A DNA stretch of 64,000 nucleotides, taken from positions 1-64,000 of the forward strand of contig NZ_CP145732.1 of the NCBI RefSeq assembly GCF_036884845.1. The letters run 5' to 3'. Each line of letters begins with the position of its first letter. Position 1 is the stretch's first letter. A program made the position numbers and the translations under genes. This DNA is from Pseudomonas sp. MAG733B. Lineage in GTDB: Bacteria > Pseudomonadota > Gammaproteobacteria > Pseudomonadales > Pseudomonadaceae. Below are positions 1 to 64,000 of the stretch, piece by piece. A model generated the notes under the pieces. It was not told where the DNA came from. It ran no database searches and saw nothing but the letters and a program-made list of their open reading frames with translations.

Positions 1-109
1 CATCGACAGAATCAGCCAGTGCCGGCAACTCGGCCCAGAGTTTGGCGACCTCGAAAACTTCATTGAGGACGAAGCGCATATCGCGCAGGGGCGCTTTGTA
101 GTCAGCCAT
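1..109 (-). CDS. Acyl-CoA dehydrogenase, N-terminal fragment (cut by window edge)
   Basis: Only the first 36 codons lie in the window. They read [13 protein letters not shown] and onward, nearly the same opening as the two complete acyl-CoA dehydrogenases at 286-2082 (MPEYKAPLRDMRF) and 5997-7802 ([13 protein letters not shown]). That makes it the third member of a tandem family of roughly 600-residue FAD-dependent enzymes that start fatty-acid beta-oxidation. The ATG at 109 is preceded by a GAGG ribosome-binding site. By recalled gene order in P. aeruginosa (PA0506-PA0508) it would correspond to fadE2, but the substrate range cannot be read from this fragment. The spacer to its right (110-238) has an imperfect palindrome near 196-217 of unknown function. 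Confidence 0.85.
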   Translation of the reverse strand, partial: MADYKAPLRDMRFVLNEVFEVAKLWAELPALADSVD

Positions 110-238
110 GGCAAACCTCGCAAGATCTATACAGGTGGTTCGTAAGAATGTAGTTTTCGTTGCGTCGGAGTGTACCCCAACAACTTTTGCGACACATAGG
201 GTCAGCTCATGACCTATTTGTTATTTTTAGTCACCAGC

Positions 239-268
239 AAAAAAGCCCGCGTAAGGCGAGCTTCTTTT
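239..268 (-). terminator. Rho-independent terminator
   Basis: Read leftward, AAGCTCGC pairs with GCGGGCTT (one G-T wobble) around a 5-base loop and runs into six Ts. It lies 18 bases past the stop codon of the dehydrogenase at 286-2082, so it ends that transcript before the next paralogue. Confidence 0.8.
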
Positions 269-285
269 GTAACGGATGTAAATGA

Positions 286-2082
286 CTAAAGCGCAAACAA
301 CTCCGCCGGCAGTTGCATCAGGCAATCGCTACCCGCTTCGATAGCGGCGCGATGCGCGGCAGTGCGTGGCAACAGGCGCTTGAAGTAGAACTCGCTAGTC
401 GCCAGTTTTCCCCGGCAGAAATCGGCATCGCCACTACCGGCATCAAGCTGTGCCTGTGCCACCAACGCCATGCGCAACCACAAATAGCCGAGGATGATGT
501 AGCCGCTGTACATCAGGTAATCCACTGACGCAGCGCCGACTTCATCCGGATTTTTCATCGCTGCCATGCCGACCTGAGTGGTCAACTCGCCCCACTGCCG
601 GTTCAATTCGTTGAGCTGCGCCACGTAAACGGCCAGTTGCGGATGTGCAGCGTTCGCCGCACAGAACTTGTGAACGATTTTGGTGAAGCCGCGCAGCAGC
701 TTGCCCTGGCTGCCGAGAACTTTACGCCCGAGCAGGTCGAGCGCCTGAATGCCGTTGGTGCCTTCGTAGATCGGCGCGATGCGGCAATCACGAACCAGTT
801 GTTCCATACCCCATTCACGAATGAAACCGTGGCCGCCGAATACCTGCATTCCGTGGTTGGTTACCTCCAGGCCAGTATCGGTCATGAAGGCTTTGCAGAT
901 CGGCGTGAGGAACGCCAACAGGTCTTCAGCGTCCTGACGGGCCGTTTCATCCGCACTCAGATGCGCAACATCCAGCAATTGCGCAGTGAAGTAAGTCAGG
1001 GCGCGGTTGCCTTCGTTGAAGGCCTTCATGGTCAGCAACATCCGACGTACATCGGGGTGCACGATGATGGGGTCAGCCGCTTTCTCCGGCGCTTTCGGGC
1101 CGGTCAGGGAGCGCATCTGCAAGCGGTCGTTGGCGTATTTGATCGCGCCCTGGAAACTCGCTTCGCCCAGACACAAGCCCTGCATGCCGGTGCCCAGCCG
1201 CGCGTGGTTCATCATGGTGAACATGCAGTTCAGGCCCTTGTTCGGCTCGCCGATCAAGAAGCCTTTGGCGCCGTCGAAGTTCAGTACGCAGGTGGCGGAT
1301 GCCTTGATGCCCATTTTGTGTTCGATCGAGCCGCAGGACACGCCGTTGCGCTCGCCCGCTTCACCCGTCGCATCCGGCAGGAACTTGGGCACGATAAACA
1401 GCGAAATACCTTTGGTCCCGGCCGGTGCGTCCGGCAGTTTCGCCAGTACCAGATGAATGATGTTGTCGCTCATGTCGTGCTCACCGGCAGAGATGAAAAT
1501 CTTGCTGCCGGAGATTGCGTAGCTGCCATCGGCGGCAGGAACGGCACGGGTCTTGATGATGCCCAGATCGGTGCCGCAATGGGCTTCGGTCAGGCACATG
1601 GTGCCGGTCCATTGACCGGCGGTGAGTTTGCTCAGGTAAGTCTGTTTCTGCTCTGCGGTGCCGTGGGCGTGGATCGCCGACATGGCGCCGTGGGTCAGGC
1701 CCGGGTACATGCCCCATGAGGTGTTGCTGGAGCCGACCATCTCGCTGATGACCAGCCCCAAAGAGTGGGGCAAGCCCTGGCCGCCGTAAGCCGGGTCCGC
1801 CGCCAGACCATGCCAGCCGCCCTCCACGTATTGTGCGAAAGCCTGCTTGAAGCCTGTAGGCGTGGTGACCACGCCATTGTCGAAATGGCAGCCCTCTTCG
1901 TCGCCGCTGCGGTTGAGGGGCGAGAGCACGTTTTCACAGAACTTCGCGCCCTCTTCGAGGATCGCGCTGACCATGTCCGGGCTGGCGTCGGTCGCGCCCA
2001 GCGCGGCGTAGTTGCCGTGAAAGTCGAAGACATGGTCGATCAGAAAGCGCATGTCGCGCAGGGGAGCTTTGTACTCGGGCAT
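286..2082 (-). CDS. Acyl-CoA dehydrogenase (large, C-terminal-domain type)
   Basis: This 598-residue flavoenzyme should introduce the alpha-beta double bond into fatty acyl-CoA and pass electrons to ETF. It has the usual N-terminal helical, beta and C-terminal helical domains plus the extra C-terminal domain of the 600-residue bacterial subfamily. The motif [17 protein letters not shown] carries the expected catalytic glutamate. The open frame extends to 2130, but the ATG at 2082 is chosen: GGAG lies 8 bases upstream, and the resulting MPEYKAPLRD matches the start of both paralogues. It follows the GGDEF gene leftward with an 86-base gap. It is clearly paralogous to the 5997-7802 gene. Chain-length specificity is not visible. 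Confidence 0.93.
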   Translation of the reverse strand: MPEYKAPLRDMRFLIDHVFDFHGNYAALGATDASPDMVSAILEEGAKFCENVLSPLNRSGDEEGCHFDNGVVTTPTGFKQAFAQYVEGGWHGLAADPAYGGQGLPHSLGLVISEMVGSSNTSWGMYPGLTHGAMSAIHAHGTAEQKQTYLSKLTAGQWTGTMCLTEAHCGTDLGIIKTRAVPAADGSYAISGSKIFISAGEHDMSDNIIHLVLAKLPDAPAGTKGISLFIVPKFLPDATGEAGERNGVSCGSIEHKMGIKASATCVLNFDGAKGFLIGEPNKGLNCMFTMMNHARLGTGMQGLCLGEASFQGAIKYANDRLQMRSLTGPKAPEKAADPIIVHPDVRRMLLTMKAFNEGNRALTYFTAQLLDVAHLSADETARQDAEDLLAFLTPICKAFMTDTGLEVTNHGMQVFGGHGFIREWGMEQLVRDCRIAPIYEGTNGIQALDLLGRKVLGSQGKLLRGFTKIVHKFCAANAAHPQLAVYVAQLNELNRQWGELTTQVGMAAMKNPDEVGAASVDYLMYSGYIILGYLWLRMALVAQAQLDAGSGDADFCRGKLATSEFYFKRLLPRTAAHRAAIEAGSDCLMQLPAELFAL

Positions 2083-2168
2083 GGTCATTTCTCCGTCAGC
2101 AGATTTCTTCAACCTACTGCCGCCGACCACGCCTCACAATCACAGTCCAGACGCTGAATGCGCCATCA

Positions 2169-3461
2169 TCACTCAACCGTAGCGGCGTCCATGCGCACGG
2201 CGCCACGGCGGTTCTGACCGAACGCCATCACGCAGTTACGCCCGGCGCCCTTGGCGCTGTAGAGCGCCTGGTCAGCGGACTTGAGTACTTCTTCCGGGGT
2301 ACGTTGCTCAAGGCGTTCGGCGACGCCGATGCTGACGGTGACCGACACGCTTGAAGCCGCGGAACCAGAACGACGCTGACGGCCCTGACTGTCATCCTGG
2401 GGACGGCTGTCCTGATTGCGCAGATGAATGTTGTAGGTAGCAATGGATTCGCGGATCACTTCCAGATGCGGCATGCATTCTTCGAGGGTCTTGCCTGCGA
2501 ACACCAGGGCAAATTCCTCACCGCCGTAGCGATACGCCTTACCGCCGCCGCCGATTTTTCCCAGTTTGCTGGCAACCAGTCGCAGCACCTGATCGCCGAC
2601 ATCATGGCCGTGGGTGTCGTTGAATTTCTTGAAGTGGTCGACGTCGCTCATGGCCAGCACGTAATTGCGTCCCAGCCGTTGCATGCGTTCGTTCAGCGCG
2701 CGGCGACCCGGTAACCCGGTCAGTTCGTCGCGGAAGGCCATTTGGTAGGCTTCGTGCGCGACAGCCGCAGCAATCATCAGCATCACCTGGCTGCACATGA
2801 TGTTCAGGGTGAATGGCAGGATGAAAGTTTTCGGCAGCATCCAGAACAGCCCGAGCAACCCCACCAGTTGCGCGGCATGCAGTGGCCGCGGATTGCGCCA
2901 ATACTGCCAGGCCAGCAGCAGAAACGCGGCGATGAACACCGGGTACGCAAGCTGGATCAGGCTCATCCAGGCACCGTGCAAGGCAGGCCAACGGATCTCC
3001 GACAGCCACATCAGCAACGCCTGCGGGTAACTTTGCTCCAGCCCCAACGCCACGCTGCCCACCGCCAGCAACACGGCAAAACGCGCCACCATGTCCTGGA
3101 ACAGGTGCGTTCGCTCCTGCCACGCGGCGAACACGCCAAACAACAAGGGCAGCAGCAGGCAGCACAAATGGAAAACCACCGCGGCGTCTTCGCGCACCTT
3201 GCCGTTGTCGCGGTAGTAGTCGGTCTGGGTGTCGAGCAGGAAGTAGGCGATGTACACGGTGACCATCAGAAACAGTTCACGCTGACGTCGGTAAACCGCG
3301 CAGTAGGCACCGCCGAGCAACAGCACCAGGGTCGGCAGTACGTTGAACAGCGAGGTGAAGAATACGTTCAGGTCTTTGACGTACGCAGCCGCGAGGCCCG
3401 CCAGTAAAAGAAGTAATGACGGTAGGAAATGGCTGAAACGTACAGCGGAAGAACGCGGCAA
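2169..3461 (-). CDS. Membrane-bound diguanylate cyclase (GGDEF)
   Basis: The 430-residue protein begins with seven or eight hydrophobic segments (about residues 8-235) and ends in a GGDEF domain (about 240-410). It should make cyclic di-GMP at the inner membrane. The active-site signature reads YRYGGEEF, so catalysis is expected. The four residues where an RxxD inhibitory site would lie are GGGG, so product inhibition through the classical I-site is not expected. An insertion rich in Gln, Arg and Ser lies between the GGEEF motif and the last conserved block (SIGVAERLEQRTPEEVLKSA). The membrane part is not a sensor family I can name. The link to the flanking dehydrogenases is positional only. 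Confidence 0.88.
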   Translation of the reverse strand: MPRSSAVRFSHFLPSLLLLLAGLAAAYVKDLNVFFTSLFNVLPTLVLLLGGAYCAVYRRQRELFLMVTVYIAYFLLDTQTDYYRDNGKVREDAAVVFHLCCLLLPLLFGVFAAWQERTHLFQDMVARFAVLLAVGSVALGLEQSYPQALLMWLSEIRWPALHGAWMSLIQLAYPVFIAAFLLLAWQYWRNPRPLHAAQLVGLLGLFWMLPKTFILPFTLNIMCSQVMLMIAAAVAHEAYQMAFRDELTGLPGRRALNERMQRLGRNYVLAMSDVDHFKKFNDTHGHDVGDQVLRLVASKLGKIGGGGKAYRYGGEEFALVFAGKTLEECMPHLEVIRESIATYNIHLRNQDSRPQDDSQGRQRRSGSAASSVSVTVSIGVAERLEQRTPEEVLKSADQALYSAKGAGRNCVMAFGQNRRGAVRMDAATVE

Positions 3462-3554
3462 GGGTAAAGCTCCGACCCGTCATATCAATAGATGGCATTG
3501 TGCCCACCACTGTAACGGCAGAATCCCCGACTTGCTGAGTGTTTTACTGAGGTA

Positions 3555-3600
3555 TTTTTAAAAAAACGTCACTGGCAGCCATCGAAACCGCCAGTGACGC
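3555..3600 (-). terminator. Rho-independent terminator of the di-heme peroxidase gene
   Basis: CGTCACTGGC (3567-3576) and GCCAGTGACG (3590-3599) form a perfect 10-bp stem. Read leftward it is followed by seven Ts. It begins 14 bases past the stop at 3614. Confidence 0.9.
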
Positions 3601-3613
3601 AAGGGGAATCAAA

Positions 3614-5728
3614 TCAAATGTCGTTGTTGAACGGCTGCAACGCCCCTTCCTCAGGCCTGCGACCTTCGGCACCAATCGGCTTGAGCTGAATGTTCGCGTC
3701 CAGTGCCTGGCGCGTGGTGATCTTCGGGCTGACCGGTTTTTGCGTGACGGCGTTTTCATCGCCCACGTGGCCTTGCGGAAGCACCAGCGACGGATGATCG
3801 AATGGCGCCCGTTCCCACGCGACTCTCGGGTCGGTCAAGCCGACTTCCATGAACTTGACCACCGCATCAATCTCATCGGGAGTCAGATTCAGGTTGGTCA
3901 TGTCCGGATCAAGGTTCGAACCGTTGTGCTGATTGACCGACGGATGCTCGAAACCGCTGGTGTTGCTCGCATCTTCACCGCGCCGGTCACCGCCACGGTT
4001 GTAGAACTCCATCACCTGCTTGAGCGTTGAACGGCTGCCATTGTGGAAGTACGGCCCGGTCAGCGCGATGTTGCGCAGTGTCGGCGTCTTGAAGGCGCCA
4101 TCGACCGCATCACGGAAACCGACATTCGGCAGCTGCGTTGCATCGCACGGAATCGCTGCACTCAATGGTGCTTCGAAGGTGCATACGTCGACATCCAGCG
4201 AATCAGGAATCTTCCCGCCTTGCAGCACGGTGTTGTACTGGCGGGTGAAGGACAACGGATTGCCCCAGGCATCCGCGCCACCGAGCGCCAGGTCTTCCGA
4301 GGTCGGACGCACGCCGGTGTTGTAGAAACCGTTGTCGTAGAGCGTGGTCAGGTTGTCCGCCATGACCATGCGTTCGATGCGCTCGCGGGGATGGAACTGC
4401 AAGCGACTGGCGGCGTTGGTCAGCTCCGCGCCACCGTGGCAGTTGACGCACTTGCCCTTGCCCAGGAACAGGTTCATGCCCTGCACTTGCTGCTCGTTCA
4501 TGGCCGTGTGATCGCCCTGCAAGTAGGCGTCCAGTGGCGCTTGATCGGAGACTAGCGTGGCTTCATACATCTGGATCGCCAGGCCGAAGAACAGCGGGAA
4601 GTTGGCTTCCATCTGGGTATATGGCGCGCCGCCCACCGACACCTGCTGCGTGGCATTCCACAGCCGTGGCTGGAAGGCGTTCTTGATCAGTTCGCGGTAA
4701 GTAGGCCTGCGCGCTCCGGACACCGGCGCCAGCACCGAGTCGGTGGAGGCAATCCGCTGTTGCTTGAGCATCAGCGTGTCGAGCATGCGCCGACCGATGT
4801 CGGCAAACGTACGCCCGCCGCAGGACATTTCCACTGCGCTGCCGGGAGGCCCAACGGCTTGCGAAGCCGCCGAAGCATCGTTGAGCGCCAGCCGCACCTT
4901 GAGGGCCACGCCGCTGTTGTCCTTCGTTACATAGATCCCGGCATCCGGGTCGCGATTGCCGAAGGGCGAGAAGCCGTTGAACACATTGTTGGCCCGGCCA
5001 TCCCAGAAATTGCGCACGTTGAACGCGGCATTGATCACCGACGGCGCGTTGCGTCCGGTGCTGCGGCGCACATTGATGCCACCGACCTGGAAGATCCCGT
5101 CCGGTTGCTGCGTGCATTTGTCGAAGCGCGGCTGGTTGGGTTTGACGAAGTTGGCGTCGAACACGCCCTGGGACCCGATCACGTCGTCGGAGGAATAGAC
5201 AATCGCCGAATTTCGATCCAGCGGATTGGCTAGCACATGGGTGGGGAAGTCGGCTTTCTTCAATAGGTAGTTCGGTCCGCCCTTGCCCCCGGATTTGGTC
5301 GTATAGGACGGCACGTCGCCGGGAATGTCGGAGGCCATGAACGGCTTGTTGAAAATCGATGCGACGTTGGCGTTGGTGTGGGCTTGGCCGGGGTTGATCT
5401 GGTTGGTGGTCCGGTGATCGACGCCGGCGTGGTAGTGGCAGGATGCGCAAGCAGTGTTGCTGTCGCTGCCGACCTCCATGTCCCAGAACAGGGCCTTGCC
5501 TAGCAGGACCGCTGCCGAGCGATTGAGCACGTAATCGGTCATCAGGTCGACCTTGCGCCCGCCTTCGGTACCGGAAGGGTCCGGCGGCATCATGCCGCGT
5601 AATGATTGCAGGCTGGGCACTTCGGGGACGGGCGGTTCGACTTCTTCAGGTGTAGCCGCCATTGCACCGACGGCAGAGAAAATAATGGATAACCAGACGG
5701 TCAAACGAACAAGTCGGCAGATGTTCAT
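3614..5728 (-). CDS. Di-heme cytochrome c peroxidase-like protein
   Basis: The 704-residue protein has a signal peptide (residues 1 to about 24, ending AMA) and two heme c motifs, CASCH at about 94-98 and CVNCH at about 427-431. It should therefore be periplasmic. The second half resembles the CcpA/MauG family. At roughly twice the usual 330-350 residues it is much longer than classical peroxidases, with over 300 residues between the hemes. A GTG at 5737 is in frame, but the ATG at 5728 has AGGG 8 bases upstream and gives a better signal peptide. It stands alone, with a terminator on each side. Whether it reduces peroxide or oxidises another substrate cannot be told from sequence. Confidence 0.85.
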   Translation of the reverse strand: MNICRLVRLTVWLSIIFSAVGAMAATPEEVEPPVPEVPSLQSLRGMMPPDPSGTEGGRKVDLMTDYVLNRSAAVLLGKALFWDMEVGSDSNTACASCHYHAGVDHRTTNQINPGQAHTNANVASIFNKPFMASDIPGDVPSYTTKSGGKGGPNYLLKKADFPTHVLANPLDRNSAIVYSSDDVIGSQGVFDANFVKPNQPRFDKCTQQPDGIFQVGGINVRRSTGRNAPSVINAAFNVRNFWDGRANNVFNGFSPFGNRDPDAGIYVTKDNSGVALKVRLALNDASAASQAVGPPGSAVEMSCGGRTFADIGRRMLDTLMLKQQRIASTDSVLAPVSGARRPTYRELIKNAFQPRLWNATQQVSVGGAPYTQMEANFPLFFGLAIQMYEATLVSDQAPLDAYLQGDHTAMNEQQVQGMNLFLGKGKCVNCHGGAELTNAASRLQFHPRERIERMVMADNLTTLYDNGFYNTGVRPTSEDLALGGADAWGNPLSFTRQYNTVLQGGKIPDSLDVDVCTFEAPLSAAIPCDATQLPNVGFRDAVDGAFKTPTLRNIALTGPYFHNGSRSTLKQVMEFYNRGGDRRGEDASNTSGFEHPSVNQHNGSNLDPDMTNLNLTPDEIDAVVKFMEVGLTDPRVAWERAPFDHPSLVLPQGHVGDENAVTQKPVSPKITTRQALDANIQLKPIGAEGRRPEEGALQPFNNDI

Positions 5729-5940
5729 GTGCTTCACCCTGACTGTTGTTGTTATGAGTTCGCCGGGCGAGAGGCGTCATTGAACAAGACAGGATTTCTC
5801 GTTAGCGCCGGTTAACCAGCGCAGTGCAATTAATTTGCCATCTACCCAGTAACATTTTGCATCAATAAATGCGGGGGTCAGGTGGCGCATGAACACCCGT
5901 TTCTGCTGGGGAATTGCCCCCGTAGTTGGGGTTAAACGCA

Positions 5941-5975
5941 AAAAAAACCGCCGCTCCCAAAGGAACGGCGGTTTT
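5941..5975 (-). terminator. Rho-independent terminator, possibly bidirectional
   Basis: AAACCGCCG (5945-5953) pairs with CGGCGGTTT (5966-5974) around a 12-base loop. A-rich and T-rich flanks lie on both sides. It falls 22 bases past the stop of the dehydrogenase at 5997. Confidence 0.88.
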
Positions 5976-5996
5976 TGTGAAGAACTGCGTTAAGGC

Positions 5997-7802
5997 TTAG
6001 TAGCCCAGTGCGAAGTCTTCTTCTTTCATGTCCATCAGGTTGTTGGCGCCCGACAGCATGGTTGCAACGTGAGTGCGGGTACGCGGCAGGATGCGCTGGA
6101 AGTAGAAGCGCGCAGTCTGCAGCTTGGCGGTGTAGAACGCCTCTTCGGTGGTGCCGGCAGCCAGTTTCTCGGCAGCCAGGCGCGCCATGTCAGCCCAGAA
6201 GTAGGCCAGGCAGGCGTAACCGGAGTACATCAGGTAGTCCACGGAGGCCGCGCCAACTTCTTCGCGGTCTTTCATGGCGGCCATACCGACCTTCATGGTC
6301 AGTTCGCCCCATTCTTTGTTCAGTGCAGCCAGCGGAGTGACGAACTCTTGAACCGCTTCGTTGCCTTCGTTGGTCTGGCAGAACTTGTGCACGATCTTAG
6401 TGAAGCCTTTGAGAGCCTCGCCTTGGGTCATCAGCACTTTACGGCCCAGCAGGTCGAGTGCCTGGATGCCGGTGGTGCCTTCGTACAGCATCGAAATGCG
6501 GCTGTCGCGAACGTTCTGCTCCATGCCCCACTCGGCGATGAAACCGTGGCCGCCATAGATTTGCACGCCGTGGTTGGCCGATTCAAAACCGACTTCGGTC
6601 ATGAAGGCTTTGGCGATTGGGGTCATGAAGGCCAGCAGTGCGTCGGCTTTCTTCTTCTCTTCTTCGTCCACGCCGTACTTGACGATGTCGACTTGCTTGG
6701 CGGTGAAGTAAACCATCGCGCGGTTGCCTTCGGCGAACGCCTTCATGGTCAACAGCATGCGGCGTACGTCTGGGTGCACGATGATCGGGTCAGCGGCTTT
6801 GTCCGGCGCTTTCGGGCCAGTCAGCGAACGCATTTGCAGGCGATCGCGAGCGTATTTCAGGCCACCCTGGAAGCCGATTTCGGCGTGGGCCAGACCTTGC
6901 AGCGCGGTGCCCAGACGTGCGGTGTTCATGAAGGTGAACATGCAGTTCAGGCCTTTATTCGCCGGGCCGATCAGGAAACCGGTCGCGCCGTCGAAGTTCA
7001 TCACGCAGGTGGCGTTGCCGTGGATGCCCATCTTGTGTTCCAGGGAACCACAGGTCACTGCGTTGCGCTCACCGATCGAACCGTCTGCGTTCGGCATGAA
7101 CTTCGGCACGATGAACAGGGAAATGCCTTTGGTACCGGCCGGTGCATCCGGCAGGCGGGCCAGCACGATGTGGACGATGTTGTCGGCCATGTCGTGCTCA
7201 CCGGCCGAGATGAAGATCTTGGTGCCGGAAACCTTGTAGGAACCGTCGGCCTGAGGCTCGGCCTTGGTGCGCAGCATGCCCAGGTCGGTGCCGCAGTGCG
7301 GTTCGGTCAGGCACATGGTGCCGGTCCATTCGCCGGAAACCAGCTTGGTCAGGTAAGCCTCTTGCTGCTCAGGCGTACCGTGCTCGGAGATGGTGTTCAT
7401 CGCGCCATGGGACAGGCCAGGGTACATGCCCCACGACCAGTTGGACTCGCCAACCATTTCGCTGATGGCCAGACCCAGGGATTCCGGCAGACCTTGGCCG
7501 CCGTGCTCGACATCGTGGGCCAGGCTTGGCCAGCCGCCTTCAACGAATTGCTTGTAGGCTTCTTTGAAGCCGGTCGGAGTCTTAACGCCGGACTCGCTCC
7601 AGGTGCAGCCTTCGAGGTCGCCCACGCGGTTCAGCGGAGCCAGTACCTGCTCACAAAACTTGGCGCCTTCTTCGAGAATGGCGGCAACCATGTCCGGAGT
7701 TGCGTCTGCGCAAGCCGGAAGGCTCTGATAGTGCGCTTCGTAGCCGAGCAGTTCGTCACGTACGAAGCGAATATCACGCAAGGGGGCCTTGTAGTCAGGC
7801 AT
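5997..7802 (-). CDS. Acyl-CoA dehydrogenase (FadE1-like)
   Basis: A 601-residue acyl-CoA dehydrogenase of the same subfamily as the 286-2082 gene, with closely matching blocks throughout. [17 protein letters not shown] holds the expected catalytic glutamate. The ATG at 7802 has an AGAGG ribosome-binding site. It carries out the first, ETF-linked step of beta-oxidation. Two adjoining PsrA-type palindromes upstream (7864-7890) suggest derepression by long-chain fatty acids. That fits what I recall for P. aeruginosa PA0506 (fadE1), which also adjoins a small unknown gene and the biotin operon. Chain-length preference is inferred only from this synteny. Confidence 0.93.
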
Positions 7803-7863
7803 AGCGATAAACCTCTGCTGATGTAACCGGGAATGAGCGACCGTGTTGATTTGTTCTGACGGT

Positions 7864-7890
7864 CAAACAGTTGTTTGAAACATACGTTTA
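7864..7890 (-). promoter_or_regulatory. Tandem PsrA-type operators
   Basis: CAAACAGTTGTTTG (7864-7877) exactly fits the published PsrA pattern (G/C)AAAC-N2-4-GTTT(G/C). The adjoining GAAACATACGTTTA (7877-7890) fits it except for the last base. They lie 62-88 bases before the dehydrogenase start at 7802. PsrA is the fatty-acid-responsive TetR-family repressor of beta-oxidation genes in pseudomonads. Confidence 0.75.
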
Positions 7891-8026
7891 CGCCCAAATC
7901 TTGTCAAGCGTCGATCTTTTGCCGTTCGTCATCACCCAGCGCAATACGGATGCGCACAGCTACGCCGCGTCGTCGCACAACCAACACGCAGTGTAGGAAA
8001 GAATAGTTTGCAGAGAAGGACTTACG

Positions 8027-8056
8027 CAGAAAAACGCCGCGAATGATCGCGGCGTC
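8027..8056 (-). terminator. Rho-independent terminator
   Basis: AACGCCGCG (8033-8041) and CGCGGCGT (8048-8055) form an 8-bp stem followed leftward by TTTTT. It ends the 98-residue gene at 8080-8376 and separates it from the fadE1-like promoter. Confidence 0.88.
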
Positions 8057-8079
8057 AGCGGTGCAGGTTCAGCGAAGAA

Positions 8080-8376
8080 TCAGGCGAAGGTATCGATCAA
8101 CGTTCCGAGCACTTCATCGGATGCCTTGGCGACTTTGGCGCCCAGCTCCACCTGAAATTTGCCTTGGGCCATTTCCACCATGTTGCTGGCTACATCCGAT
8201 TGCTGGCTGCGGTCGACAGAACGCAGGCGATCGGCCTGGATCTCGGAAGACTGGCTGGTGACCGAGCGCTCGATCGTATTGTTGGCGATCTGCCCAGCGG
8301 CTTGATCGACACGGTTCTGCCCTGTCTGAATAGTGCTCAGACCGGCATAAAAAGCGGTGTTTCCTGAGATTTCCAT
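8080..8376 (-). CDS. Small protein with flagellar rod/hook-like terminal segments
   Basis: This 98-residue protein has no signal peptide or membrane segment. Its N-terminus (about residues 5-35, including GLSTIQTGQNRVDQAAGQIA) resembles the N-terminal D0 segment of flagellar rod and hook proteins. Its C-terminus (about 62-96, NMVEMAQGKFQVELGAKVAK onward) resembles their C-terminal coiled-coil segment. Nothing lies between the two, as if a rod protein had lost all outer domains. The ATG at 8376 is preceded by GGACGAG-rich sequence. Recalled P. aeruginosa synteny places an unknown gene (PA0505) at the same position. The resemblance is read by eye, and no function is claimed. No flagellar gene is in the window. 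Confidence 0.7.
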   Translation of the reverse strand: MEISGNTAFYAGLSTIQTGQNRVDQAAGQIANNTIERSVTSQSSEIQADRLRSVDRSQQSDVASNMVEMAQGKFQVELGAKVAKASDEVLGTLIDTFA

Positions 8377-8483
8377 GGGAGAACTCGTCCTTCTGAAGGA
8401 TCAACAGCGGCCATTGAAGCAGACCCGCCGGCAAAACGCCCGTCAAAAACACTAATGGCACAGTGCCTTGTCATAGGCAAACT

Positions 8484-9164
8484 CTAGTCCAGCAGATCCA
8501 GTTGAAGATGCTCCGCCACCGCTTCGGCCGTCACGACCTTGAGTTTCGGCACCCGTCCCAGGCACGGCGCCGGGATGCGTTCGGCCAGCGTTGCCAGGTT
8601 TTCCTCAAGGCGCGAGGTCTTCGGATCGATGATGTTGGCCACCCACCCCGCCAGCTGCAAACCGTCCTGGGCAATCGCCTCGGCCGTGAGCAACGCGTGG
8701 TTGATGCAGCCCAGGCGCACGCCAACCACCAGAATCACCGGCAGATCCAGCGCCATCGCCAGGTCCGACAGATTGTCCTGATCCGCCAAAGGCACGCGCC
8801 AGCCTCCAGCCCCCTCGATCAGCGTGAAATCGGCATTCATCGCCAGAATGTCGCGCATCGGCGCCAGCAGTGATTGCACGGTCAACGCCACTCCTGCCTC
8901 GCGTGCCGCCAGGTGCGGGGCGATGGGTGGTTCGAACGCCACCGGATTGACCTGTGCATAAGTCAACGGCACCGAACACTCCGTCAACAGCGCCAGCGCA
9001 TCGGCGTTGCGCAAGCCCTTGGGCGTCACATCGCAACCGGAGGCGACCGGTTTACCCGCCGCCGTGCTTAGGCCCGCCGACCGCGCCGCGTGCAGCAAAC
9101 CGGCGGCCACTGTGGTTTTACCGACATCAGTGTCGGTGCCGGTGATGAAATAGGCTGCGCTCAT
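8484..9164 (-). CDS. bioD: Dethiobiotin synthetase
   Basis: The 226-residue cytosolic enzyme catalyses the ATP- and CO2-dependent closure of the ureido ring of dethiobiotin, the penultimate step of biotin synthesis. The P-loop GTDTDVGKT (residues 9-17, Lys16) and the [11 protein letters not shown] block are diagnostic. It is the last gene of the bioB-F-H-C-D operon. Its start overlaps the end of bioC by 4 bases (ATGA type), indicating translational coupling. The length is typical. Confidence 0.97.
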
Positions 9165-9973
9165 AAGGGTTTCTCCATAACGGCGTACACCACTCGATAA
9201 GTCGCCGGCAGGCCTTGGGCCTGTCGAAACTGCTCGTAAGCCTCTATCAAACCCAAAATCCGCGCCCGGCCAGTCAGACCGCCCGGCCGCCCCGGATTAA
9301 GATTGTGTGCGCCCAGTGCCTTCAGTTCATGGGTCAAGCTGCGCACATCCGGGTAATACAGCACATGAGGACGGGTTTGCAGACTGATTGCCCGCAAGCA
9401 GCTGGCCGCACATAACTGTTGATAAACCGCAAACTCGCGGAAGCGGTTGACGTGCACCATGCCATCAACCTGCCGCCAGCTGTCACGCAGTTCAACCAAC
9501 GTGCCCACGCACAGACTAGCAAACGCGAAAATTCCGCCAGGTTTCAGCACGCGATGAGCTTCGCTGAGCACCGACGCGAAGTCCGCACACCACTGCACCG
9601 CCAGGCTGGAGAAGATCAGGTCGCAGGTTGCGTCGCGCAACGGCAAACGCTCGGCATCACCGGCGACAAAATGCGTAGCGCCGCCCAGTGGCCGAGCGTG
9701 GTTAAGCATGCCTTCGGCGATGTCCAGCGCTACCCCGTGACCGGTCGGAAACCGCTCAGCCAACTCGCGACTGAAATGCCCGGTGCCGCACCCTAGGTCG
9801 AGCCAGCGTCCCGGCACAAAATCATCCGGCAAACGGCTGAGCAATTGACTGCCCACATCGCGCTGCAACTCGGCCACGCTGTCGTAGCTCGCTGCCGCGC
9901 GGGAAAAAGACGCTGCTACCTGGCGTTTGTCAGGCAAACCGCCGGGCAGGTTGGGGAGAGATAAATCAGTCAT
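9161..9973 (-). CDS. bioC: Malonyl-[ACP] O-methyltransferase
   Basis: This SAM-dependent methyltransferase of 270 residues caps malonyl-ACP so that fatty-acid synthesis can build the pimeloyl chain of biotin. The SAM motif is [15 protein letters not shown] (about residues 53-67), followed by a class I methyltransferase fold. The frame is open to 10015, but the ATG at 9973 is preferred. It gives [20 protein letters not shown], as I recall from other pseudomonads, and overlaps the bioH stop by 8 bases. Its end overlaps the bioD start by 4 bases. Confidence 0.94.
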
Positions 9974-10697
9974 CACCGGACTCATGTAAAAAAGCCTGGA
10001 TCGCCCCCGCCACACCGTGAGGGTCTTCCAGAAGAAACGCGTGGCTGGCCTGTTCGATCAGGCCGATTTCGATATCCGGGGTCAATGCGAACAACTCGCC
10101 TGCCGCCTCGGCGGGAACCAGTCCATCAAGACCACCGAACAGATGCAGTTGCGGACCGCGAAAGGCCTGCAAGGCGTGCCGAGTATCCAGCTGCGCGAGC
10201 AATTCCAGGCCGCTCATCAATGCCGGCGCCGCCGTGTGTGGCGCACCACCGAGCAACAAGCGCGACAGGCCGCGCGGGTCTTCGGCACCCTGCGCACAAA
10301 GCAGCGAAAACCGTTTCAATGTCGTGCGCGGATCGGCAGCGCAACCCGCCAGAAACGCATCAAAGGTTTCCCCAGGCATCGCGCTCGGCCATTGCTCATG
10401 GCTGACAAAAGAAGGATTGCTCGCAAGCGTCAACAAACCGCAGCAACGATCTCCACGACGCGCCGCCAACTCGGTTGCGAGCATGCCGCCCAACGACCAA
10501 CCGCCGAGCCAGGCGTCCTGCGGAACCGTCGAATCGAGCTCATCGAGCCAATCTTCGAGATCGCTCGATTCCAGCTCCGGCAAGGGCTCGATTTCCACAC
10601 GCAGGTGCTCGTCCAGGCCGCGCAAGGCTGCTGCCAATGGTTCCAGCGGCGAAATTCCGAGGCCCCAACCGGGCAGCAGAATCAGTCGATCACGCAT
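9966..10697 (-). CDS. bioH: Pimeloyl-[ACP] methyl ester esterase
   Basis: The 243-residue alpha/beta hydrolase removes the methyl group placed by BioC, releasing pimeloyl-ACP for BioF. The nucleophile elbow GWSLGG has Ser68. The [10 protein letters not shown] block supplies the likely acid, and [11 protein letters not shown] supplies the catalytic histidine. It overlaps bioF by 8 bases upstream and bioC by 8 bases downstream, so the operon is tightly coupled. The length is close to that of E. coli BioH. Confidence 0.94.
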
Positions 10698-11868
10698 GGC
10701 TCGGCTCCGGTCCCAGTTGTTCGAAACAATCGGCCAGTCCTTCTAACAATAGCTGCACCTGCGCCTCGCTGTGCGCGGCGGTCAGGGTGACCCGCAGTCG
10801 GGCGCTGCCGGCCGGCACGGTTGGCGGGCGGATCGCCGTTACCATCAAACCGCGTTCACGCAACATCTGCGACAAACGCACCGCTCGCCCGGCGTCACCC
10901 ATCATGATCGGCTGGATCGGCGTGAAGCTGTCCATCAACTCCAGACCGATCTGCTCGGCGCCGTGGCGGAACTGGCGGATCAGCGTTTGCAAATGTTCAC
11001 GTCGCCAGTGTTCGCTGCGCAGAAGCTCCAGGCTTTTCAACGTCGCGCAGGCAAGCGCCGGTGGTTGGCTGGTGGTGTAAATGTAAGGCCGGGCGAACTG
11101 AATCAGGCTCTCGATCAGCTCTTCGCTGCCGGCGACAAACGCGCCCGCCGTGCCGAATGCCTTGCCGAGGGTGCCGACCAGCACCGGCACGTCGTCCATG
11201 CTCAGGCCGAAATGCTCGACGATGCCGCCACCGTTGGCGCCCAGCGGACCGAAGCCGTGCGCGTCATCGACCATCAGCCACGCGCCTTTGGCCTTGGCTT
11301 CCCGCGCCAGAGCCGGCAGATCGGCGATGTCGCCGTCCATGCTGAACACGCCATCGGTGACCACCAGCGTATTGCCGATGGCTTTCTCAAGCCGTGTGGC
11401 CAGGCTCGCTGCGTCGTTGTGCAGATAGCGATTGAACCGCGCGCCGGACAGTAGCCCCGCGTCAAGCAGCGATGCGTGATTGAGCCGGTCTTCCAGCACC
11501 GTATCGCCCTGCCCCACCAACGCCGTGACCGCGCCGAGGTTGGCCATGTAACCGGTGGTGAACAGCAAGGCGCGTGGGCGACCGGTGAGGTCAGCCAGGG
11601 CTTCTTCGAGTGCGTGATGCGGGCCGCTATGGCCGATGACCAGATGCGAAGCTCCGCCACCGACGCCCCACTTCGAAGCACCGGCGCGCCAGGCTTCGAT
11701 CACTTGCGGGTGATTGGCCAGGCCCAGGTAGTCGTTGTTGCAGAACGCCAGCAATGGCTGACCGTCGACCACCACTTCCGGCCCCTGTGGGCTTTCGAGC
11801 AACGGGCGCTGGCGGTAAAGGTTTTCGGCACGACGGGCAGCCAGGCGTGCGGCGAGATAGAAAGACAT
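10690..11868 (-). CDS. bioF: 8-amino-7-oxononanoate synthase
   Basis: The 392-residue PLP enzyme condenses pimeloyl thioester with L-alanine. The PLP lysine is in VGTLGKAFG at residue 236, the same number as in E. coli BioF. The [11 protein letters not shown] and [13 protein letters not shown] blocks are conserved. It follows bioB leftward after a 178-base gap that contains a REP doublet (11920-12009), so part of the transcript could end or be processed there. It overlaps bioH by 8 bases. Confidence 0.97.
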
Positions 11869-11919
11869 GCAGGCCTCGGGCAGTCAGATCACAAAAAACA
11901 GGGTCGGCAAACAATCCAA

Positions 11920-12009
11920 TGTGGGAGCGGGCTTGCTCGCGAAGACGGACTGACATTCAACATCGATGTCGACTGGACCGACGCTTTCGCGAGCAAGCCC
12001 GCTCCCACA
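11920..12009. repeat. REP doublet, class GTGGGAGCGGGCTTGCTCGC
   Basis: Two inverted copies of a REP unit are separated by a spacer of about 40 bases, between bioB and bioF. It lies inside the biotin operon and could fold into a long hairpin in the mRNA. Confidence 0.9.
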
Positions 12010-12046
12010 GGGGTTTTGCATTCATTCAGGGGAATGAATGCAGGCC

Positions 12047-13102
12047 TTAAACAGCCGCGTTATAAAACTGCTCGCTGCTCTTCTGCTCCACCAGCGCCTG
12101 CTCGATGGCGGCCTGGTGCACTTCATCGGCGTGCTCTTCGCGGGCTTCCGGCAGGATGCCCAGGCGCGAGAACAGTTGCATGTCCTTGTCGGCCTGCGGG
12201 TTGGCGGTGGTCAGCAGTTTTTCGCCGTAGAAAATCGAGTTGGCGCCGGCGAAGAACGCCAGGGCCTGCATCTGTTCGTTCATCGCTTCACGGCCAGCGG
12301 ACAGGCGCACGTGGGATTGCGGCATCAGGATCCGCGCAACGGCGAGCATGCGGATGAAGTCGAACGGGTCGATGTCTTCGGCATTTTCCAGCGGCGTACC
12401 GGCGACTTTCACCAGCATGTTGATCGGCACCGACTCCGGATGCTCCGGCAGATTGGCCAACTGAATCAGCAGGTTGGCGCGGTCGTCCAGCGACTCGCCC
12501 ATGCCGAGGATGCCGCCGGAACAGATCTTCATCCCCGACTCACGCACGTAGGCCAGGGTTTGCAGACGCTCGCTATAGGTGCGGGTGGTGATGATGCTGC
12601 CGTAGAACTCGGGCGAGGTGTCGAGGTTGTGGTTGTAGTAGTCGAGGCCGGCCTTGGCCAGCGCTTCGGTCTGATCCTGATCCAGACGACCGAGGGTCAT
12701 GCAGGTTTCCAGGCCCAGCGCCTTTACGCCTTCAACCATCTTCAGCACGTAAGGCATATCTTTGGCCGACGGATGCTTCCACGCCGCGCCCATGCAGAAC
12801 CGGGTCGAACCGATGGCCTTGGCGCGAGCGGCCTCTTCGAGGACCTTCTGCACTTCCATCAGTTTTTCTTTTTCCAGGCCGGTGTTGTAGTGACCGGACT
12901 GCGGACAATATTTGCAATCTTCCGGGCACGCACCGGTTTTGATCGACAGCAGGGTCGACACCTGAACGCGGTTGGCGTCGAAATGCGCGCGGTGCACGGT
13001 CTGCGCCTGGAAAAGCAGGTCGTTGAACGGCTGTACGAAGAGTGCTTTGACCTCGGCCAAAGTCCAGTCATGACGCAAGGTTGCAGTGGTGCTGGCGCTC
13101 AT
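12047..13102 (-). CDS. bioB: Biotin synthase
   Basis: The 351-residue radical-SAM enzyme inserts sulfur into dethiobiotin. The 4Fe-4S/SAM motif CPEDCKYC gives Cys59, Cys63 and Cys66, and GGILGMGES and YYNHNLDTS are family blocks. The ATG at 13102 has an AAGGAA ribosome-binding site. It is the first gene of the leftward biotin operon and is divergent from comF across 92 bases that must hold both promoters. I saw no clear BirA- or BioR-type operator there. Confidence 0.97.
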
Positions 13103-13194
13103 GGGCGGTTCCTTGATTTATGCTTGGCAAGCGACCGCAGGGATGGAATACCCACAGGCGCGACACGGATGTTTGGCATGTTTAAGGAAGAGCG

Positions 13195-13935
13195 ATGCGC
13201 TGTCAACCTCGTTACACCAGACCGGTTTACATCTGGTCAAAAAACAAACAGCACTGTTTGCTCTGCGATGAAGCCGCCGACGGCTCCACCCCCATCTGCA
13301 TGGCCTGTGAAACCGACCTGCCCTGGCTCGGCGATCACTGCGAGTGCTGCGCCTTGCCGCTGCCCGCTGCGGGCCTGACGTGCGGTCAATGTCTGAATCA
13401 GCCGCCAGCCTTCGAGCGAGTCATCGCACCCTGGACCTACAGCTTCCCGGTCGACAGCCTGATCACCCGCTTCAAACACAGCGCGAAGTGGCCGTTTGGC
13501 CACCTGCTCGCCGAACTTCTCACCCAAGCCCTGCTACATCGCTTCGATGATGATCTGCCGCGACCCGAATTACTGGTGCCCGTGCCGCTGGGCAACCGAC
13601 GACTGCGTCAACGCGGATTCAATCAGGCTGCGATGCTGGCGCGCTGGATAAGCGCAGGCCTCGACATTCCTTGCGATGAACGGCTGTTATTGAGAATTCA
13701 GGACACCGATGCACAACAGGATCTCAATGCAGAAGCGCGTAAAAAGAATCTGCGTAACGCCTTCGCCCTCACACCCAAAACTTCGTTGAAGGGCCGTCAC
13801 CTGGCACTGGTCGACGACGTCCTGACCACCGGCGCCACCGCACAAGCACTCGCCCGCCTGCTGATGGACGCCGGCGCCGCACGGGTCGACGTCTATTGCC
13901 TGGCGCGCACACCCAAACCTGGCGAGTCCACCTGA
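13195..13935 (+). CDS. comF: ComF-family phosphoribosyltransferase-like protein
   Basis: The 246-residue protein starts with a zinc-ribbon-like set of cysteine pairs (CLLC, CMAC, CECC, CGQC, about residues 21-66). It ends in a PRTase domain with the PRPP-binding loop LVDDVLTTGATAQAL (about 205-219). The family member ComF/GntX is linked to DNA uptake or gluconate use, but its reaction is unsettled. The ATG at 13195 follows AAGGAAGAG. It is divergent from bioB, a common arrangement in gamma-proteobacteria. Confidence 0.9.
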   Translation: MRCQPRYTRPVYIWSKNKQHCLLCDEAADGSTPICMACETDLPWLGDHCECCALPLPAAGLTCGQCLNQPPAFERVIAPWTYSFPVDSLITRFKHSAKWPFGHLLAELLTQALLHRFDDDLPRPELLVPVPLGNRRLRQRGFNQAAMLARWISAGLDIPCDERLLLRIQDTDAQQDLNAEARKKNLRNAFALTPKTSLKGRHLALVDDVLTTGATAQALARLLMDAGAARVDVYCLARTPKPGEST

Positions 13936-13998
13936 CTTGACTAGCGCGCCCCGAGCAGCCAACGTCCTTACCACCGTCACAGCCCAAAGCGCCTTGCC

Positions 13999-14763
13999 AT
14001 GTCCCTGCCTACGTTGTTATCCCAGCACATTGTCCGCCGCCCACAGCGCATTGCCCTGCTGCAACACATCGCCGAACAGGGCTCGATCACCCGCGCCGCG
14101 AAAAGTGCGGGGCTGAGTTACAAGGCGGCGTGGGACGCCATCGATGAGCTGAACAACCTCGCGCAAAAACCGCTGGTGGAACGCAGTGTCGGCGGCAAGG
14201 GCGGTGGTGGCGCCAAACTCTCCAGCGAAGGCGAGCGAGTGTTGCGCCTGTATCAAAAACTGCAGGCGTTGCAGGCTCAGGTGCTGGAAGCGGCTGAAGA
14301 TGCCAGTGACCTGGACCTGCTCGGTCGACTGATGCTGCGCACCAGCGCGCGCAACCAATTGCACGGCAAGGTCGCAGCGATCGAACCTCAGGGGCGAAAC
14401 GACCTGATTAGCCTGGAAGTCGCCGAAGGCCTGATCGTCGACGCGCAGATCACCCACGACAGCACCGAGCGACTGGAGCTGCAACTCGGCACCGAAGTCG
14501 TGGCCCTGATCAAGGCCGGTTGGCTCGACGTGATGGCGATCGACTCTGCAGAGACACCCGGAAACAATTGCTTGAAAGGCATCATCGACAAAATCCTCGA
14601 CGCCGAAGACGGCCCCAGCGAAGTGCGGATCACCCTGCCCAACGGCTTGACCCTGTGCGCGTTGGCCGAGCCGTGGCACCTGCAAGACCTGGGGCTGACC
14701 AACGGCAAACCGGTACGCGTCGAGTTTTCGCCGTCCAGAGTATTGCTCGGCACGCCGCTGTAA
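13999..14763 (+). CDS. modE: ModE-type molybdate-responsive regulator
   Basis: The 254-residue protein has an N-terminal winged-helix domain (about residues 18-85, ITRAAKSAGLSYKAAWDAI) and two Mop/TOBE molybdate-binding domains (about 110-180 and 185-250, starting SARNQLHGKV). In E. coli, ModE with molybdate represses modABC. No modABC transporter lies within the window, so it must act in trans or on an unlinked target. It sits 63 bases downstream of comF. The ribosome-binding site before 13999 is weak. Confidence 0.9.
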   Translation: MSLPTLLSQHIVRRPQRIALLQHIAEQGSITRAAKSAGLSYKAAWDAIDELNNLAQKPLVERSVGGKGGGGAKLSSEGERVLRLYQKLQALQAQVLEAAEDASDLDLLGRLMLRTSARNQLHGKVAAIEPQGRNDLISLEVAEGLIVDAQITHDSTERLELQLGTEVVALIKAGWLDVMAIDSAETPGNNCLKGIIDKILDAEDGPSEVRITLPNGLTLCALAEPWHLQDLGLTNGKPVRVEFSPSRVLLGTPL

Positions 14764-14768
14764 ACGCA

Positions 14769-14786
14769 CTGCAACAAAACCTTCAT
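14769..14786 (+). promoter_or_regulatory. Weak candidate Pho box
   Basis: CTGCAAC-AAAA-CCTTCAT resembles the direct repeat CTGTCAT-N4-CTGTCAT at 9 of 14 positions and lies 43 bases before the PhoX-family start. The match is poor and is kept only because the downstream gene encodes a phosphatase. Confidence 0.2.
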
Positions 14787-14829
14787 CGCCCGCCATTAAG
14801 GTGACTGCAAAAATCGCAGGGAGCCTGAT

Positions 14830-16731
14830 GTGAGCCTATTAAAAGAAAACCAACGTACCGACCTCGAACAGATGGTCGGCCTCAGCCGTCGTGGCTTTAT
14901 CAGCGCAGGTGCCCTGTGCGGCGCGGCGATGTTCCTCGGTGGCAACCTGCTCAGCCGCAGCGCGCTGGCCGCCAGTGTCAGCGCCGGCACCAGCAAACTG
15001 CTGGGCTTTGATAGCATCCCCGCCGCCACCGCGGACAGCATCAGCCTGCCGCCAGGCTACAAATCTTCAGTACTGATCAGTTGGGGCCAGCCCCTGCACA
15101 AAAACGGCCCGGCCTTTGACCCGAGCGGCAATGGCACTGCCGAGCAACAGGAAGTCCAGTTCGGCGACCACACCGATGGCATGAGCCTGTTCGCATTCCC
15201 CGGCGACAACAATCGCGCGCTGATGGCGATCAACAACGAATACACCAATTACCGTTACCTCTACCCCCACGGCGGTATGCCGCAATCAGCCGAGGAGGTG
15301 CACAAGGCACTGGCCTGCGAAGGCGTGTCGGTGATCGAAGTGCAGCGCAAGAACGGCCACTGGCAATTCGTTCAGGACTCGCGCTACAACCGACGCATCC
15401 ACGGCAATTCACCGATCAACCTGAGCGGCCCGGCCGCCGGTCACGACTTGCTGAAAACCAGCGCCGATCCGCAGGGCAAAAAAGTCCTCGGCACGTTCCA
15501 GAACTGCGCCAACGGCAAGACGCCTTGGGGCACCTATCTGACCTGCGAAGAGAACTTCACCGATTGCTTCGGCAGCAGCAATGCCGAGCAGAAATTCAAC
15601 GCCGCACAGAAACGCTACGGCGCAGTGGTGACCAGCAAAGACATCAACTGGCACCAACACGATCCGCGCTTCGACCTGGCGAAGAATCCCAACGAACTCA
15701 ACCGACACGGCTGGGTGGTCGAGATCAATCCCTTCGATCCGCAATCGACTCCGGTCAAGCGCACCGCACTGGGCCGCTTTAAACATGAGAACGCCGCCCT
15801 GGCAGAAACCCGCGACGGCCACGCCGTGGTCTACATGGGCGACGATGAGCGCGGCGAATTCATCTACAAATTCGTCAGCCGCGACACGATCAATCACAAG
15901 AACCCCAAGGCCAACCGCGATCTGCTCGATCACGGCACGTTGTACGTGGCGATTTTCGACGCTGGCGACGGCAATGCCGACCACCCGAAAGGCCAGGGCC
16001 AATGGATCGAGTTGACCCATGGCAAAAACGGCATCGACGCCGGCAGCGGTTTTGCCGATCAGGCTGAAGTGCTGATCAACGTGCGGTTGGCGGCCAGCGT
16101 TGTGAAAGCCACGCGCATGGATCGCCCGGAATGGATCGTGGTCAGCCCCAAGGATGGTCAGGTTTACTGCACGCTGACCAACAACGCCAAACGCGGCGAT
16201 GACGGGCAACCGGTGGGCGGGCCGAATCCGCGGGAGAAAAACGTCTACGGGCAAATCCTGCGCTGGCGCACCGACCGTGAGGATCACGGGTCGAAAACTT
16301 TTACCTGGGATTTGTTTGTCGTGGCCGGCAACCCGCAAGTGCATGCCGGTACGCCGAAGGGCGGCTCGTCAAACATCACCCCGCAAAACATGTTCAACAG
16401 CCCCGATGGTCTGGCGTTCGATGATGCCGGGCGGTTGTGGATTCAAACCGACGGCGATGCCAGCAATGCCGGTGATTTCGCGGGCATGGGCAACAACCAG
16501 ATGCTCTGCGCCGATCCTGTGACCGGCGAAATTCGCCGCTTCATGGTCGGGCCGATTGGATGCGAAGTGACCGGGATCAGCTTCTCGCCGGATCAGAAGA
16601 CGTTGTTTATCGGGATTCAGCATCCGGGTGAATTCGGCGGCTCGACCTTCCCTGAGCATTTGCCCAATGGCAAACCGCGCTCTTCGGTGATCGCGATTAC
16701 CCGTGAGGATGGCGGGATCGTCGGCGCCTGA
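14830..16731 (+). CDS. PhoX-family alkaline phosphatase (Tat-exported)
   Basis: The 633-residue protein starts with a twin-arginine signal (SRRGFIS, residues 19-25, then a hydrophobic stretch ending SALA). It should be exported folded to the periplasm. The body is a PhoX/DUF839 beta-propeller. Conserved pieces include WGTYLTCEENFTDCFG, ENAALAETRDGHAVVYMGDD and SPDGLAFDDAGRLWIQTDG. PhoX enzymes are calcium- and iron-dependent monoesterases. The start is GTG at 14830, with GGGAG 7 bases upstream. The gene appears monocistronic: REP DNA follows immediately. Confidence 0.88.
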   Translation: MSLLKENQRTDLEQMVGLSRRGFISAGALCGAAMFLGGNLLSRSALAASVSAGTSKLLGFDSIPAATADSISLPPGYKSSVLISWGQPLHKNGPAFDPSGNGTAEQQEVQFGDHTDGMSLFAFPGDNNRALMAINNEYTNYRYLYPHGGMPQSAEEVHKALACEGVSVIEVQRKNGHWQFVQDSRYNRRIHGNSPINLSGPAAGHDLLKTSADPQGKKVLGTFQNCANGKTPWGTYLTCEENFTDCFGSSNAEQKFNAAQKRYGAVVTSKDINWHQHDPRFDLAKNPNELNRHGWVVEINPFDPQSTPVKRTALGRFKHENAALAETRDGHAVVYMGDDERGEFIYKFVSRDTINHKNPKANRDLLDHGTLYVAIFDAGDGNADHPKGQGQWIELTHGKNGIDAGSGFADQAEVLINVRLAASVVKATRMDRPEWIVVSPKDGQVYCTLTNNAKRGDDGQPVGGPNPREKNVYGQILRWRTDREDHGSKTFTWDLFVVAGNPQVHAGTPKGGSSNITPQNMFNSPDGLAFDDAGRLWIQTDGDASNAGDFAGMGNNQMLCADPVTGEIRRFMVGPIGCEVTGISFSPDQKTLFIGIQHPGEFGGSTFPEHLPNGKPRSSVIAITREDGGIVGA

Positions 16732-16737
16732 TCCGCC

Positions 16738-16812
16738 GCCATCGCGGGCAAGCCTTGCTCCTACAGTTCGTACGCACTCCCTCTGTAGGAGCAAAGCTTG
16801 CTCGCGATGGCG
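16738..16812. repeat. REP doublet, class GTAGGAGCAAGGCTTGCCCG
   Basis: Inverted REP units lie 7 bases after the phoX-like stop codon. The right unit differs slightly (AAAGCTTGCTCG). Confidence 0.88.
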
Positions 16813-16895
16813 TCAGCACAGTCACCACCTAACTGCGCCCGTCTGCGCTAACATGCCTGGCCGGACGCAGCAGCCTGCTGCGCGCAGGAGTCAGC

Positions 16896-17870
16896 ATGGC
16901 CCACCCGTTTGAAACCCTCACCCCAGACCTCGTGCTCGATGCCGTCGAAAGCATCGGATTCCTGAGCGACGCACGCATTCTGGCGCTCAACAGCTACGAA
17001 AACCGTGTCTATCAGGTCGGCATCGAAGACTCCGAGCCGCTGATCGCCAAGTTCTATCGTCCGCAGCGCTGGACCAACGAAGCGATTCTGGAAGAACACC
17101 AGTTCACCTTCGAACTCACCGAGGTCGAGGTGCCGGTGGTTGCGCCGATGATCCACAACGGCGAAACCCTGCACGAACACAAAGGTTTCCGTTTCACCCT
17201 GTTCCCCCGCCGTGGTGGCCGCGCGCCGGAGCCGGGCAATCTCGATCAGCTGTATCGCCTGGGGCAACTGCTCGGTCGCCTGCACGCGGTGGGCTCGACC
17301 AAACCGTTCGAGCACCGCGAAGCATTGGCGGTGAAAAACTTCGGTCATGATTCGCTGACGACGTTACTCGAAGGCAATTTCATTCCCCGCAGCTTGCTCC
17401 CGGCCTACGAGTCTGTTGCCCGTGATCTGCTCAAACGTGTCGAAGATGCCTACAGCAACACGCCGCACCAGAACATCCGCATGCACGGCGATTGCCACCC
17501 CGGCAACATGATGTGCCGCGACGAGATGTTCCACATCGTCGACCTCGACGACTGCCGCATGGGCCCGGCGGTGCAGGACATCTGGATGATGCTGGCGGGT
17601 GATCGCCAAGACTGTCTTGGGCAGTTGTCGGAACTGATGGACGGCTACAACGAATTCCACGACTTCAATCCGCGGGAACTGGCGTTGATCGAACCGTTGC
17701 GCGCCCTGCGCCTGATGCACTACAGCGCCTGGCTCGCCCGCCGCTGGGACGACCCGGCCTTCCCGCGCAGCTTTCCGTGGTTCGGCACCGAGCGGTATTG
17801 GGGCGATCAGGTGTTGGCGTTGCGTGAGCAGTTGTCGGCACTCAATGAAGAGCCGCTGAAGCTCTTCTGA
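16896..17870 (+). CDS. srkA: Stress response kinase A (YihE/RdoA family)
   Basis: The 324-residue cytosolic serine/threonine kinase has an aminoglycoside-phosphotransferase fold. HGDCHPGNMM at about residue 197 is the catalytic loop, and HIVDLDDCRMGP is the metal-binding loop. NSYENRVYQVG near residue 31 is the family's N-terminal nucleotide-loop region. In E. coli SrkA counters envelope stress and MazEF-linked death. An AGGAG site lies 5 bases before the ATG. The usual dsbA partner is not downstream here; a REP doublet and rarD follow. Confidence 0.92.
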   Translation: MAHPFETLTPDLVLDAVESIGFLSDARILALNSYENRVYQVGIEDSEPLIAKFYRPQRWTNEAILEEHQFTFELTEVEVPVVAPMIHNGETLHEHKGFRFTLFPRRGGRAPEPGNLDQLYRLGQLLGRLHAVGSTKPFEHREALAVKNFGHDSLTTLLEGNFIPRSLLPAYESVARDLLKRVEDAYSNTPHQNIRMHGDCHPGNMMCRDEMFHIVDLDDCRMGPAVQDIWMMLAGDRQDCLGQLSELMDGYNEFHDFNPRELALIEPLRALRLMHYSAWLARRWDDPAFPRSFPWFGTERYWGDQVLALREQLSALNEEPLKLF

Positions 17871-17883
17871 CCACTGCAATACC

Positions 17884-17951
17884 TGTAGGAGCAAGGCTTG
17901 CCCGCGATGGCGTCCTTCAGATTGTCATCGCGGGCAAGCCTTGCTCCTACA
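17884..17951. repeat. REP doublet, class GTAGGAGCAAGGCTTGCCCG
   Basis: Near-perfect inverted REP units with a short spacer lie between srkA and rarD. Confidence 0.92.
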
Positions 17952-18024
17952 AAAACGACACAGCACTCCGACCCAAATCTCCTTACAATCCCTTCTTTGT
18001 TAGCTGCCTAAGCAAGGATTCTGC

Positions 18025-18912
18025 ATGCAAGCCGCCAACCCGCGCCGCGGGTACATATTGGGCCTGAGTGCCTACATCATCTGGGGACTTTTCCCGCTCT
18101 ACTTCAAAGCCATCGCCAACGTGCCCGCCGTGGAAATCATCATCCACCGCGTGCTGTGGTCGGCTCTGTTTGGCGCCTTGCTGCTGATGGTCTGGAAGCA
18201 CCCGGGTTGGTGGCGCGAGTTGCGGGATAACCCGAAACGACTGGCGATCCTGGCCTTGAGCGGCACGTTGATCGCGGCCAACTGGCTGACTTACGTCTGG
18301 TCGGTGAACAACGGACGGATGCTTGAAGCCAGTCTCGGCTACTACATCAACCCGCTGGTCAACGTGCTGCTAGGTATGTTGATCCTCGGTGAACGGCTGC
18401 GCCGCATGCAATGGATTGCGGTGGGCCTGGCGGCCGTCGGCGTGGTGCAGCAAGTGTGGCAAGTCGGCAGCCTGCCGTGGGTGTCGCTGGTGCTGGCGCT
18501 GACCTTCGGTTTCTACGGGCTGATTCGCAAGCAGGCACCGGTCAAGGCGCTGCCGGGGCTGGTGGTGGAAACCTGGATGCTGGTGCCGATCGCCATCGCC
18601 TGGTTGCTGTTCAATCCGACGGCCCACAGTGCCCAGGCCGAATTCTGGACCACGTCCGAAGCCTGGTGGCTGGTGGCGGCCGGGCCGGTCACGCTGGTGC
18701 CGCTGGTTTGCTTCAACGCCGCTGCCCGGCATTTGCCCTACACCACGCTCGGATTTCTCCAGTACCTGGCGCCAACGTTGGTGCTGCTGCAAGCCGTGCT
18801 GCTGTTTAACGAGCACTTGTCGTCCAGTACGCTGGTGGCCTTCATGTTTATCTGGGCCGGCCTGGCGGTTTACAGCGTCGATGCGTGGATAAGTCTGCGC
18901 CGTCGCAGCTGA
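18025..18912 (+). CDS. rarD: RarD-family EamA transporter
   Basis: The 295-residue membrane protein has ten predicted transmembrane segments in two EamA halves. It begins GYILGLSAYIIWGLFPLYFK, which is characteristic of RarD. The family is linked to chloramphenicol sensitivity, but the natural substrate is unknown. AAGGATT precedes the ATG. The DnaA-box repeat region lies immediately downstream. Confidence 0.9.
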   Translation: MQAANPRRGYILGLSAYIIWGLFPLYFKAIANVPAVEIIIHRVLWSALFGALLLMVWKHPGWWRELRDNPKRLAILALSGTLIAANWLTYVWSVNNGRMLEASLGYYINPLVNVLLGMLILGERLRRMQWIAVGLAAVGVVQQVWQVGSLPWVSLVLALTFGFYGLIRKQAPVKALPGLVVETWMLVPIAIAWLLFNPTAHSAQAEFWTTSEAWWLVAAGPVTLVPLVCFNAAARHLPYTTLGFLQYLAPTLVLLQAVLLFNEHLSSSTLVAFMFIWAGLAVYSVDAWISLRRRS

Positions 18913-19127
18913 TCAAAAAACGCACAAACCTCTACAAGCCACGTTTCCCGTGGCCTGTAGAGTTCCTTCCCAAGGTTATCCACAGCCTGATCCCCGGCGT
19001 TTGTGCGCAAGTTACTGAAACTGCTGGTTTTTTGATCAATTCCTGAAAAGCTCCGGCCGACGTGGCCTGGCGGGCTGTCTCTACAGGTTATCCACAGGCG
19101 GGTGCACGTTTAACTTGGATAACCCGA
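18913..19127. repeat. Two units of a DnaA-box-bearing intergenic repeat
   Basis: The gap between rarD and the GcvR-like gene holds two perfect TTATCCACA boxes (18976-18984 and 19088-19096). Each is preceded, exactly 24 bases before the box, by GGCCTG at the right side of a small hairpin. One hairpin is GCCACG/CGTGGC and the other is GGCC/GGCC. The second unit also has GATCAA exactly 54 bases before its box, as in the unit at 57470. The same module recurs four times at 57.2-57.85 kb. No coding sequence or T-rich terminator is seen. Confidence 0.75.
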
Positions 19128-19646
19128 TCAGGGTTCACTGCGCAGCACCAACTCCACCATCAGATCGTCCGCCAGGGTTTCCAGGCGCGATTGCAAAACA
19201 TCCAGTGACAGTGTCAGCGGCACCGCGAGAATCGCTTCGGCGTGAAACAGCGGTTCGCTACTCATCGGCGCCGGGCGCACTTCCGTCACCAGCCGCTCCA
19301 GGTTGACGCCCTGCTCACTCAGCAGGCGGGTGATATCGCGCACGATGCCGGGACGATCATTGCCCACCAACTCCATGGCGATTGGTTTCCAGGTGCAGGA
19401 TTGTTCGATGCCGCTTTCGGCGATCAATACGCGAATACCGTGGGCGGACAACGCCTGTAGGGCATCGACCAATGCGTCGTAGGATTCGGCCGGCACCCCC
19501 ACCCGAAGAATCCCGGCAAATTGCCCGGCCATGCGCGACATGCGGCTCTCCAGCCAGTTGCCGCCCTGTTCGGCAATGCATTGGGCAATGCGCTCGACCT
19601 GCCCTGGCTTGTCCGGTGCGAATACGGTGAGTACGAGGTGGTCCAT
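19128..19646 (-). CDS. GcvR-like protein with two ACT domains
   Basis: The 172-residue protein has two ACT domains (about residues 4-75 and 90-165). VFAPDKPGQVERIAQCIAEQ starts the first and LVGNDRPGIVRDITRLL the second. That is the layout of GcvR, the glycine-sensing repressor of the glycine cleavage system, which works by binding GcvA. No gcv gene or GcvA-type regulator is in the window, so the name is by family only. The ATG at 19646 has an AGAGGG site. It is divergent from glcB. Confidence 0.82.
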   Translation of the reverse strand: MDHLVLTVFAPDKPGQVERIAQCIAEQGGNWLESRMSRMAGQFAGILRVGVPAESYDALVDALQALSAHGIRVLIAESGIEQSCTWKPIAMELVGNDRPGIVRDITRLLSEQGVNLERLVTEVRPAPMSSEPLFHAEAILAVPLTLSLDVLQSRLETLADDLMVELVLRSEP

Positions 19647-20102
19647 GGCGCAGCCCTCTGGTCATGACTTTTGTTATAGAAAACCAAGTATAGGCAAGGG
19701 GCCGGATTCGGTGCCCATAGCAGCGCTGCGGATTATATGTGTACAACTTCTTATATTTAACTGGAACAATCTGGTGGTTTTTTGAGAACATCACGCACCC
19801 CACCGTGACTGCAATGCGTCATGGGGTCGCAGAACGACGTTATTAGTCTGATTTTCACAAGCGCAATTCATCATGTAGTATGCCGCAGCGCGCACTACAT
19901 AACGTTGGATCGATGTCCGCCGCAGGCGCAGTCGCATCCCTGAAAGCCCCGTCAGCAAGGCCCTCAAGCCGTTGATTGGTCCCCACCCAGCCGTCAGAAA
20001 TGGCATGTACTGGTCGCAGGGTTTGTGGTTTAAATGGCCAGAGGCTTCATTGTTAAATTGAAGAGCTGAAAAGCGAAATAGCTGAGCAGAGTGAGGCAAG
20101 CA
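19647..20102. other. Long divergent intergenic region upstream of glcB
   Basis: The 456 bases between the GcvR-like gene and glcB hold no convincing gene. For the leftward gene, TATACT (19686-19691 on the minus strand), about 40 bases before its ATG, could be a -10 element. On the glcB side I see only short inverted repeats, such as GTAGT/ACTAC around 19877-19900. I find no clear sigma-70 or sigma-54 promoter. The length leaves room for activator sites or a long leader. Confidence 0.5.
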
Positions 20103-22280
20103 ATGACTGAACACGTTCAAGTCGGTGGCCTGCAGGTCGCCAAAGTCCTGTTCGACTTCGTGAACAACGAAGCCATTCCCGGTTCCGGCCTCACCGCCGA
20201 CAAGTTCTGGGCCGGTGCCGACAAGGTCATTCATGACCTGGCGCCGAAGAACAAAGCCCTACTCGCCAAACGCGATGATTTCCAGGCTCGTATCGATGGC
20301 TGGCACCAACAGCGTGCCGGTCAGGCGCACGACGCCGTGGCCTATAAAGCCTTCCTGCAAGACATCGGTTATCTGCTGCCAGAAGCGGCCGATTTCCAGG
20401 CAACGACGCAAAACGTCGATGAAGAAATCGCCCGCATGGCCGGTCCACAGCTCGTGGTGCCGGTGATGAATGCCCGCTTCGCTCTCAATGCTTCGAACGC
20501 CCGCTGGGGTTCGCTGTACGACGCGCTCTACGGCACCGACGCCATCAGCGAAGCTGACGGCGCGGAAAAAGGCAAAGGCTACAACAAGGTTCGCGGCGAC
20601 AAGGTCATCGCCTTCGCCCGCGCCTTCCTCGACGAAGCGGCGCCATTGGCGGCCGGCTCCCATGTCGACTCCACCAGCTACAAGATCGTCGACGGCAAAC
20701 TGGTGGTCGCCCTTAAAGGCGGCAGCAACACTGGCCTGCGTAACGACGCGCAACTGATCGGCTTCCAGGGCGATGCTTCGGCACCGACCGCGATCCTGCT
20801 GAAAAACAACGGCCTGCATTTCGAAATCCAGGTCGATGCCAGCACCCCGGTCGGCCAGACCGATGCAGCCGGCGTCAAAGACATTCTGATGGAAGCTGCG
20901 CTGACCACCATCATGGACTGCGAAGACTCCGTTGCCGCCGTCGATGCCGATGACAAAGTGGTGATCTACCGCAACTGGCTCGGCCTGATGAAGGGCGACC
21001 TGTCGGAAGAAGTCGCCAAGGGTGGCAAGACATTTACCCGCACCATGAACGCCGACCGCACCTACACCGGTGTCGACGGTAACGCGGTGAATTTGCACGG
21101 TCGTTCGCTGTTGTTCGTGCGCAACGTGGGTCACCTGATGACCATCGACGCGGTCCTCGATAAAGACGGCAACGAGGTGCCGGAAGGCATTCTCGACGGT
21201 CTGGTGACTTGCCTGGCGGCGCTGCACAACCTCAATGGCAACACCTCGCGCAAAAACACCCGCACCGGTTCCGTCTACATCGTGAAGCCGAAGATGCACG
21301 GCCCCGAAGAAGCGGCGTTCACCAACGAGCTGTTCGGCCGCATCGAAGACGTGCTGGGCCTGCCGCGCAACACCCTGAAAGTCGGGATCATGGACGAGGA
21401 GCGCCGCACCACGGTCAACCTCAAGGCCTGCATCAAGGCTGCCAGCGAGCGCGTTGTGTTCATCAACACCGGTTTCCTCGACCGCACGGGCGACGAAATC
21501 CACACCTCCATGGAAGCCGGCCCGATGGTGCGCAAGGCCGACATGAAGGCGGAAAAATGGATCGGCGCGTACGAGAACTCCAACGTCGACATCGGCTTGA
21601 GCACCGGCCTGCAAGGTCGTGCGCAGATCGGCAAAGGCATGTGGGCCATGCCCGACCTGATGGCGGCGATGCTCGAACAGAAAATCGCTCACCCACTGGC
21701 CGGCGCCAACACCGCTTGGGTACCTTCGCCAACCGCCGCTGCACTGCACGCTCTGCACTACCACAAGGTTGATGTGTTCGCCCGTCAGGCCGAACTGGCC
21801 AAACGTGCTCACGCATCGGTGGACGACATCCTGACCATCCCGCTGGCGGTGAACCCGCAGTGGACTGCCGAACAGATCAAGAACGAACTGGACAACAACA
21901 GCCAGGGCATTCTCGGTTATGTAGTGCGCTGGATCGACCAAGGTGTCGGCTGTTCGAAAGTGCCGGACATCAACGATGTCGGCCTGATGGAAGACCGAGC
22001 AACGCTGCGTATTTCCAGCCAGCACATCGCCAACTGGCTGCGTCACGGCATCGTCACCGAAGAGCAAGTGATGGAAAGCCTCCAGCGCATGGCGCCGGTG
22101 GTTGACCGTCAGAATGCCAATGACCCGCTGTACCGCCCGCTGGCACCGAACTTCGACAGCAACATCGCCTTCCAGGCAGCCGTCGAACTGGTGGTCGAAG
22201 GCACCAAGCAACCGAACGGTTATACCGAGCCGGTTCTGCACCGTCGTCGTCGCGAGTTCAAGGCTGCCAATGGCCTGTAA
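20103..22280 (+). CDS. glcB: Malate synthase G
   Basis: The 725-residue cytosolic enzyme condenses glyoxylate with acetyl-CoA to malate in the glyoxylate bypass. The length fits isoform G (about 720), not isoform A. Family blocks include [40 protein letters not shown] and [20 protein letters not shown] at 20091 is in frame, but the ATG at 20103 has GAGG six bases upstream and is chosen. A strong terminator follows. The gene stands alone. Confidence 0.97.
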
Positions 22281-22302
22281 CTGAGCATATGCGCCGGACA
22301 TG

Positions 22303-22334
22303 AAAAAGCCCTGATCGAAAGATCAGGGCTTTTT
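22303..22334. terminator. Bidirectional rho-independent terminator
   Basis: AAAAAGCCCTGATC and GATCAGGGCTTTTT form a perfect 14-bp stem with a GAAA loop. It lies between convergent glcB and the response regulator and has A/T tracts suited to both directions. Confidence 0.95.
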
Positions 22335-22358
22335 TTGTGGAGCAAGATTTTTAGCGGC

Positions 22359-22805
22359 TCACAGATCCATCCCCAACTCATGCTTGACCAACCCCAGCAA
22401 CTTTTCGGTATCGATTGGCTTGAGCAGGAAATCCACCACGCTCAAATGCATCGCGGCAATCGCGTCCTCCAGTTCGGCATCGCCGGAAACGATGATGAAC
22501 GGCATTGCCGCCCGCACTGACTCGCGCACTTGGCGGATCAGATCCAGGCCATCCACGTTTCGCATCCGCAGATCGGTAATCACCAGGCCAATCGAAGGTT
22601 TCTCTTCCAGCATCTTGAGTGCAGTTTCGCCACTGGCCGCTGTCATGCAACGAATGCCGTCCAACGCCAGAATTTCCGACAGCAACTCTCGCGCGTCCTT
22701 ATCGTCGTCGACGATCAGCACCCGCTGCGGCGGCAGGTCGGGTTCCTGCATGACGGCACTCAGCGCTTCGCGCTCGGCGTCACTCAAAATATCGTGGTCG
22801 GACAT
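22359..22805 (-). CDS. Single-domain response regulator
   Basis: The 148-residue protein consists of a 25-residue N-terminal extension and one receiver domain. VLIVDDDKDAREL holds the acidic pocket, VITDLRM the phospho-acceptor aspartate, IIVSGDAE the switch residue and LLKPID the conserved lysine. There is no output domain, so it probably signals through protein contacts. No histidine kinase adjoins it. It is divergent from the cNMP/CBS gene. Its partner is unknown. Confidence 0.88.
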   Translation of the reverse strand: MSDHDILSDAEREALSAVMQEPDLPPQRVLIVDDDKDARELLSEILALDGIRCMTAASGETALKMLEEKPSIGLVITDLRMRNVDGLDLIRQVRESVRAAMPFIIVSGDAELEDAIAAMHLSVVDFLLKPIDTEKLLGLVKHELGMDL

Positions 22806-23065
22806 GGCGTTCTCTACATGTTCAATTCAGTTCCCTGGCACAGTGGTGAGACATCGCTGGACAGAGCTTCAATGTGCACTTCGTCGGATATTTTTCCAAT
22901 AGCAGAATAGAGCGATTTTTCTCTCATTTGCGTCAGGCTTTTCCGACATTCCATCACACTGATTGCCTACCTAGACTTACGTCCAATGGGCACCCTGACC
23001 GCAGGGGTCGACCATGGGTGAGTCATCCGACAACAACAAATCCAAAAAAGACTGCGGTAATGGTT

Positions 23066-25000
23066 ATGAGTAAAGCGGACGCCTTCACACAGGCAGGGAA
23101 AACCGCGGTGTTGCAGAACATCCAGGGCACTTTGCAATTCCTTCAGCGCTTCCCGCCCTTCAATCAGATGGAACACGCGCACCTGGCGTACCTGGTTGAG
23201 CAATGTCAGCTGCGTTTTTATGCGCCCGGCGAGAGCATCATCAAACCCGCCGATGGCCCGGTTGAGCACTTTTACATTGTCAAACAGGGTCGGGTGGTGG
23301 GCGAGCGTCCGCATTCGGCCAAGGGCGGCAACGAAACCACTTTCGAAATCACCACCGGCGAATGCTTTCCTCTTGCCGCACTGCTGGGGGAACGGGCGAC
23401 CCGCACCGAACATCTGGCTGCCGAAGACACCTTTTGCCTACAGCTCAACAAGCTGGCGTTCATCAAGCTATTCGCCATTTCCAACACCTTTCGCGACTTC
23501 GCCCTACGTGGCGTGAGCAGCTTGCTCGATCAGGTCAACCAGCAAGTCCAGCAAAAAGCCGTGGAAACCCTCGGCACCCAGTATTCGCTCAACACCCGCC
23601 TGGGCGAATTGGCCATGCGCCATCCGGTGATGTGCAGCCCTGCCACGCCCCTACGTGAAGCCGTGACCCTGATGCATGAGCAGCAGGTCGGCAGCATTGT
23701 GGTGGTCGACGAACACCAGGTGCCGCTGGGGATTTTCACCCTGCGCGATTTACGCCATGTGGTGGCCAGCGGAACCGGTGATTTCAAAGAAGCCATCGAG
23801 CGGCACATGACCCGGGCGCCGTTTTACCTGACGCCCGATCACAGTGCGTTCGATGCAGCGATCGCCATGACCGAGCGGCACATCGCCCACGTTTGCCTGG
23901 TCAAGGATCAGCGCTTGTGCGGCGTGGTCTCCGAGCGCGATCTGTTTTCCCTGCAACGGGTGGATCTGGTGCACTTGGCGCGAACCATCCGCAATGCGCC
24001 GCGGGTGGAAAACCTGGTGGCGATCCGTGGCGAGATCGGCCAATTGGTCGAACGCATGTTGGCCCACGGCGCGTCCTCGACGCAGATCACTCACATCATC
24101 ACCCTGCTCAACGACCACACCGTGTGCCGTGTGATCGAGCTGACCCTGGCGGAAAAAGGCGACCCTGGCGTGCCGTTCAGTTGGCTGTGTTTCGGCAGCG
24201 AAGGTCGCCGCGAACAGACGCTGTACACCGATCAGGACAACGGCATTCTGTTCGAAGTCCGGGACGCGGCGCATGCGGCCGAAATTCGCGGAAGATTGCT
24301 GCCCATCGCCCACCAGATCAACCACAGCCTGGCGCTGTGCGGCTTCACCCTGTGCAAGGGCAACATCATGGCCGGCAACCCCGAGCTGTGTTTGTCCCGC
24401 GTCGAATGGGCCCGTCGTTTTGCCGCGTTCATCCGCGAGGCCACGCCGGAAAATCTGCTGGGTTCGAGCATCTATTTCGATTTGCGCGTGGTCTGGGGCA
24501 GCGAGCAAGGCTGCGAACAATTGCGTCGCGGGATTCTCGACCAGGTCAGCGACAACCGTTTGTTCCAGCGCATGCTGGCCGAAAACGCATTGCGCAATCG
24601 CCCACCCGTAGGACGTTTCCGCGAGTTCGTGCTGGCGAAGAAAAATGGCGAGAAAGCCACGCTGGATCTGAAGATTCAGGGCCTGACCCCTTTCGTCGAC
24701 GGCGCCCGATTGCTCGCCCTCGCCCATGGCATCGAAACCAACAACACCCTGGAGCGCTTTCGCCAACTGGTGGACAAAGAGATCATCGAGCCGCTGGACG
24801 GCGCCGCGTACGAAGAGGCGTATCACTTCATCCAACAAACCCGCATGCAGCAACATCAGCTACAGACCCGGGAGAATTTGCCCTACTCCAACCGCGTCGA
24901 TCCGGACAGCCTCAATCATCTGGACCGGCGGATCCTGCGTGAATCCCTGCGCCAGGCGCAACGCCTGCAAAGCAGTCTGGCGCTGCGGTACCAATTATGA
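23066..25000 (+). CDS. Cyclic-nucleotide-binding/CBS/DUF294 nucleotidyltransferase-like protein
   Basis: The 644-residue protein has four parts. A cNMP-binding-like domain spans about residues 30-150. A CBS pair lies at about 180-295. A DUF294 nucleotidyltransferase domain at about 320-470 has GSEGRREQTLYTDQDN, the GlnD-like GS...DxD signature. A helical C-terminal domain completes it. The family is thought to be a nucleotide-regulated signalling protein, but its reaction is not established. The frame is open upstream to 22874. The ATG at 23066 is preferred because similarity begins there, though an ATG at 23060 is possible and neither has a strong ribosome-binding site. An exonuclease gene follows after 10 bases. 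Confidence 0.85.
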   Translation: MSKADAFTQAGKTAVLQNIQGTLQFLQRFPPFNQMEHAHLAYLVEQCQLRFYAPGESIIKPADGPVEHFYIVKQGRVVGERPHSAKGGNETTFEITTGECFPLAALLGERATRTEHLAAEDTFCLQLNKLAFIKLFAISNTFRDFALRGVSSLLDQVNQQVQQKAVETLGTQYSLNTRLGELAMRHPVMCSPATPLREAVTLMHEQQVGSIVVVDEHQVPLGIFTLRDLRHVVASGTGDFKEAIERHMTRAPFYLTPDHSAFDAAIAMTERHIAHVCLVKDQRLCGVVSERDLFSLQRVDLVHLARTIRNAPRVENLVAIRGEIGQLVERMLAHGASSTQITHIITLLNDHTVCRVIELTLAEKGDPGVPFSWLCFGSEGRREQTLYTDQDNGILFEVRDAAHAAEIRGRLLPIAHQINHSLALCGFTLCKGNIMAGNPELCLSRVEWARRFAAFIREATPENLLGSSIYFDLRVVWGSEQGCEQLRRGILDQVSDNRLFQRMLAENALRNRPPVGRFREFVLAKKNGEKATLDLKIQGLTPFVDGARLLALAHGIETNNTLERFRQLVDKEIIEPLDGAAYEEAYHFIQQTRMQQHQLQTRENLPYSNRVDPDSLNHLDRRILRESLRQAQRLQSSLALRYQL

Positions 25001-25010
25001 GCTATCAACT

Positions 25011-25718
25011 ATGAGTCTGTTCTCATGGCTGCGTCCCGCCGGCCCGAGCCTGTCCGGTGAATTGCAACAACGTCTGCAACGCTTGCTACCCGCGAGCGGG
25101 ATGAGCGAGTGCAGCCTGCGTGAGCAGCGCTGGATCGTGCTTGACCTGGAAACCACCGGGCTGAATTTGAACAAGGACCGGGTGCTGTCGATCGGCGCGG
25201 TGGTGATCGAGGATGGCGCCATCGATTTCAGCCAGCAGTTCGAACGCACCCTGCAATGCACCGAAGTCAAACTCGGTCCCAGCGTGTTGATCCACGGCAT
25301 CGGCCCCAGTGCGATTGCCGCCGGCAGCAATCCTGCCGAGGCGTTGCTCGATTTCATGGAGTTCGTCGGCGACAGTCCGTTGCTGGCGTTTCATGCGCCA
25401 TTCGACCAGCACATGCTCGGCCGGGCGCTGAAAGATCATCTCGGCTACAAACTGCAGCACACCTTTCTGGACGTGGCGGACATCGCCCCGCTGCTCTGCC
25501 CGCAGGCGAACATCCGCGAGGCCGGGCTGGACGAATGGATCGACTGGTTCAAGCTGGAAGTCTTCGAACGCCACAACGCCAGCGCCGATGCCCTGGCAAC
25601 TGCCGAACTGGCGTTGATCCTGTTCAGCCGTGCACGGCAGCAGCAGATTCATAGCCCGTTGAATCTGCAGCAGCGGTTGAGTCAGTGGAAGCGTAGGCAG
25701 CAGACGCCTTCGTTCTAG
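25011..25718 (+). CDS. DnaQ-like 3'-5' exonuclease
   Basis: The 235-residue DEDDh-type exonuclease has all three motifs. LDLETTGLN is Exo I, HAPFDQHMLGRAL is Exo II, and NASADALATAEL with its preceding His is Exo III. It lacks polymerase-binding regions. The ATG at 25011 lies 10 bases after the upstream stop, so the two genes are almost surely cotranscribed. The pairing suggests the nucleotidyltransferase-like protein and the nuclease act in one process, but which one is unknown. The frame remains open upstream to 24726, overlapping the previous gene, and that extension is rejected. Confidence 0.88.
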   Translation: MSLFSWLRPAGPSLSGELQQRLQRLLPASGMSECSLREQRWIVLDLETTGLNLNKDRVLSIGAVVIEDGAIDFSQQFERTLQCTEVKLGPSVLIHGIGPSAIAAGSNPAEALLDFMEFVGDSPLLAFHAPFDQHMLGRALKDHLGYKLQHTFLDVADIAPLLCPQANIREAGLDEWIDWFKLEVFERHNASADALATAELALILFSRARQQQIHSPLNLQQRLSQWKRRQQTPSF

Positions 25719-25727
25719 CCTTCACAC

Positions 25728-25836
25728 AAACCTCTGTGGCGAGGGAGCTTGCTCCCGCTGGGGCGCGCAGCGACCCCTTGCTCATTTTGCGACTGCTGCG
25801 CAGTCGAGCGGGAGCAAGCTCCCTCGCCACAGGTTT
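25728..25836. repeat. REP doublet, class GGCGAGGGAGCTTGCTCCCG
   Basis: Long inverted arms (25728 to about 25757 and about 25808-25836) flank a 50-base spacer after the exonuclease gene. It is the only member of this class in the window. Confidence 0.88.
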
Positions 25837-25905
25837 GTCTGAACCCGAGCAATCCCACCCGACCAATGCCAATTGCTTTCCCTTCCTCGCCTCTGCCACA
25901 ATCGC

Positions 25906-25920
25906 GAACAATTCTCGTTA
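25906..25920 (+). promoter_or_regulatory. Candidate Fur box
   Basis: GAACAATTCTCGTTA resembles the A/T-rich Fur sequence in the form AATAATTCTCATT (11 of 13 positions). It sits 29 bases before the ECF sigma gene, where iron-dependent repression is expected. Confidence 0.45.
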
Positions 25921-25948
25921 GTTAACACTTCCCAATCGGTGATGCTGC

Positions 25949-26467
25949 GTGTCGTCAGTCCCAAGCCCTCAAAGTGAGCTCGTCGGTGCGTTATATCGCG
26001 ACCATCGCGGTTGGCTATTGGCCTGGCTTCGGCGCAACGTCGCCTGCCCGCAACGGGCCGAGGACCTGAGCCAGGACACCTTCGTGCGCTTGCTGGGCCG
26101 TGAAGAACTGAAAGAACCGCGCGAGCCACGGGCATTCCTGGTGGCAATCGCCAAGGGTCTGCTGTTTGACTATTTCCGCCGTGCCGCGTTGGAACAGGCC
26201 TATCTCACCGAATTGATGCTGATTCCCGAAGCCGAGCAACCGTCGGTGGAAGAACAGCAAATGATCCTCGAAGACCTGAAAAACATCGATCGCCTGCTCG
26301 GCAAACTGTCGAGCAAGGCGCGAGCGGCGTTTCTCTACAACCGTCTCGATGGCCTGGGGCACGCGGAAATCGCCGAACGCCTCGGTGTGTCCGTACCTCG
26401 CGTGCGCCAGTACCTGGCCCAGGGCGTCCGCCAATGCTACATCGCGTTGTACGGTGAGCCGACATGA
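25949..26467 (+). CDS. fiuI: FecI-type ECF sigma factor
   Basis: The 172-residue sigma-70-family factor has region 2 (ACPQRAEDLSQDTFVRLL, about residues 31-48) and region 4 (GLGHAEIAERLGVSVPRVRQ, about 134-153). It should direct transcription of the adjacent receptor when the siderophore is sensed at the surface. The start is GTG at 25949, with only a weak ribosome-binding site. The ATGA overlap with the anti-sigma gene shows coupling. The name follows recalled P. aeruginosa synteny (fiuI-fiuR-fiuA near creBCD), and the ligand is inferred. Confidence 0.85.
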   Translation: MSSVPSPQSELVGALYRDHRGWLLAWLRRNVACPQRAEDLSQDTFVRLLGREELKEPREPRAFLVAIAKGLLFDYFRRAALEQAYLTELMLIPEAEQPSVEEQQMILEDLKNIDRLLGKLSSKARAAFLYNRLDGLGHAEIAERLGVSVPRVRQYLAQGVRQCYIALYGEPT

Positions 26468-27438
26468 GCCCGGTCAGTTCCAAACCGGTGTCGGCGCAAG
26501 TGCTGGATGCGGCGATCGCCTGGCAATTGTCTCTGGACGCTGGCAACCCGGTGGAGCGCGAAGAGTTCGCCAAATGGCACGCCGCCCACGAAGAACATGC
26601 CCGCGCGTGGCGCCAACTGGGCATGCTCGATCAGCGTTTCAGCGTCGCCAGCGGCCCGGCCCGTACGGCCCTGCTGCAATCGCGCGAAGGCATTCGCCGC
26701 CGGGTGCGCAAGCTCGGCAGCGGTCTGGCCAGCGTGGTCGCCGTGATCGGCCTGGCGTTGTTTGCCGGTGAGCACTATTTGCCGGTCGACTATTGGCTGG
26801 CCGACCAGCGCACCGCTACCGGTGAACAGCGCACCATTCGCCTGTCCGACGGCACGTTGATCAACCTCAATACCCACAGTGCGGTTGACGTGCGCTTCGA
26901 CGAAAAGCAGCGGTTGGTTGTTCTGCAAGAAGGGGAAATTCTTGTTGAAACCGGTCACGGCGACGCGCGGCCGTTTATCGTCGAGACCCGCGAAGGCAGC
27001 ATGCGCGCACTGGGCACGCGGTTTTTGGTCAAGCGCGAGGATGAAGGCACACGCCTGAGCGTGTTGCACTCGGCGGTGGCCGCCCATCCGCAATCGAGCC
27101 CTGACGAACAGATTCTGCGCGAAGGCCAGCAAGTGCTGATCCGCAATGACGGCCTGGGCCAGATCATGGCGCTCAACCTCGGCGCCGACGCCTGGACGCG
27201 CGGCATGCTGGTGGTGGACAACGCACGACTGGAAGATCTGGTGCACGAACTCGGCCGTTATCGCCGTGGGCATCTGGGTGTGGCGCCGGAAGTGGCTGAC
27301 CTGCGGATCACCGGCAGCTTCCCGCTGCAAAACACCGACCTGGCCCTGAGCGCCCTGCTGCCGACGTTGCCGGTGCAGATTGAACAGCATACGCAGTGGT
27401 GGGTGACGGTGGCGGCCAAGACAGACGCCAAGCCCTGA
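26464..27438 (+). CDS. fiuR: FecR-family anti-sigma factor/signal transducer
   Basis: The 324-residue inner-membrane protein has an N-terminal DUF4880-like cytoplasmic segment (DAAIAWQLSLDAGNPVEREE). One transmembrane helix follows (about residues 84-103, SVVAVIGLALFAGEHYL), then a periplasmic FecR domain (about 115-210) and a C-terminal part that contacts the receptor's signalling domain. It should hold and activate the sigma factor encoded four bases upstream. A REP doublet separates it from the receptor gene. Confidence 0.88.
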   Translation: MSPVSSKPVSAQVLDAAIAWQLSLDAGNPVEREEFAKWHAAHEEHARAWRQLGMLDQRFSVASGPARTALLQSREGIRRRVRKLGSGLASVVAVIGLALFAGEHYLPVDYWLADQRTATGEQRTIRLSDGTLINLNTHSAVDVRFDEKQRLVVLQEGEILVETGHGDARPFIVETREGSMRALGTRFLVKREDEGTRLSVLHSAVAAHPQSSPDEQILREGQQVLIRNDGLGQIMALNLGADAWTRGMLVVDNARLEDLVHELGRYRRGHLGVAPEVADLRITGSFPLQNTDLALSALLPTLPVQIEQHTQWWVTVAAKTDAKP

Positions 27439-27460
27439 GAGGTGTGGGGTCAATCAACCC

Positions 27461-27557
27461 GCCATCGCGGGCAAGCCTTGCTCCTACAGGGTTTGTGTTG
27501 TTCGTTAATAATGGGAACGACACAAAACCCGTAGGAGCAAGGCTTGCCCGCGATGGG
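27461..27557. repeat. REP doublet, class GTAGGAGCAAGGCTTGCCCG
   Basis: Inverted REP units with extended arms lie between fiuR and fiuA. The region 27558-27673 then holds an A/T-rich stretch that probably carries the receptor promoter. Confidence 0.9.
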
Positions 27558-27673
27558 GCCTTTAGCTTCACCGCATTTACTGAATCGAAATTATTTTCAT
27601 CCAGCCCTATCACTTTTTGATTTTCGTTCGGCACCTAGGCAATTGAGAAGTATTCCCTTTCAGGAGCCGCTGT

Positions 27674-30106
27674 ATGTCCCGTTCGCTAGACACCTTGTTG
27701 CGCCCCAGTTTGCTGGCGGTTGCCATTGCCTTTTGCACCCCTTTGGTGAGCAGCCAACTGATCGCCGCTGAACAGGCGTCCAGCGTTCGTGCCTACAACC
27801 TGCCGGCCGCGCCATTGGCCAGCACCCTGAACCAGATCGCCAGCCAGGCCGGTCTGGCGCTGTCGTTGAATCCATCGCTGGCGGCAGGCAAGACTTCGGC
27901 ACCGGTCAACGGCCAGTTCGATGCAGCCACCGCCCTGCGCCAGGCCTTGCAAGGCACTGGTTTGCAATTGGAGCAAAGCGGCACCGGCACCTACACCCTG
28001 GTGGCCGTGCCCGAAGGTGTGATGGCCCTGCCGGCCACTAGCGTCATCGGCATAGAACAGGAAAATGAAGACGCCTGGGGCCCGGTGCAAGGCTACCTGG
28101 CCAAGCGCACCGCCGCCGGCACCAAGACCGACACCGCACTGGTCGAAGTACCTCGCTCGATCTCGATCGCTACGCGCGATCAGATGGACGACCGCAGCGT
28201 GCACAGCCTCGACGACGCCGTGCGCTACATGCCCGGCATCACCGCCAGCAGCTACGGCAGCGACACCCGCGCCGACTGGTTGCGCGTGCGCGGCTTCGAA
28301 CCGACCCAGTTCCTCGATGGCCTGCCACTGCCAAGAGGCGTGTACGCCAACCCGAAACAGGAAACCTGGAACCTCGACCGCCTCGCGCTGTTGCGCGGCC
28401 CGGCCTCGTCGATCTACGGCCAGACTCCACCGGGCGGCCTGCTGGACATGGTCAGCCGCCGTCCCAGCGCTGAATCGAGCAACGAAGTCCAGTTGCAATA
28501 CGGCAGCGACAACCAACGCCAGATCAACTTCGCCAGCACCGGTAAGATCGACGATGAAGGTCAGTTCCTCTATGGCCTGAGCGGCGTGGTGCGCGACAGC
28601 GGCACGCAGATCGACCACGTCGACAACAAGCGCTACAACATCGCGCCGAGCCTGACCTGGAACATCGACGAAGACACCAAGTTCACCCTGCTCACGCAAT
28701 TCACCCGTGACGATACCGGCATCACCAGCCAGTTCCTGCCGATCCAGGGCACCAAGATCGGCATGCCGTTCGGCGATGTTTCCCACCACAAGAACCTGGG
28801 CGACCCGGACTGGGAATACTACGACCGCACTTATTACGCACTGGGCTATGCGTTCGAACATCGCCTCAACGATGTCTGGCAGTTCCGTCAGAACCTGCGC
28901 TACACCAAGTCGGACCTGTCCTTCCAGGGCATCACCGTCGGCGCGTACCCGTTCACTCAGGTGGATAACGACGGCAACGTCGGTCGTTCGACCACCAGCG
29001 TTGACGAAGACATCAGCCAGTTCGCCGTGGACAACAACTTCCAGGCCGACTTCGCCACCGGTGATGTTCGTCACACCGTGCTGATCGGCCTCGATCACCA
29101 GCGCAACAACACCAACTACACCTCGATCTTCGGCAGTGCCCCGCCGACCAACGTGAACAACCCGGTCCGTGGCGTGGAAATCGTTCGCCCGCCTCGCTCC
29201 AGCGCGTTCTATGACTACGACCAGAAGACCTACCAGACCGGCCTGTACGTTCAGGACCAGATGGCCCTCGACCAATGGCGCCTGACCCTCGGCGGTCGTG
29301 AAGACTGGGTTCACACCGGCACCAAGTTCTTCAACCGGGGCGATGCCACCAACACCGAGCGCGACACCAACTTCAGCGGCAACGCAGCGATCAGCTACGT
29401 GTTCGACAACGGCATCGTGCCGTACCTGTCGTACGCCGAGTCGTTCCAGCCGACCAGCAATGCCACGGCTTCGCCGACCGATTCGTTCAAACCGACCGAA
29501 GGCGAACAATGGGAACTGGGTATCAAGTACCAGCCTCCGGGCAGCGATACCTTGCTGAGCGCTGCGATCTACGACCTGACGCAGAAGAACGTCTCCGTCA
29601 CCACCACCAACTCGGACAACGTCTCGATCACCAGCCAGACCGGTGAAGTGAAAGTCAAAGGCCTGGAGCTGGAAGCAGTTTCCGACGTGACCGAGAACCT
29701 CAAGGTCATCGCCGCCTACACCCTGGCCAAATCCGAAGTACAAGACGGCGCCTTCAAAGGCAATCGCCTGCAACTGATGCCTAACCAGCAAGCGTCGCTG
29801 TGGACCGATTACACTTGGCACAACGGCGTTCTCGACGGTTTCGGTATCGGCGGCGGTGTTCGCTACACCGGCAACACCTACGGCGACCAGGCCAACACCG
29901 AGCTGGGCAAGGCTGACGCCTACACCGTGTTCGACGCGGCTGTTCACTACGACCTCGGTCGTCTGGACAACAGTCTGAAAGGTGCCTCGCTGGCGCTGAA
30001 CGCAACCAACCTGTTCGACAAGGACTACATCTCCACTTGCGACAGTTTCTACTGCTACTACGGCGACCAACGCAGTGTTGTCGCCAGTGCCACCTACAAG
30101 TGGTAA
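27674..30106 (+). CDS. fiuA: TonB-dependent ferric-siderophore receptor (FiuA/FhuA-like)
   Basis: The 810-residue outer-membrane protein begins with a signal peptide (to about residue 35). An STN signalling domain follows (about 50-100, AYNLPAAPLASTLNQIASQA), then a plug (about 150-270, VPRSISIATRDQMDDRSVHS) and a 22-strand barrel ending in aromatic Trp. The STN domain fits transmembrane signalling through the FecR/FecI pair upstream. The C-terminal block FDKDYISTCDSFYCYYG is like FhuA-type hydroxamate receptors, which favours ferrichrome. AGGAG lies 7 bases before the ATG. Substrate identity is inference. Confidence 0.88.
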   Translation: MSRSLDTLLRPSLLAVAIAFCTPLVSSQLIAAEQASSVRAYNLPAAPLASTLNQIASQAGLALSLNPSLAAGKTSAPVNGQFDAATALRQALQGTGLQLEQSGTGTYTLVAVPEGVMALPATSVIGIEQENEDAWGPVQGYLAKRTAAGTKTDTALVEVPRSISIATRDQMDDRSVHSLDDAVRYMPGITASSYGSDTRADWLRVRGFEPTQFLDGLPLPRGVYANPKQETWNLDRLALLRGPASSIYGQTPPGGLLDMVSRRPSAESSNEVQLQYGSDNQRQINFASTGKIDDEGQFLYGLSGVVRDSGTQIDHVDNKRYNIAPSLTWNIDEDTKFTLLTQFTRDDTGITSQFLPIQGTKIGMPFGDVSHHKNLGDPDWEYYDRTYYALGYAFEHRLNDVWQFRQNLRYTKSDLSFQGITVGAYPFTQVDNDGNVGRSTTSVDEDISQFAVDNNFQADFATGDVRHTVLIGLDHQRNNTNYTSIFGSAPPTNVNNPVRGVEIVRPPRSSAFYDYDQKTYQTGLYVQDQMALDQWRLTLGGREDWVHTGTKFFNRGDATNTERDTNFSGNAAISYVFDNGIVPYLSYAESFQPTSNATASPTDSFKPTEGEQWELGIKYQPPGSDTLLSAAIYDLTQKNVSVTTTNSDNVSITSQTGEVKVKGLELEAVSDVTENLKVIAAYTLAKSEVQDGAFKGNRLQLMPNQQASLWTDYTWHNGVLDGFGIGGGVRYTGNTYGDQANTELGKADAYTVFDAAVHYDLGRLDNSLKGASLALNATNLFDKDYISTCDSFYCYYGDQRSVVASATYKW

Positions 30107-30135
30107 TGGCTTGATCTGACACGCCCAGTACCCAG

Positions 30136-30158
30136 GCCGTCCATCAAGGACGGCTTTG
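30136..30158 (+). terminator. Possible attenuating hairpin after the receptor gene
   Basis: GCCGTCC (30136-30142) pairs with GGACGGC (30148-30154), followed by TTTGGTATTT. The T tract is interrupted, so it may only reduce read-through into the PepSY gene. Confidence 0.5.
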
Positions 30159-30178
30159 GTATTTCTGAGGGTCATGAA

Positions 30179-31309
30179 ATGAAAAGTAAAACAATTCGCC
30201 GCTGGTCCGTCGTCCACACCTGGACCAGCCTGATTTGCACAGTCTTTCTGCTGATGCTGGCGCTGACCGGCCTGCCGTTGATCTTTCACCACGAGATCGA
30301 CCATCTGCTGGGCGATGCCGCTGAGTTAAAGGTCATGCCGGCGGACACCCCACAGCTGAACTTGCAGCAACTGGTTCAGGCGGCTGAAAAGCATCGCCCC
30401 GGCGAAGTCATGCAGTACTTCGGTTTCGACGAGGACGAGCCGAATGCCGCCATCGCAATCATGGCGGCCACGGCGGGCACCGAGCCCAATTCGTCGCACA
30501 CCTTCATGCTCGACGCCCGCACCGGCGAAGCGCTGGAAATGCCGTCGGCCAACGGCGGCTTCATGATGGTCATGCTGCGCCTGCACGTGGACATGTTTGC
30601 CGGTCTGCCGGGCAAGTTGTTGCTGGCGTTCATGGGTTTGCTGTTCGTTGTCGCGATCGTGTCCGGCACGGTGCTGTATCTGCCGTTCATGCGGCGCTTG
30701 AAGTTCGCCACCGTGCGCCAGGACAAGTCCACCCGCCTGCGCTGGCTCGACCTGCATAACCTGATCGGCGTGGTGACGTTGACCTGGGCCTTGGTGGTCG
30801 GCGTGACCGGCGTGATCAGCGCCTGTGCCGACCTGCTGATCGCCGCGTGGCGCAACGACAGCCTGAGCGCGATGGTCGCGCCGTACCGCGATGCACCGCC
30901 GCTGACGCAACTGGCGCCGGCCACTCGCCTGCTCGACATCGCCAAGGAAGTTGCGCCGGGCATGCAGCCCGACTTCATCGCCTTCCCCGGCACGCGGTTT
31001 TCCAGCGAGCACCACTACGCGGTGTTCATGAAAGGCAGTACGCACCTGACCTCGCACCTGCTGACGCCGGTATTGATCGACGCCAGCACGCTGCAAGTCA
31101 CCGCCGTGGCGGAGCGCCCTTGGTACATGGATGCCATGGGTATGTCGCAGCCGCTGCACTTCGGAGACTACGGCGGCATGCCGATGCAAATTCTCTGGGC
31201 GACGCTGGATGTGCTGACCATCATCGTCCTCGGCAGCGGCGTCTACTTGTGGGTGGTGCGGCGCAAGGCCGCCAAACCCGTGCTGGAAAAAGCGGAGAGC
31301 GTGGCATGA
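30179..31309 (+). CDS. PepSY-domain membrane protein (putative siderophore-iron reductase)
   Basis: The 376-residue inner-membrane protein has four main transmembrane segments (about residues 14-36, 145-170, 195-220 and 343-365). A periplasmic PepSY region lies between, and histidines sit in LRLHVDMFAGLPGK and LDLHNLIGV, the pattern of PiuB/FoxB-type proteins. These are thought to reduce or release siderophore-bound iron in the periplasm. GAGG lies 8 bases before the ATG at 30179. It overlaps the following 62-residue gene by 4 bases. Placement behind the receptor supports a role in the same uptake route. Confidence 0.85.
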   Translation: MKSKTIRRWSVVHTWTSLICTVFLLMLALTGLPLIFHHEIDHLLGDAAELKVMPADTPQLNLQQLVQAAEKHRPGEVMQYFGFDEDEPNAAIAIMAATAGTEPNSSHTFMLDARTGEALEMPSANGGFMMVMLRLHVDMFAGLPGKLLLAFMGLLFVVAIVSGTVLYLPFMRRLKFATVRQDKSTRLRWLDLHNLIGVVTLTWALVVGVTGVISACADLLIAAWRNDSLSAMVAPYRDAPPLTQLAPATRLLDIAKEVAPGMQPDFIAFPGTRFSSEHHYAVFMKGSTHLTSHLLTPVLIDASTLQVTAVAERPWYMDAMGMSQPLHFGDYGGMPMQILWATLDVLTIIVLGSGVYLWVVRRKAAKPVLEKAESVA

Positions 31310-31494
31310 AGCCTCGCCAGTCGAATTTCTGGAAGGTGTTTGCCGCACCCACTCTGATTGCTTTGCTCAGCGCGGCGGGGCTGTTTGCCGCGCTGCTCGG
31401 CGATGGCGTGTGGGATTCGCTGAGCTGGCTGGGCTTGGGCATCCCGGCCATCCTCGGGCTACGCGGCCTCCTGCAACGCCGCAAACACCTGTAG
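31306..31494 (+). CDS. Small two-helix membrane protein of the siderophore locus
   Basis: The 62-residue product begins MKPRQSNFWKVFAAPTLIAL and has two hydrophobic segments (about residues 9-31 and 38-54) and a basic tail (RRKHL). Its ATG overlaps the TGA of the PepSY gene (ATGA), so it is translated with it. Small proteins of this type often follow PepSY genes in siderophore operons, but I know no function. The TAG stop lies inside the first REP unit of the downstream doublet. Confidence 0.75.
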   Translation: MKPRQSNFWKVFAAPTLIALLSAAGLFAALLGDGVWDSLSWLGLGIPAILGLRGLLQRRKHL

Positions 31495-31578
31495 GAGCGA
31501 GCCTGCTCGCGATGGGGCCGTATCAGTCGATTTTGAATTGGCTGACACACCGTCCTCGCGAGCAGGCTCGCTCCTACA
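31490..31578. repeat. REP doublet, class GTAGGAGCGAGCCTGCTCGC
   Basis: Inverted REP units follow the siderophore operon. The left unit overlaps the end of the 62-residue gene and supplies its stop codon. Confidence 0.92.
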
Positions 31579-31667
31579 GATTCAAGGTTAGTCTCAAATT
31601 CTCGCCAGTCATACGATGACACCTGCTCCGCCCGTCGCCCCACCGCGCAAAATCTCTGACATATCTG

Positions 31668-31717
31668 TTGACACTTTCCCCCTTGCACTCCTATAAAGAC
31701 GCATGTTGTACGACAAC
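31668..31717 (+). promoter_or_regulatory. Sigma-70 promoter with overlapping palindromic operator
   Basis: TTGACA (31668-31673) and TATAAA (31692-31697) are separated by 18 bases and form a near-consensus promoter. The perfect palindrome GTTGTACGACAAC (31705-31717) covers the expected transcription start. It resembles operators of GntR/FadR-type sugar-acid repressors. It lies 53-102 bases before the MFS gene. Confidence 0.75.
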
Positions 31718-31769
31718 CTACAACAACTGCAGCACCAAAAATAAATCCAAGAAAAAAGACGGTGAAGTG

Positions 31770-33062
31770 ATGAAAGTCAAAGGCATCCGCTGGTGGATGG
31801 TCGGTCTGGTGACGGCCGGCCTGATGGTCAACTACCTGGCACGCAATACCCTCTCAGTGGCCGCTCCGACCCTGATGAGCGAAATGAACATCACCACCGA
31901 GCAGTACTCGCACATCGTCGTCGCCTGGCAGGTGTGCTATGCGCTGATGCAACCGGTGGCGGGATACATCATCGATGCCATCGGCACCAAAATGGGTTTC
32001 GCCATTTTCGCCTTCGCCTGGTCGATTGCCTGCGCACTCGCTGCATTTGCGAGCGGCTGGCAAGGACTGGCGTTTTTCCGTGGCCTGCTCGGCCTGACCG
32101 AAGCGGCGGGCTTGCCGGCGGCGGTCAAGACTTCCACTGAATGGTTCCCGGCCAAAGAGCGCTCGGTGGCGATCGGCTGGTTCAACATCGGCTCGTCGAT
32201 TGGCGCGGTGCTGGCGCCGCCGCTGGTGGTCTGGGCGATTTTGCACAGCGGCTGGGAGCTGGCCTTCCTGATCGTCGGCGGCCTCGGTGTGGCCTGGACG
32301 TTTTTGTGGATGGTGCTCTACAAACACCCGCGCAATCAGAAACTGCTGGGTGACGAAGAGCGCGAGTACATCCTCAGCGGTCAGGAAGATCACTTCAAAG
32401 ACCCGGGCACCAAGAAAGGCAGCTGGAAGAAAATCATCGGCAGCCGCAACTTCTACGCCATCGCCAGCGCCCGGATTCTCTCCGAGCCGGCCTGGCAGAC
32501 CTTCAACGCGTGGATTCCGCTGTACCTGATGACCGAACGGCACATGAACATCAAAGAGATCGCGATGTTCGCCTGGCTGCCGTTCCTCGCCGCCGACCTA
32601 GGCTGCGTACTCGGCGGTTACCTCAGCCCGTTCTTCCACAAATACTGCAAAGTGTCGCTGTTCACCTCGCGCAAAATGGTCTTGCTGTTCGGTGCTTCAT
32701 GCATGATCGGCCCGGCGTGCATAGGTCTGGTCGCCAGCCCGTACACGGCGATTGCGCTGCTGTGCATCGGCGGCTTCGCTCACCAGACCTTGTCCGGTGC
32801 GCTATATGCGATCACTTCGGACTCGTTCGGCAAGAACGAAGTGGCCACCGCCACTGGCATGGGCGGGATGTTCGGCTACCTCGGCGCTGCCGCGTTTACC
32901 TTGGTGTTTGGCGTGATGGTGACCACGATCGGCTATAGCCCGCTGTTCGTGGTGCTGGCGATTTTCGACATCATCGCCGCGTTCATCGTCTGGACGGTTG
33001 CCCGTGAGCTGAAACCTCAACAGGCCGCCCCGAATCTTCAAGCTGCTGTTCCAGCCAGCTAA
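31770..33062 (+). CDS. MFS transporter, sugar-acid (hexuronate/glucarate) type
   Basis: The 430-residue transporter has twelve predicted transmembrane helices. Its signature pieces belong to the anion:cation symporter family (NYLARNTLSVAAPTLM at about residues 20-35, RGLLGLTEAAGLPAAVKT at about 114-131). Relatives carry hexuronates, glucarate or galactonate. The ATG at 31770 follows GGTGAAGTG. The open frame extends upstream through the promoter to 31668, and that extension is rejected. No catabolic enzyme or repressor gene is next to it, so the substrate is unproven. The strong promoter and operator suggest inducible expression. Confidence 0.85.
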   Translation: MKVKGIRWWMVGLVTAGLMVNYLARNTLSVAAPTLMSEMNITTEQYSHIVVAWQVCYALMQPVAGYIIDAIGTKMGFAIFAFAWSIACALAAFASGWQGLAFFRGLLGLTEAAGLPAAVKTSTEWFPAKERSVAIGWFNIGSSIGAVLAPPLVVWAILHSGWELAFLIVGGLGVAWTFLWMVLYKHPRNQKLLGDEEREYILSGQEDHFKDPGTKKGSWKKIIGSRNFYAIASARILSEPAWQTFNAWIPLYLMTERHMNIKEIAMFAWLPFLAADLGCVLGGYLSPFFHKYCKVSLFTSRKMVLLFGASCMIGPACIGLVASPYTAIALLCIGGFAHQTLSGALYAITSDSFGKNEVATATGMGGMFGYLGAAAFTLVFGVMVTTIGYSPLFVVLAIFDIIAAFIVWTVARELKPQQAAPNLQAAVPAS

Positions 33063-33073
33063 TCCAAAAATCC

Positions 33074-33162
33074 TGTAGGAGCGAGCCTGCTCGCGATAGC
33101 GGTCTGTCAGCCAACGCTGCGCTGAATGTCAGGCCGCCATCGCGAGCAGGCTCACTCCTACA
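33074..33162. repeat. REP doublet, class GTAGGAGCGAGCCTGCTCGC
   Basis: Inverted REP units lie 12 bases after the MFS stop codon. The right unit has one substitution (CTCACTCC). Confidence 0.9.
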
Positions 33163-33236
33163 GGGGTGTTTGTGATCTTGAGCTATCGGTTCAACGCGCT
33201 ATGCTGCCCGACACCACCACCGACCGAGTCGTTGCC

Positions 33237-33866
33237 ATGTCCGCCCCGAGCATGACCCTGTACCACAACCCCCTTTCACCCTTCGTCCGTAAAGTCATGG
33301 TGCTGCTGCACGAAACCGGTCAGCAGAACCGTGTTGCCCTGCAGAACTGCGTGCTCACCCCGGTCGATCCGGACCTGGCGCTGATCGATGACAACCCCCT
33401 GAGCAAAATCCCCGCCCTGCGCCTGGCCGACGGCAACGTCATCCACGACAGCCGGGTGATCCTCGACTACCTCGACCACCAGCACGTCGGCAACCCGCTG
33501 ATCCCCCGCGAAGGCTCCGCCCGCTGGCGCCGCCTGACCCTGGCCTCGCTGGCCGACGGGATCATGGACGCCGCCGTGCTGGTGCGTTACGAAGTCGCTT
33601 TGCGCGCGCCGGAAAAACACTGGGACGCGTACCTCGACGGCCAACGCGACAAGATCCGCCGCGCCCTGGCGCTGCTGGAAAAAGACGCCATCGCCGAGCT
33701 GACCAGCCACTTCGACGTGGCGGCGATCAGCGTGGCGTGTGCCTTGGGTTACGTGGACTTGCGCCATCCTGATCTGGACTGGCGCACGGCGAACCCGCAA
33801 TTGGCGGCGTGGTATTTCGAGGTGAGTCAGCGGCCCTCGATGATTGCGACGATGCCGAAGGTTTAA
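33237..33866 (+). CDS. Glutathione S-transferase family protein
   Basis: The 209-residue protein has an N-terminal thioredoxin fold (TLYHNPLSPFVRKVMVLLHE), then a cis-proline site (NPLSKIPALRLADG) and the glutathione-binding HDSRVILDYLD. An all-helical C-terminal domain follows. The ATG at 33237 is chosen because the family fold starts just after it; longer starts run into the REP. Its substrate is unknown. It stands between two REP doublets. Confidence 0.85.
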   Translation: MSAPSMTLYHNPLSPFVRKVMVLLHETGQQNRVALQNCVLTPVDPDLALIDDNPLSKIPALRLADGNVIHDSRVILDYLDHQHVGNPLIPREGSARWRRLTLASLADGIMDAAVLVRYEVALRAPEKHWDAYLDGQRDKIRRALALLEKDAIAELTSHFDVAAISVACALGYVDLRHPDLDWRTANPQLAAWYFEVSQRPSMIATMPKV

Positions 33867-33889
33867 ATTTTCGCTGATTGTTCCGGCCT

Positions 33890-33956
33890 CATCGCGAGCA
33901 GGCTCACTCCCACTTTTGACTGCGATTTCATGTGGGAACGAGCCTGCTCGCGATGG
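33890..33956. repeat. REP doublet, variant of class GTAGGAGCGAGCCTGCTCGC
   Basis: Inverted units are present in which GTAGG is replaced by GTGGGAA or its complement. They lie between convergent GST and creD. Confidence 0.85.
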
Positions 33957-34047
33957 CACCACAACGGATCTAACGGAAACAACCTGGCAATCAGCGTCGC
34001 CAACACCCTTCCCTCCCGCTGGTCTTCGCGCAATCCCAGCGACCGGC

Positions 34048-35418
34048 TCATTTCACCGCACCGATATCGAAGTCCAACGGTTTCCCCGCTTTTTGCCCAA
34101 CCCCATACCAATCCAGCTTCCGCGTCAGCACCATGAACACGCCCAACAACCCGAACAGCAACAACGACCCCATCAACAACGCGTAATCCTCGGCACTCAA
34201 CAAGCCATAAAGCAGTCCATATAACGCTGCCAATCCCGCAGAAAAACTCAAGCCATGCCGCACGCTGCGCAGCACGTGGCAGACGTAAAACCCGATCAAC
34301 AACACGCAACCACTGGCCGACAATAGATAGGCCAGAGCAAAGCCAATGTGCTCGGACAACGACAGCAACAACAGGTAGAAAAACGCCAGGGCAACGCCCA
34401 CCAACGCATATTGCACCGGGTGTACTGCGAGGCTTTTCAGCACTTCGAAGAGGAAGAAACCGGCGAAGGTCAGGACGATAAACAGCAGTGCGTATTTGAT
34501 CGCCCGGTCGCTCTTCAGGTACTGGTCCACTGGGTCAATGAAGCTCACACCGAAGCTGCGGCTGAACAGTGCTTCACAACCGCCGCGAGACACGCAGCTG
34601 TTCAGGGTTTCTTGCAGGTTGGTGGAGAAAAACGAAGTCTGCCAATTGGCGGTGAAGCCCTGATCGGTGATTTCGCGCTGAGCCGGCAGATAGTTGCCAA
34701 TGAAGCTGGGATGCGGCCAGTTGGCGGTCAGCGAGACCTTGCTGGTCTTGCCCACCGGCAGTATCTGCAACTGGCCGGTGCCTTGCAGTTTCAGGTCGAA
34801 ACCGAAGGCCAGTTCCGTAGCTTGCTGGGTGTCCAGGGCCGGCAGCGTCACGTGGACGCCCTCGCCCAGCCAGCCGACCTGACTGCCGGGGATGAAGTCC
34901 AGACTCTGGTCATTGAGCTCTAGCTTCAACGCGTTTTCGATGCCGCGAATGTCGCTGATGCCGACGGCGAGAAACGGCTGGTCGAACTGATAATCAGCGA
35001 AGTCTTCCTTGATGCCCAGTTGTACGGGTAACGAAAAATGCCCGCTGATGCGGTTGTCGGCATGAAACAGCCGCGCCTGATAAATGCCCCGGGAGCGCAG
35101 CTCAGTCTGCACCGCACCGTCCAATTCGAAGCGCTCCGGCAGAAAATACAAACGCCCGCGCTCTTCGCCGATCTCTTGATAGCGCTCGTTGGTTTTTTCG
35201 TGGATCTTCCAGGTGCGCACGACTTTGCGATACGGCACCACCATCAGCGGCCCGCTCAATTGTTGGCTGTAACTGGAGCTACGGGCGATGTCTTCGAGCA
35301 CGCCGTCGCGCAGTTGCTGACGGTCCTGGATCACGCCGTTGATCATCAGCAGCGGGATCAGCAACAACAGAGTCAGCAGGGCGATCGCCCCGAGTTTTAG
35401 GGTAAGGCTGCGGTTCAT
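34048..35418 (-). CDS. creD: Inner-membrane protein CreD
   Basis: The 456-residue protein has an N-terminal anchor (about residues 9-28), a long periplasmic domain (about 30-320) and about six C-terminal transmembrane helices. That is the CreD layout. The family is induced by CreBC and linked to envelope integrity and beta-lactam response. The ATG at 35418 has GGGAGAG upstream; the frame opens further but the extra sequence is non-conserved. It lies downstream of creBC, separated by 160 bases with a hairpin repeat. I found no TTCAC-N6-TTCAC Cre-tag before it. Confidence 0.9.
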   Translation of the reverse strand: MNRSLTLKLGAIALLTLLLLIPLLMINGVIQDRQQLRDGVLEDIARSSSYSQQLSGPLMVVPYRKVVRTWKIHEKTNERYQEIGEERGRLYFLPERFELDGAVQTELRSRGIYQARLFHADNRISGHFSLPVQLGIKEDFADYQFDQPFLAVGISDIRGIENALKLELNDQSLDFIPGSQVGWLGEGVHVTLPALDTQQATELAFGFDLKLQGTGQLQILPVGKTSKVSLTANWPHPSFIGNYLPAQREITDQGFTANWQTSFFSTNLQETLNSCVSRGGCEALFSRSFGVSFIDPVDQYLKSDRAIKYALLFIVLTFAGFFLFEVLKSLAVHPVQYALVGVALAFFYLLLLSLSEHIGFALAYLLSASGCVLLIGFYVCHVLRSVRHGLSFSAGLAALYGLLYGLLSAEDYALLMGSLLLFGLLGVFMVLTRKLDWYGVGQKAGKPLDFDIGAVK

Positions 35419-35509
35419 GGGACTCTCCCTGTTTTGGATGGGAAAAGTCTGATTGGGCTGTGTGAGGGATTTGTGTGGGGAATGTGGAGAGTTTGTGGAG
35501 TTCGGAAAG

Positions 35510-35578
35510 GATCGCAGCCTTCGGCAGCTCCGACAGGAGTACATCGATCCCAGTAGGAGCTGCCGAAGGCTTCGATCT
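35510..35578. repeat. Palindromic repeat, class GTAGGAGCTGCCGAAGGCTT
   Basis: Inverted arms with GATCGCAGCCTTCGGCAGCT and its complement enclose a spacer of about 24 bases. The repeat directly abuts the creC stop codon and separates creC from creD. Confidence 0.88.
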
Positions 35579-37006
35579 TTAGCGTATTGAAGGCAAATGC
35601 AAACTGACCTGCACACCGCCATCGACATTGCCAATGCTCATCGCCCCACCATGCAACTTGACCACTTCCTCGACAAAGTTGAGCCCAAGCCCGGTGCTCT
35701 TGCGTCCACTGTCGGGGCGCGGCAATGAGTAGAAACGCTCGCTCAAACGCGGCAGCGCATAGTCGGGAATGGGCTCGGCCTGGTTGAACAGTTTGAACTC
35801 GATCTGCTCACCGATCTGTATGGCAGTGAATCGCAACACACCTTGAGCCGGAGTGAAATCCAGCGAGTTTTCCAACAGATTGCCCAGCGCCTGACGCAGC
35901 AGAAACGGCTCTCCGATCAGCGCCAGGTCCGACGGAATGGCTTGCTCTACGCGCAACTGTTTGCCTTCGATCCGCGCTGATTGCGCGTTCAACAGCACAT
36001 CCACCAATGCCGCCAATGGCACCGCCACGCGCTCCTCCAGTCCTTGGCGCTGTTCGACCTGCGCCAGATTCAACAGCCGCTCGATCAACTGTTGCATGCG
36101 CGCACTTTCGCTGTCGATATTGCCGACAAACCGCTGCCGTTGGGCCAACGGCATCTCGCTTTGCAGCAACTCCGCCGCACCGCGAATCGCCGCCAACGGA
36201 CTTTTCAGTTCGTGGGTCAAGGTGTGCACGTAACGCTCGACGTAGGCCTTGCCTTCGAGTTGCGTGCGCATCTGTTCCACCGCCGTCGCCAATTGCTCCA
36301 GCTCGCCGCCGCGATAATGCGGCACCTCGACCCGACGGCCTTCGCTCACAGCCTGGGCATAAGCGGTCAACCGTCGAAGTGCCCGACTCAACCACCACGA
36401 CAACAGCGCGCCAAACAGCAAGCCGAGGCCGATCAGCCCGGCGCCATAAGCGAGCAATCGGCGTTCGGTGCGATCCACATAAGGCTGCAACGAGCTGTTG
36501 GGTTTGGCCACGGTGACCACGCCGATGATCCGCCCGTTGTCGCGAATCGGCGCGCCGACGTGCATCACTGAAGACGTCGCATCATTGGGATCGCTGCGAG
36601 TCGAGCGGGCGCCATATTCGCCGCGCAGGGTCAGATAAACGTCGTTCCAGCGTGAGTAATCCTGACCCACCGCCACACCGCTGGAATCCAGTACCACGGT
36701 GCCTTTGGCGTCAGTGACGTAGATGCGGTGATTGACCTGATTCTTCGGCAAGCCCCAGATGTTCGCCGCCGGTTGTCGCTCTCCGTAGGCCTTGAGCAAA
36801 TCCGGCCAACGATTCTGGTTGAGGGTTCCAGCCTTGAAGTCATCGCGCAGGATTTCCGCCATCAGATTGGCGGTGTCGACCAGGGTTTCTTCGGTGGACT
36901 GGCGCACGCCGGGGCGGATTTCTTCCATCACCGTGTTGAGCACGAAATAGCCGGTCAGGCCGATGAACAGCACGTAGACCAGGAAAATCCGGATCCCCAA
37001 CGGCAT
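35579..37006 (-). CDS. creC: Sensor histidine kinase CreC
   Basis: The 475-residue inner-membrane kinase has two transmembrane segments (about residues 6-26 and 186-207) flanking a periplasmic sensor region, followed by a HAMP domain. The H-box is LTHELKSPLAAIRG, the N-box NLLENSLDF and the G-box STGLGLNFVEEV. It phosphorylates CreB. Its ATG overlaps the last base of creB at 37006, so the two are coupled. The signal is not established. Confidence 0.94.
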   Translation of the reverse strand: MPLGIRIFLVYVLFIGLTGYFVLNTVMEEIRPGVRQSTEETLVDTANLMAEILRDDFKAGTLNQNRWPDLLKAYGERQPAANIWGLPKNQVNHRIYVTDAKGTVVLDSSGVAVGQDYSRWNDVYLTLRGEYGARSTRSDPNDATSSVMHVGAPIRDNGRIIGVVTVAKPNSSLQPYVDRTERRLLAYGAGLIGLGLLFGALLSWWLSRALRRLTAYAQAVSEGRRVEVPHYRGGELEQLATAVEQMRTQLEGKAYVERYVHTLTHELKSPLAAIRGAAELLQSEMPLAQRQRFVGNIDSESARMQQLIERLLNLAQVEQRQGLEERVAVPLAALVDVLLNAQSARIEGKQLRVEQAIPSDLALIGEPFLLRQALGNLLENSLDFTPAQGVLRFTAIQIGEQIEFKLFNQAEPIPDYALPRLSERFYSLPRPDSGRKSTGLGLNFVEEVVKLHGGAMSIGNVDGGVQVSLHLPSIR

Positions 37007-37686
37007 CAGCTGTGTCCCGGGCTGTAGCTGTAGCCGAGCCCGCGATGGGTCTGGATCGGCTCGGCGTCAGCCTTCACCAACCGCAACTTCGCGCGCACGC
37101 TCTTGATGTGGCTGTCGATGCTGCGCTCGTAGCCGGCATCGGCGGCCACGCCCAACGCATCGAGCAATTGCTCGCGGCTGAATACGCGTTCGGGTTGTTC
37201 GAGCAGACATTGCAGCAAGCGGAATTCGTGGCGGGTCAGGCTCAAGGCCTGGCCGCGATAGGTGATTTGCACGCGCTCGTTGTCGACGCGAAACAGTGTC
37301 GGCGCAGTTTCTGCCAGGTTTTTCGGTACCGCACGCTTGAGAATCGCCCGAACCCGCGCCGCCACTTCACGGGGGCTAAACGGCTTGACCACGTAGTCAT
37401 CGGCACCGATCTCCAGGCCCACCACACGATCGATTTCACCATCCCGAGCACTGAGAAACATCACCGGCACTTCGCTGAAGCGCCTCAATTGCTTACAGGT
37501 TTCGAAGCCACTGATGTCCGGCAGGCCGATGTCGAGGATGATCAGATCCGCCGGCGTCCGCCGCTGATGCTCCAGCGCCGCCGCACCCAGGGTCAGCCAC
37601 GTGGTCGTAAAGCCCTCGCCCTGCAAGGCAAAAATCAGGGTGTCGGCAATCGCCGCTTCGTCTTCGACAATCAGGATATGAGGCAT
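37006..37686 (-). CDS. creB: Response regulator CreB
   Basis: The 226-residue OmpR/PhoB-type regulator has a receiver domain with ILIVEDEAAIADTL, the phospho-acceptor in LIILDIGLPDISG and KPFSPRE. A winged-helix DNA-binding domain follows (about residues 125-222, ending THRGLGYSY). With CreC it controls creD and metabolic genes in E. coli, and beta-lactam responses in Pseudomonas. It is the first gene of the leftward creBCD set. Confidence 0.94.
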   Translation of the reverse strand: MPHILIVEDEAAIADTLIFALQGEGFTTTWLTLGAAALEHQRRTPADLIILDIGLPDISGFETCKQLRRFSEVPVMFLSARDGEIDRVVGLEIGADDYVVKPFSPREVAARVRAILKRAVPKNLAETAPTLFRVDNERVQITYRGQALSLTRHEFRLLQCLLEQPERVFSREQLLDALGVAADAGYERSIDSHIKSVRAKLRLVKADAEPIQTHRGLGYSYSPGHS

Positions 37687-37777
37687 GGCGTCCGGGCGTG
37701 GGGTTGAGTGGGCGAACGGTGACTCAAGGAGGAATCGGCGTCAATCCGGTTGGGTCTGTAGGACCTAGCAGTTCTGA

Positions 37778-37786
37778 TAGTAGGCA
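37778..37786 (+). promoter_or_regulatory. Conserved element upstream of short rhs genes (copy 1)
   Basis: TAGTAGGCA, with TCTG just before it, lies 71 bases before the first rhs start. The same sequence lies 70 bases before the second rhs start. It may be part of a shared promoter. No matching -35/-10 pair was identified. Confidence 0.4.
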
Positions 37787-37848
37787 ATGGCTGAAAACAG
37801 GTTGATGCTGTTAAGCCGCCCTTTCGGAACTGATACGGAGATTGGTCA

Positions 37849-38634
37849 ATGTCTACGAACTCGCGCAGAACGATCCTGTTGGCAACCGATCATCAGCACT
37901 CGGTACTGAGCGCTTTGGTCGCGACTCGGCCTCATCCCATCGCCTACACACCCTATGGTCATCGCCCAGCCGAAAACGGCTTGCTCAGCCTGCTTGGTTT
38001 CAACGGTGAACTGCCTGACCCGATGACAGGGCATTATCATTTGGGGAACGGGTATCGGCAGTTCAATCCAGTGTTGATGCGGTTTAATAGCCCGGATAGT
38101 TGGAGTCCATTCGGGGACGGTGGGTTGAATGCGTATGGGTATTGCGATGGGGATCCGAGAAACCGGGCAGATGCGACAGGGCATGTTTGGTGGATTACAA
38201 AGTTTCTCAGTCAGTTATTCGGTAGGAAGCCAAAGCTTCCACAGACGAAAAATGAAGTATCTAGAATTACTGACATAGAATCAAAGCCGAAAGCAGAGCA
38301 ACACAACTCAATGCGCCAAGAACAATACAACGCCGCAAAACCAGCCATAGGTCCCACAACACAAAAGATCGACACACAAACAACTGACCAACCCCCAACA
38401 CCTTTTTACATCGACAGGAGCAACAAAGCAGTTTTTAGACTTAACTATAATGAATATTATGTTGCCCGTTTCCCATTGACACCTGTTACTACCAAAAAAC
38501 TCACTGATCGCGGGGTCAACATTCACGCTAGCCTTTTCACTAACGATAAAGAAAAGGCTAATCTGGTTTTCCCTAACATAAACAGCACAAACAAACTCCT
38601 AGAGGCAGTTCGCATCAATCAACTGCAGCGTTGA
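37849..38634 (+). CDS. Short Rhs-core protein with AT-rich C-terminal tip
   Basis: The 261-residue protein has an Rhs-associated core (about residues 27-111, RPHPIAYTPYGHRPAENG through the SPDSWSPFG segment). An unrelated, lysine- and asparagine-rich tip follows (about 112-261). The tip's DNA is much more AT-rich than its neighbours, which suggests acquisition from elsewhere. Compared with the second rhs protein, about 65 residues are missing between MSTNSRRTIL and LATDHQHS, an in-frame internal deletion. GGAG precedes the ATG. Rhs tips are often toxins, but no immunity gene follows; the next gene is a convergent protease-like gene. The function is unknown. Confidence 0.8.
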   Translation: MSTNSRRTILLATDHQHSVLSALVATRPHPIAYTPYGHRPAENGLLSLLGFNGELPDPMTGHYHLGNGYRQFNPVLMRFNSPDSWSPFGDGGLNAYGYCDGDPRNRADATGHVWWITKFLSQLFGRKPKLPQTKNEVSRITDIESKPKAEQHNSMRQEQYNAAKPAIGPTTQKIDTQTTDQPPTPFYIDRSNKAVFRLNYNEYYVARFPLTPVTTKKLTDRGVNIHASLFTNDKEKANLVFPNINSTNKLLEAVRINQLQR

Positions 38635-38642
38635 AATACCTA

Positions 38643-39146
38643 TCAACAATGCGGCTTGTCCGCCGTAAACCTTCTCGCCGGATTCACCGCCGCGCCAAAC
38701 TCACGCAACGCCTTGGCTCCAATCAGCAGTGGATAATTAAAGCTGCTACGGTCAGTCAAATTGACCTCGACCGTGCGCTTCACATTGCCCAGGCACAACT
38801 CCAGATCGACCACTGGACGTTTGGTGGGCGCGGCGGTGTCTTCATCTTCGTCTTCTTCGGAGCGGGTCTTGATCTTGCTGATTCGCGCGATCTTGTGCTC
38901 ATAGACCTTGTTGCTCGCGTCCTTGGTGGCTAGGCGGAAACGTACCCAGTCTTCGCCGTCGCGGGTGAAGGTTTCGATGTCCTTCGCCGACAGCGACGCC
39001 GTCAGTGCGCCAGTGTCCATTTTGGCCTTGAGCACTTCACCGCCGATTTCCGGCAGCGCGATGTATTCGTAACGGCCGTACAGGGTCGGTTCGGCGGCCA
39101 TGACCGGCAGGGCGATGAGGGAAAGCAGTGCAAGAAGGGATTTCAC
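38643..39146 (-). CDS. RimB-like/DUF785 retropepsin-fold protein, exported
   Basis: The 167-residue protein has a cleavable signal peptide (to about AEP, residue 21). Its domain belongs to the family called ATP-dependent zinc protease (PF05618), with the retropepsin-like motif KMDTGALTASL. The YPLLIGAKALREF block contains the family's hydrophobic-Gly motif. An acidic insert (RSEEDEDED) is unusual. The GTG at 39146 is chosen because GGAAG lies 8 bases upstream and the signal peptide starts there; an ATG at 39161 lacks a ribosome-binding site. Substrate and partner are unknown. Confidence 0.82.
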   Translation of the reverse strand: MKSLLALLSLIALPVMAAEPTLYGRYEYIALPEIGGEVLKAKMDTGALTASLSAKDIETFTRDGEDWVRFRLATKDASNKVYEHKIARISKIKTRSEEDEDEDTAAPTKRPVVDLELCLGNVKRTVEVNLTDRSSFNYPLLIGAKALREFGAAVNPARRFTADKPHC

Positions 39147-39311
39147 GTAATGGGCTTCCATGAGAAGTGAGCAGCGGGATTTTAGACCGTTGTTCGCATG
39201 ATCGTTCCCACGAGGTTAGCGGCACGCAGGTGAAACATTCGTCAGCACCGATTTGGCCTGCCGCCCGAAGCTGCTTATCATGGCGCGCCCAAACGCTTTC
39301 AAGAGTTGCCT

Positions 39312-40199
39312 ATGCGCCGCCTGCTCACCGGCTGTTTCGTTATCCTGCTGCTGTTGCTCAACACCCTGGTTCTGATCGGACCGTTGATGGTGTTTGCCCT
39401 GCTCAAACTGGTCCTGTCCGGGCGCTTTCGCGATTACGCCTCCACGGCGGTGATGTGGATCGCCGAGACCTGGTCGGAAATCGACAAGCTGATTTTCCGC
39501 TTCTGCATCCCCACCCAATGGGACATTCGCGGTGGCGACGATCTGAGGCGCGACACGTCGTATCTGGTGATCAGCAACCACCAATCCTGGGTTGATATCC
39601 CGGCATTGATCCAGACGCTGAACCGACGCACGCCGTTCTTCAAATTCTTCCTCAAGAAAGAACTGATCTGGGTGCCGTTCCTGGGCCTGGCATGGTGGGC
39701 GCTGGATTACCCGTTCATGAAGCGCTACAGCAAGGCGTTCCTGGCGAAGCATCCGGAGTTGGCCGGGAAGGATCTGGAGATCACAAAACAGGCTTGCGAG
39801 CTGTTCAAGCGGCAGCCGGTGACGGTCGTTAACTATCTGGAAGGCACGCGTTTTACCGCCGCCAAAAGCGCTCAGCAGCAATCACCGTTCACTCACCTGC
39901 TCAGGCCAAAGGCTGGCGGTGTGGCGTTTGTGCTGGCGGCGATGGGCGAACAGCTGGATGCGATTCTCGACGTGACTGTGGTTTACCCGCAGCAGGCAAT
40001 CCCGGGATTCTGGGATTTGATCAGCGGCAACGTGCCGAGGGTGATCATCGACATCAAGACCCGCGACCTCGACCCGGCGCTGTGGCAAGGCGATTACGAA
40101 AACGACCCGCAGTTTCGTGAAACGGTCCAGGACTGGGTCAACCAGCTCTGGACCGAGAAGGACCAACGCATCGACGCCTTGCGCGCCGAAAGCCGCTGA
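39312..40199 (+). CDS. Membrane acyltransferase, YihG/PlsC family
   Basis: The 295-residue protein has an N-terminal transmembrane helix (about residues 5-35) and an acyltransferase domain. NHQSWVD at about 88-94 is the HX4D catalytic motif, and EGTRF is the second conserved motif. It probably transfers an acyl group to lysophospholipid or a similar acceptor at the inner membrane. The ATG at 39312 follows AAGAG; an in-frame TTG at 39306 is less likely. It ends directly against the convergent DUF2780 gene. Confidence 0.87.
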   Translation: MRRLLTGCFVILLLLLNTLVLIGPLMVFALLKLVLSGRFRDYASTAVMWIAETWSEIDKLIFRFCIPTQWDIRGGDDLRRDTSYLVISNHQSWVDIPALIQTLNRRTPFFKFFLKKELIWVPFLGLAWWALDYPFMKRYSKAFLAKHPELAGKDLEITKQACELFKRQPVTVVNYLEGTRFTAAKSAQQQSPFTHLLRPKAGGVAFVLAAMGEQLDAILDVTVVYPQQAIPGFWDLISGNVPRVIIDIKTRDLDPALWQGDYENDPQFRETVQDWVNQLWTEKDQRIDALRAESR

Positions 40200-40757
40200 T
40201 CAGCTACCAGTAACGCCAGTGCCCCAGATTCCGCCCAGGCTTTGCAGCAGCGAACCGCCAACGCCTTGCTGACCGAGGTATTGCAGGATCACCGGGGCAA
40301 ACTGGCCGATCATGCCGCTGTCCATGCCCAAGGCGCTGAAGGCGTTGTTCAGGTCATTGGTGTCCTTGACATTGCCCAGGGCATTATCCAGCCCGGCGGC
40401 CTTGCCGCTGGAACCGAGCAAACCGGCCAGTGCGCCCAACTCGCCGCCGCCCGACAGCTTGTCGATGCCCGGCACGCTTTTGGCCAGTTCCGAATAGTCG
40501 GTCGAGCTCAACTGATTCTTCGCCAACCCCAGCATCGCGCCAGTGCCGCCGACGGCTTGTTGCGGCGTTACGTTCAATTGACTGAGTGCGCCCAACAGGT
40601 CCGCTGTTTCCGAGGTGGGCGCTGCGTCGGTCGCCGCGTTGCCACCCTTCATGCCGGCAATGGCATTGGCCGCATCGCCCAGGCTGAACTGAGCAAAGAC
40701 CGGGCTGGCGGCCAGAGTCATGAGTGATGCCAGTGCAAAACCGCGTGAAATCTTCAT
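40200..40757 (-). CDS. DUF2780-type exported protein
   Basis: The 185-residue protein has a signal peptide (residues 1 to about 22, ending VFA). The mature part is low-complexity, rich in Gly, Ala, Leu and Ser, and contains repeated short helices such as GELGALAGLLGSSGKAAGLD. It matches the DUF2780 family by composition and layout, and no function is known. GAGG precedes the ATG at 40757. Its stop codon immediately abuts the convergent acyltransferase stop at 40199. Confidence 0.8.
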   Translation of the reverse strand: MKISRGFALASLMTLAASPVFAQFSLGDAANAIAGMKGGNAATDAAPTSETADLLGALSQLNVTPQQAVGGTGAMLGLAKNQLSSTDYSELAKSVPGIDKLSGGGELGALAGLLGSSGKAAGLDNALGNVKDTNDLNNAFSALGMDSGMIGQFAPVILQYLGQQGVGGSLLQSLGGIWGTGVTGS

Positions 40758-40779
40758 TCAGACATCCTCTTGCATCATG

Positions 40780-40800
40780 AAAAACGCCCGATTGAGGGCG
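40780..40800 (-). terminator. Terminator-like hairpin in the DUF2780 leader
   Basis: Read leftward, CGCCC-TCAATC-GGGCG is followed by TTTTT, then ATG-containing leader and the GAGG site of the DUF2780 gene, all within 43 bases of its start. It may be an attenuator or an unrelated remnant. Confidence 0.4.
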
Positions 40801-40900
40801 CAAAGCTGCCGATTTGACCGGGTCGACGCGGGCATGTTCCTCAGGTCCCCACCCGCTCGTCATAAAGCGGTCCGGAAGAAGGCGACACTATCAGATCTGC

Positions 40901-40909
40901 TAGTAGGCA
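40901..40909 (+). promoter_or_regulatory. Conserved element upstream of short rhs genes (copy 2)
   Basis: TAGTAGGCA, again preceded by TCTG, lies 70 bases before the second rhs start. It mirrors the copy at 37778 and supports the start chosen at 40971. Confidence 0.4.
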
Positions 40910-40970
40910 GCCCTGGTGGATTGCTCCACAGTAGAACCCTGGATTGATGAATTCATTCAGGAACACGACC

Positions 40971-42098
40971 ATGCTGCCTGATCGCGAAACGTTCCTCTCA
41001 CGCTATCACTACGACGCTCGGGACCAACTGATTGATTCGACTCCCTCGACGCAGCCCCCAATCCGGCGCTTTTACCTGAAAGATCGTCTGGCCACAGAAA
41101 TACAAGGTACGGTGCAGCGTTCGATCATGCAGCACGATGATCAACTGCTGGCACAGCAATTGCGCCAGAACGGCGCAGTGGAAGCGCACTTGCTTGCCAC
41201 CGATCAACAGCGTTCGGCGCTGAACGTACTCGACGTCACACGGCCGCATCCCATTGCCTACACGCCCTATGGTCATCGCCCAGCGGAAAACGGATTGCTC
41301 AGCCTGCTCGGATTCAACGGCGAACGGGCGGATCCAGTGACGGGGTGTTATTTGTTGGGGAATGGTTATCGGGCGTTTAACCCAGTATTAATGCGGTTTA
41401 ACAGTCCGGACAGTTGGAGTCCGTTTGGGAGGGGCGGGCTGAATACTTATGCCTATTGTTTGGGGGATCCGGTAAATTGGAGCGATCAGAGCGGACATTT
41501 CGGCAACCTTTTTAAAGGTCTCTTGAATTTATTGAAACTCAGAACACCGCGTATGGCACGAGCCGATCTGGCATATGAAAAGACTAAGCAGATGGATAAA
41601 ACTCTATTCGCGGCAAAAATGCCCACGGCGCCACCCAAGACGACATCCTCTTCGATTTACTCAAGCGCCAGAGCAGAAAGTTCCTCAGGCCAGCCTTCTT
41701 CTGGCTACGCAAGTATTCAATCGTATAGCAGCGTCGACACTTCTTTCGCACCGTCTCCTCATCACCCACCCCCAGGAAGTACTCGGTCGGAATCTTACTT
41801 CTCAGCTCGGTATACAGATAGGCTACCCACTGGAAGGTCCATTGAAGATATCGGTAGTTGGGTCGGCTCAACCGTAGGTATGCCTAATAAAGAAATGACG
41901 GCGGCAATGCAAACTTCACCCACTGGATACCCTACGTCGGCAAACGAACACATCGCCATCCAATTCGCAGGTCAACGCATTAGCCGCAACATCGGCGCGA
42001 ACACTGGAATATACGCACGAGGAAAGTTCCTAACTCCCCTAGATGACTTGCGCGAAAAATTTTTTAATAAAAAAATGTCTCAACTCAGAAAAAAATAA
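40971..42098 (+). CDS. Short Rhs-core protein with Ser-rich C-terminal tip
   Basis: The 375-residue protein has an N-terminal YD-repeat-like section (about residues 9-75, FLSRYHYDARDQLI). The Rhs-associated core follows (about 90-175, HPIAYTPYGHRPAENGLLS to the DQSGHF end). The tip (about 176-375) is Ser/Pro-rich and unlike the first rhs tip. The ATG at 40971 has AGGAA 7 bases upstream; an ATG at 40947 is also in frame. No immunity gene follows, only a bidirectional terminator. Such proteins are common in fluorescent pseudomonads, but their role is unknown. Confidence 0.8.
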   Translation: MLPDRETFLSRYHYDARDQLIDSTPSTQPPIRRFYLKDRLATEIQGTVQRSIMQHDDQLLAQQLRQNGAVEAHLLATDQQRSALNVLDVTRPHPIAYTPYGHRPAENGLLSLLGFNGERADPVTGCYLLGNGYRAFNPVLMRFNSPDSWSPFGRGGLNTYAYCLGDPVNWSDQSGHFGNLFKGLLNLLKLRTPRMARADLAYEKTKQMDKTLFAAKMPTAPPKTTSSSIYSSARAESSSGQPSSGYASIQSYSSVDTSFAPSPHHPPPGSTRSESYFSARYTDRLPTGRSIEDIGSWVGSTVGMPNKEMTAAMQTSPTGYPTSANEHIAIQFAGQRISRNIGANTGIYARGKFLTPLDDLREKFFNKKMSQLRKK

Positions 42099-42116
42099 CC
42101 GAAAAAACAATGCAAC

Positions 42117-42143
42117 AAAACGGCGACCGAAGGTCGCCGTTTT
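42117..42143. terminator. Bidirectional rho-independent terminator
   Basis: AAAACGGCGACC and GGTCGCCGTTTT form a perfect 12-bp stem with a GAA loop. It lies between the convergent rhs gene and fdhA, with A tracts on the left and T tracts on the right. Confidence 0.95.
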
Positions 42144-42158
42144 GTTTTGCGTCAACGC

Positions 42159-43358
42159 TTACGCCGCACTAAACAACTTATGCGGATCAATCACAAACTT
42201 CTTCGGCACGCCTGCATCGAACTCGCCATATCCCTCAGGCGCCTGATCCAGACTGATGACCTGCACGCCCACTACTTCGGCGATGTTGATACGGTCCCAC
42301 ATGATCGCCTGCATCAGCTGGCGGTTGTACTTCATGACCGGGGTCTGGCCGGTGTGGAAGCTGTGGGATTTGGCCCAGCCGAGGCCGAAGCGGATGCTCA
42401 GGCTGCCCATTTTCGCGGCAGCGTCGACGGCGCCCGGATCTTCAGTCACGTAGAGACCCGGGATGCCGATCTTGCCTGCCACACGCACCACGCCCATTAG
42501 CGAGTTGAGTACGGTGGCCGGGGCTTCGTGTTTGACGCCGTCATGGCCGTGGCCGCGGGCTTCGAAGCCGACGGCGTCGACGGCGCAATCCACTTCCGGT
42601 TCGCCCAGCAGCGCGGCGATTTGCTCGTGCAGCGGGGTGTCGAGGGACAAGTCGGCGATTTCGAAACCCTGGGCCTTGGCGTGAGCCAGGCGGACGGTGT
42701 TGACGTCACCGACGATCACCACCGCAGCGCCCAGCAGGCGAGCGGAAGCGGCAGCCGCCAGACCGACCGGGCCGGCACCTGCGATGTAAACGGTGCTGCC
42801 CGGGCCGACGCCGGCGGTCACGGCACCGTGGTAGCCGGTTGGCAGGATGTCGGAGAGGCAGGTCAGGTCACGGATTTTTTCCATGGCGCGATCGCGATCT
42901 GGCAGTTTCAGCAAGTTGAAGTCGGCGTACGGCACCAGCGCGTATTCAGCCTGGCCGCCCGTCCAGTCGCCCATGTCGACGTAACCGTAGGCACCGCCCG
43001 GACGTGCCGGGTTAACGCTCAGGCACACGCCGGTGTGCATTTCCTTGCAGGAACGGCAGCGTCCGCAAGCCACGTTGAACGGAACAGACACCAGATCGCC
43101 GATTTGCAGGTTTTCGACGTCACGGCCCTTCTCGATGACTTCACCGGTGATTTCGTGACCCAGGACCAGACCGGTTTGAGCGGTGGTACGACCGCGCACC
43201 ATGTGCTGGTCGGAACCACAGATGTTGGTGGAGACCACACGCAGGATGACGGCGTGCTCGATCTTCCTGCCGCGCGGGTCCTGCATTTTCGGATAGTCGA
43301 TTTTCTGTACTTCGACCTTGCCAGCGCCGAGATACACCACACCACGATTGCCAGACAT
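42159..43358 (-). CDS. fdhA: Glutathione-independent formaldehyde dehydrogenase
   Basis: The 399-residue zinc alcohol dehydrogenase-family enzyme oxidises formaldehyde to formate with tightly bound NAD. Zinc ligands are seen in NICGSDQH (about residues 45-52), GHEITGEVIE, and the structural cluster CGRCRSCKEMHTGVC. The nucleotide-binding motif is GAGPVGLAAA. It disposes of formaldehyde released by betaine demethylation (dimethylglycine and sarcosine steps). It is the last gene of the leftward fdhA end of the catabolic cluster. GAGGTG precedes the ATG at 43358. Confidence 0.95.
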   Translation of the reverse strand: MSGNRGVVYLGAGKVEVQKIDYPKMQDPRGRKIEHAVILRVVSTNICGSDQHMVRGRTTAQTGLVLGHEITGEVIEKGRDVENLQIGDLVSVPFNVACGRCRSCKEMHTGVCLSVNPARPGGAYGYVDMGDWTGGQAEYALVPYADFNLLKLPDRDRAMEKIRDLTCLSDILPTGYHGAVTAGVGPGSTVYIAGAGPVGLAAAASARLLGAAVVIVGDVNTVRLAHAKAQGFEIADLSLDTPLHEQIAALLGEPEVDCAVDAVGFEARGHGHDGVKHEAPATVLNSLMGVVRVAGKIGIPGLYVTEDPGAVDAAAKMGSLSIRFGLGWAKSHSFHTGQTPVMKYNRQLMQAIMWDRINIAEVVGVQVISLDQAPEGYGEFDAGVPKKFVIDPHKLFSAA

Positions 43359-43462
43359 GCTTTCACCTCGCTGTTGTTTTTATGGAACCGCGTTGCCCAG
43401 GCAGGCAGCGCGTTAAGTGCTCGGGTTATTGCCTGTGTGTCTTGTGTTGTCTGTTATGGCCT

Positions 43463-43528
43463 CTTCGCGAGCAAGCCCGCTCCCACATTTGAGCGCGTTT
43501 CCCTGTGGGAGCGGGCTTGCTCGCGAAG
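43463..43528. repeat. REP doublet, class GTGGGAGCGGGCTTGCTCGC
   Basis: Inverted REP units lie between purU and fdhA, ending 5 bases before the purU stop. Confidence 0.92.
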
Positions 43529-43533
43529 GCAAT

Positions 43534-44391
43534 CTAGAGAACGACCGTTCTGTTCGCGTTAAGGAACACACGGCGCTCAATGTGATACCCAACCGCCCGC
43601 GCCAAGGTCAGGCCTTCAATGTCGCGCCCCTTGGCAATCAGGTCTTCCGGATAATGACTGTGATCCACCACCTCGACGCCCTGGGCAATGATCGGCCCTT
43701 CATCGAGGTCGTTGTTGATGTAATGCGCCGTCGCGCCGACCAGTTTCACGCCCTTGTTGTAAGCCTGGTGATAAGGCTTGGCACCCTTGAAACCCGGCAA
43801 CAACGAGTGGTGAATGTTGATCGCCTTGCCATCGAGTTTGCGGCACAGCTCCGGCGACAAGACCTGCATGTAGCGGGCAAGAATCACCAGTTCAGCACCG
43901 GCTTCCTCGATCACCTGCAACACCTGACGCTCTTGCGACGGCTTGTCGTTCGGGTCGAGCGGGAAGTGGTAGTACGGAATCTGGTGCCAGTCGGCCAGCG
44001 GCTTGAGGTCCGGGTGGTTTGAGACCACGGCGGCCACGTCCATCGACAATTGGCCGATGCGCTGGCGGTAAAGCAAATCGTTGAGGCAGTGATCGGCCTT
44101 GGAGACCATGATCACCACTTTCGGTCGATAGTGCGGCGGGGTCAGTTCGAAGATCATGCCGAACGATTCGCCGCGCTCCTGCAAACCGGCGCGAAACGAC
44201 TGCTCGTCGAAGCCATCCGGTTGGCGAAATTCCACGCGAATGAAGAAACGACCCGAGAGCCGGTCATCAAACGAGTGGTGTTCGGTGACGTAGCAGCCCT
44301 GCTCGAACAGAAAGCGGGTCACCGCGTCCACCGTGCCGAGCACGCTGGGGCAGTCGGCGGTCAAGATCCATGTGTCTGGGGCGCGGCTCAT
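43534..44391 (-). CDS. purU: Formyltetrahydrofolate deformylase
   Basis: The 285-residue enzyme hydrolyses 10-formyl-THF to THF and formate. It has an N-terminal ACT-like domain (about residues 7-80) and a formyltransferase-fold domain with NIHHSLLPGFKGAKPYHQA and the ATAHYINNDLDEGPII block, which carries the catalytic Asn/His/Asp. In this cluster it recycles THF loaded with C1 units from sarcosine oxidation. It follows soxG by 25 bases. A second purU elsewhere in the genome would be usual in pseudomonads. Confidence 0.95.
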   Translation of the reverse strand: MSRAPDTWILTADCPSVLGTVDAVTRFLFEQGCYVTEHHSFDDRLSGRFFIRVEFRQPDGFDEQSFRAGLQERGESFGMIFELTPPHYRPKVVIMVSKADHCLNDLLYRQRIGQLSMDVAAVVSNHPDLKPLADWHQIPYYHFPLDPNDKPSQERQVLQVIEEAGAELVILARYMQVLSPELCRKLDGKAINIHHSLLPGFKGAKPYHQAYNKGVKLVGATAHYINNDLDEGPIIAQGVEVVDHSHYPEDLIAKGRDIEGLTLARAVGYHIERRVFLNANRTVVL

Positions 44392-44416
44392 AGTGCGGTG
44401 ACTCCTTTAACGATCA

Positions 44417-45049
44417 TTAGGCCTGAACGCTGAGGCCGAATTCAGCGGCCGCATCCTGCAGCCACAACCACCAGTAATCCGAGAAGCTGCGACGGATCAG
44501 CAGTTCCCAAGTGTCTTCGCCGGTGTGGCGGATCACCAGTTGCGATTTGGCAAACACCGTGCCGACGGCTTTGCCCACCGGGAAGCTGTTCGGGTGCACG
44601 TCGTAGCTCGTGGATTTCATCAGCAACTGGCGCACGTTCGGGCCGCTCAGTTCGAGGATCTGCTGACCACCGCTGACGTTGACGATCTGGATGTGCAAGT
44701 CGCCCAGCGCTTCACGCAGTTTTTGCTCGGCGGCGAACTCTTCACCGGTCGGCACGATCAGCAGCCATTCATCCGGCCCCATCCATTGCAGGCTGGTTTC
44801 GCCTTTGACGATGACGGTCAGTGCACCCGGCAATTCGATGCCGAGCGCCTTGTGCACGCCGGCGGCAAACGCGGCATCGTGGCCATCGCCACGAATGGTC
44901 AGGTGGCCGAGGAGTTTTTTCTCACGCACGGTCACACCGGCGTTCTTGCGACCCTTGCCGACCAGGCTGGCGAGGTCGGCGTGATGCAGCGACGACTCGG
45001 CCTTGGCCCCGGTGGTTGGGCGTTGTTGGTAAACATTGGCTGCGGTCAT
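44417..45049 (-). CDS. soxG: Sarcosine oxidase gamma subunit
   Basis: The 210-residue subunit belongs to the heterotetrameric sarcosine oxidase, which converts sarcosine to glycine and 5,10-methylene-THF. It has the GcvT-like fold of the family; GPDEWLLIVP and VNVSGGQQILELSGPNVRQL are conserved. The ATG at 45049 follows AAAGG. The frame is open much further upstream through REP DNA, and that extension is rejected. A REP doublet separates it from soxA. Confidence 0.93.
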   Translation of the reverse strand: MTAANVYQQRPTTGAKAESSLHHADLASLVGKGRKNAGVTVREKKLLGHLTIRGDGHDAAFAAGVHKALGIELPGALTVIVKGETSLQWMGPDEWLLIVPTGEEFAAEQKLREALGDLHIQIVNVSGGQQILELSGPNVRQLLMKSTSYDVHPNSFPVGKAVGTVFAKSQLVIRHTGEDTWELLIRRSFSDYWWLWLQDAAAEFGLSVQA

Positions 45050-45102
45050 AAAGCACCTTTCCTGAATTCTGTTGGTTCTAGCCTTGTGGTGGCTGAACTG
45101 CC

Positions 45103-45172
45103 GCCTTCGCGAGCAAGCCCGCTCCCACATTCGACCGCGATCCCCTGTGGGAGCGGGCTTGCTCGCGAAAGC
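45103..45172. repeat. REP doublet, class GTGGGAGCGGGCTTGCTCGC
   Basis: Inverted REP units lie in the 154-base gap between soxA and soxG, inside what should be one operon. It could lower the level of soxG-purU message. Confidence 0.92.
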
Positions 45173-45203
45173 GGCAGCCCAAACACCATAGGATCCGAGT
45201 TCA

Positions 45204-48200
45204 TCAAATATTCTGGCGATCACCTTTCGGATCGAAGAACACCGAAGAAACAATCTCCGCCTCGATCACGCTGCCATCCGCCAGCGGCGCAAACACGCGT
45301 TCGCCCATGCGGTTCAGGCCACCCTTGACCACGCCCATGGCAAACGAATAGCCGAGGGAGTTGTGGGCGTAGCTGGAGGTCACGTGGCCGACCATGGTCA
45401 TCGGGATCGCCTGCTTGGTGTTGAACACCAGTTGCGCACCCTCCGGCAGCCATTTGTTCGGGTCGATCGGCTTGAGGCCTACCAGCTGCTTGCGCTGATC
45501 ACGCACGCAGTCTTCACGGTTCATGCCGCGCTGACCGATCCACGAGAACGGCTTGGTGCGACCAACACACCAGCCCATGTTCAGGTCGTCCGGGGTCATC
45601 GAGCCGTCAGTGTCCTGACCGACGATGATGAAGCCCTTCTCGGCCCGCAGCACGTGCATGGTTTCAGTGCCGTACGGGGTCAGGTTGTACTTCTTGCCGG
45701 CGTCGACGATTTTTTCCAGTACGCCCATCGCGTAGTCGGCTTGCACGTTGACTTCGTACGACAGTTCACCGGTAAACGAAATCCGGAACACCCGCGCCGG
45801 TACGCCGCCGACCAGACCTTCTTTCCAGGTCATGAACGGGAACGCTTCGTTGCTCAGGTCGATGTCGGTGACTTCGCTGAGCAGCTTGCGGCTGTTCGGC
45901 CCGGACAGGGTCATGGTCGCCCAGTGGTCGGTCACGGAAGTGAAGTACACCTTCAGGTCTGGCCATTCGGTCTGCTGGTAGATTTCCAGCCATTGCAGCA
46001 CGCGTGCAGCGCCGCCGGTGGTGGTGGTCATCACGAAATGGTTGTCGGCCAGGCACGCCGTCACGCCGTCGTCGAACACCATGCCGTCTTCTTTGCACAT
46101 CAGGCCGTAACGCGCCTTGCCCACGTCGAGCTTGGTCCAGGCGTTGGTGTAGATGCGGTTGAGGAACTCGCGTGCATCCGGGCCCTGAATGTCGATCTTG
46201 CCGAGGGTCGAAGCGTCCAGCAGGCCAACGCTGTCGCGCACGGCTTTGCATTCGCGCTTCACGGCGGCATGCAGGTCTTCACCGGATTTCGGGAAGTACC
46301 ACGGACGTTTCCACTGGCCGACATCTTCGAACTCGGCGCCGTTTTTCAGGTGCCAGTGATGCAATGCGGTGAAACGCACAGGTTCGAAGATGTGCCCACA
46401 GTGACGACCGGCCACGGCGCCGAAAGTCACCGGCGTGTAGTTCGGGCGGAACATGGTGGTGCCCATCTGCGGGATGGTCACGTTCAGCGAACGGGCGGCG
46501 ATGGCCAGGCCGTTGACGTTGCCGAGCTTGCCCTGATCGGTGCCGAAGCCCAGCGCGGTGTAGCGTTTGACGTGCTCGACCGACTCGAAGCCTTCGCGGG
46601 TCGCCAGTTCGATGGCGGCGGCGGTGACGTCGTTTTGCAGGTCGACGAATTGCTTCGGCGCCCGTGCGGTGTTCTTTTCATGCGGCACCTGGAACAGCGC
46701 CAGAGTCGGCTCTTCCAGACGCGCCAGGGCTTTCGGCAAGGTCGCTTCGACCGGACCGAAACCGGCTTCGCTGGCTGCGCGAACGCCGCCTTCAAAACCG
46801 TCTGCCAAGGAATCACCCAGGCCATAGACGCCATTGATGCCACCGACGCACACGCGTTTTTGCGGTGCTTCACCCGGCACGAAACCGAGGATGTCTTCAC
46901 GCCAGGTCGGCTTGCCACCCAGGTGCGAAGCCAAGTGAACGACAGGGCTGTAACCACCGGAACTGGCGATCAGATCGCAGTCGAGCCATTCGCCCGGGCT
47001 GGTGACTTTATGGCCTTTCACATCGATGGCGGCCACACGTGCAGCCGTCACGTGCTTGCTGCCACGGGCCTCGATCACGGCGCTGCCGGTGAGGATGCGG
47101 ATGCCTTTAGCGCGTGCTTCTTCCACCAGCGCACCGCGCGGGTTGCTGCGGGCGTCGGCGATCGCCACCACTTGCAGGCTGGCGTCGAGCCAATCCAGGG
47201 CAACGCGGTAGGCGTGGTCGTTGTTGGTCGACAGCACCAGTTTTTTGCCCGGTGCTACACCGTAACGGCGCACGTAAGTCGAGACCGCGCCGGCCAGCAT
47301 GTTGCCCGGCACGTCGTTGTTGCCGTAGACCAGTGGACGCTCGTGAGTGCCGGTCGCCAGAACCACACGCTTGGCGCGAACGCGGTGAATGCGCTGACGT
47401 ACCTGGCCAATCGGTGCGCGGTCGCCGAGGTGATCGGTGAGGCGCTCGTGAATGGTCAGGAAGTTGTGGTCGTGGTAGCCGTTGACCGTGGCGCGCGGCA
47501 ACAGCAGCACGTCCGGGGTGTTCTTCAGTTCGGCGATAACGCTGGCGACCCACTCGGTCGCAGGCTTGCCATCAAGGCTTTCGCGGGAGTCGAGCAGGCT
47601 GCCGCCGAACTCTTCCTGCTCGTCAGCCAGGATCACACGGGCACCGCTGCGCGCAGCCGCCAGTGCAGCGGCCAGGCCAGCAGGGCCGGCGCCGACGATC
47701 AGCACGTCGCAGTGCTGGTTCATGTAGTCGTAGGTGTCCGGATCGTTCTCGGTCGGCGAACGGCCAAGACCGGCAGCCTTACGAATGTACTTCTCGTAAG
47801 TCATCCAGAACGATTGCGGGTACATGAAGGTTTTGTAGTAGAAACCCGGTGGCATCAGCTTGCCGCCGACCTTGCCGAGAATCCCCATCATGTCGTTGTT
47901 CACGCTCGGCCAGCCATTGGTGCTGGTGGCGACCAAACCCTGGTACAGCGCTTGTTGCGTGGCGCGTACGTTCGGAATTTGCGTGGCTTCGGTGGCGCCG
48001 ATCTGCAGCACCGCGTTCGGCTCTTCAGCGCCGGCGGCGAAGATGCCGCGCGGACGGGAATACTTGAAGCTGCGACCGATGATGTCGACACCGTTGGCCA
48101 GCAGTGCAGCGGCCAGCGAGTCGCCTTCAAAGCCTTTGTAGCTCTGGCCGTTGAAGGTGAAGCTCAAGACTTTGTTGCGGTCGATCCGTCCGCCGTTGGA

Positions 48201-48221
48201 CAGGCGATTGATCTGGCTCAT
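45204..48221 (-). CDS. soxA: Sarcosine oxidase alpha subunit
   Basis: The 1005-residue subunit has an N-terminal 2Fe-2S-ferredoxin-like fold (about residues 15-100). A dinucleotide-binding region starts with VLIVGAGPAGLAAALAAARS at about 174. The C-terminal half is GcvT-like and THF-binding (about 600-1000, including RIYTNAWTKLDVGKARYGLM). It joins SoxB, SoxD and SoxG to oxidise sarcosine. Its ATG overlaps the soxD end by 4 bases. The length is normal for the family. Confidence 0.97.
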   Translation of the reverse strand: MSQINRLSNGGRIDRNKVLSFTFNGQSYKGFEGDSLAAALLANGVDIIGRSFKYSRPRGIFAAGAEEPNAVLQIGATEATQIPNVRATQQALYQGLVATSTNGWPSVNNDMMGILGKVGGKLMPPGFYYKTFMYPQSFWMTYEKYIRKAAGLGRSPTENDPDTYDYMNQHCDVLIVGAGPAGLAAALAAARSGARVILADEQEEFGGSLLDSRESLDGKPATEWVASVIAELKNTPDVLLLPRATVNGYHDHNFLTIHERLTDHLGDRAPIGQVRQRIHRVRAKRVVLATGTHERPLVYGNNDVPGNMLAGAVSTYVRRYGVAPGKKLVLSTNNDHAYRVALDWLDASLQVVAIADARSNPRGALVEEARAKGIRILTGSAVIEARGSKHVTAARVAAIDVKGHKVTSPGEWLDCDLIASSGGYSPVVHLASHLGGKPTWREDILGFVPGEAPQKRVCVGGINGVYGLGDSLADGFEGGVRAASEAGFGPVEATLPKALARLEEPTLALFQVPHEKNTARAPKQFVDLQNDVTAAAIELATREGFESVEHVKRYTALGFGTDQGKLGNVNGLAIAARSLNVTIPQMGTTMFRPNYTPVTFGAVAGRHCGHIFEPVRFTALHHWHLKNGAEFEDVGQWKRPWYFPKSGEDLHAAVKRECKAVRDSVGLLDASTLGKIDIQGPDAREFLNRIYTNAWTKLDVGKARYGLMCKEDGMVFDDGVTACLADNHFVMTTTTGGAARVLQWLEIYQQTEWPDLKVYFTSVTDHWATMTLSGPNSRKLLSEVTDIDLSNEAFPFMTWKEGLVGGVPARVFRISFTGELSYEVNVQADYAMGVLEKIVDAGKKYNLTPYGTETMHVLRAEKGFIIVGQDTDGSMTPDDLNMGWCVGRTKPFSWIGQRGMNREDCVRDQRKQLVGLKPIDPNKWLPEGAQLVFNTKQAIPMTMVGHVTSSYAHNSLGYSFAMGVVKGGLNRMGERVFAPLADGSVIEAEIVSSVFFDPKGDRQNI

Positions 48222-48547
48222 ACCTTCTCTCCCAGAGCCGTGCTGGCCGCTTTCGGGCTATCGGTCTTGTCGGTGAATTGTGGCTTGGTGCCGATCTTGT
48301 AGGTTTCGAGAATCTCGTAGGTCACGGTGTCGCGGGTGGCGTTGAAGTACTGACGGCAACCGGCGGCGTGAATCCACAGCTCATGGTGCAGACCGCGAGG
48401 GTTGTCGCGGAAGAACATGTAGTCGCCCCACTCCTCGTCGGTGCAGCTGTTCGGATCCAGTGGACGCGGGATGTGCGCCTGGCCGGATGCGTGGAATTCC
48501 TCTTCGGAGCGCAACTCGCCGCAGTGAGGACAGAAGATATGCAACAT
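48218..48547 (-). CDS. soxD: Sarcosine oxidase delta subunit
   Basis: The 109-residue zinc-binding subunit has CPHCG at residues 6-10 and a downstream His/Cys pair (LWIHAAGCRQYF) that completes the metal site. AGGAG precedes the ATG. It lies 14 bases downstream of soxB and overlaps soxA by 4 bases, the usual soxBDAG order. Confidence 0.96.
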   Translation of the reverse strand: MLHIFCPHCGELRSEEEFHASGQAHIPRPLDPNSCTDEEWGDYMFFRDNPRGLHHELWIHAAGCRQYFNATRDTVTYEILETYKIGTKPQFTDKTDSPKAASTALGEKV

Positions 48548-48561
48548 GGGGATTTCTCCTG

Positions 48562-49812
48562 TTAGTGGGCAACCGCAGCAGCGCCGTGTTCATCGATCAA
48601 CGCACCGTTGTGGAAACGGTCGATGGAGAAAGGTGCGGCCAATGGGTGCATTTCACCCTTGGCCAAACTCGCGGCAAACACGTTGCCCGAGCCAGGTGTG
48701 GCCTTGAAGCCGCCGGTGCCCCAACCGCAGTTGAAGAACATGTTCGGTACCGGAGTCTTCGAGATGATCGGGCAGGCATCCGGCGTGGTGTCGACGATGC
48801 CGCCCCACTGACGGTTCATGCGTACGCGGGACAGCACCGGGAACATCTCGACGATGGCCTGGATGGTGTGCTCGATCACCGGGTACGAACCACGCTGGCC
48901 GTAGCCGTTGTAGCCGTCGATACCGGCGCCGATCACCAGGTCGCCCTTGTCGGACTGGCTGATGTAACCGTGTACGGCGTTGGACATGATCACGCTGTCG
49001 ATAATCGGTTTGATCGGCTCGGACACCAGCGCTTGCAGCGGGTGGGATTCGATCGGCAGACGGAAACCGGCGAGTTTGGCCATGTGCCCGGAGTTACCGG
49101 CGGTGACCACGCCGACGCGCTTGGCGCCGATGAAGCCCTTGTTGGTTTCAACGCCGATGCATACGCCGTTTTCCTTACGGAAACCGATCACTTCGGTCTG
49201 CTGGATCAGGTCCACGCCCAGTGCGTCGGCGGCCCGAGCAAAGCCCCAGGCCACGGCATCGTGACGAGCTACGCCGCCGCGACGCTGGACGGTAGCGCCC
49301 ATCACCGGGTAGCGAGTGTTCTTCGAGCAGTCGAGGTACGGAATCTCGTCGGCCACTTGCTTGGCATCGAGCAGTTCACCGTCGACGCCGTTGAGGCGGT
49401 TGGCGCTGACCCGACGCTCGGAATCACGGATATCCTGCAGGGTGTGGCACAGGTTGTAGACGCCACGCTGGGAGAACATCACGTTGTAGTTCAGATCCTG
49501 GGACAGGCCTTCCCACAGTTTCATCGCGTGTTCGTACAGGTGCGCCGATTCGTCCCACAGGTAGTTGGAGCGAACGATGGTGGTGTTGCGCGCGGTGTTA
49601 CCGCCGCCCAGCCAGCCCTTCTCGACCACGGCCACATTGGTAATGCCGTGTTCCTTGGCCAGGTAGTAGGCGGTCGCCAGACCGTGCCCGCCACCGCCGA
49701 CGATGACCACGTCGTAGACCTTTTTCGGGGTCGGCGTGCGCCACATGCGCTGCCAGTTTTCGTGGTGGCTGAGGGAGTGTTTGAAGAGGCCGAAGCCCGA
49801 ATAGCGTTGCAT
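48562..49812 (-). CDS. soxB: Sarcosine oxidase beta subunit
   Basis: The 416-residue flavoprotein subunit oxidises sarcosine. The FAD-binding motif is [18 protein letters not shown] (about residues 35-52). [11 protein letters not shown] should contain the histidine that binds FMN covalently in this family. The ATG at 49812 has GGAG 9 bases upstream; an ATG at 49818 is too close to that site. It follows glyA by 23 bases, so glyA-soxBDAG-purU-fdhA form one directional block. Confidence 0.96.
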
Positions 49813-49835
49813 AGTCATTTACTCCAAAACCGCGC

Positions 49836-51089
<1,254 letters not shown>

Positions 51090-51276
51090 CGCGTCTCTCC
51101 CAGCGGCATCTGTGCGCCATTCGTCTCGGTAAGGCACCGGTGTTTCGGCAGTGCCCTTTGATAGCGATGGTATGACTGGCTTGGAGAGTTCAAATGCCTA
51201 CGGGCGCCACGCAAAGGTGCGTTTACGACATGGCGGGAAATGGCTTGCCGAACACAACCCTCAATTCATCGAGAAA

Positions 51277-51372
51277 CCCTGTGGGAGCTGGCTTGCCAGC
51301 GATAACGTCACCACATCCGGCATTGATGGCGGCTGGTCCACCGCTATCGCTGGCAAGCCAGCTCCCACAGGG
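51277..51372. repeat. REP doublet, class GTGGGAGCTGGCTTGCCAGC
   Basis: Inverted REP units with about 45 bases between them separate glyA and traX. The right unit ends at the base next to the TraX-family stop codon. It is the only member of this class in the window. Confidence 0.92.
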
Positions 51373-52089
51373 TCATGCGACGATCTGGCGAAGAAGTAAC
51401 AAAAGCAGGAAATGCACGGGATACAGCGCATACGCCCACCGCCGCATCGGCAGTGGTTTTACGTCACGCAGGTGTCGCAACAAGAACAGCCCCAGCCATG
51501 GCGCAATCAGACAAGTGGCAACCGCCGCCATCGCCACGTGATTGCCCAATCGAACGGAGTAATACAGCACCTGCCATTGATTGGCGGCCAGACAGACCAG
51601 CCCCGGCAACAGCGCGAAATACCACGGGCGACGGATCACCAGCAGCATCACCCACGGCAGCAGCACGCCAAAGAAACCGAACATCAATCGCTGGGAGAAA
51701 AACGACGCCAACAGCAAAGCGCCGACCGCCAACAAGCGCGATTGCAGCGTCGATTGCTGCCAGCCCCGCGCCACCAACAGACCAAGGGCCAGTGTGGGAA
51801 ACACATTGAGCGTGTCGGGATTGGAAATGAACATCCGGTAGGGAATTTCGCTGGCCGCACTAAACAGCAACATCCAGCCCAGATAACGCCACTGACCGCT
51901 TGTCGCGACTGCCGACGCCCGCGCCAGGTTCGCCGCCATCGCCAGGCAAAACCACGGAAACGCCAACCGCCCCGGCACATACAGCCAATCGGCGGAGTAA
52001 CCGACATATCGCAGGTGATCGAGGACCATGCTCAGCAGCGCCAGCCACTTGAGCAGATCCAGTGCACCGTCACGCTGTCTCACGTGCAT
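51373..52089 (-). CDS. TraX-family membrane protein
   Basis: The 238-residue protein has about seven hydrophobic helices. It begins GALDLLKWLALLSMVLDHLR, typical of TraX, with later family pieces such as GRLAFPWFCLAMAANLARA. F-plasmid TraX acetylates pilin, and chromosomal relatives have no settled role and may acylate other products. The ATG at 52089 is chosen because the family signature follows at once; the longer frame to 52209 is not conserved. It is divergent from ltaE and sits between glyA and ltaE with no transfer genes nearby. Confidence 0.85.
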   Translation of the reverse strand: MHVRQRDGALDLLKWLALLSMVLDHLRYVGYSADWLYVPGRLAFPWFCLAMAANLARASAVATSGQWRYLGWMLLFSAASEIPYRMFISNPDTLNVFPTLALGLLVARGWQQSTLQSRLLAVGALLLASFFSQRLMFGFFGVLLPWVMLLVIRRPWYFALLPGLVCLAANQWQVLYYSVRLGNHVAMAAVATCLIAPWLGLFLLRHLRDVKPLPMRRWAYALYPVHFLLLLLLRQIVA

Positions 52090-52220
52090 AATTGGCCGGC
52101 ATCCTTGTATTTTTCTGACAGCGACATCCCGTGTGCTCCCCGGATGATCTTCGGTAAAGTGCGCACCATCATTGACCACGGGACGTTTCACCATAAGCGC
52201 CCCGACCACGGAAGCAGGCC

Positions 52221-53258
52221 ATGACCGATAAGAGCCAACAATTCGCCAGCGACAACTATTCCGGCATTTGCCCTGAAGCCTGGGCCGCCATGGAACAGGC
52301 CAACCATGGCCACCAGCGCGCTTACGGCGACGACGAGTGGACCGCCCGCGCGTCCGACGATTTCCGCAAACTGTTCGAAACCGACTGCGAAGTGTTCTTC
52401 GCCTTCAACGGCACCGCCGCCAACTCGTTGGCCCTGTCGTCGCTGTGCCAGAGTTACCACAGTGTGATCTGCTCGGAAACCGCCCACGTCGAAACCGACG
52501 AATGCGGCGCACCGGAATTCTTCTCCAACGGCTCCAAGTTGCTGATCGCCCGTACTGAAAACGGCAAACTGACGCCGGAATCGATCCGCGAAGTCGCGCT
52601 CAAGCGCCAGGACATCCACTATCCGAAACCACGCGTGGTGACCCTGACCCAGGCCACCGAAGTCGGCAGCGTCTACACCCCGGAAGAAATCCGCGCCATC
52701 AGCGCCACCTGCAAAGAGCTGGGCCTGAACCTGCACATGGACGGCGCGCGTTTCTCCAACGCCTGCGCATTCCTCGGCTGCACCCCGGCGGACCTGACCT
52801 GGAAGGCCGGCGTCGACGTGCTGTGCTTCGGCGGCACGAAAAACGGCATGGCCGTGGGCGAGGCGATCCTGTTCTTCAACCACAAACTCGCTGAAGACTT
52901 CGACTACCGCTGCAAACAGGCCGGGCAACTGGCGTCGAAAATGCGCTTCCTGTCAGCGCCGTGGGTCGGCATCCTGGAAAACCACGCCTGGCTCAAATAC
53001 GCCCGCCACGCCAACCACTGCGCGCAATTGCTCGCAGAGCTGGTCAGCGACATTCCAGGCGTGGAACTGATGTTCCCGGTGCAGGCCAATGGTGTTTTCC
53101 TGCAACTCTCGGAACCGGCCATCGCCGCACTGACCGCCAAGGGCTGGCGCTTCTACACCTTCATCGGCAACGGCGGCGCACGCTTCATGTGCTCGTGGGA
53201 CACCGAGGAAGAGCGCGTGCGTGAGTTGGCCCGCGACATCCGTGAAGTGATGGCGTAA
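52221..53258 (+). CDS. ltaE: Low-specificity L-threonine aldolase
   Basis: The 345-residue PLP enzyme cleaves threonine or allo-threonine to glycine and acetaldehyde, and related beta-hydroxy amino acids likewise. FGGTKNGMAVGEA carries the PLP lysine, and LHMDGARFSNACA is the cofactor-ring region. GGAAGCAGG precedes the ATG. Its place beside glyA and the betaine genes points to glycine and serine metabolism. Confidence 0.94.
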   Translation: MTDKSQQFASDNYSGICPEAWAAMEQANHGHQRAYGDDEWTARASDDFRKLFETDCEVFFAFNGTAANSLALSSLCQSYHSVICSETAHVETDECGAPEFFSNGSKLLIARTENGKLTPESIREVALKRQDIHYPKPRVVTLTQATEVGSVYTPEEIRAISATCKELGLNLHMDGARFSNACAFLGCTPADLTWKAGVDVLCFGGTKNGMAVGEAILFFNHKLAEDFDYRCKQAGQLASKMRFLSAPWVGILENHAWLKYARHANHCAQLLAELVSDIPGVELMFPVQANGVFLQLSEPAIAALTAKGWRFYTFIGNGGARFMCSWDTEEERVRELARDIREVMA

Positions 53259-53270
53259 ACCGCGATCCCC

Positions 53271-53360
53271 TGTGGGAGCGGGCTTGCTCGCGAAAGCGTC
53301 CGATCAGTCAACATTGATGTTGAATGACACACCGCTTTCGCGAGCAAGCCCGCTCCCACA
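53271..53360. repeat. REP doublet, class GTGGGAGCGGGCTTGCTCGC
   Basis: Inverted REP units flank a 40-base spacer that itself contains a small palindrome (CAACATTGATGTTG), between ltaE and the SDR gene. Confidence 0.92.
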
Positions 53361-53460
53361 AAAGCCAGCACGATTTCCCCTCTCCGTCCGTACCTGAAGA
53401 CTTCGTCTACATTGTTTGTCGAGCCTCCCCGCTCACATAACAATAATCAGGAGCGTGCGC

Positions 53461-54285
53461 ATGTCATTGCAAGGCAAAACCCTGTTCATCACCGGTGCCA
53501 GCCGTGGCATAGGCCGCGAGATTGCGCTGCGCGCTGCGCGTGATGGCGCCAACATCGTGATCGCCGCCAAAAGTGCCGAACCCCACGCCAAGCTGCCGGG
53601 GACGATTTTCAGTGTGGCGCAGGAAGTGGAAGCCGCGGGCGGCAAGGCGCTGGCCTTGCAAGTGGACGTGCGCGATGAAGTCGCCGTGCGTGAGGCGCTG
53701 GCCCAGGCCAATGAACATTTCGGCGCGATCGATGCGCTGGTCAACAACGCCGGGGCGATCAAGTTGACCGGGGTTCAGCACATCGAACTCAAGCGTTTCG
53801 ACCTGATGCACCAGATCAACACCCGCGCCGTTTTGCTGTGCAGTCAGGCGGCGTTGCCCTACCTGAAGAAGTCCAGTGGACACATTCTCAACCTGTCCCC
53901 GCCCTTGAACCTCGCCAGCAAATGGTTCGCCCAATACAGCCCGTACACCGTGACCAAATACGGCATGAGCATGCTGACCCTGGGCATGAGCGAGGAATTC
54001 AAGAATTACGGGATCAGCGTCAACTCACTGTGGCCGCAGACGATGATTGCCACGGCGGCGATCGAATTTCAGTTGGGGTCACGGGAGTCGTTCAAGCATG
54101 CGCGTACACCAGCGATCATGGCGGATGCGGCGCATATCATCCTGAGCAGCCACGGGCGCAGCCTGACCGGGCGCTTGTTGATTGATGAGGAGATTTTGCG
54201 GGAAAGCGGGGTGACCGAATTCAATCATTATCGTTTCGAGCCGGACAGCGACGACAAGCTGATGACTGACCTGTTCGTCGACTGA
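53461..54285 (+). CDS. Short-chain dehydrogenase/reductase (HSDL2-like)
   Basis: The 274-residue SDR has the cofactor motif TGASRGIG (about residues 11-18), NNAGA, and the active-site pair YTVTK. The serine is probably in NLSPPLNL. The SPP form and the long helical C-terminus resemble the HSDL2 clade. AGGAG lies 8 bases before the ATG. The substrate is unknown. It stands between two repeats and is convergent with gbcB. Confidence 0.88.
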   Translation: MSLQGKTLFITGASRGIGREIALRAARDGANIVIAAKSAEPHAKLPGTIFSVAQEVEAAGGKALALQVDVRDEVAVREALAQANEHFGAIDALVNNAGAIKLTGVQHIELKRFDLMHQINTRAVLLCSQAALPYLKKSSGHILNLSPPLNLASKWFAQYSPYTVTKYGMSMLTLGMSEEFKNYGISVNSLWPQTMIATAAIEFQLGSRESFKHARTPAIMADAAHIILSSHGRSLTGRLLIDEEILRESGVTEFNHYRFEPDSDDKLMTDLFVD

Positions 54286-54300
54286 GATATCCACACCCCC

Positions 54301-54389
54301 TGTAGGAGCTGTCGAGTGAAACGAGGCTGCGATCTTTTGATCTTGATCTTTAAAAGATCGCAGCCTCGTTTCACTCGACAGCTCCTACA
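54301..54389. repeat. Long palindrome, class GTAGGAGCTG...GGCTGCGATC
   Basis: Two perfect 38-base inverted arms (54301-54338 and 54352-54389) have a 13-base loop, between the convergent SDR and gbcB genes. It is related to the creC/creD palindrome and could act as a bidirectional transcript end. Confidence 0.92.
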
Positions 54390-54406
54390 AGGTGAATACG
54401 TGTTGA

Positions 54407-55507
54407 TCAGAACTCGATGCGCACGTCGCCCTTCGGCACACTGCAGCACGACAGAATGTACCCTTCGGCTTCGTCTTCTTCGGTGATCCCGCCGTTGTGC
54501 TCCATCTCCACTTCGCCGCCGAGCTTCAACACCTTGCAGGTGCCGCAAATACCCATGCCGCAGGCTTTCGGGATCAGCAAGCCAGCCTTCGCTGCCGCCG
54601 CGTGAACGGTTTCGCCCGGCGCAATGCGAATGCTTTTCCCCGATGCGGTGAATTCCACCTGATGCAGATCCGCCAAGTCGAGTTCCGGTGCGTCGGCCGC
54701 CTGCTCGGCGTGTTCCACTGCATCGGCGCGCGCTTCCGGCGGAGTCGCGCCGAAGGATTCCTCGTGGTAGCGCGACATGTCGAAACCGGCGGCTTCCAGC
54801 AGGCGTTTGACCGCATTCATGTACGGCGTCGGGCCGCAGCAGAACACTTCGCGCTCAAGGAAGTCCGGCGCCATCAATTCAAGCATTCGGTGGTTGAGGT
54901 AACCGCGATAACCGGCCCACGGCTCACCCATCCCGTGCTTCTCGCAGATCAGGTGCAGGCTGAAGTTTTCGATCCGCGACGCCATATGCTCCAGCTCGCG
55001 GTGATAAATGATGTCCTTGGGCGAACGAGCGCTGTGGATAAACACCATGTCGACATTGCCGTTGGTGTCGTAGAACCAGCGCGCCATGGACATGACCGGT
55101 GTGATACCGACGCCGCCGCTGAGGTAAAGCACCTTTGGCGCGGTGAAGTCCATGGCATTGAACAGCCCGACCGGGCCGTGTACCGCCAGCTCCTGGCCTT
55201 CGTGCAGGGTGTCGTGCAGCCAGTTGGAAACCTTGCCGCCCGGCACGCGCTTGATGGTCACCGAAAAGCTGTACGGTACCGACGGCGAGCTGGAAATGGT
55301 GTACGAGCGCATGATCGGCTGGCCTTCGATTTCCAGCTCCAGGGTGACGAACTGCCCCGGCTTGAAGAAGAACAGGATCGGCTGGTCGGCCATGAAACAG
55401 AAGGTGCGCACATCCCAGGTTTCCTGGATGACTTTGACGCAACGGACGATGTGTCGACCATTGGCCCAGGTCTGGGTGGTTACCGGGTTCAGGAAGCTGT
55501 TGGACAT
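54407..55507 (-). CDS. gbcB: Glycine betaine demethylase reductase subunit
   Basis: The 366-residue reductase has an FAD domain (MRSYTISSSP), an NAD domain (LSGGVGITPVMSMARWF) and a C-terminal plant-type 2Fe-2S domain (CGMGICGTCKVLKL, then a last Cys in ILSCCSV). It passes electrons from NADH to the Rieske oxygenase GbcA. The ATG at 55507 has GGAG upstream; the frame to 55573 is not used. It is divergent from gbcA over 283 bases. Confidence 0.94.
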   Translation of the reverse strand: MSNSFLNPVTTQTWANGRHIVRCVKVIQETWDVRTFCFMADQPILFFFKPGQFVTLELEIEGQPIMRSYTISSSPSVPYSFSVTIKRVPGGKVSNWLHDTLHEGQELAVHGPVGLFNAMDFTAPKVLYLSGGVGITPVMSMARWFYDTNGNVDMVFIHSARSPKDIIYHRELEHMASRIENFSLHLICEKHGMGEPWAGYRGYLNHRMLELMAPDFLEREVFCCGPTPYMNAVKRLLEAAGFDMSRYHEESFGATPPEARADAVEHAEQAADAPELDLADLHQVEFTASGKSIRIAPGETVHAAAAKAGLLIPKACGMGICGTCKVLKLGGEVEMEHNGGITEEDEAEGYILSCCSVPKGDVRIEF

Positions 55508-55583
55508 GCTGATCTCCACGGCCGACTGTCGGCCTTCATGTTGGCGATTCTGCGTATAGCGCGAACCACCCATTTACCCATCT

Positions 55584-55608
55584 GCGACATTCACATGCTT
55601 ATCGCGAC
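55584..55608. promoter_or_regulatory. Candidate GbdR-type operator between gbcA and gbcB
   Basis: Two GCGAC half-sites (55584-55588 and 55604-55608) lie 20 bases apart in the same orientation, about two helical turns. That is a geometry typical of AraC-family activators. GbdR, an AraC-family activator, controls these genes in P. aeruginosa. I do not have its exact consensus, so this is geometry plus location only. Confidence 0.4.
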
Positions 55609-55790
55609 CAGCCCGCAACTACCGGGGGTTGCGCGTCGGGAACAGATTGCATCATGTCGCCCATGGATAAGGTTCTGGCCTGCGCCGGCCCCACACTCGC
55701 TCCACACAACGACAGTTTTTTTACACCTTGCGTAGCAAACCTGATTAGCCACTTTCGCCGGCCACACAGAATGGCCTTGAGGATTAAACG

Positions 55791-57086
55791 ATGGACGTCA
55801 CTACTACCCTGAGCCTGGGCGATCCGCTGGAACCCGCACGCAAGGCCACCGCGCAAATGCTGCAAGAGCGCGAGCGCACGTTCTCGCTGCCGCAGCCGTT
55901 TTACTCGGACGAGCGCCTGTTTGATATCGACATGCAGGAAATCTTTCAGAAAGAGTGGTTGATCGCCGGCATGACCTGCGAAATCCCAACCAAGGGCAAC
56001 TACCTGACCCTGCAAGTGGGCAAGAACCCGATCATCGTGATTCGCGGCGCCGAAGGCGTGGTGCATGCGTTCCACAACGTCTGCCGCCACCGTGGCTCGC
56101 GCCTGTGCACCAGCGAAAAAGGCAAGGTCGCCAAACTGGTCTGCCACTACCACCAGTGGACGTACGAACTCGACGGCCGCCTGCTGTTCGCCGGCACCGA
56201 AATGGGTGCCGACTTCGACATGAAGCAGTACGGCCTCAAACCGGTGAACGTGAAGACCGCTGGCGGCTACATCTTCATCAGCCTGGCGGAGAACCCGCCG
56301 GCCATCGATGACTTCCTGTCGACGCTCAGCCATTACATGGAACCGTACGACATGGAAAACACCAAGGTGGCGATCACCACCACCTTGATGGAAAAGGCCA
56401 ACTGGAAACTGGTGCTGGAAAACAACCGCGAGTGCTACCACTGCAACGCGTCGCACCCGGAACTATTGAAAACCCTGCTCGAATGGGACGACGTCACCGA
56501 CCCGCGCGCCGATCAGGCGTTCAAGGACCACGTGGCCGCCTCCGCCGCTGCCTGGGAAGCCGAGAAGATCCCTTACGCCCACGCCAGCTTCGGCCTGCGC
56601 AACCGCATCGTGCGCATGCCGCTGCTCAAGGGCACCGTGTCGATGACCCTGGACGGCAAACAGGGCTGCGCCAAGCTCATGGGCCGCATCAAGAATCCGG
56701 ACCTGGGCTCGATGCGCATCCTGCACCTGCCGCACTCCTGGAACCACTGCATGGGCGACCACATCATCGTGTTCACCGTGTGGCCGATCAGCGCGCAGGA
56801 AACCATGGTCACCACCAAGTGGGTCGTGCACAAGGACGCCGTCGAAGGCGTGGACTACGACGTCGACCGCATGCGCCAGGTGTGGGACGCCACCAACGAC
56901 CAGGACCGTCGCCTGGCCGAAGAGAACCAGCGCGGGATCAACTCCACCGCTTACCAGCCTGGGCCTTACTCCAAGACTTATGAGTTTGGTGTGGTGAACT
57001 TTGTGGATTGGTACAGCGAGCGTTTGCTGAGCAATCTGGGGGCTGAGCCTGCGCCTTACCTCAAGGGTGTTCCAGTTCAGGGTTAA
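55791..57086 (+). CDS. gbcA: Glycine betaine demethylase oxygenase subunit
   Basis: The 431-residue Rieske non-heme iron oxygenase removes one methyl group from glycine betaine, giving dimethylglycine and formaldehyde. Rieske ligands are Cys98, His100, Cys118 and His121 (CRHRGSRLC, CHYHQW). The mononuclear iron site lies in NNRECYHCNASHPEL. GAGG precedes the ATG at 55791. The reductase gbcB is divergent. This is the entry step of the pathway encoded across 42-64 kb. Confidence 0.96.
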   Translation: MDVTTTLSLGDPLEPARKATAQMLQERERTFSLPQPFYSDERLFDIDMQEIFQKEWLIAGMTCEIPTKGNYLTLQVGKNPIIVIRGAEGVVHAFHNVCRHRGSRLCTSEKGKVAKLVCHYHQWTYELDGRLLFAGTEMGADFDMKQYGLKPVNVKTAGGYIFISLAENPPAIDDFLSTLSHYMEPYDMENTKVAITTTLMEKANWKLVLENNRECYHCNASHPELLKTLLEWDDVTDPRADQAFKDHVAASAAAWEAEKIPYAHASFGLRNRIVRMPLLKGTVSMTLDGKQGCAKLMGRIKNPDLGSMRILHLPHSWNHCMGDHIIVFTVWPISAQETMVTTKWVVHKDAVEGVDYDVDRMRQVWDATNDQDRRLAEENQRGINSTAYQPGPYSKTYEFGVVNFVDWYSERLLSNLGAEPAPYLKGVPVQG

Positions 57087-57099
57087 ATCAAAAGGAAAA

Positions 57100-57196
57100 G
57101 CTTCGCGAGCAAGCCCGCTCCCACAGTGAATCGGTGTCATTCACAACTTCTGTGAACGACACGGATAAATGTGGGAGCGGGCTTGCTCGCGAAAGC
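57100..57196. repeat. REP doublet, class GTGGGAGCGGGCTTGCTCGC
   Basis: Inverted REP units lie 14 bases after gbcA. The spacer holds a further inverted repeat (GTGTCATTCACA/TGTGAACGACAC). Confidence 0.92.
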
Positions 57197-57220
57197 GATT
57201 TCAGTTTCTCCACTTAGAAC

Positions 57221-57853
57221 TGTACGAAATATGATCTATTTCGTTCCACGCTATACCCCCCGCGCCTCCCAGCCTTCCGCAAACAAGTTATCCACACCTC
57301 CACCCACAGCAAATGGGGACAACTGTGGAAACACGCAAAACTTTCTACACAGAAACTAAAGAAAATCCGTGACTTATCCAAATGCATGATTTTCAACGGC
57401 GCCTGTTCATTTATTGATCAATCTCCTGCGAGCCACGTATTACATGGCCTGTAGCGTATGACAAACACCTTATCCACAGAAGCGCCAACAGACTTTGGGG
57501 GCAACTTCCAAAGCGCTGTGGAAAACCGCTGCAAGCCGCGATTTTTCTGCTCTTGAGCGCGGGATGACGGGTCAAACCGATGTTTTGGTCATTTATTAAC
57601 CAGAAGCTTGAAAGCTACGGTTTATAAGGCCTTCAGCGGTAAGCGAACATCTTATCCACAGAAGCGCCAACAGAGATTGGGGGCAACTCTTGGTCCCTGT
57701 GTGGATTAATTTTCTGAAAAAAGCTTTGGAAAACCAGAAGTTACGCTGATTGTTTTTTGATCTAACGGCTACAGCCCCCTATTTCCCTGGGCTGCAGCAA
57801 TGGGCAAACATGTTATCCACAGAAGCGCCAACAGGGATTGTGGGTAAACAGGG
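57221..57853. repeat. Four-unit array of DnaA-box-bearing repeats
   Basis: This non-coding stretch has four perfect TTATCCACA boxes at 57288, 57470, 57652 and 57813, spaced 182, 182 and 161 bases. The last three are followed by GAAGCGCCAACAG and then a G-rich GGGGCAAC-like segment. A GGCCTG-like hexamer starts exactly 24 bases before the boxes at 57470, 57652 and 57813. Near-matches are TTATCCAAA (57374), TGTGGAAAA (57517) and TGTGGATTA (57700). The first unit is more diverged. It shares the module found at 18913-19127. The region also contains A/T-rich stretches and no plausible gene. Confidence 0.8.
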
Positions 57854-59053
57854 TCAAACCTTGTTAAAACACGACCGCCCCGCCTCGATATCTAGGTTTA
57901 ACTCAAAGTCGTCGAATGCACGCCACCCGAGCAAGATCGATGGCACGTAGCGCCCAAGCAGCATGGACGCAGGAATGGTGAACCCCGGATAGTATTTGTA
58001 GGTGAGCGCCAAGGTGTTGCCCGGCAACTTCAACACGCCTTTGAAGGTCTGGTAATGCTGATCGGTAGCGTTGGCCGGTGAGTTGCCCGGGGTCATCGAC
58101 GTGACGACATTGACCTGAGGCCCCGGAGCAGCCGAGGTCAGGTAATCGACATTGCCGGTATCGACAATCGCGAACGTCGCCCGGTTGTCCAGCCGCGCAG
58201 GGATGGTCAGCCGCTGATTGATATCCAGGCGGGTGTAGGTAATCGGCGAATCGCACCGCACGGCGCGCGCGGGGTTGAGCTCCAGGGTTTTCCTGCTGAT
58301 TTTCAACGGCCCGAGCTTGCTGATCAGATCGAGCCCCAGCAAGTTGTCGCGATCACTGACAAACACCAGGACGTTCCTGAACTCACTGGCGCCGATGCTC
58401 AAGGCGTCAAGGACGCCAAGTTTGGCAGCCAGGTCGCTCTCGCCGTAAAACGTGCTGTAGGCGTAGTGGGAGTCGGTCAGTAACCTGATCCCCATCAGCT
58501 TGGCGGTGGCGTAGTTGATCCGGGTTTGCGGGGCGCCGGTATCGACAATGAATCGTACTGAGTGACCGTTTGCCGCTTTGACGTCGATGAACGGCAGTAC
58601 CTCGTCGGAGACGAAATGTTCGCTGGAGTACGGGTGAATCGTCAGCACTTCACGCTGCCGGCTTCTTCTCACCGAGAAATCGCCGGTCGTTCTCAGCGTC
58701 GACAGCGATTCATCGCCGAACATGGAAAACAGCATTTTCAACTCGGCATTGGCTTCGATTGCTCGGGCGTGTTTGCGCTGGGTCGCCACGAAGTAGTCGG
58801 GAAGCTGATTGGCCGCTTTGAGCTCGAACATCCGGGCAACCACGGATACGGAGCAATTGAGGTTGTTGGCCGCATCCAGTACTTGCTCACAGCGCTGGCG
58901 TATCTGCGCCAGCGAGGCTTTCTGCCCCGCCTCTGACGCCAGCCACCGATCAAAATCCTGCTCAGGCGCTTCCGTCCGGGGAGCAGACATCAATCCCGAA
59001 GACGCGCACATGGCGCATGCAAAGAGCAGCAAAGACCGACAGACAGCCTTCAT
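57854..59053 (-). CDS. Exported aspartyl protease-like protein with two retropepsin domains
   Basis: The 399-residue protein has a signal peptide (to about residue 20-23, after LLLFACAMCASSG). A helical region follows (about 30-150), then two DTG motifs, FIVDTGAPQTRI (Asp171) and AIVDTGNVDYL (Asp298). Each is followed by a hydrophobic-Gly element (LLGLDLISKLG and ILLGWRAFDDF), so each half looks like a complete retropepsin-fold domain. That allows a pepsin-like active site within one chain. The start at 59053 is chosen for its signal peptide; an ATG at 59068 is possible and neither has a strong ribosome-binding site. Substrate unknown. Confidence 0.78.
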   Translation of the reverse strand: MKAVCRSLLLFACAMCASSGLMSAPRTEAPEQDFDRWLASEAGQKASLAQIRQRCEQVLDAANNLNCSVSVVARMFELKAANQLPDYFVATQRKHARAIEANAELKMLFSMFGDESLSTLRTTGDFSVRRSRQREVLTIHPYSSEHFVSDEVLPFIDVKAANGHSVRFIVDTGAPQTRINYATAKLMGIRLLTDSHYAYSTFYGESDLAAKLGVLDALSIGASEFRNVLVFVSDRDNLLGLDLISKLGPLKISRKTLELNPARAVRCDSPITYTRLDINQRLTIPARLDNRATFAIVDTGNVDYLTSAAPGPQVNVVTSMTPGNSPANATDQHYQTFKGVLKLPGNTLALTYKYYPGFTIPASMLLGRYVPSILLGWRAFDDFELNLDIEAGRSCFNKV

Positions 59054-59214
59054 ATTCAACCCATTCATAAACCTGAGTTTTATGAGCAAGCGCTGAATGT
59101 CTGAGATCCCGGAACCGTGCTGCACCCTTAAACAGCGCACAGAAAACTGTAGCTCACCGACAGGCGAGCCGAGAGATTGTGGATAACGTTGCCTGTGCAA
59201 TGCCTGAAACGGGA

Positions 59215-59781
59215 TCAGGGCCTGTGCATAAGATAGGCGTCACCCGTGACGCGGATCATTGGATGAGGTGCGACCTGGCAAGTCTTGATGATTGCAAAGC
59301 CGTGTCGCTCATAGAAGCGCCGGGCACCGGTATTGGCGGCATAGTCGATCAGGCTCAAGCCCTGGAGCCCGAGCTCGTTGGCGCGTTCCTGGGCATGGGC
59401 GAGAAATTGCACGCCAAGGCCCCGATTGCGCCAGCCTTCGTGCAGCGCGAGGCTGGAGATGTAGAGCGTGTCGGGCACTTCCATGTCGGCGTACGGCGCC
59501 AGCACCGGGTCGGTGGTTGGCACGGCCTCAGGATCGTGGCGCATGGCGTAGCTGTGCAGCATGCCGATGACTTGGCCGTCGGCCTCCGCAATCAGGCAGT
59601 TCTGGTAGGAGAAATCCACGTCGTCACGGGAGTAACGAATGGTACCTACGTCCAGCAAATCCTGGCCAGGCTCGGCCAACTGGCTCCAGATGTAGTCTGA
59701 AGCACCTTCTGATGAGATCTGGAACAGACGCGCAATCTCACGCGCATCAGTGCGGACCGCCGAACGAAATTCAACTGCCAT
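59215..59781 (-). CDS. GNAT-family N-acetyltransferase
   Basis: The 188-residue acetyltransferase has the acetyl-CoA motif EGWRNRGLGVQFLAHAQ (about residues 114-130) and the C-terminal GARRFYERHGF. The substrate is unknown. The ATG at 59781 follows GAGGAAAC. It lies downstream of the etf genes, separated by a REP doublet, and upstream of the retropepsin-like gene, whose spacer holds TGTGGATAA at 59178. Confidence 0.87.
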   Translation of the reverse strand: MAVEFRSAVRTDAREIARLFQISSEGASDYIWSQLAEPGQDLLDVGTIRYSRDDVDFSYQNCLIAEADGQVIGMLHSYAMRHDPEAVPTTDPVLAPYADMEVPDTLYISSLALHEGWRNRGLGVQFLAHAQERANELGLQGLSLIDYAANTGARRFYERHGFAIIKTCQVAPHPMIRVTGDAYLMHRP

Positions 59782-59818
59782 TGTTTCCTCATGAATTCTG
59801 GTAACCGACGATCAAAAC

Positions 59819-59920
59819 TGTAGGAGCGAGCCTGCTCGCGAAAAACCTGAGGCCCCCAAGGTCATTCAGGCATCCCGCGTCATCGTTGACGACCATCGCG
59901 AGCAGGCTCGCTCCTACAGG
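59819..59920. repeat. REP doublet, class GTAGGAGCGAGCCTGCTCGC
   Basis: Inverted REP units lie between etfB and the GNAT gene, starting 21 bases after the etfB stop in the leftward direction. Confidence 0.92.
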
Positions 59921-59940
59921 GGATTTGTGCTGAAACTGAG

Positions 59941-60711
59941 TTAGCGAACCACGCCTTCTTCAATCAGCAATTTGAGGATGGCTTCGGCACCGGCCTGGGG
60001 GGTTACGCCTTTGAGTACTTGTCCGCCACCACCACTGGCTTTTGCCGTTGCGGCTTTCATCCGATCGGCGCCGCTCTTGGCCTTGATCACCTTCAAGCGT
60101 TTTGGCCGTGGCTTGGCGGGTTGCAATGTCGCAACCGCCAGCAGTTCATCGTCGACGACTTCTACGTCATTGGCCTGCAGAAGGCCGCGCCGGGCCGGGC
60201 CGTAAGCACTCTGCCGAGGCTTCGGTGCGGCGTTATCCACAGTCGCCAGAAACGGCAGCCGCACTTTCAAACGACGACGCTGACCACGGGGCAAGGCTTG
60301 CAGCACCAGCGCCGAACCACCGTCGATGGACTCGACCTGCGCCAGCCCCACCACCAGCGGCCAACCGAGGCTTTCCGCCAGAAGAAACGGCAACATGCCC
60401 GAGCCTTCACCGGTTTCCGCCTGACTGCCGGTCAGCACCACTTGTGCCCCAGCGTCACGCAAATACGCGGTCAAAGCCGGCAGCGCGTCGGCGCCTTGCG
60501 GTTGCTCCAGCACGTGGAGTTGCTCAAGGCCCATGCCCAGATACGCGCGCAACGCAGGCTCGGCGACGTCGCCGGCATGCAGCACCTGCAAGTTATCCCC
60601 AGCCAGTTGCAGACCCAGTTCCACCGCCCGCGCATCCTGCTCCGCGCGACGTGGTCGACCGGAAGTCGGGTGGGCGCCGATGGACACCAGGCTGATGATT
60701 TTCGTGCTCAT
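59941..60711 (-). CDS. etfB: Electron transfer flavoprotein beta subunit (dimethylglycine pathway)
   Basis: The 256-residue ETF beta-type subunit has the AYLGMGLEQLHVL and GSQAETGEGSGMLPFLLAE blocks expected of the family, with a Lys-rich C-terminal extension (about residues 200-230). With the alpha subunit encoded 15 bases upstream it should carry electrons from dimethylglycine demethylation. TTATCCACA occurs inside the gene at 60233. It is distinct from the housekeeping ETF. Confidence 0.88.
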   Translation of the reverse strand: MSTKIISLVSIGAHPTSGRPRRAEQDARAVELGLQLAGDNLQVLHAGDVAEPALRAYLGMGLEQLHVLEQPQGADALPALTAYLRDAGAQVVLTGSQAETGEGSGMLPFLLAESLGWPLVVGLAQVESIDGGSALVLQALPRGQRRRLKVRLPFLATVDNAAPKPRQSAYGPARRGLLQANDVEVVDDELLAVATLQPAKPRPKRLKVIKAKSGADRMKAATAKASGGGGQVLKGVTPQAGAEAILKLLIEEGVVR

Positions 60712-60726
60712 AACCCTTTCCTTCCC

Positions 60727-61947
60727 TTAAGCCGCATCGCGCTTGGCGTCGTTGCGGTAAGCCTCTACCGCCGCGATCAAGGCTCGAAGAATCTCGGCGC
60801 TCTCGCCGATCACCGACAGGTCGGCACGTTTGATCATGTCGCAGCCAGGATCGAGGTTGATCGCCACCACCTTGTCGCAGGCACCGATGCCTTGCAGGTG
60901 CTGGATCGCCCCGGAAATCCCCACCGCCACGTAGACCCGTGCGGTGACCCAGGTGCCCGACGCACCAACCTGACGGTCGCGGGCCATGAAGCCATCGTCC
61001 ACCGCCACCCGGGATGCACCTTCGGTGGCGCCGAGGGCCGCGGCCGTCTGGTGGAACAAATCCCAATCCTTGACCCCGTTGCCACCGGAGAAGATGAACT
61101 CGGCTTCAGCCATCGGAATCGCCGCCGGATCCACCGCCACTGCGCCCAGATCCTCGATGCGCGAGAGACTGCGCGCCACGGCTGTGGATAACTCCACCGG
61201 CAATGCTTCGTGACGGGTTTCACTGACCGGCTCGGCACATTCCACGGCGGCCAGAATCAAGCGCGCAACTGGTCGAGCCAGGTCTTGCAGACCCGCACCG
61301 GCGCGGCCAATGCATTCCTGATCCTTGACCTGCCAGACCCGCGTGGCCGGGCGTTCGCCCAGTGCTGCAGCGAAGCGCCGGCCCAGTTCGCCGCCACCGC
61401 TGCGGCTGTCGGGCAGCAACCAATGACGCGGGCTGAACTGATTATCCACAGCCCGCAAGCCCTGAACACGCTGCTCCGGTGCATAACCGCTGAATTCTTC
61501 GCCTTCGAGCACCAGCAAGCGGTCGACGCCGGCCGTGGCGAATGCACTTTCCTTGTGTTCGCCGAAGACCACGGCCAGTACCGCACCGTCCTTGCCGGCC
61601 AGCTGATGAGCCAGGCCCAGCAGGTCGCGGTCGTGGCTGCCCAAGCGGCCACCGACCATGTCCGGCACCACGCAAATGTAAAACGCCGGTGCCGGCACTT
61701 GATGCAGCGGCAATTGCACTTCAACGGCGGCGGTACGCTTGGTGGCCCCGCCCTGTTGGGCGCCACTGCGGTCAATGCGCTTGATGCCGTTGGGGCCGAT
61801 AAAACCGATGCCGTGCAGATTCTTGCGGATGACGCCGTTCGGCCCCATCCAGCTGTGTTGTGCCGGCTGCATGGCCGCGTGCAGCGGATGCAAGCGGTTA
61901 CGGGCGATCCATTCGGCGCGGGGGTCGCGGCGGATAATGTCGCTCAT
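60727..61947 (-). CDS. etfA: Electron transfer flavoprotein alpha subunit (dimethylglycine pathway)
   Basis: The 406-residue subunit has the C-terminal FAD domain of ETF alpha (about residues 280-400). GASGTWVTARVYVAVGISGA and INLDPGCDMIKRADLSVIG bind FAD. The N-terminal 60 residues (HSWMGPNGVIRKNLHGIGFI) are an extension typical of the Dgc-linked type. The ATG at 61947 shares its last-read base with the dgcB stop (TGATG), indicating coupling. TTATCCACA (61442) and TGTGGATAA (61183) occur within it. Confidence 0.9.
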   Translation of the reverse strand: MSDIIRRDPRAEWIARNRLHPLHAAMQPAQHSWMGPNGVIRKNLHGIGFIGPNGIKRIDRSGAQQGGATKRTAAVEVQLPLHQVPAPAFYICVVPDMVGGRLGSHDRDLLGLAHQLAGKDGAVLAVVFGEHKESAFATAGVDRLLVLEGEEFSGYAPEQRVQGLRAVDNQFSPRHWLLPDSRSGGGELGRRFAAALGERPATRVWQVKDQECIGRAGAGLQDLARPVARLILAAVECAEPVSETRHEALPVELSTAVARSLSRIEDLGAVAVDPAAIPMAEAEFIFSGGNGVKDWDLFHQTAAALGATEGASRVAVDDGFMARDRQVGASGTWVTARVYVAVGISGAIQHLQGIGACDKVVAINLDPGCDMIKRADLSVIGESAEILRALIAAVEAYRNDAKRDAA

Positions 61948-63893
61948 CAATGCACCTCCGCAGGTTCACGTTTGGCCGGTGTAGACGGCTTGGGCATTTC
62001 GTCTTCAAGCAATGCGTCCGCCACCAGTTCAGCAATGTCCTTGATCAGCGGCCGAGGTTCGACCACGCCTTCAAGCATCGCGGTGCATTGCGGGCAACCC
62101 ACGGCCACCAGTTCGGCGCCGGTCTCGCGGATGTCTTCCATGCGCATGTCGGGAATCCGCTGCTTGCCGGGAATGTCGGTGATCGGCGCGCCGCCACCAC
62201 CGCCGCAGCAGCGCGATCGGAAACCGGAACGTTGCATCTCTTTGACTTCAATCCCCAGCGCGCGCAAGACCTGACGCGGCGCCTCGTATTCGCCGTTGTA
62301 GCGGCCGAGGTAGCACGGATCGTGATAGGTCACGCTGTCGCCTTTGTGCTGGCCGAGGTTCAGCGCACCGGCCTCGATAATTTCGGCCATGTAGGTGCTG
62401 TGGTGCTGCACGAGGTAGTTGCCGTCGAAGGCGCCATATTCGTTTTTCAGCACGTGGAAACTGTGTGGATCGCAAGTGACGATGCGGTTGAAGCTGTATT
62501 TGGCCAGGGTCTGGATGTTGCGTTTGGCCAACAGCTGGAAGGTCGCTTCGTCACCCAGGCGTCGGGCCACGTCACCGCTGTCGCGCTCTTCCAGGCCGAG
62601 TACGGCGAAGTCGATTTTCGCTGCTTTCAAAACTTTGACGAATGCGCGCAAGGTGCGCTGGTTGCGCATGTCGAAGGCGCCGTCGCCGACCCAGAACAAT
62701 ACGTCGGTGGATTTCTTTTCGCTCAACAGATTGAGGTTCAAATCCGCCGCCCAGTTCATCCGCCCGCCCGGCGCAAAGCCGCCCGGGTTGTCGGTGGCGA
62801 TCAGGTTTTCCAGGACTTCGGCACCCTTGTTCGGGGTCGCGCCTTTTTCCAGGGTCAGATGGCGACGCATGTCGACGATGGCATCGACGTGTTCGATCAT
62901 CATCGGGCATTCCTCGACGCAGGCGCGGCAAGTAGTGCATGACCACAGGGTTTCGGCATCGACCAGACCGTTGACGATCGGTTGATGCGGATTGCCGGCG
63001 TGTTCGCCGATGGCCTTGCCTGGATAGGGGCTGCCAGCGAACTTGGCATCGGTGCCGCCCGCGAGGCCAACGACCATGTCCTGAATCAGTTTTTTCGGGT
63101 TCAGCGGCTGGCCGGCGGCGAATGCCGGGCACGCGGCTTCGCATTTACCGCACTGCACGCAGGCGTCAAAACCGAGCAACTGGTTCCAGGTGAAATCCTT
63201 GGGTTTTTCCACGCCCAGCGGCGCGCTCGGGTCGTTGAGGTCCAGCGGTTTCAAACCGGTGGAGCGACCGCCGCCAAAGCGTTCGGCGCGACGGTGCCAG
63301 GCCAGGTGCAGCGCACCGGCGAAGGCGTGCTTCATCGGCCCGCCCCAGGTCATGCCGAAGAACAGTTCCGACACGCCCCACAACACGCCAACCCCAAGAA
63401 TCGCAGCCAACAGCCAGCCACCGAAGTTTTCCGGCAGGATCCCGGCCACCGGCAGGGTCAGCAGGAAGAACGACGCCGAGAACGCCAGCAGGCTTTTCGG
63501 CAGGCGCATCCACGGTCCTTTCGACAGCCGTGAAGGTGGGTTACGTCGACGCAGGTAGACGAAGATCGCACCGACGAACATCACCGCCGACATCAACAAC
63601 AGTGCATAACCGAGGATGCGGTTATGCAGGCCGAAACCATGCACCAGAATCGCCAGCACGATGGACGCCACCGCGCCGCCAGCCGTGGCGACGTGGGTGT
63701 TGGCGATGTATTTGTCCCGCGCCACCACGTGGTGCAGATCGACCATGTAACGCTTGGGCATGGCGAACAGGCCGCCGATCAGGTCGACTTTCGAAGCCCG
63801 GCCCTGGCGCCACATGGCTACCCGCCGCAACGCGCCCAGAACCGCAAGGCCCAGGGCAGCGAACAACAGGATTGGAAGAAGGGTGTTCAACAT
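61947..63893 (-). CDS. dgcB: Dimethylglycine catabolism Fe-S protein DgcB
   Basis: The 648-residue membrane-bound iron-sulfur protein has about five transmembrane segments in the first 200 residues. Two 4Fe-4S motifs follow (CVQCGKCEAACP and CTTCRACVEECP). Two cysteine-rich CCG-type domains complete it (HDPCYLGRYNGEYEAPRQVL and RSRCCGGGGG). It links dimethylglycine oxidation to ETF and the quinone pool. GGGAG precedes the ATG. Its partner dgcA should lie beyond the right edge, upstream. Confidence 0.94.
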   Translation of the reverse strand: MLNTLLPILLFAALGLAVLGALRRVAMWRQGRASKVDLIGGLFAMPKRYMVDLHHVVARDKYIANTHVATAGGAVASIVLAILVHGFGLHNRILGYALLLMSAVMFVGAIFVYLRRRNPPSRLSKGPWMRLPKSLLAFSASFFLLTLPVAGILPENFGGWLLAAILGVGVLWGVSELFFGMTWGGPMKHAFAGALHLAWHRRAERFGGGRSTGLKPLDLNDPSAPLGVEKPKDFTWNQLLGFDACVQCGKCEAACPAFAAGQPLNPKKLIQDMVVGLAGGTDAKFAGSPYPGKAIGEHAGNPHQPIVNGLVDAETLWSCTTCRACVEECPMMIEHVDAIVDMRRHLTLEKGATPNKGAEVLENLIATDNPGGFAPGGRMNWAADLNLNLLSEKKSTDVLFWVGDGAFDMRNQRTLRAFVKVLKAAKIDFAVLGLEERDSGDVARRLGDEATFQLLAKRNIQTLAKYSFNRIVTCDPHSFHVLKNEYGAFDGNYLVQHHSTYMAEIIEAGALNLGQHKGDSVTYHDPCYLGRYNGEYEAPRQVLRALGIEVKEMQRSGFRSRCCGGGGGAPITDIPGKQRIPDMRMEDIRETGAELVAVGCPQCTAMLEGVVEPRPLIKDIAELVADALLEDEMPKPSTPAKREPAEVH

Positions 63894-63949
63894 GGTGAAG
63901 CTCCCAAAGACCGCAGGGTCTTGCAGGTCGAGATGCCTTACTCGGTTCC

Positions 63950-63977
63950 TGTGGGAGCGGGCTTGCTCGCGAAAGCG
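63950..63977. repeat. REP unit at window edge, class GTGGGAGCGGGCTTGCTCGC
   Basis: One REP unit with the AAGCGG extension is seen upstream of dgcB. Its inverted partner presumably lies past 64000. Confidence 0.85.
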
Positions 63978-64000
63978 GTGGGTCAGTCAATTCATGTGCG

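Follow-up and report, generated by a model that had tools for sequence, protein, structure and literature searches.

DARS elements are an already known kind of chromosomal element (all papers are cited here for excerpts of their text). In Escherichia coli, DARS1 and DARS2 carry three DnaA boxes at the same spacing with box I opposed (PMC5742627), and in the model for their action ADP-DnaA molecules on boxes I and II contact each other head to head and lose their ADP (PMC8682772, PMC5742627). DARS1 is 101 bp long, including a flank of about 50 bp that promotes the release of ADP in vitro (PMC5742627). Fis takes part in DARS2 (PMC4245941, PMC8682772), and its binding consensus is given as GnnYAnnnnnTRnnC (PMC8682772). 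Published statements on the conservation of DARS concern relatives of E. coli within the gammaproteobacteria, including Vibrio and Shewanella (PMC4245941, PMC8682772, PMC6090056). Within the open-licence literature (titles and abstract beginnings) we found no report of DARS in Pseudomonas and no paper on DnaA recharging in this genus, and the excerpts of PMC10218098 and PMC4285127 do not report Pseudomonas DARS. Here we compare these systems with an array of DnaA boxes in Pseudomonas sp. MAG733B, located in the 64,000-nt stretch of DNA that was analysed as a whole (the window).

The array downstream of gbcA

The original prediction described four perfect TTATCCACA sequences at 57288, 57470, 57652 and 57813, spaced 182, 182 and 161 bp, and all four are present on the + strand at exactly these distances. 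The gene-free gap in which they were said to lie is also real, at a length of 767 bp rather than 766 bp, from the gbcA stop at 57086 to the next gene at 57854. The common tail of three units proved to be GAAGCGCCAACAG after boxes 2 to 4, and the GGCCTG-like hexamer 24 bp before the box was found as GGCCTG, GGCCTT and GGGCTG at these same boxes; unit 1 has GCCTCC in its place. TTATCCACA is the high-affinity DnaA box of P. putida (PMC4285127). The window contains 11 copies against 0.20 expected, a number reached in none of 100 shuffles, and the repeats of the array are far above chance.

Three models were used in the searches. R1 has 131 positions and was built from 42 units of the window genus only (alignment A1), 10 from the MAG733B genome and 32 from 8 of the 29 best orthologues of the array. 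R2 is a 39-position model of the core; the core set (A3) comprised 88 distinct cores among the R1 matches, of which 84 are of equal length (39 nt; 80 of these were taken), 3 are one nucleotide shorter and 1 is two longer. R3 was made of 69 elements (A5; 69 of 78 taken) and contains no rows from the window or from MG1655; apart from L156, whose genome is of the same genus, all of its elements (68) come from other genera. All model E-values are rough, as the calibration was shortened. The features at the array are as follows.

55791-57086, + strand: gbcA, glycine betaine monooxygenase oxygenase subunit (NF058607, 805.5 bits, cut-off 670); left neighbour, outside the element
57222-57322, + strand: unit 1 (R1 69.2 bits; R3, without window rows, 44.8 bits); Fis-type site 57222-57236, with the Fis consensus; box III TTATCCACA 57288-57296; box II CCACCCACA 57300-57308; box I, inverted, 57314-57322
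57405-57504, + strand: unit 2 (R1 89.5 bits; R3 52.0 bits); Fis-type site 57405-57419; inverted repeat about 57426-57454; box III 57470-57478; box II 57482-57490; box I, inverted, 57496-57504
57587-57686, + strand: unit 3 (R1 88.8 bits; R3 47.6 bits); Fis-type site 57587-57601; inverted repeat about 57607-57636; box III 57652-57660; box II 57664-57672; box I, inverted, 57678-57686
57748-57847, + strand: unit 4 (R1 84.5 bits; R3 46.1 bits); Fis-type site 57748-57762; inverted repeat about 57769-57797; box III 57813-57821; box II 57825-57833; box I TTACCCACA, inverted, 57839-57847
57854-59200, - strand: aspartyl-protease-like gene (PF13975, 51.2 bits, cut-off 28.2); right neighbour, convergent with gbcA, outside the element

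Several of these features go beyond the original prediction: unit 1 is a full member by R1, every perfect box is followed by two more boxes in fixed register, and the units contain a Fis-type site. The array unit is thus a stretch of about 100 bp (100-101 bp from the G of the Fis-type site to the end of box I in the window units) in which a Fis-type site and an imperfect inverted repeat precede three DnaA boxes. Three bp beyond the perfect TTATCCACA comes a weaker box of the same orientation, and an inverted box lies another 5 bp on, giving a core geometry of 9-3-9-5-9 with the last box inverted. Units 2 to 4 have a weak box II (GCGCCAACA, 4 of 9 matches) and a moderate box I (6, 6 and 8 of 9 matches). 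The Fis-type site is 15 nt long, starts with G, ends with C and is rich in A/T in the middle. It begins 65-66 bp before the perfect box, and the inverted repeat sits between this site and box III, with the GGCCTG hexamer included in its right arm.

We scored the Fis-type site with GNNYRNNWNNYRNNC (A/T-rich centre), which we take to be a wider form of the Fis consensus, and this pattern is present in 10 of the 11 units that we found in the MAG733B genome. Among 127 R1 matches (alignment A2), the 120 rows with letters at this place show the full consensus in 107 cases and the G..C ends in all 120, although these rows were chosen by R1. Because R1 includes the Fis-type site and so biases this count, the site was also tested at 28 loci of other orders picked by the core alone (leaving out L344, which belongs to the window's own family). 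Here 10 loci have the full consensus starting at -66 and 3 have it at -65 or -64, compared with a mean background of 0.067 per offset, and 15 of the 28 are without a consensus at that place. The G..C ends alone are found at -66 in 14 loci and at -65 in 7. Judging from the consensus, Fis would be expected to bind this site.

We read the inverted repeat as an imperfect dyad symmetry. An RNA hairpin was considered for it and rejected, since pairing in 62.0% of cells, while well above slid versions (31-42%), is barely above column shuffles (59.4%); Rfam gave nothing at gathering threshold in the window. Larger spacing changes in the array are near one helical turn (161/150, 182/193, 182/172 and 182/170), but we do not put forward helical phasing, as a periodogram over 69 spacings, nearly all from other arrays and not independent of each other, was equally high or higher away from 10.5 bp. 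Two other features lie nearby. Directly after gbcA, at window 57102-57193, there is a perfect 24-nt inverted repeat with arms 44 nt apart, which resembles a Pseudomonas REP pair. Five further perfect TTATCCACA near the array (55033, 59178, 60233, 61183 and 61442) are without DARS geometry, and all are inside long open reading frames.

Comparison with DARS1, DARS2 and datA of E. coli

Read on the other strand, the core becomes box I-5-box II-3-box III with box I opposed, which equals the MG1655 cores of both DARS1 (TTATCCACT ATTCC TGTGGATAA CCA TGTGTATTA) and DARS2 (TTATTCACC TTTTC TGTGGATAG AGT TGTGAAGAA). Over 16 kb of E. coli sequence, R2 places the DARS1 core as match 1 and the DARS2 core as match 2, at scores for which 0.009 and 0.045 matches are expected per E. 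coli genome (matrix, uniform background). Over 24 kb, these two sites are also the two best matches of R3, with DARS1 aligned across 89 nt (31.1 bits, E 3.7e-9) and DARS2 across 68 nt (16.6 bits). No row of R3 is close to DARS1, and the best local row match is confined to the core end. The genus-built R1 does not recover E. coli DARS1 or DARS2. The original prediction had offered an undescribed kind of element as one possibility, and box geometry together with sequence instead places the array with E. coli DARS1 and DARS2. Another of its suggestions, a DnaA-titrating locus, is not the best reading, as R3 matches datA with only 10.5 bits over 19 nt.

The likeness is closest to DARS1 (bioD-uvrB intergenic, 101 bp), to which the units are homologous in sequence: the core spacing is identical, box I is opposed, and the match across 89 nt includes much of the flank. 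In a flank profile without the core columns, the DARS1 flank ranks 6 of 31,574 positions; its score is below zero (-3.0 bits) and peaks sharply, only in the right register. The DARS2 flank is unmatched by this profile (-23.6 bits, rank 800), and we therefore file the units as DARS1-type. There are also differences from DARS1. It is a single such locus in E. coli, whereas MAG733B has four tandem units and seven more at four other loci; it has only the G..C ends of the Fis-type site, whereas the full consensus is found in 10 of the 11 MAG733B units; and its perfect box is box II, whereas in the Pseudomonas units this is usually box III.

DARS2 (rppH-mutH intergenic, 455 bp) shares the core geometry, and its core is recovered by both R2 and R3, but its flank is unmatched and does not contain even the G..C ends of the Fis-type site, the sole full Fis consensus by the same pattern between -400 and +100 being at -125. 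The IHF sites of DARS2 have no clear counterpart in the array: a search for the full IHF consensus gave no match in the window array and had one in 1 of 29 orthologues. Its absence is weak evidence because the same pattern also misses the MG1655 DARS2 region, although it finds the datA site. datA resembles the array as a non-coding cluster of DnaA boxes with two same-orientation boxes 162 bp apart, but it has no DARS core, and the core and full models match it over about 20 nt at most. It depends on IHF (PMC4585315), and while same-orientation boxes are present in our array, the flanked IHF site that characterizes datA is not, as the consensus is absent from the array.

Two further systems were compared by description only. 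In Vibrio cholerae, DARS-like sequences have been named at the uvrB and mutH places (PMC6090056), whereas the Pseudomonas loci adjoin other genes. Bacillus subtilis has several DnaA-box clusters outside oriC, six in number, but lacks DARS loci according to the excerpt of the same source (PMC13220808).

Units in the genome and in other gammaproteobacteria

The composite pattern extends outside the array, as a dispersed element would. R1 finds 11 units at five loci in the MAG733B genome with E 2.8e-12 or better, the next match having an E-value of 0.015. Four units are in the array and two at 18.9 kb, with two more at 1.138 Mb, two at 1.280 Mb and one at 6.380 Mb. The core model R2 recovers the same 11 units, the lowest scoring 26.1 bits, before a drop to 18.7 bits, and the R3 scores of the units are 44.7-54 bits. 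The pair at 18.9 kb, which had not been part of the original prediction, is also within the window:

18911-19010, + strand: unit a of the second window locus (R1 53.1 bits; R3 54.0 bits); Fis-type site 18911-18925; box III 18976-18984; box II 18988-18996; box I, inverted, 19002-19010
19023-19122, + strand: unit b of the second window locus (R1 50.9 bits; R3 45.0 bits); Fis-type place 19023-19037; box III 19088-19096; box II 19100-19108; box I, inverted, 19114-19122

This second locus sits between a convergent rarD and ACT-domain gene, so that both window loci are intergenic. GGCCTG is at -24 in both units of the 18911-19122 pair, and unit b has kept the G..C ends at its Fis-type place while the full consensus has not been kept.

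The register of the boxes is conserved throughout the genome: the opposed box I and the 3/5 bp spacing are present in all 11 units, and box III is perfect in 10 of them. When 114 perfect boxes (restricted to those in retrieved loci, with 80 nt or more to either locus end) were ranked by a geometry score, the composite units with a perfect box, 10 in all, took precisely the top places, with scores of 10-14 of 18 against 9 for the next and a median of 4. In this same test, offsets other than the DARS ones gave higher mean matches, and the DARS offset (-,26) came first only by its count of sites with at least 6 matches (10). A weak lone core at 5436563-5436597 (G000:C1; R2 18.7 bits, R1 17.2 bits) is perhaps a decayed or atypical unit. 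As a separate observation, TTATCCACAG has 88 copies genome-wide. The region around dnaA (507 kb) from 480 to 540 kb holds 24 of them, and a stretch of 2.8 Mb opposite the origin, from 2.383 to 5.198 Mb, has none; among the sites whose context was read, many look coding. In E. coli, DnaA boxes crowd near oriC (PMC12371093).

The array itself is found in relatives. A 601-bp array query matches 95 of 119 genus genomes, MAG733B included, at E 1e-3 or better (24 have no match), and in 43 of the 119 the match covers at least 545 bp. Many of the weaker matches cover a single unit and may stem from other loci. The box spacings are 182/182/161 or 182/182/150 in 21 of the 29 best orthologues; in another the fourth box has lost its perfect match, and the remaining seven deviate in at least one spacing. 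Within 1.5 kb of the array, gbcA is found in 13 of 29 orthologues and a GNAT gene in 14, which indicates that the array outlasts its neighbours.

We sampled 24 single-contig genomes for unit positions, 13 of which, MAG733B included, were chosen as array carriers, and located dnaA with a family model that matches DnaA residues 429-491. MAG733B and all 12 of the relatives so chosen have 11 units each, and G113, the other same-genus genome among the 24, has 9. Among the matches listed, 11 of the 12 chosen relatives have the loci in the same order and orientation as MAG733B, the sole exception (G029) being rearranged; all 11 units are among the matches listed in 6 of the 13 array-bearing genomes, and none are for G171. 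Measured from dnaA as a share of the genome, the five loci of these genomes, as far as they are listed, lie at conserved distances of about -12 to -15%, -7 to -10%, -7 to -9% for the array, +9 to +12% and +11 to +14%. The replication-linked, dispersed element of the original prediction is well supported by the 11 units at five loci, the matches in 95 of 119 genus genomes and these fixed positions around dnaA. Two of the outcomes named as refuting that prediction, a composite pattern missing elsewhere and an array missing from relatives, were put to the test, and both results favoured it. Outside the genus, where positions come partly from rows of the family and order searches, they vary, and several units are 33-44% of the genome from dnaA (G200, G237, G239, G135 and G209).

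The units reach far beyond the genus. In the family they are found in 58 of 59 genomes and all 19 genera, with 0-31 per genome and a median of 6; in the order 66 of 76 genomes match; and in the class 59 of 114 genomes match with R1. With the core alone, 142 of 185 gammaproteobacterial genomes match and 43 do not, and the count of cores outside the order is 1-6 per genome. Species among 80 listed loci, of at least 120 in a pattern scan, include Pseudomonas fluorescens, putida, syringae, cichorii and citronellolis as well as Stutzerimonas stutzeri. Runs of eight or nine units within 3 kb occur in other Pseudomonadaceae genera (L139, L150, L152 and L153), and certain spacings, among them 112, 124, 173 and 183 bp, are seen repeatedly in different arrays.

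Candidate roles of the array

We consider it likely that the array consists of four DARS1-type elements in tandem, at which DnaA exchanges its ADP for ATP, probably with Fis taking part. Genes for both DnaA and Hda (the latter with 291.7 bits, cut-off 194.8) are present in the genome, so ATP-DnaA should become ADP-DnaA after initiation and would have to be regenerated. In the mechanism that we propose from the layout of the sites, DnaA would bind the strong box III first and from there fill the weaker boxes II and I. Box III is 3 bp from box II in the same direction in the genome units, and E. coli DnaA prefers 3-bp same-direction spacing for pairs (PMC11317965). Because box I faces box II, two ADP-DnaA molecules would then meet head to head as in E. 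coli DARS, after which ADP could leave and the freed DnaA bind ATP. The flank would probably be bent by a Fis-type protein at the site 65-66 bp ahead of box III, which would tune recharging to growth. Binding by DnaA and Fis, the release of ADP and the role in initiation timing are all predicted here by analogy with E. coli.

The main doubt on the DARS reading comes from units 2 to 4, which may bind DnaA without working as DARS because their boxes II and I are weak or moderate, and which could serve titration instead. An array acting like datA would gather ATP-DnaA and hydrolyse its ATP, or lower free DnaA once the locus has been copied, and its place on the origin side, 450 kb from dnaA (6.8% of the MAG733B genome), would suit this, as would the shared orientation of its four strong boxes. 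In the E. coli datA region, too, two perfect or near-perfect same-orientation boxes, presumably datA boxes 2 and 3, are 162 bp apart, close to the spacings of 161 and 150 seen here. DnaA binding alone could matter, since DARS1, DARS2 and datA supply much of the titration power in E. coli (PMC12371093). An opposed box I in fixed register is needless for titration, yet three of its bases are invariant in all 42 units of A1. Together with the roughly 20 nt to which matches with datA are limited and the failure to find the IHF consensus between the boxes, this leads us to regard a datA-like or titrating role as unlikely.

Two further explanations seem to us much less probable. The position of the array directly after gbcA and the fact that DnaA also regulates transcription (PMC11317965) could point to DnaA-dependent control of neighbour genes such as gbcA, or to a chromosome-organising site, but the array is between convergent genes and has outlasted those genes in its orthologues, which makes such a role improbable. 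That DnaA boxes occur here with an A/T tract might even suggest a second origin or a decayed mobile replicon. We give this scarcely any credence: the boxes before dnaA, at the presumed oriC, score only 11.4 bits with R2, the four neighbour genes scanned are metabolic, protease-like or acetyltransferase genes, and the relatives, the rearranged G029 apart, share the five loci instead of having them scattered.

Returning to recharging by DARS1-type elements, the tandem multi-locus form, the Fis-type site inside a 100-bp unit and the class-wide reach are new as far as our literature searches go. Tentatively, and with slightly less than even confidence, we advance a wider view, in which DARS would be an ancestral gammaproteobacterial device of about 100 bp (Fis site, spacer and three-box core) that is not restricted to the kin of E. 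coli, and in which the Pseudomonadaceae would have made of it a multi-copy system in which ATP-DnaA is set by how many loci there are and where they lie, with the gbcA array as the largest station in the MAG733B genome. On this view, the 11 units at five loci on both sides of oriC in array-bearing members of the genus, and the up to 31 per genome in the family, would be parts of that system. Because the units are defined 100-bp targets at known places, the DnaA cycle would become testable in Pseudomonas and in many other gammaproteobacteria, and the tandem arrays with conserved positions on both arms would allow a test of whether DARS dosage sets the time of initiation.
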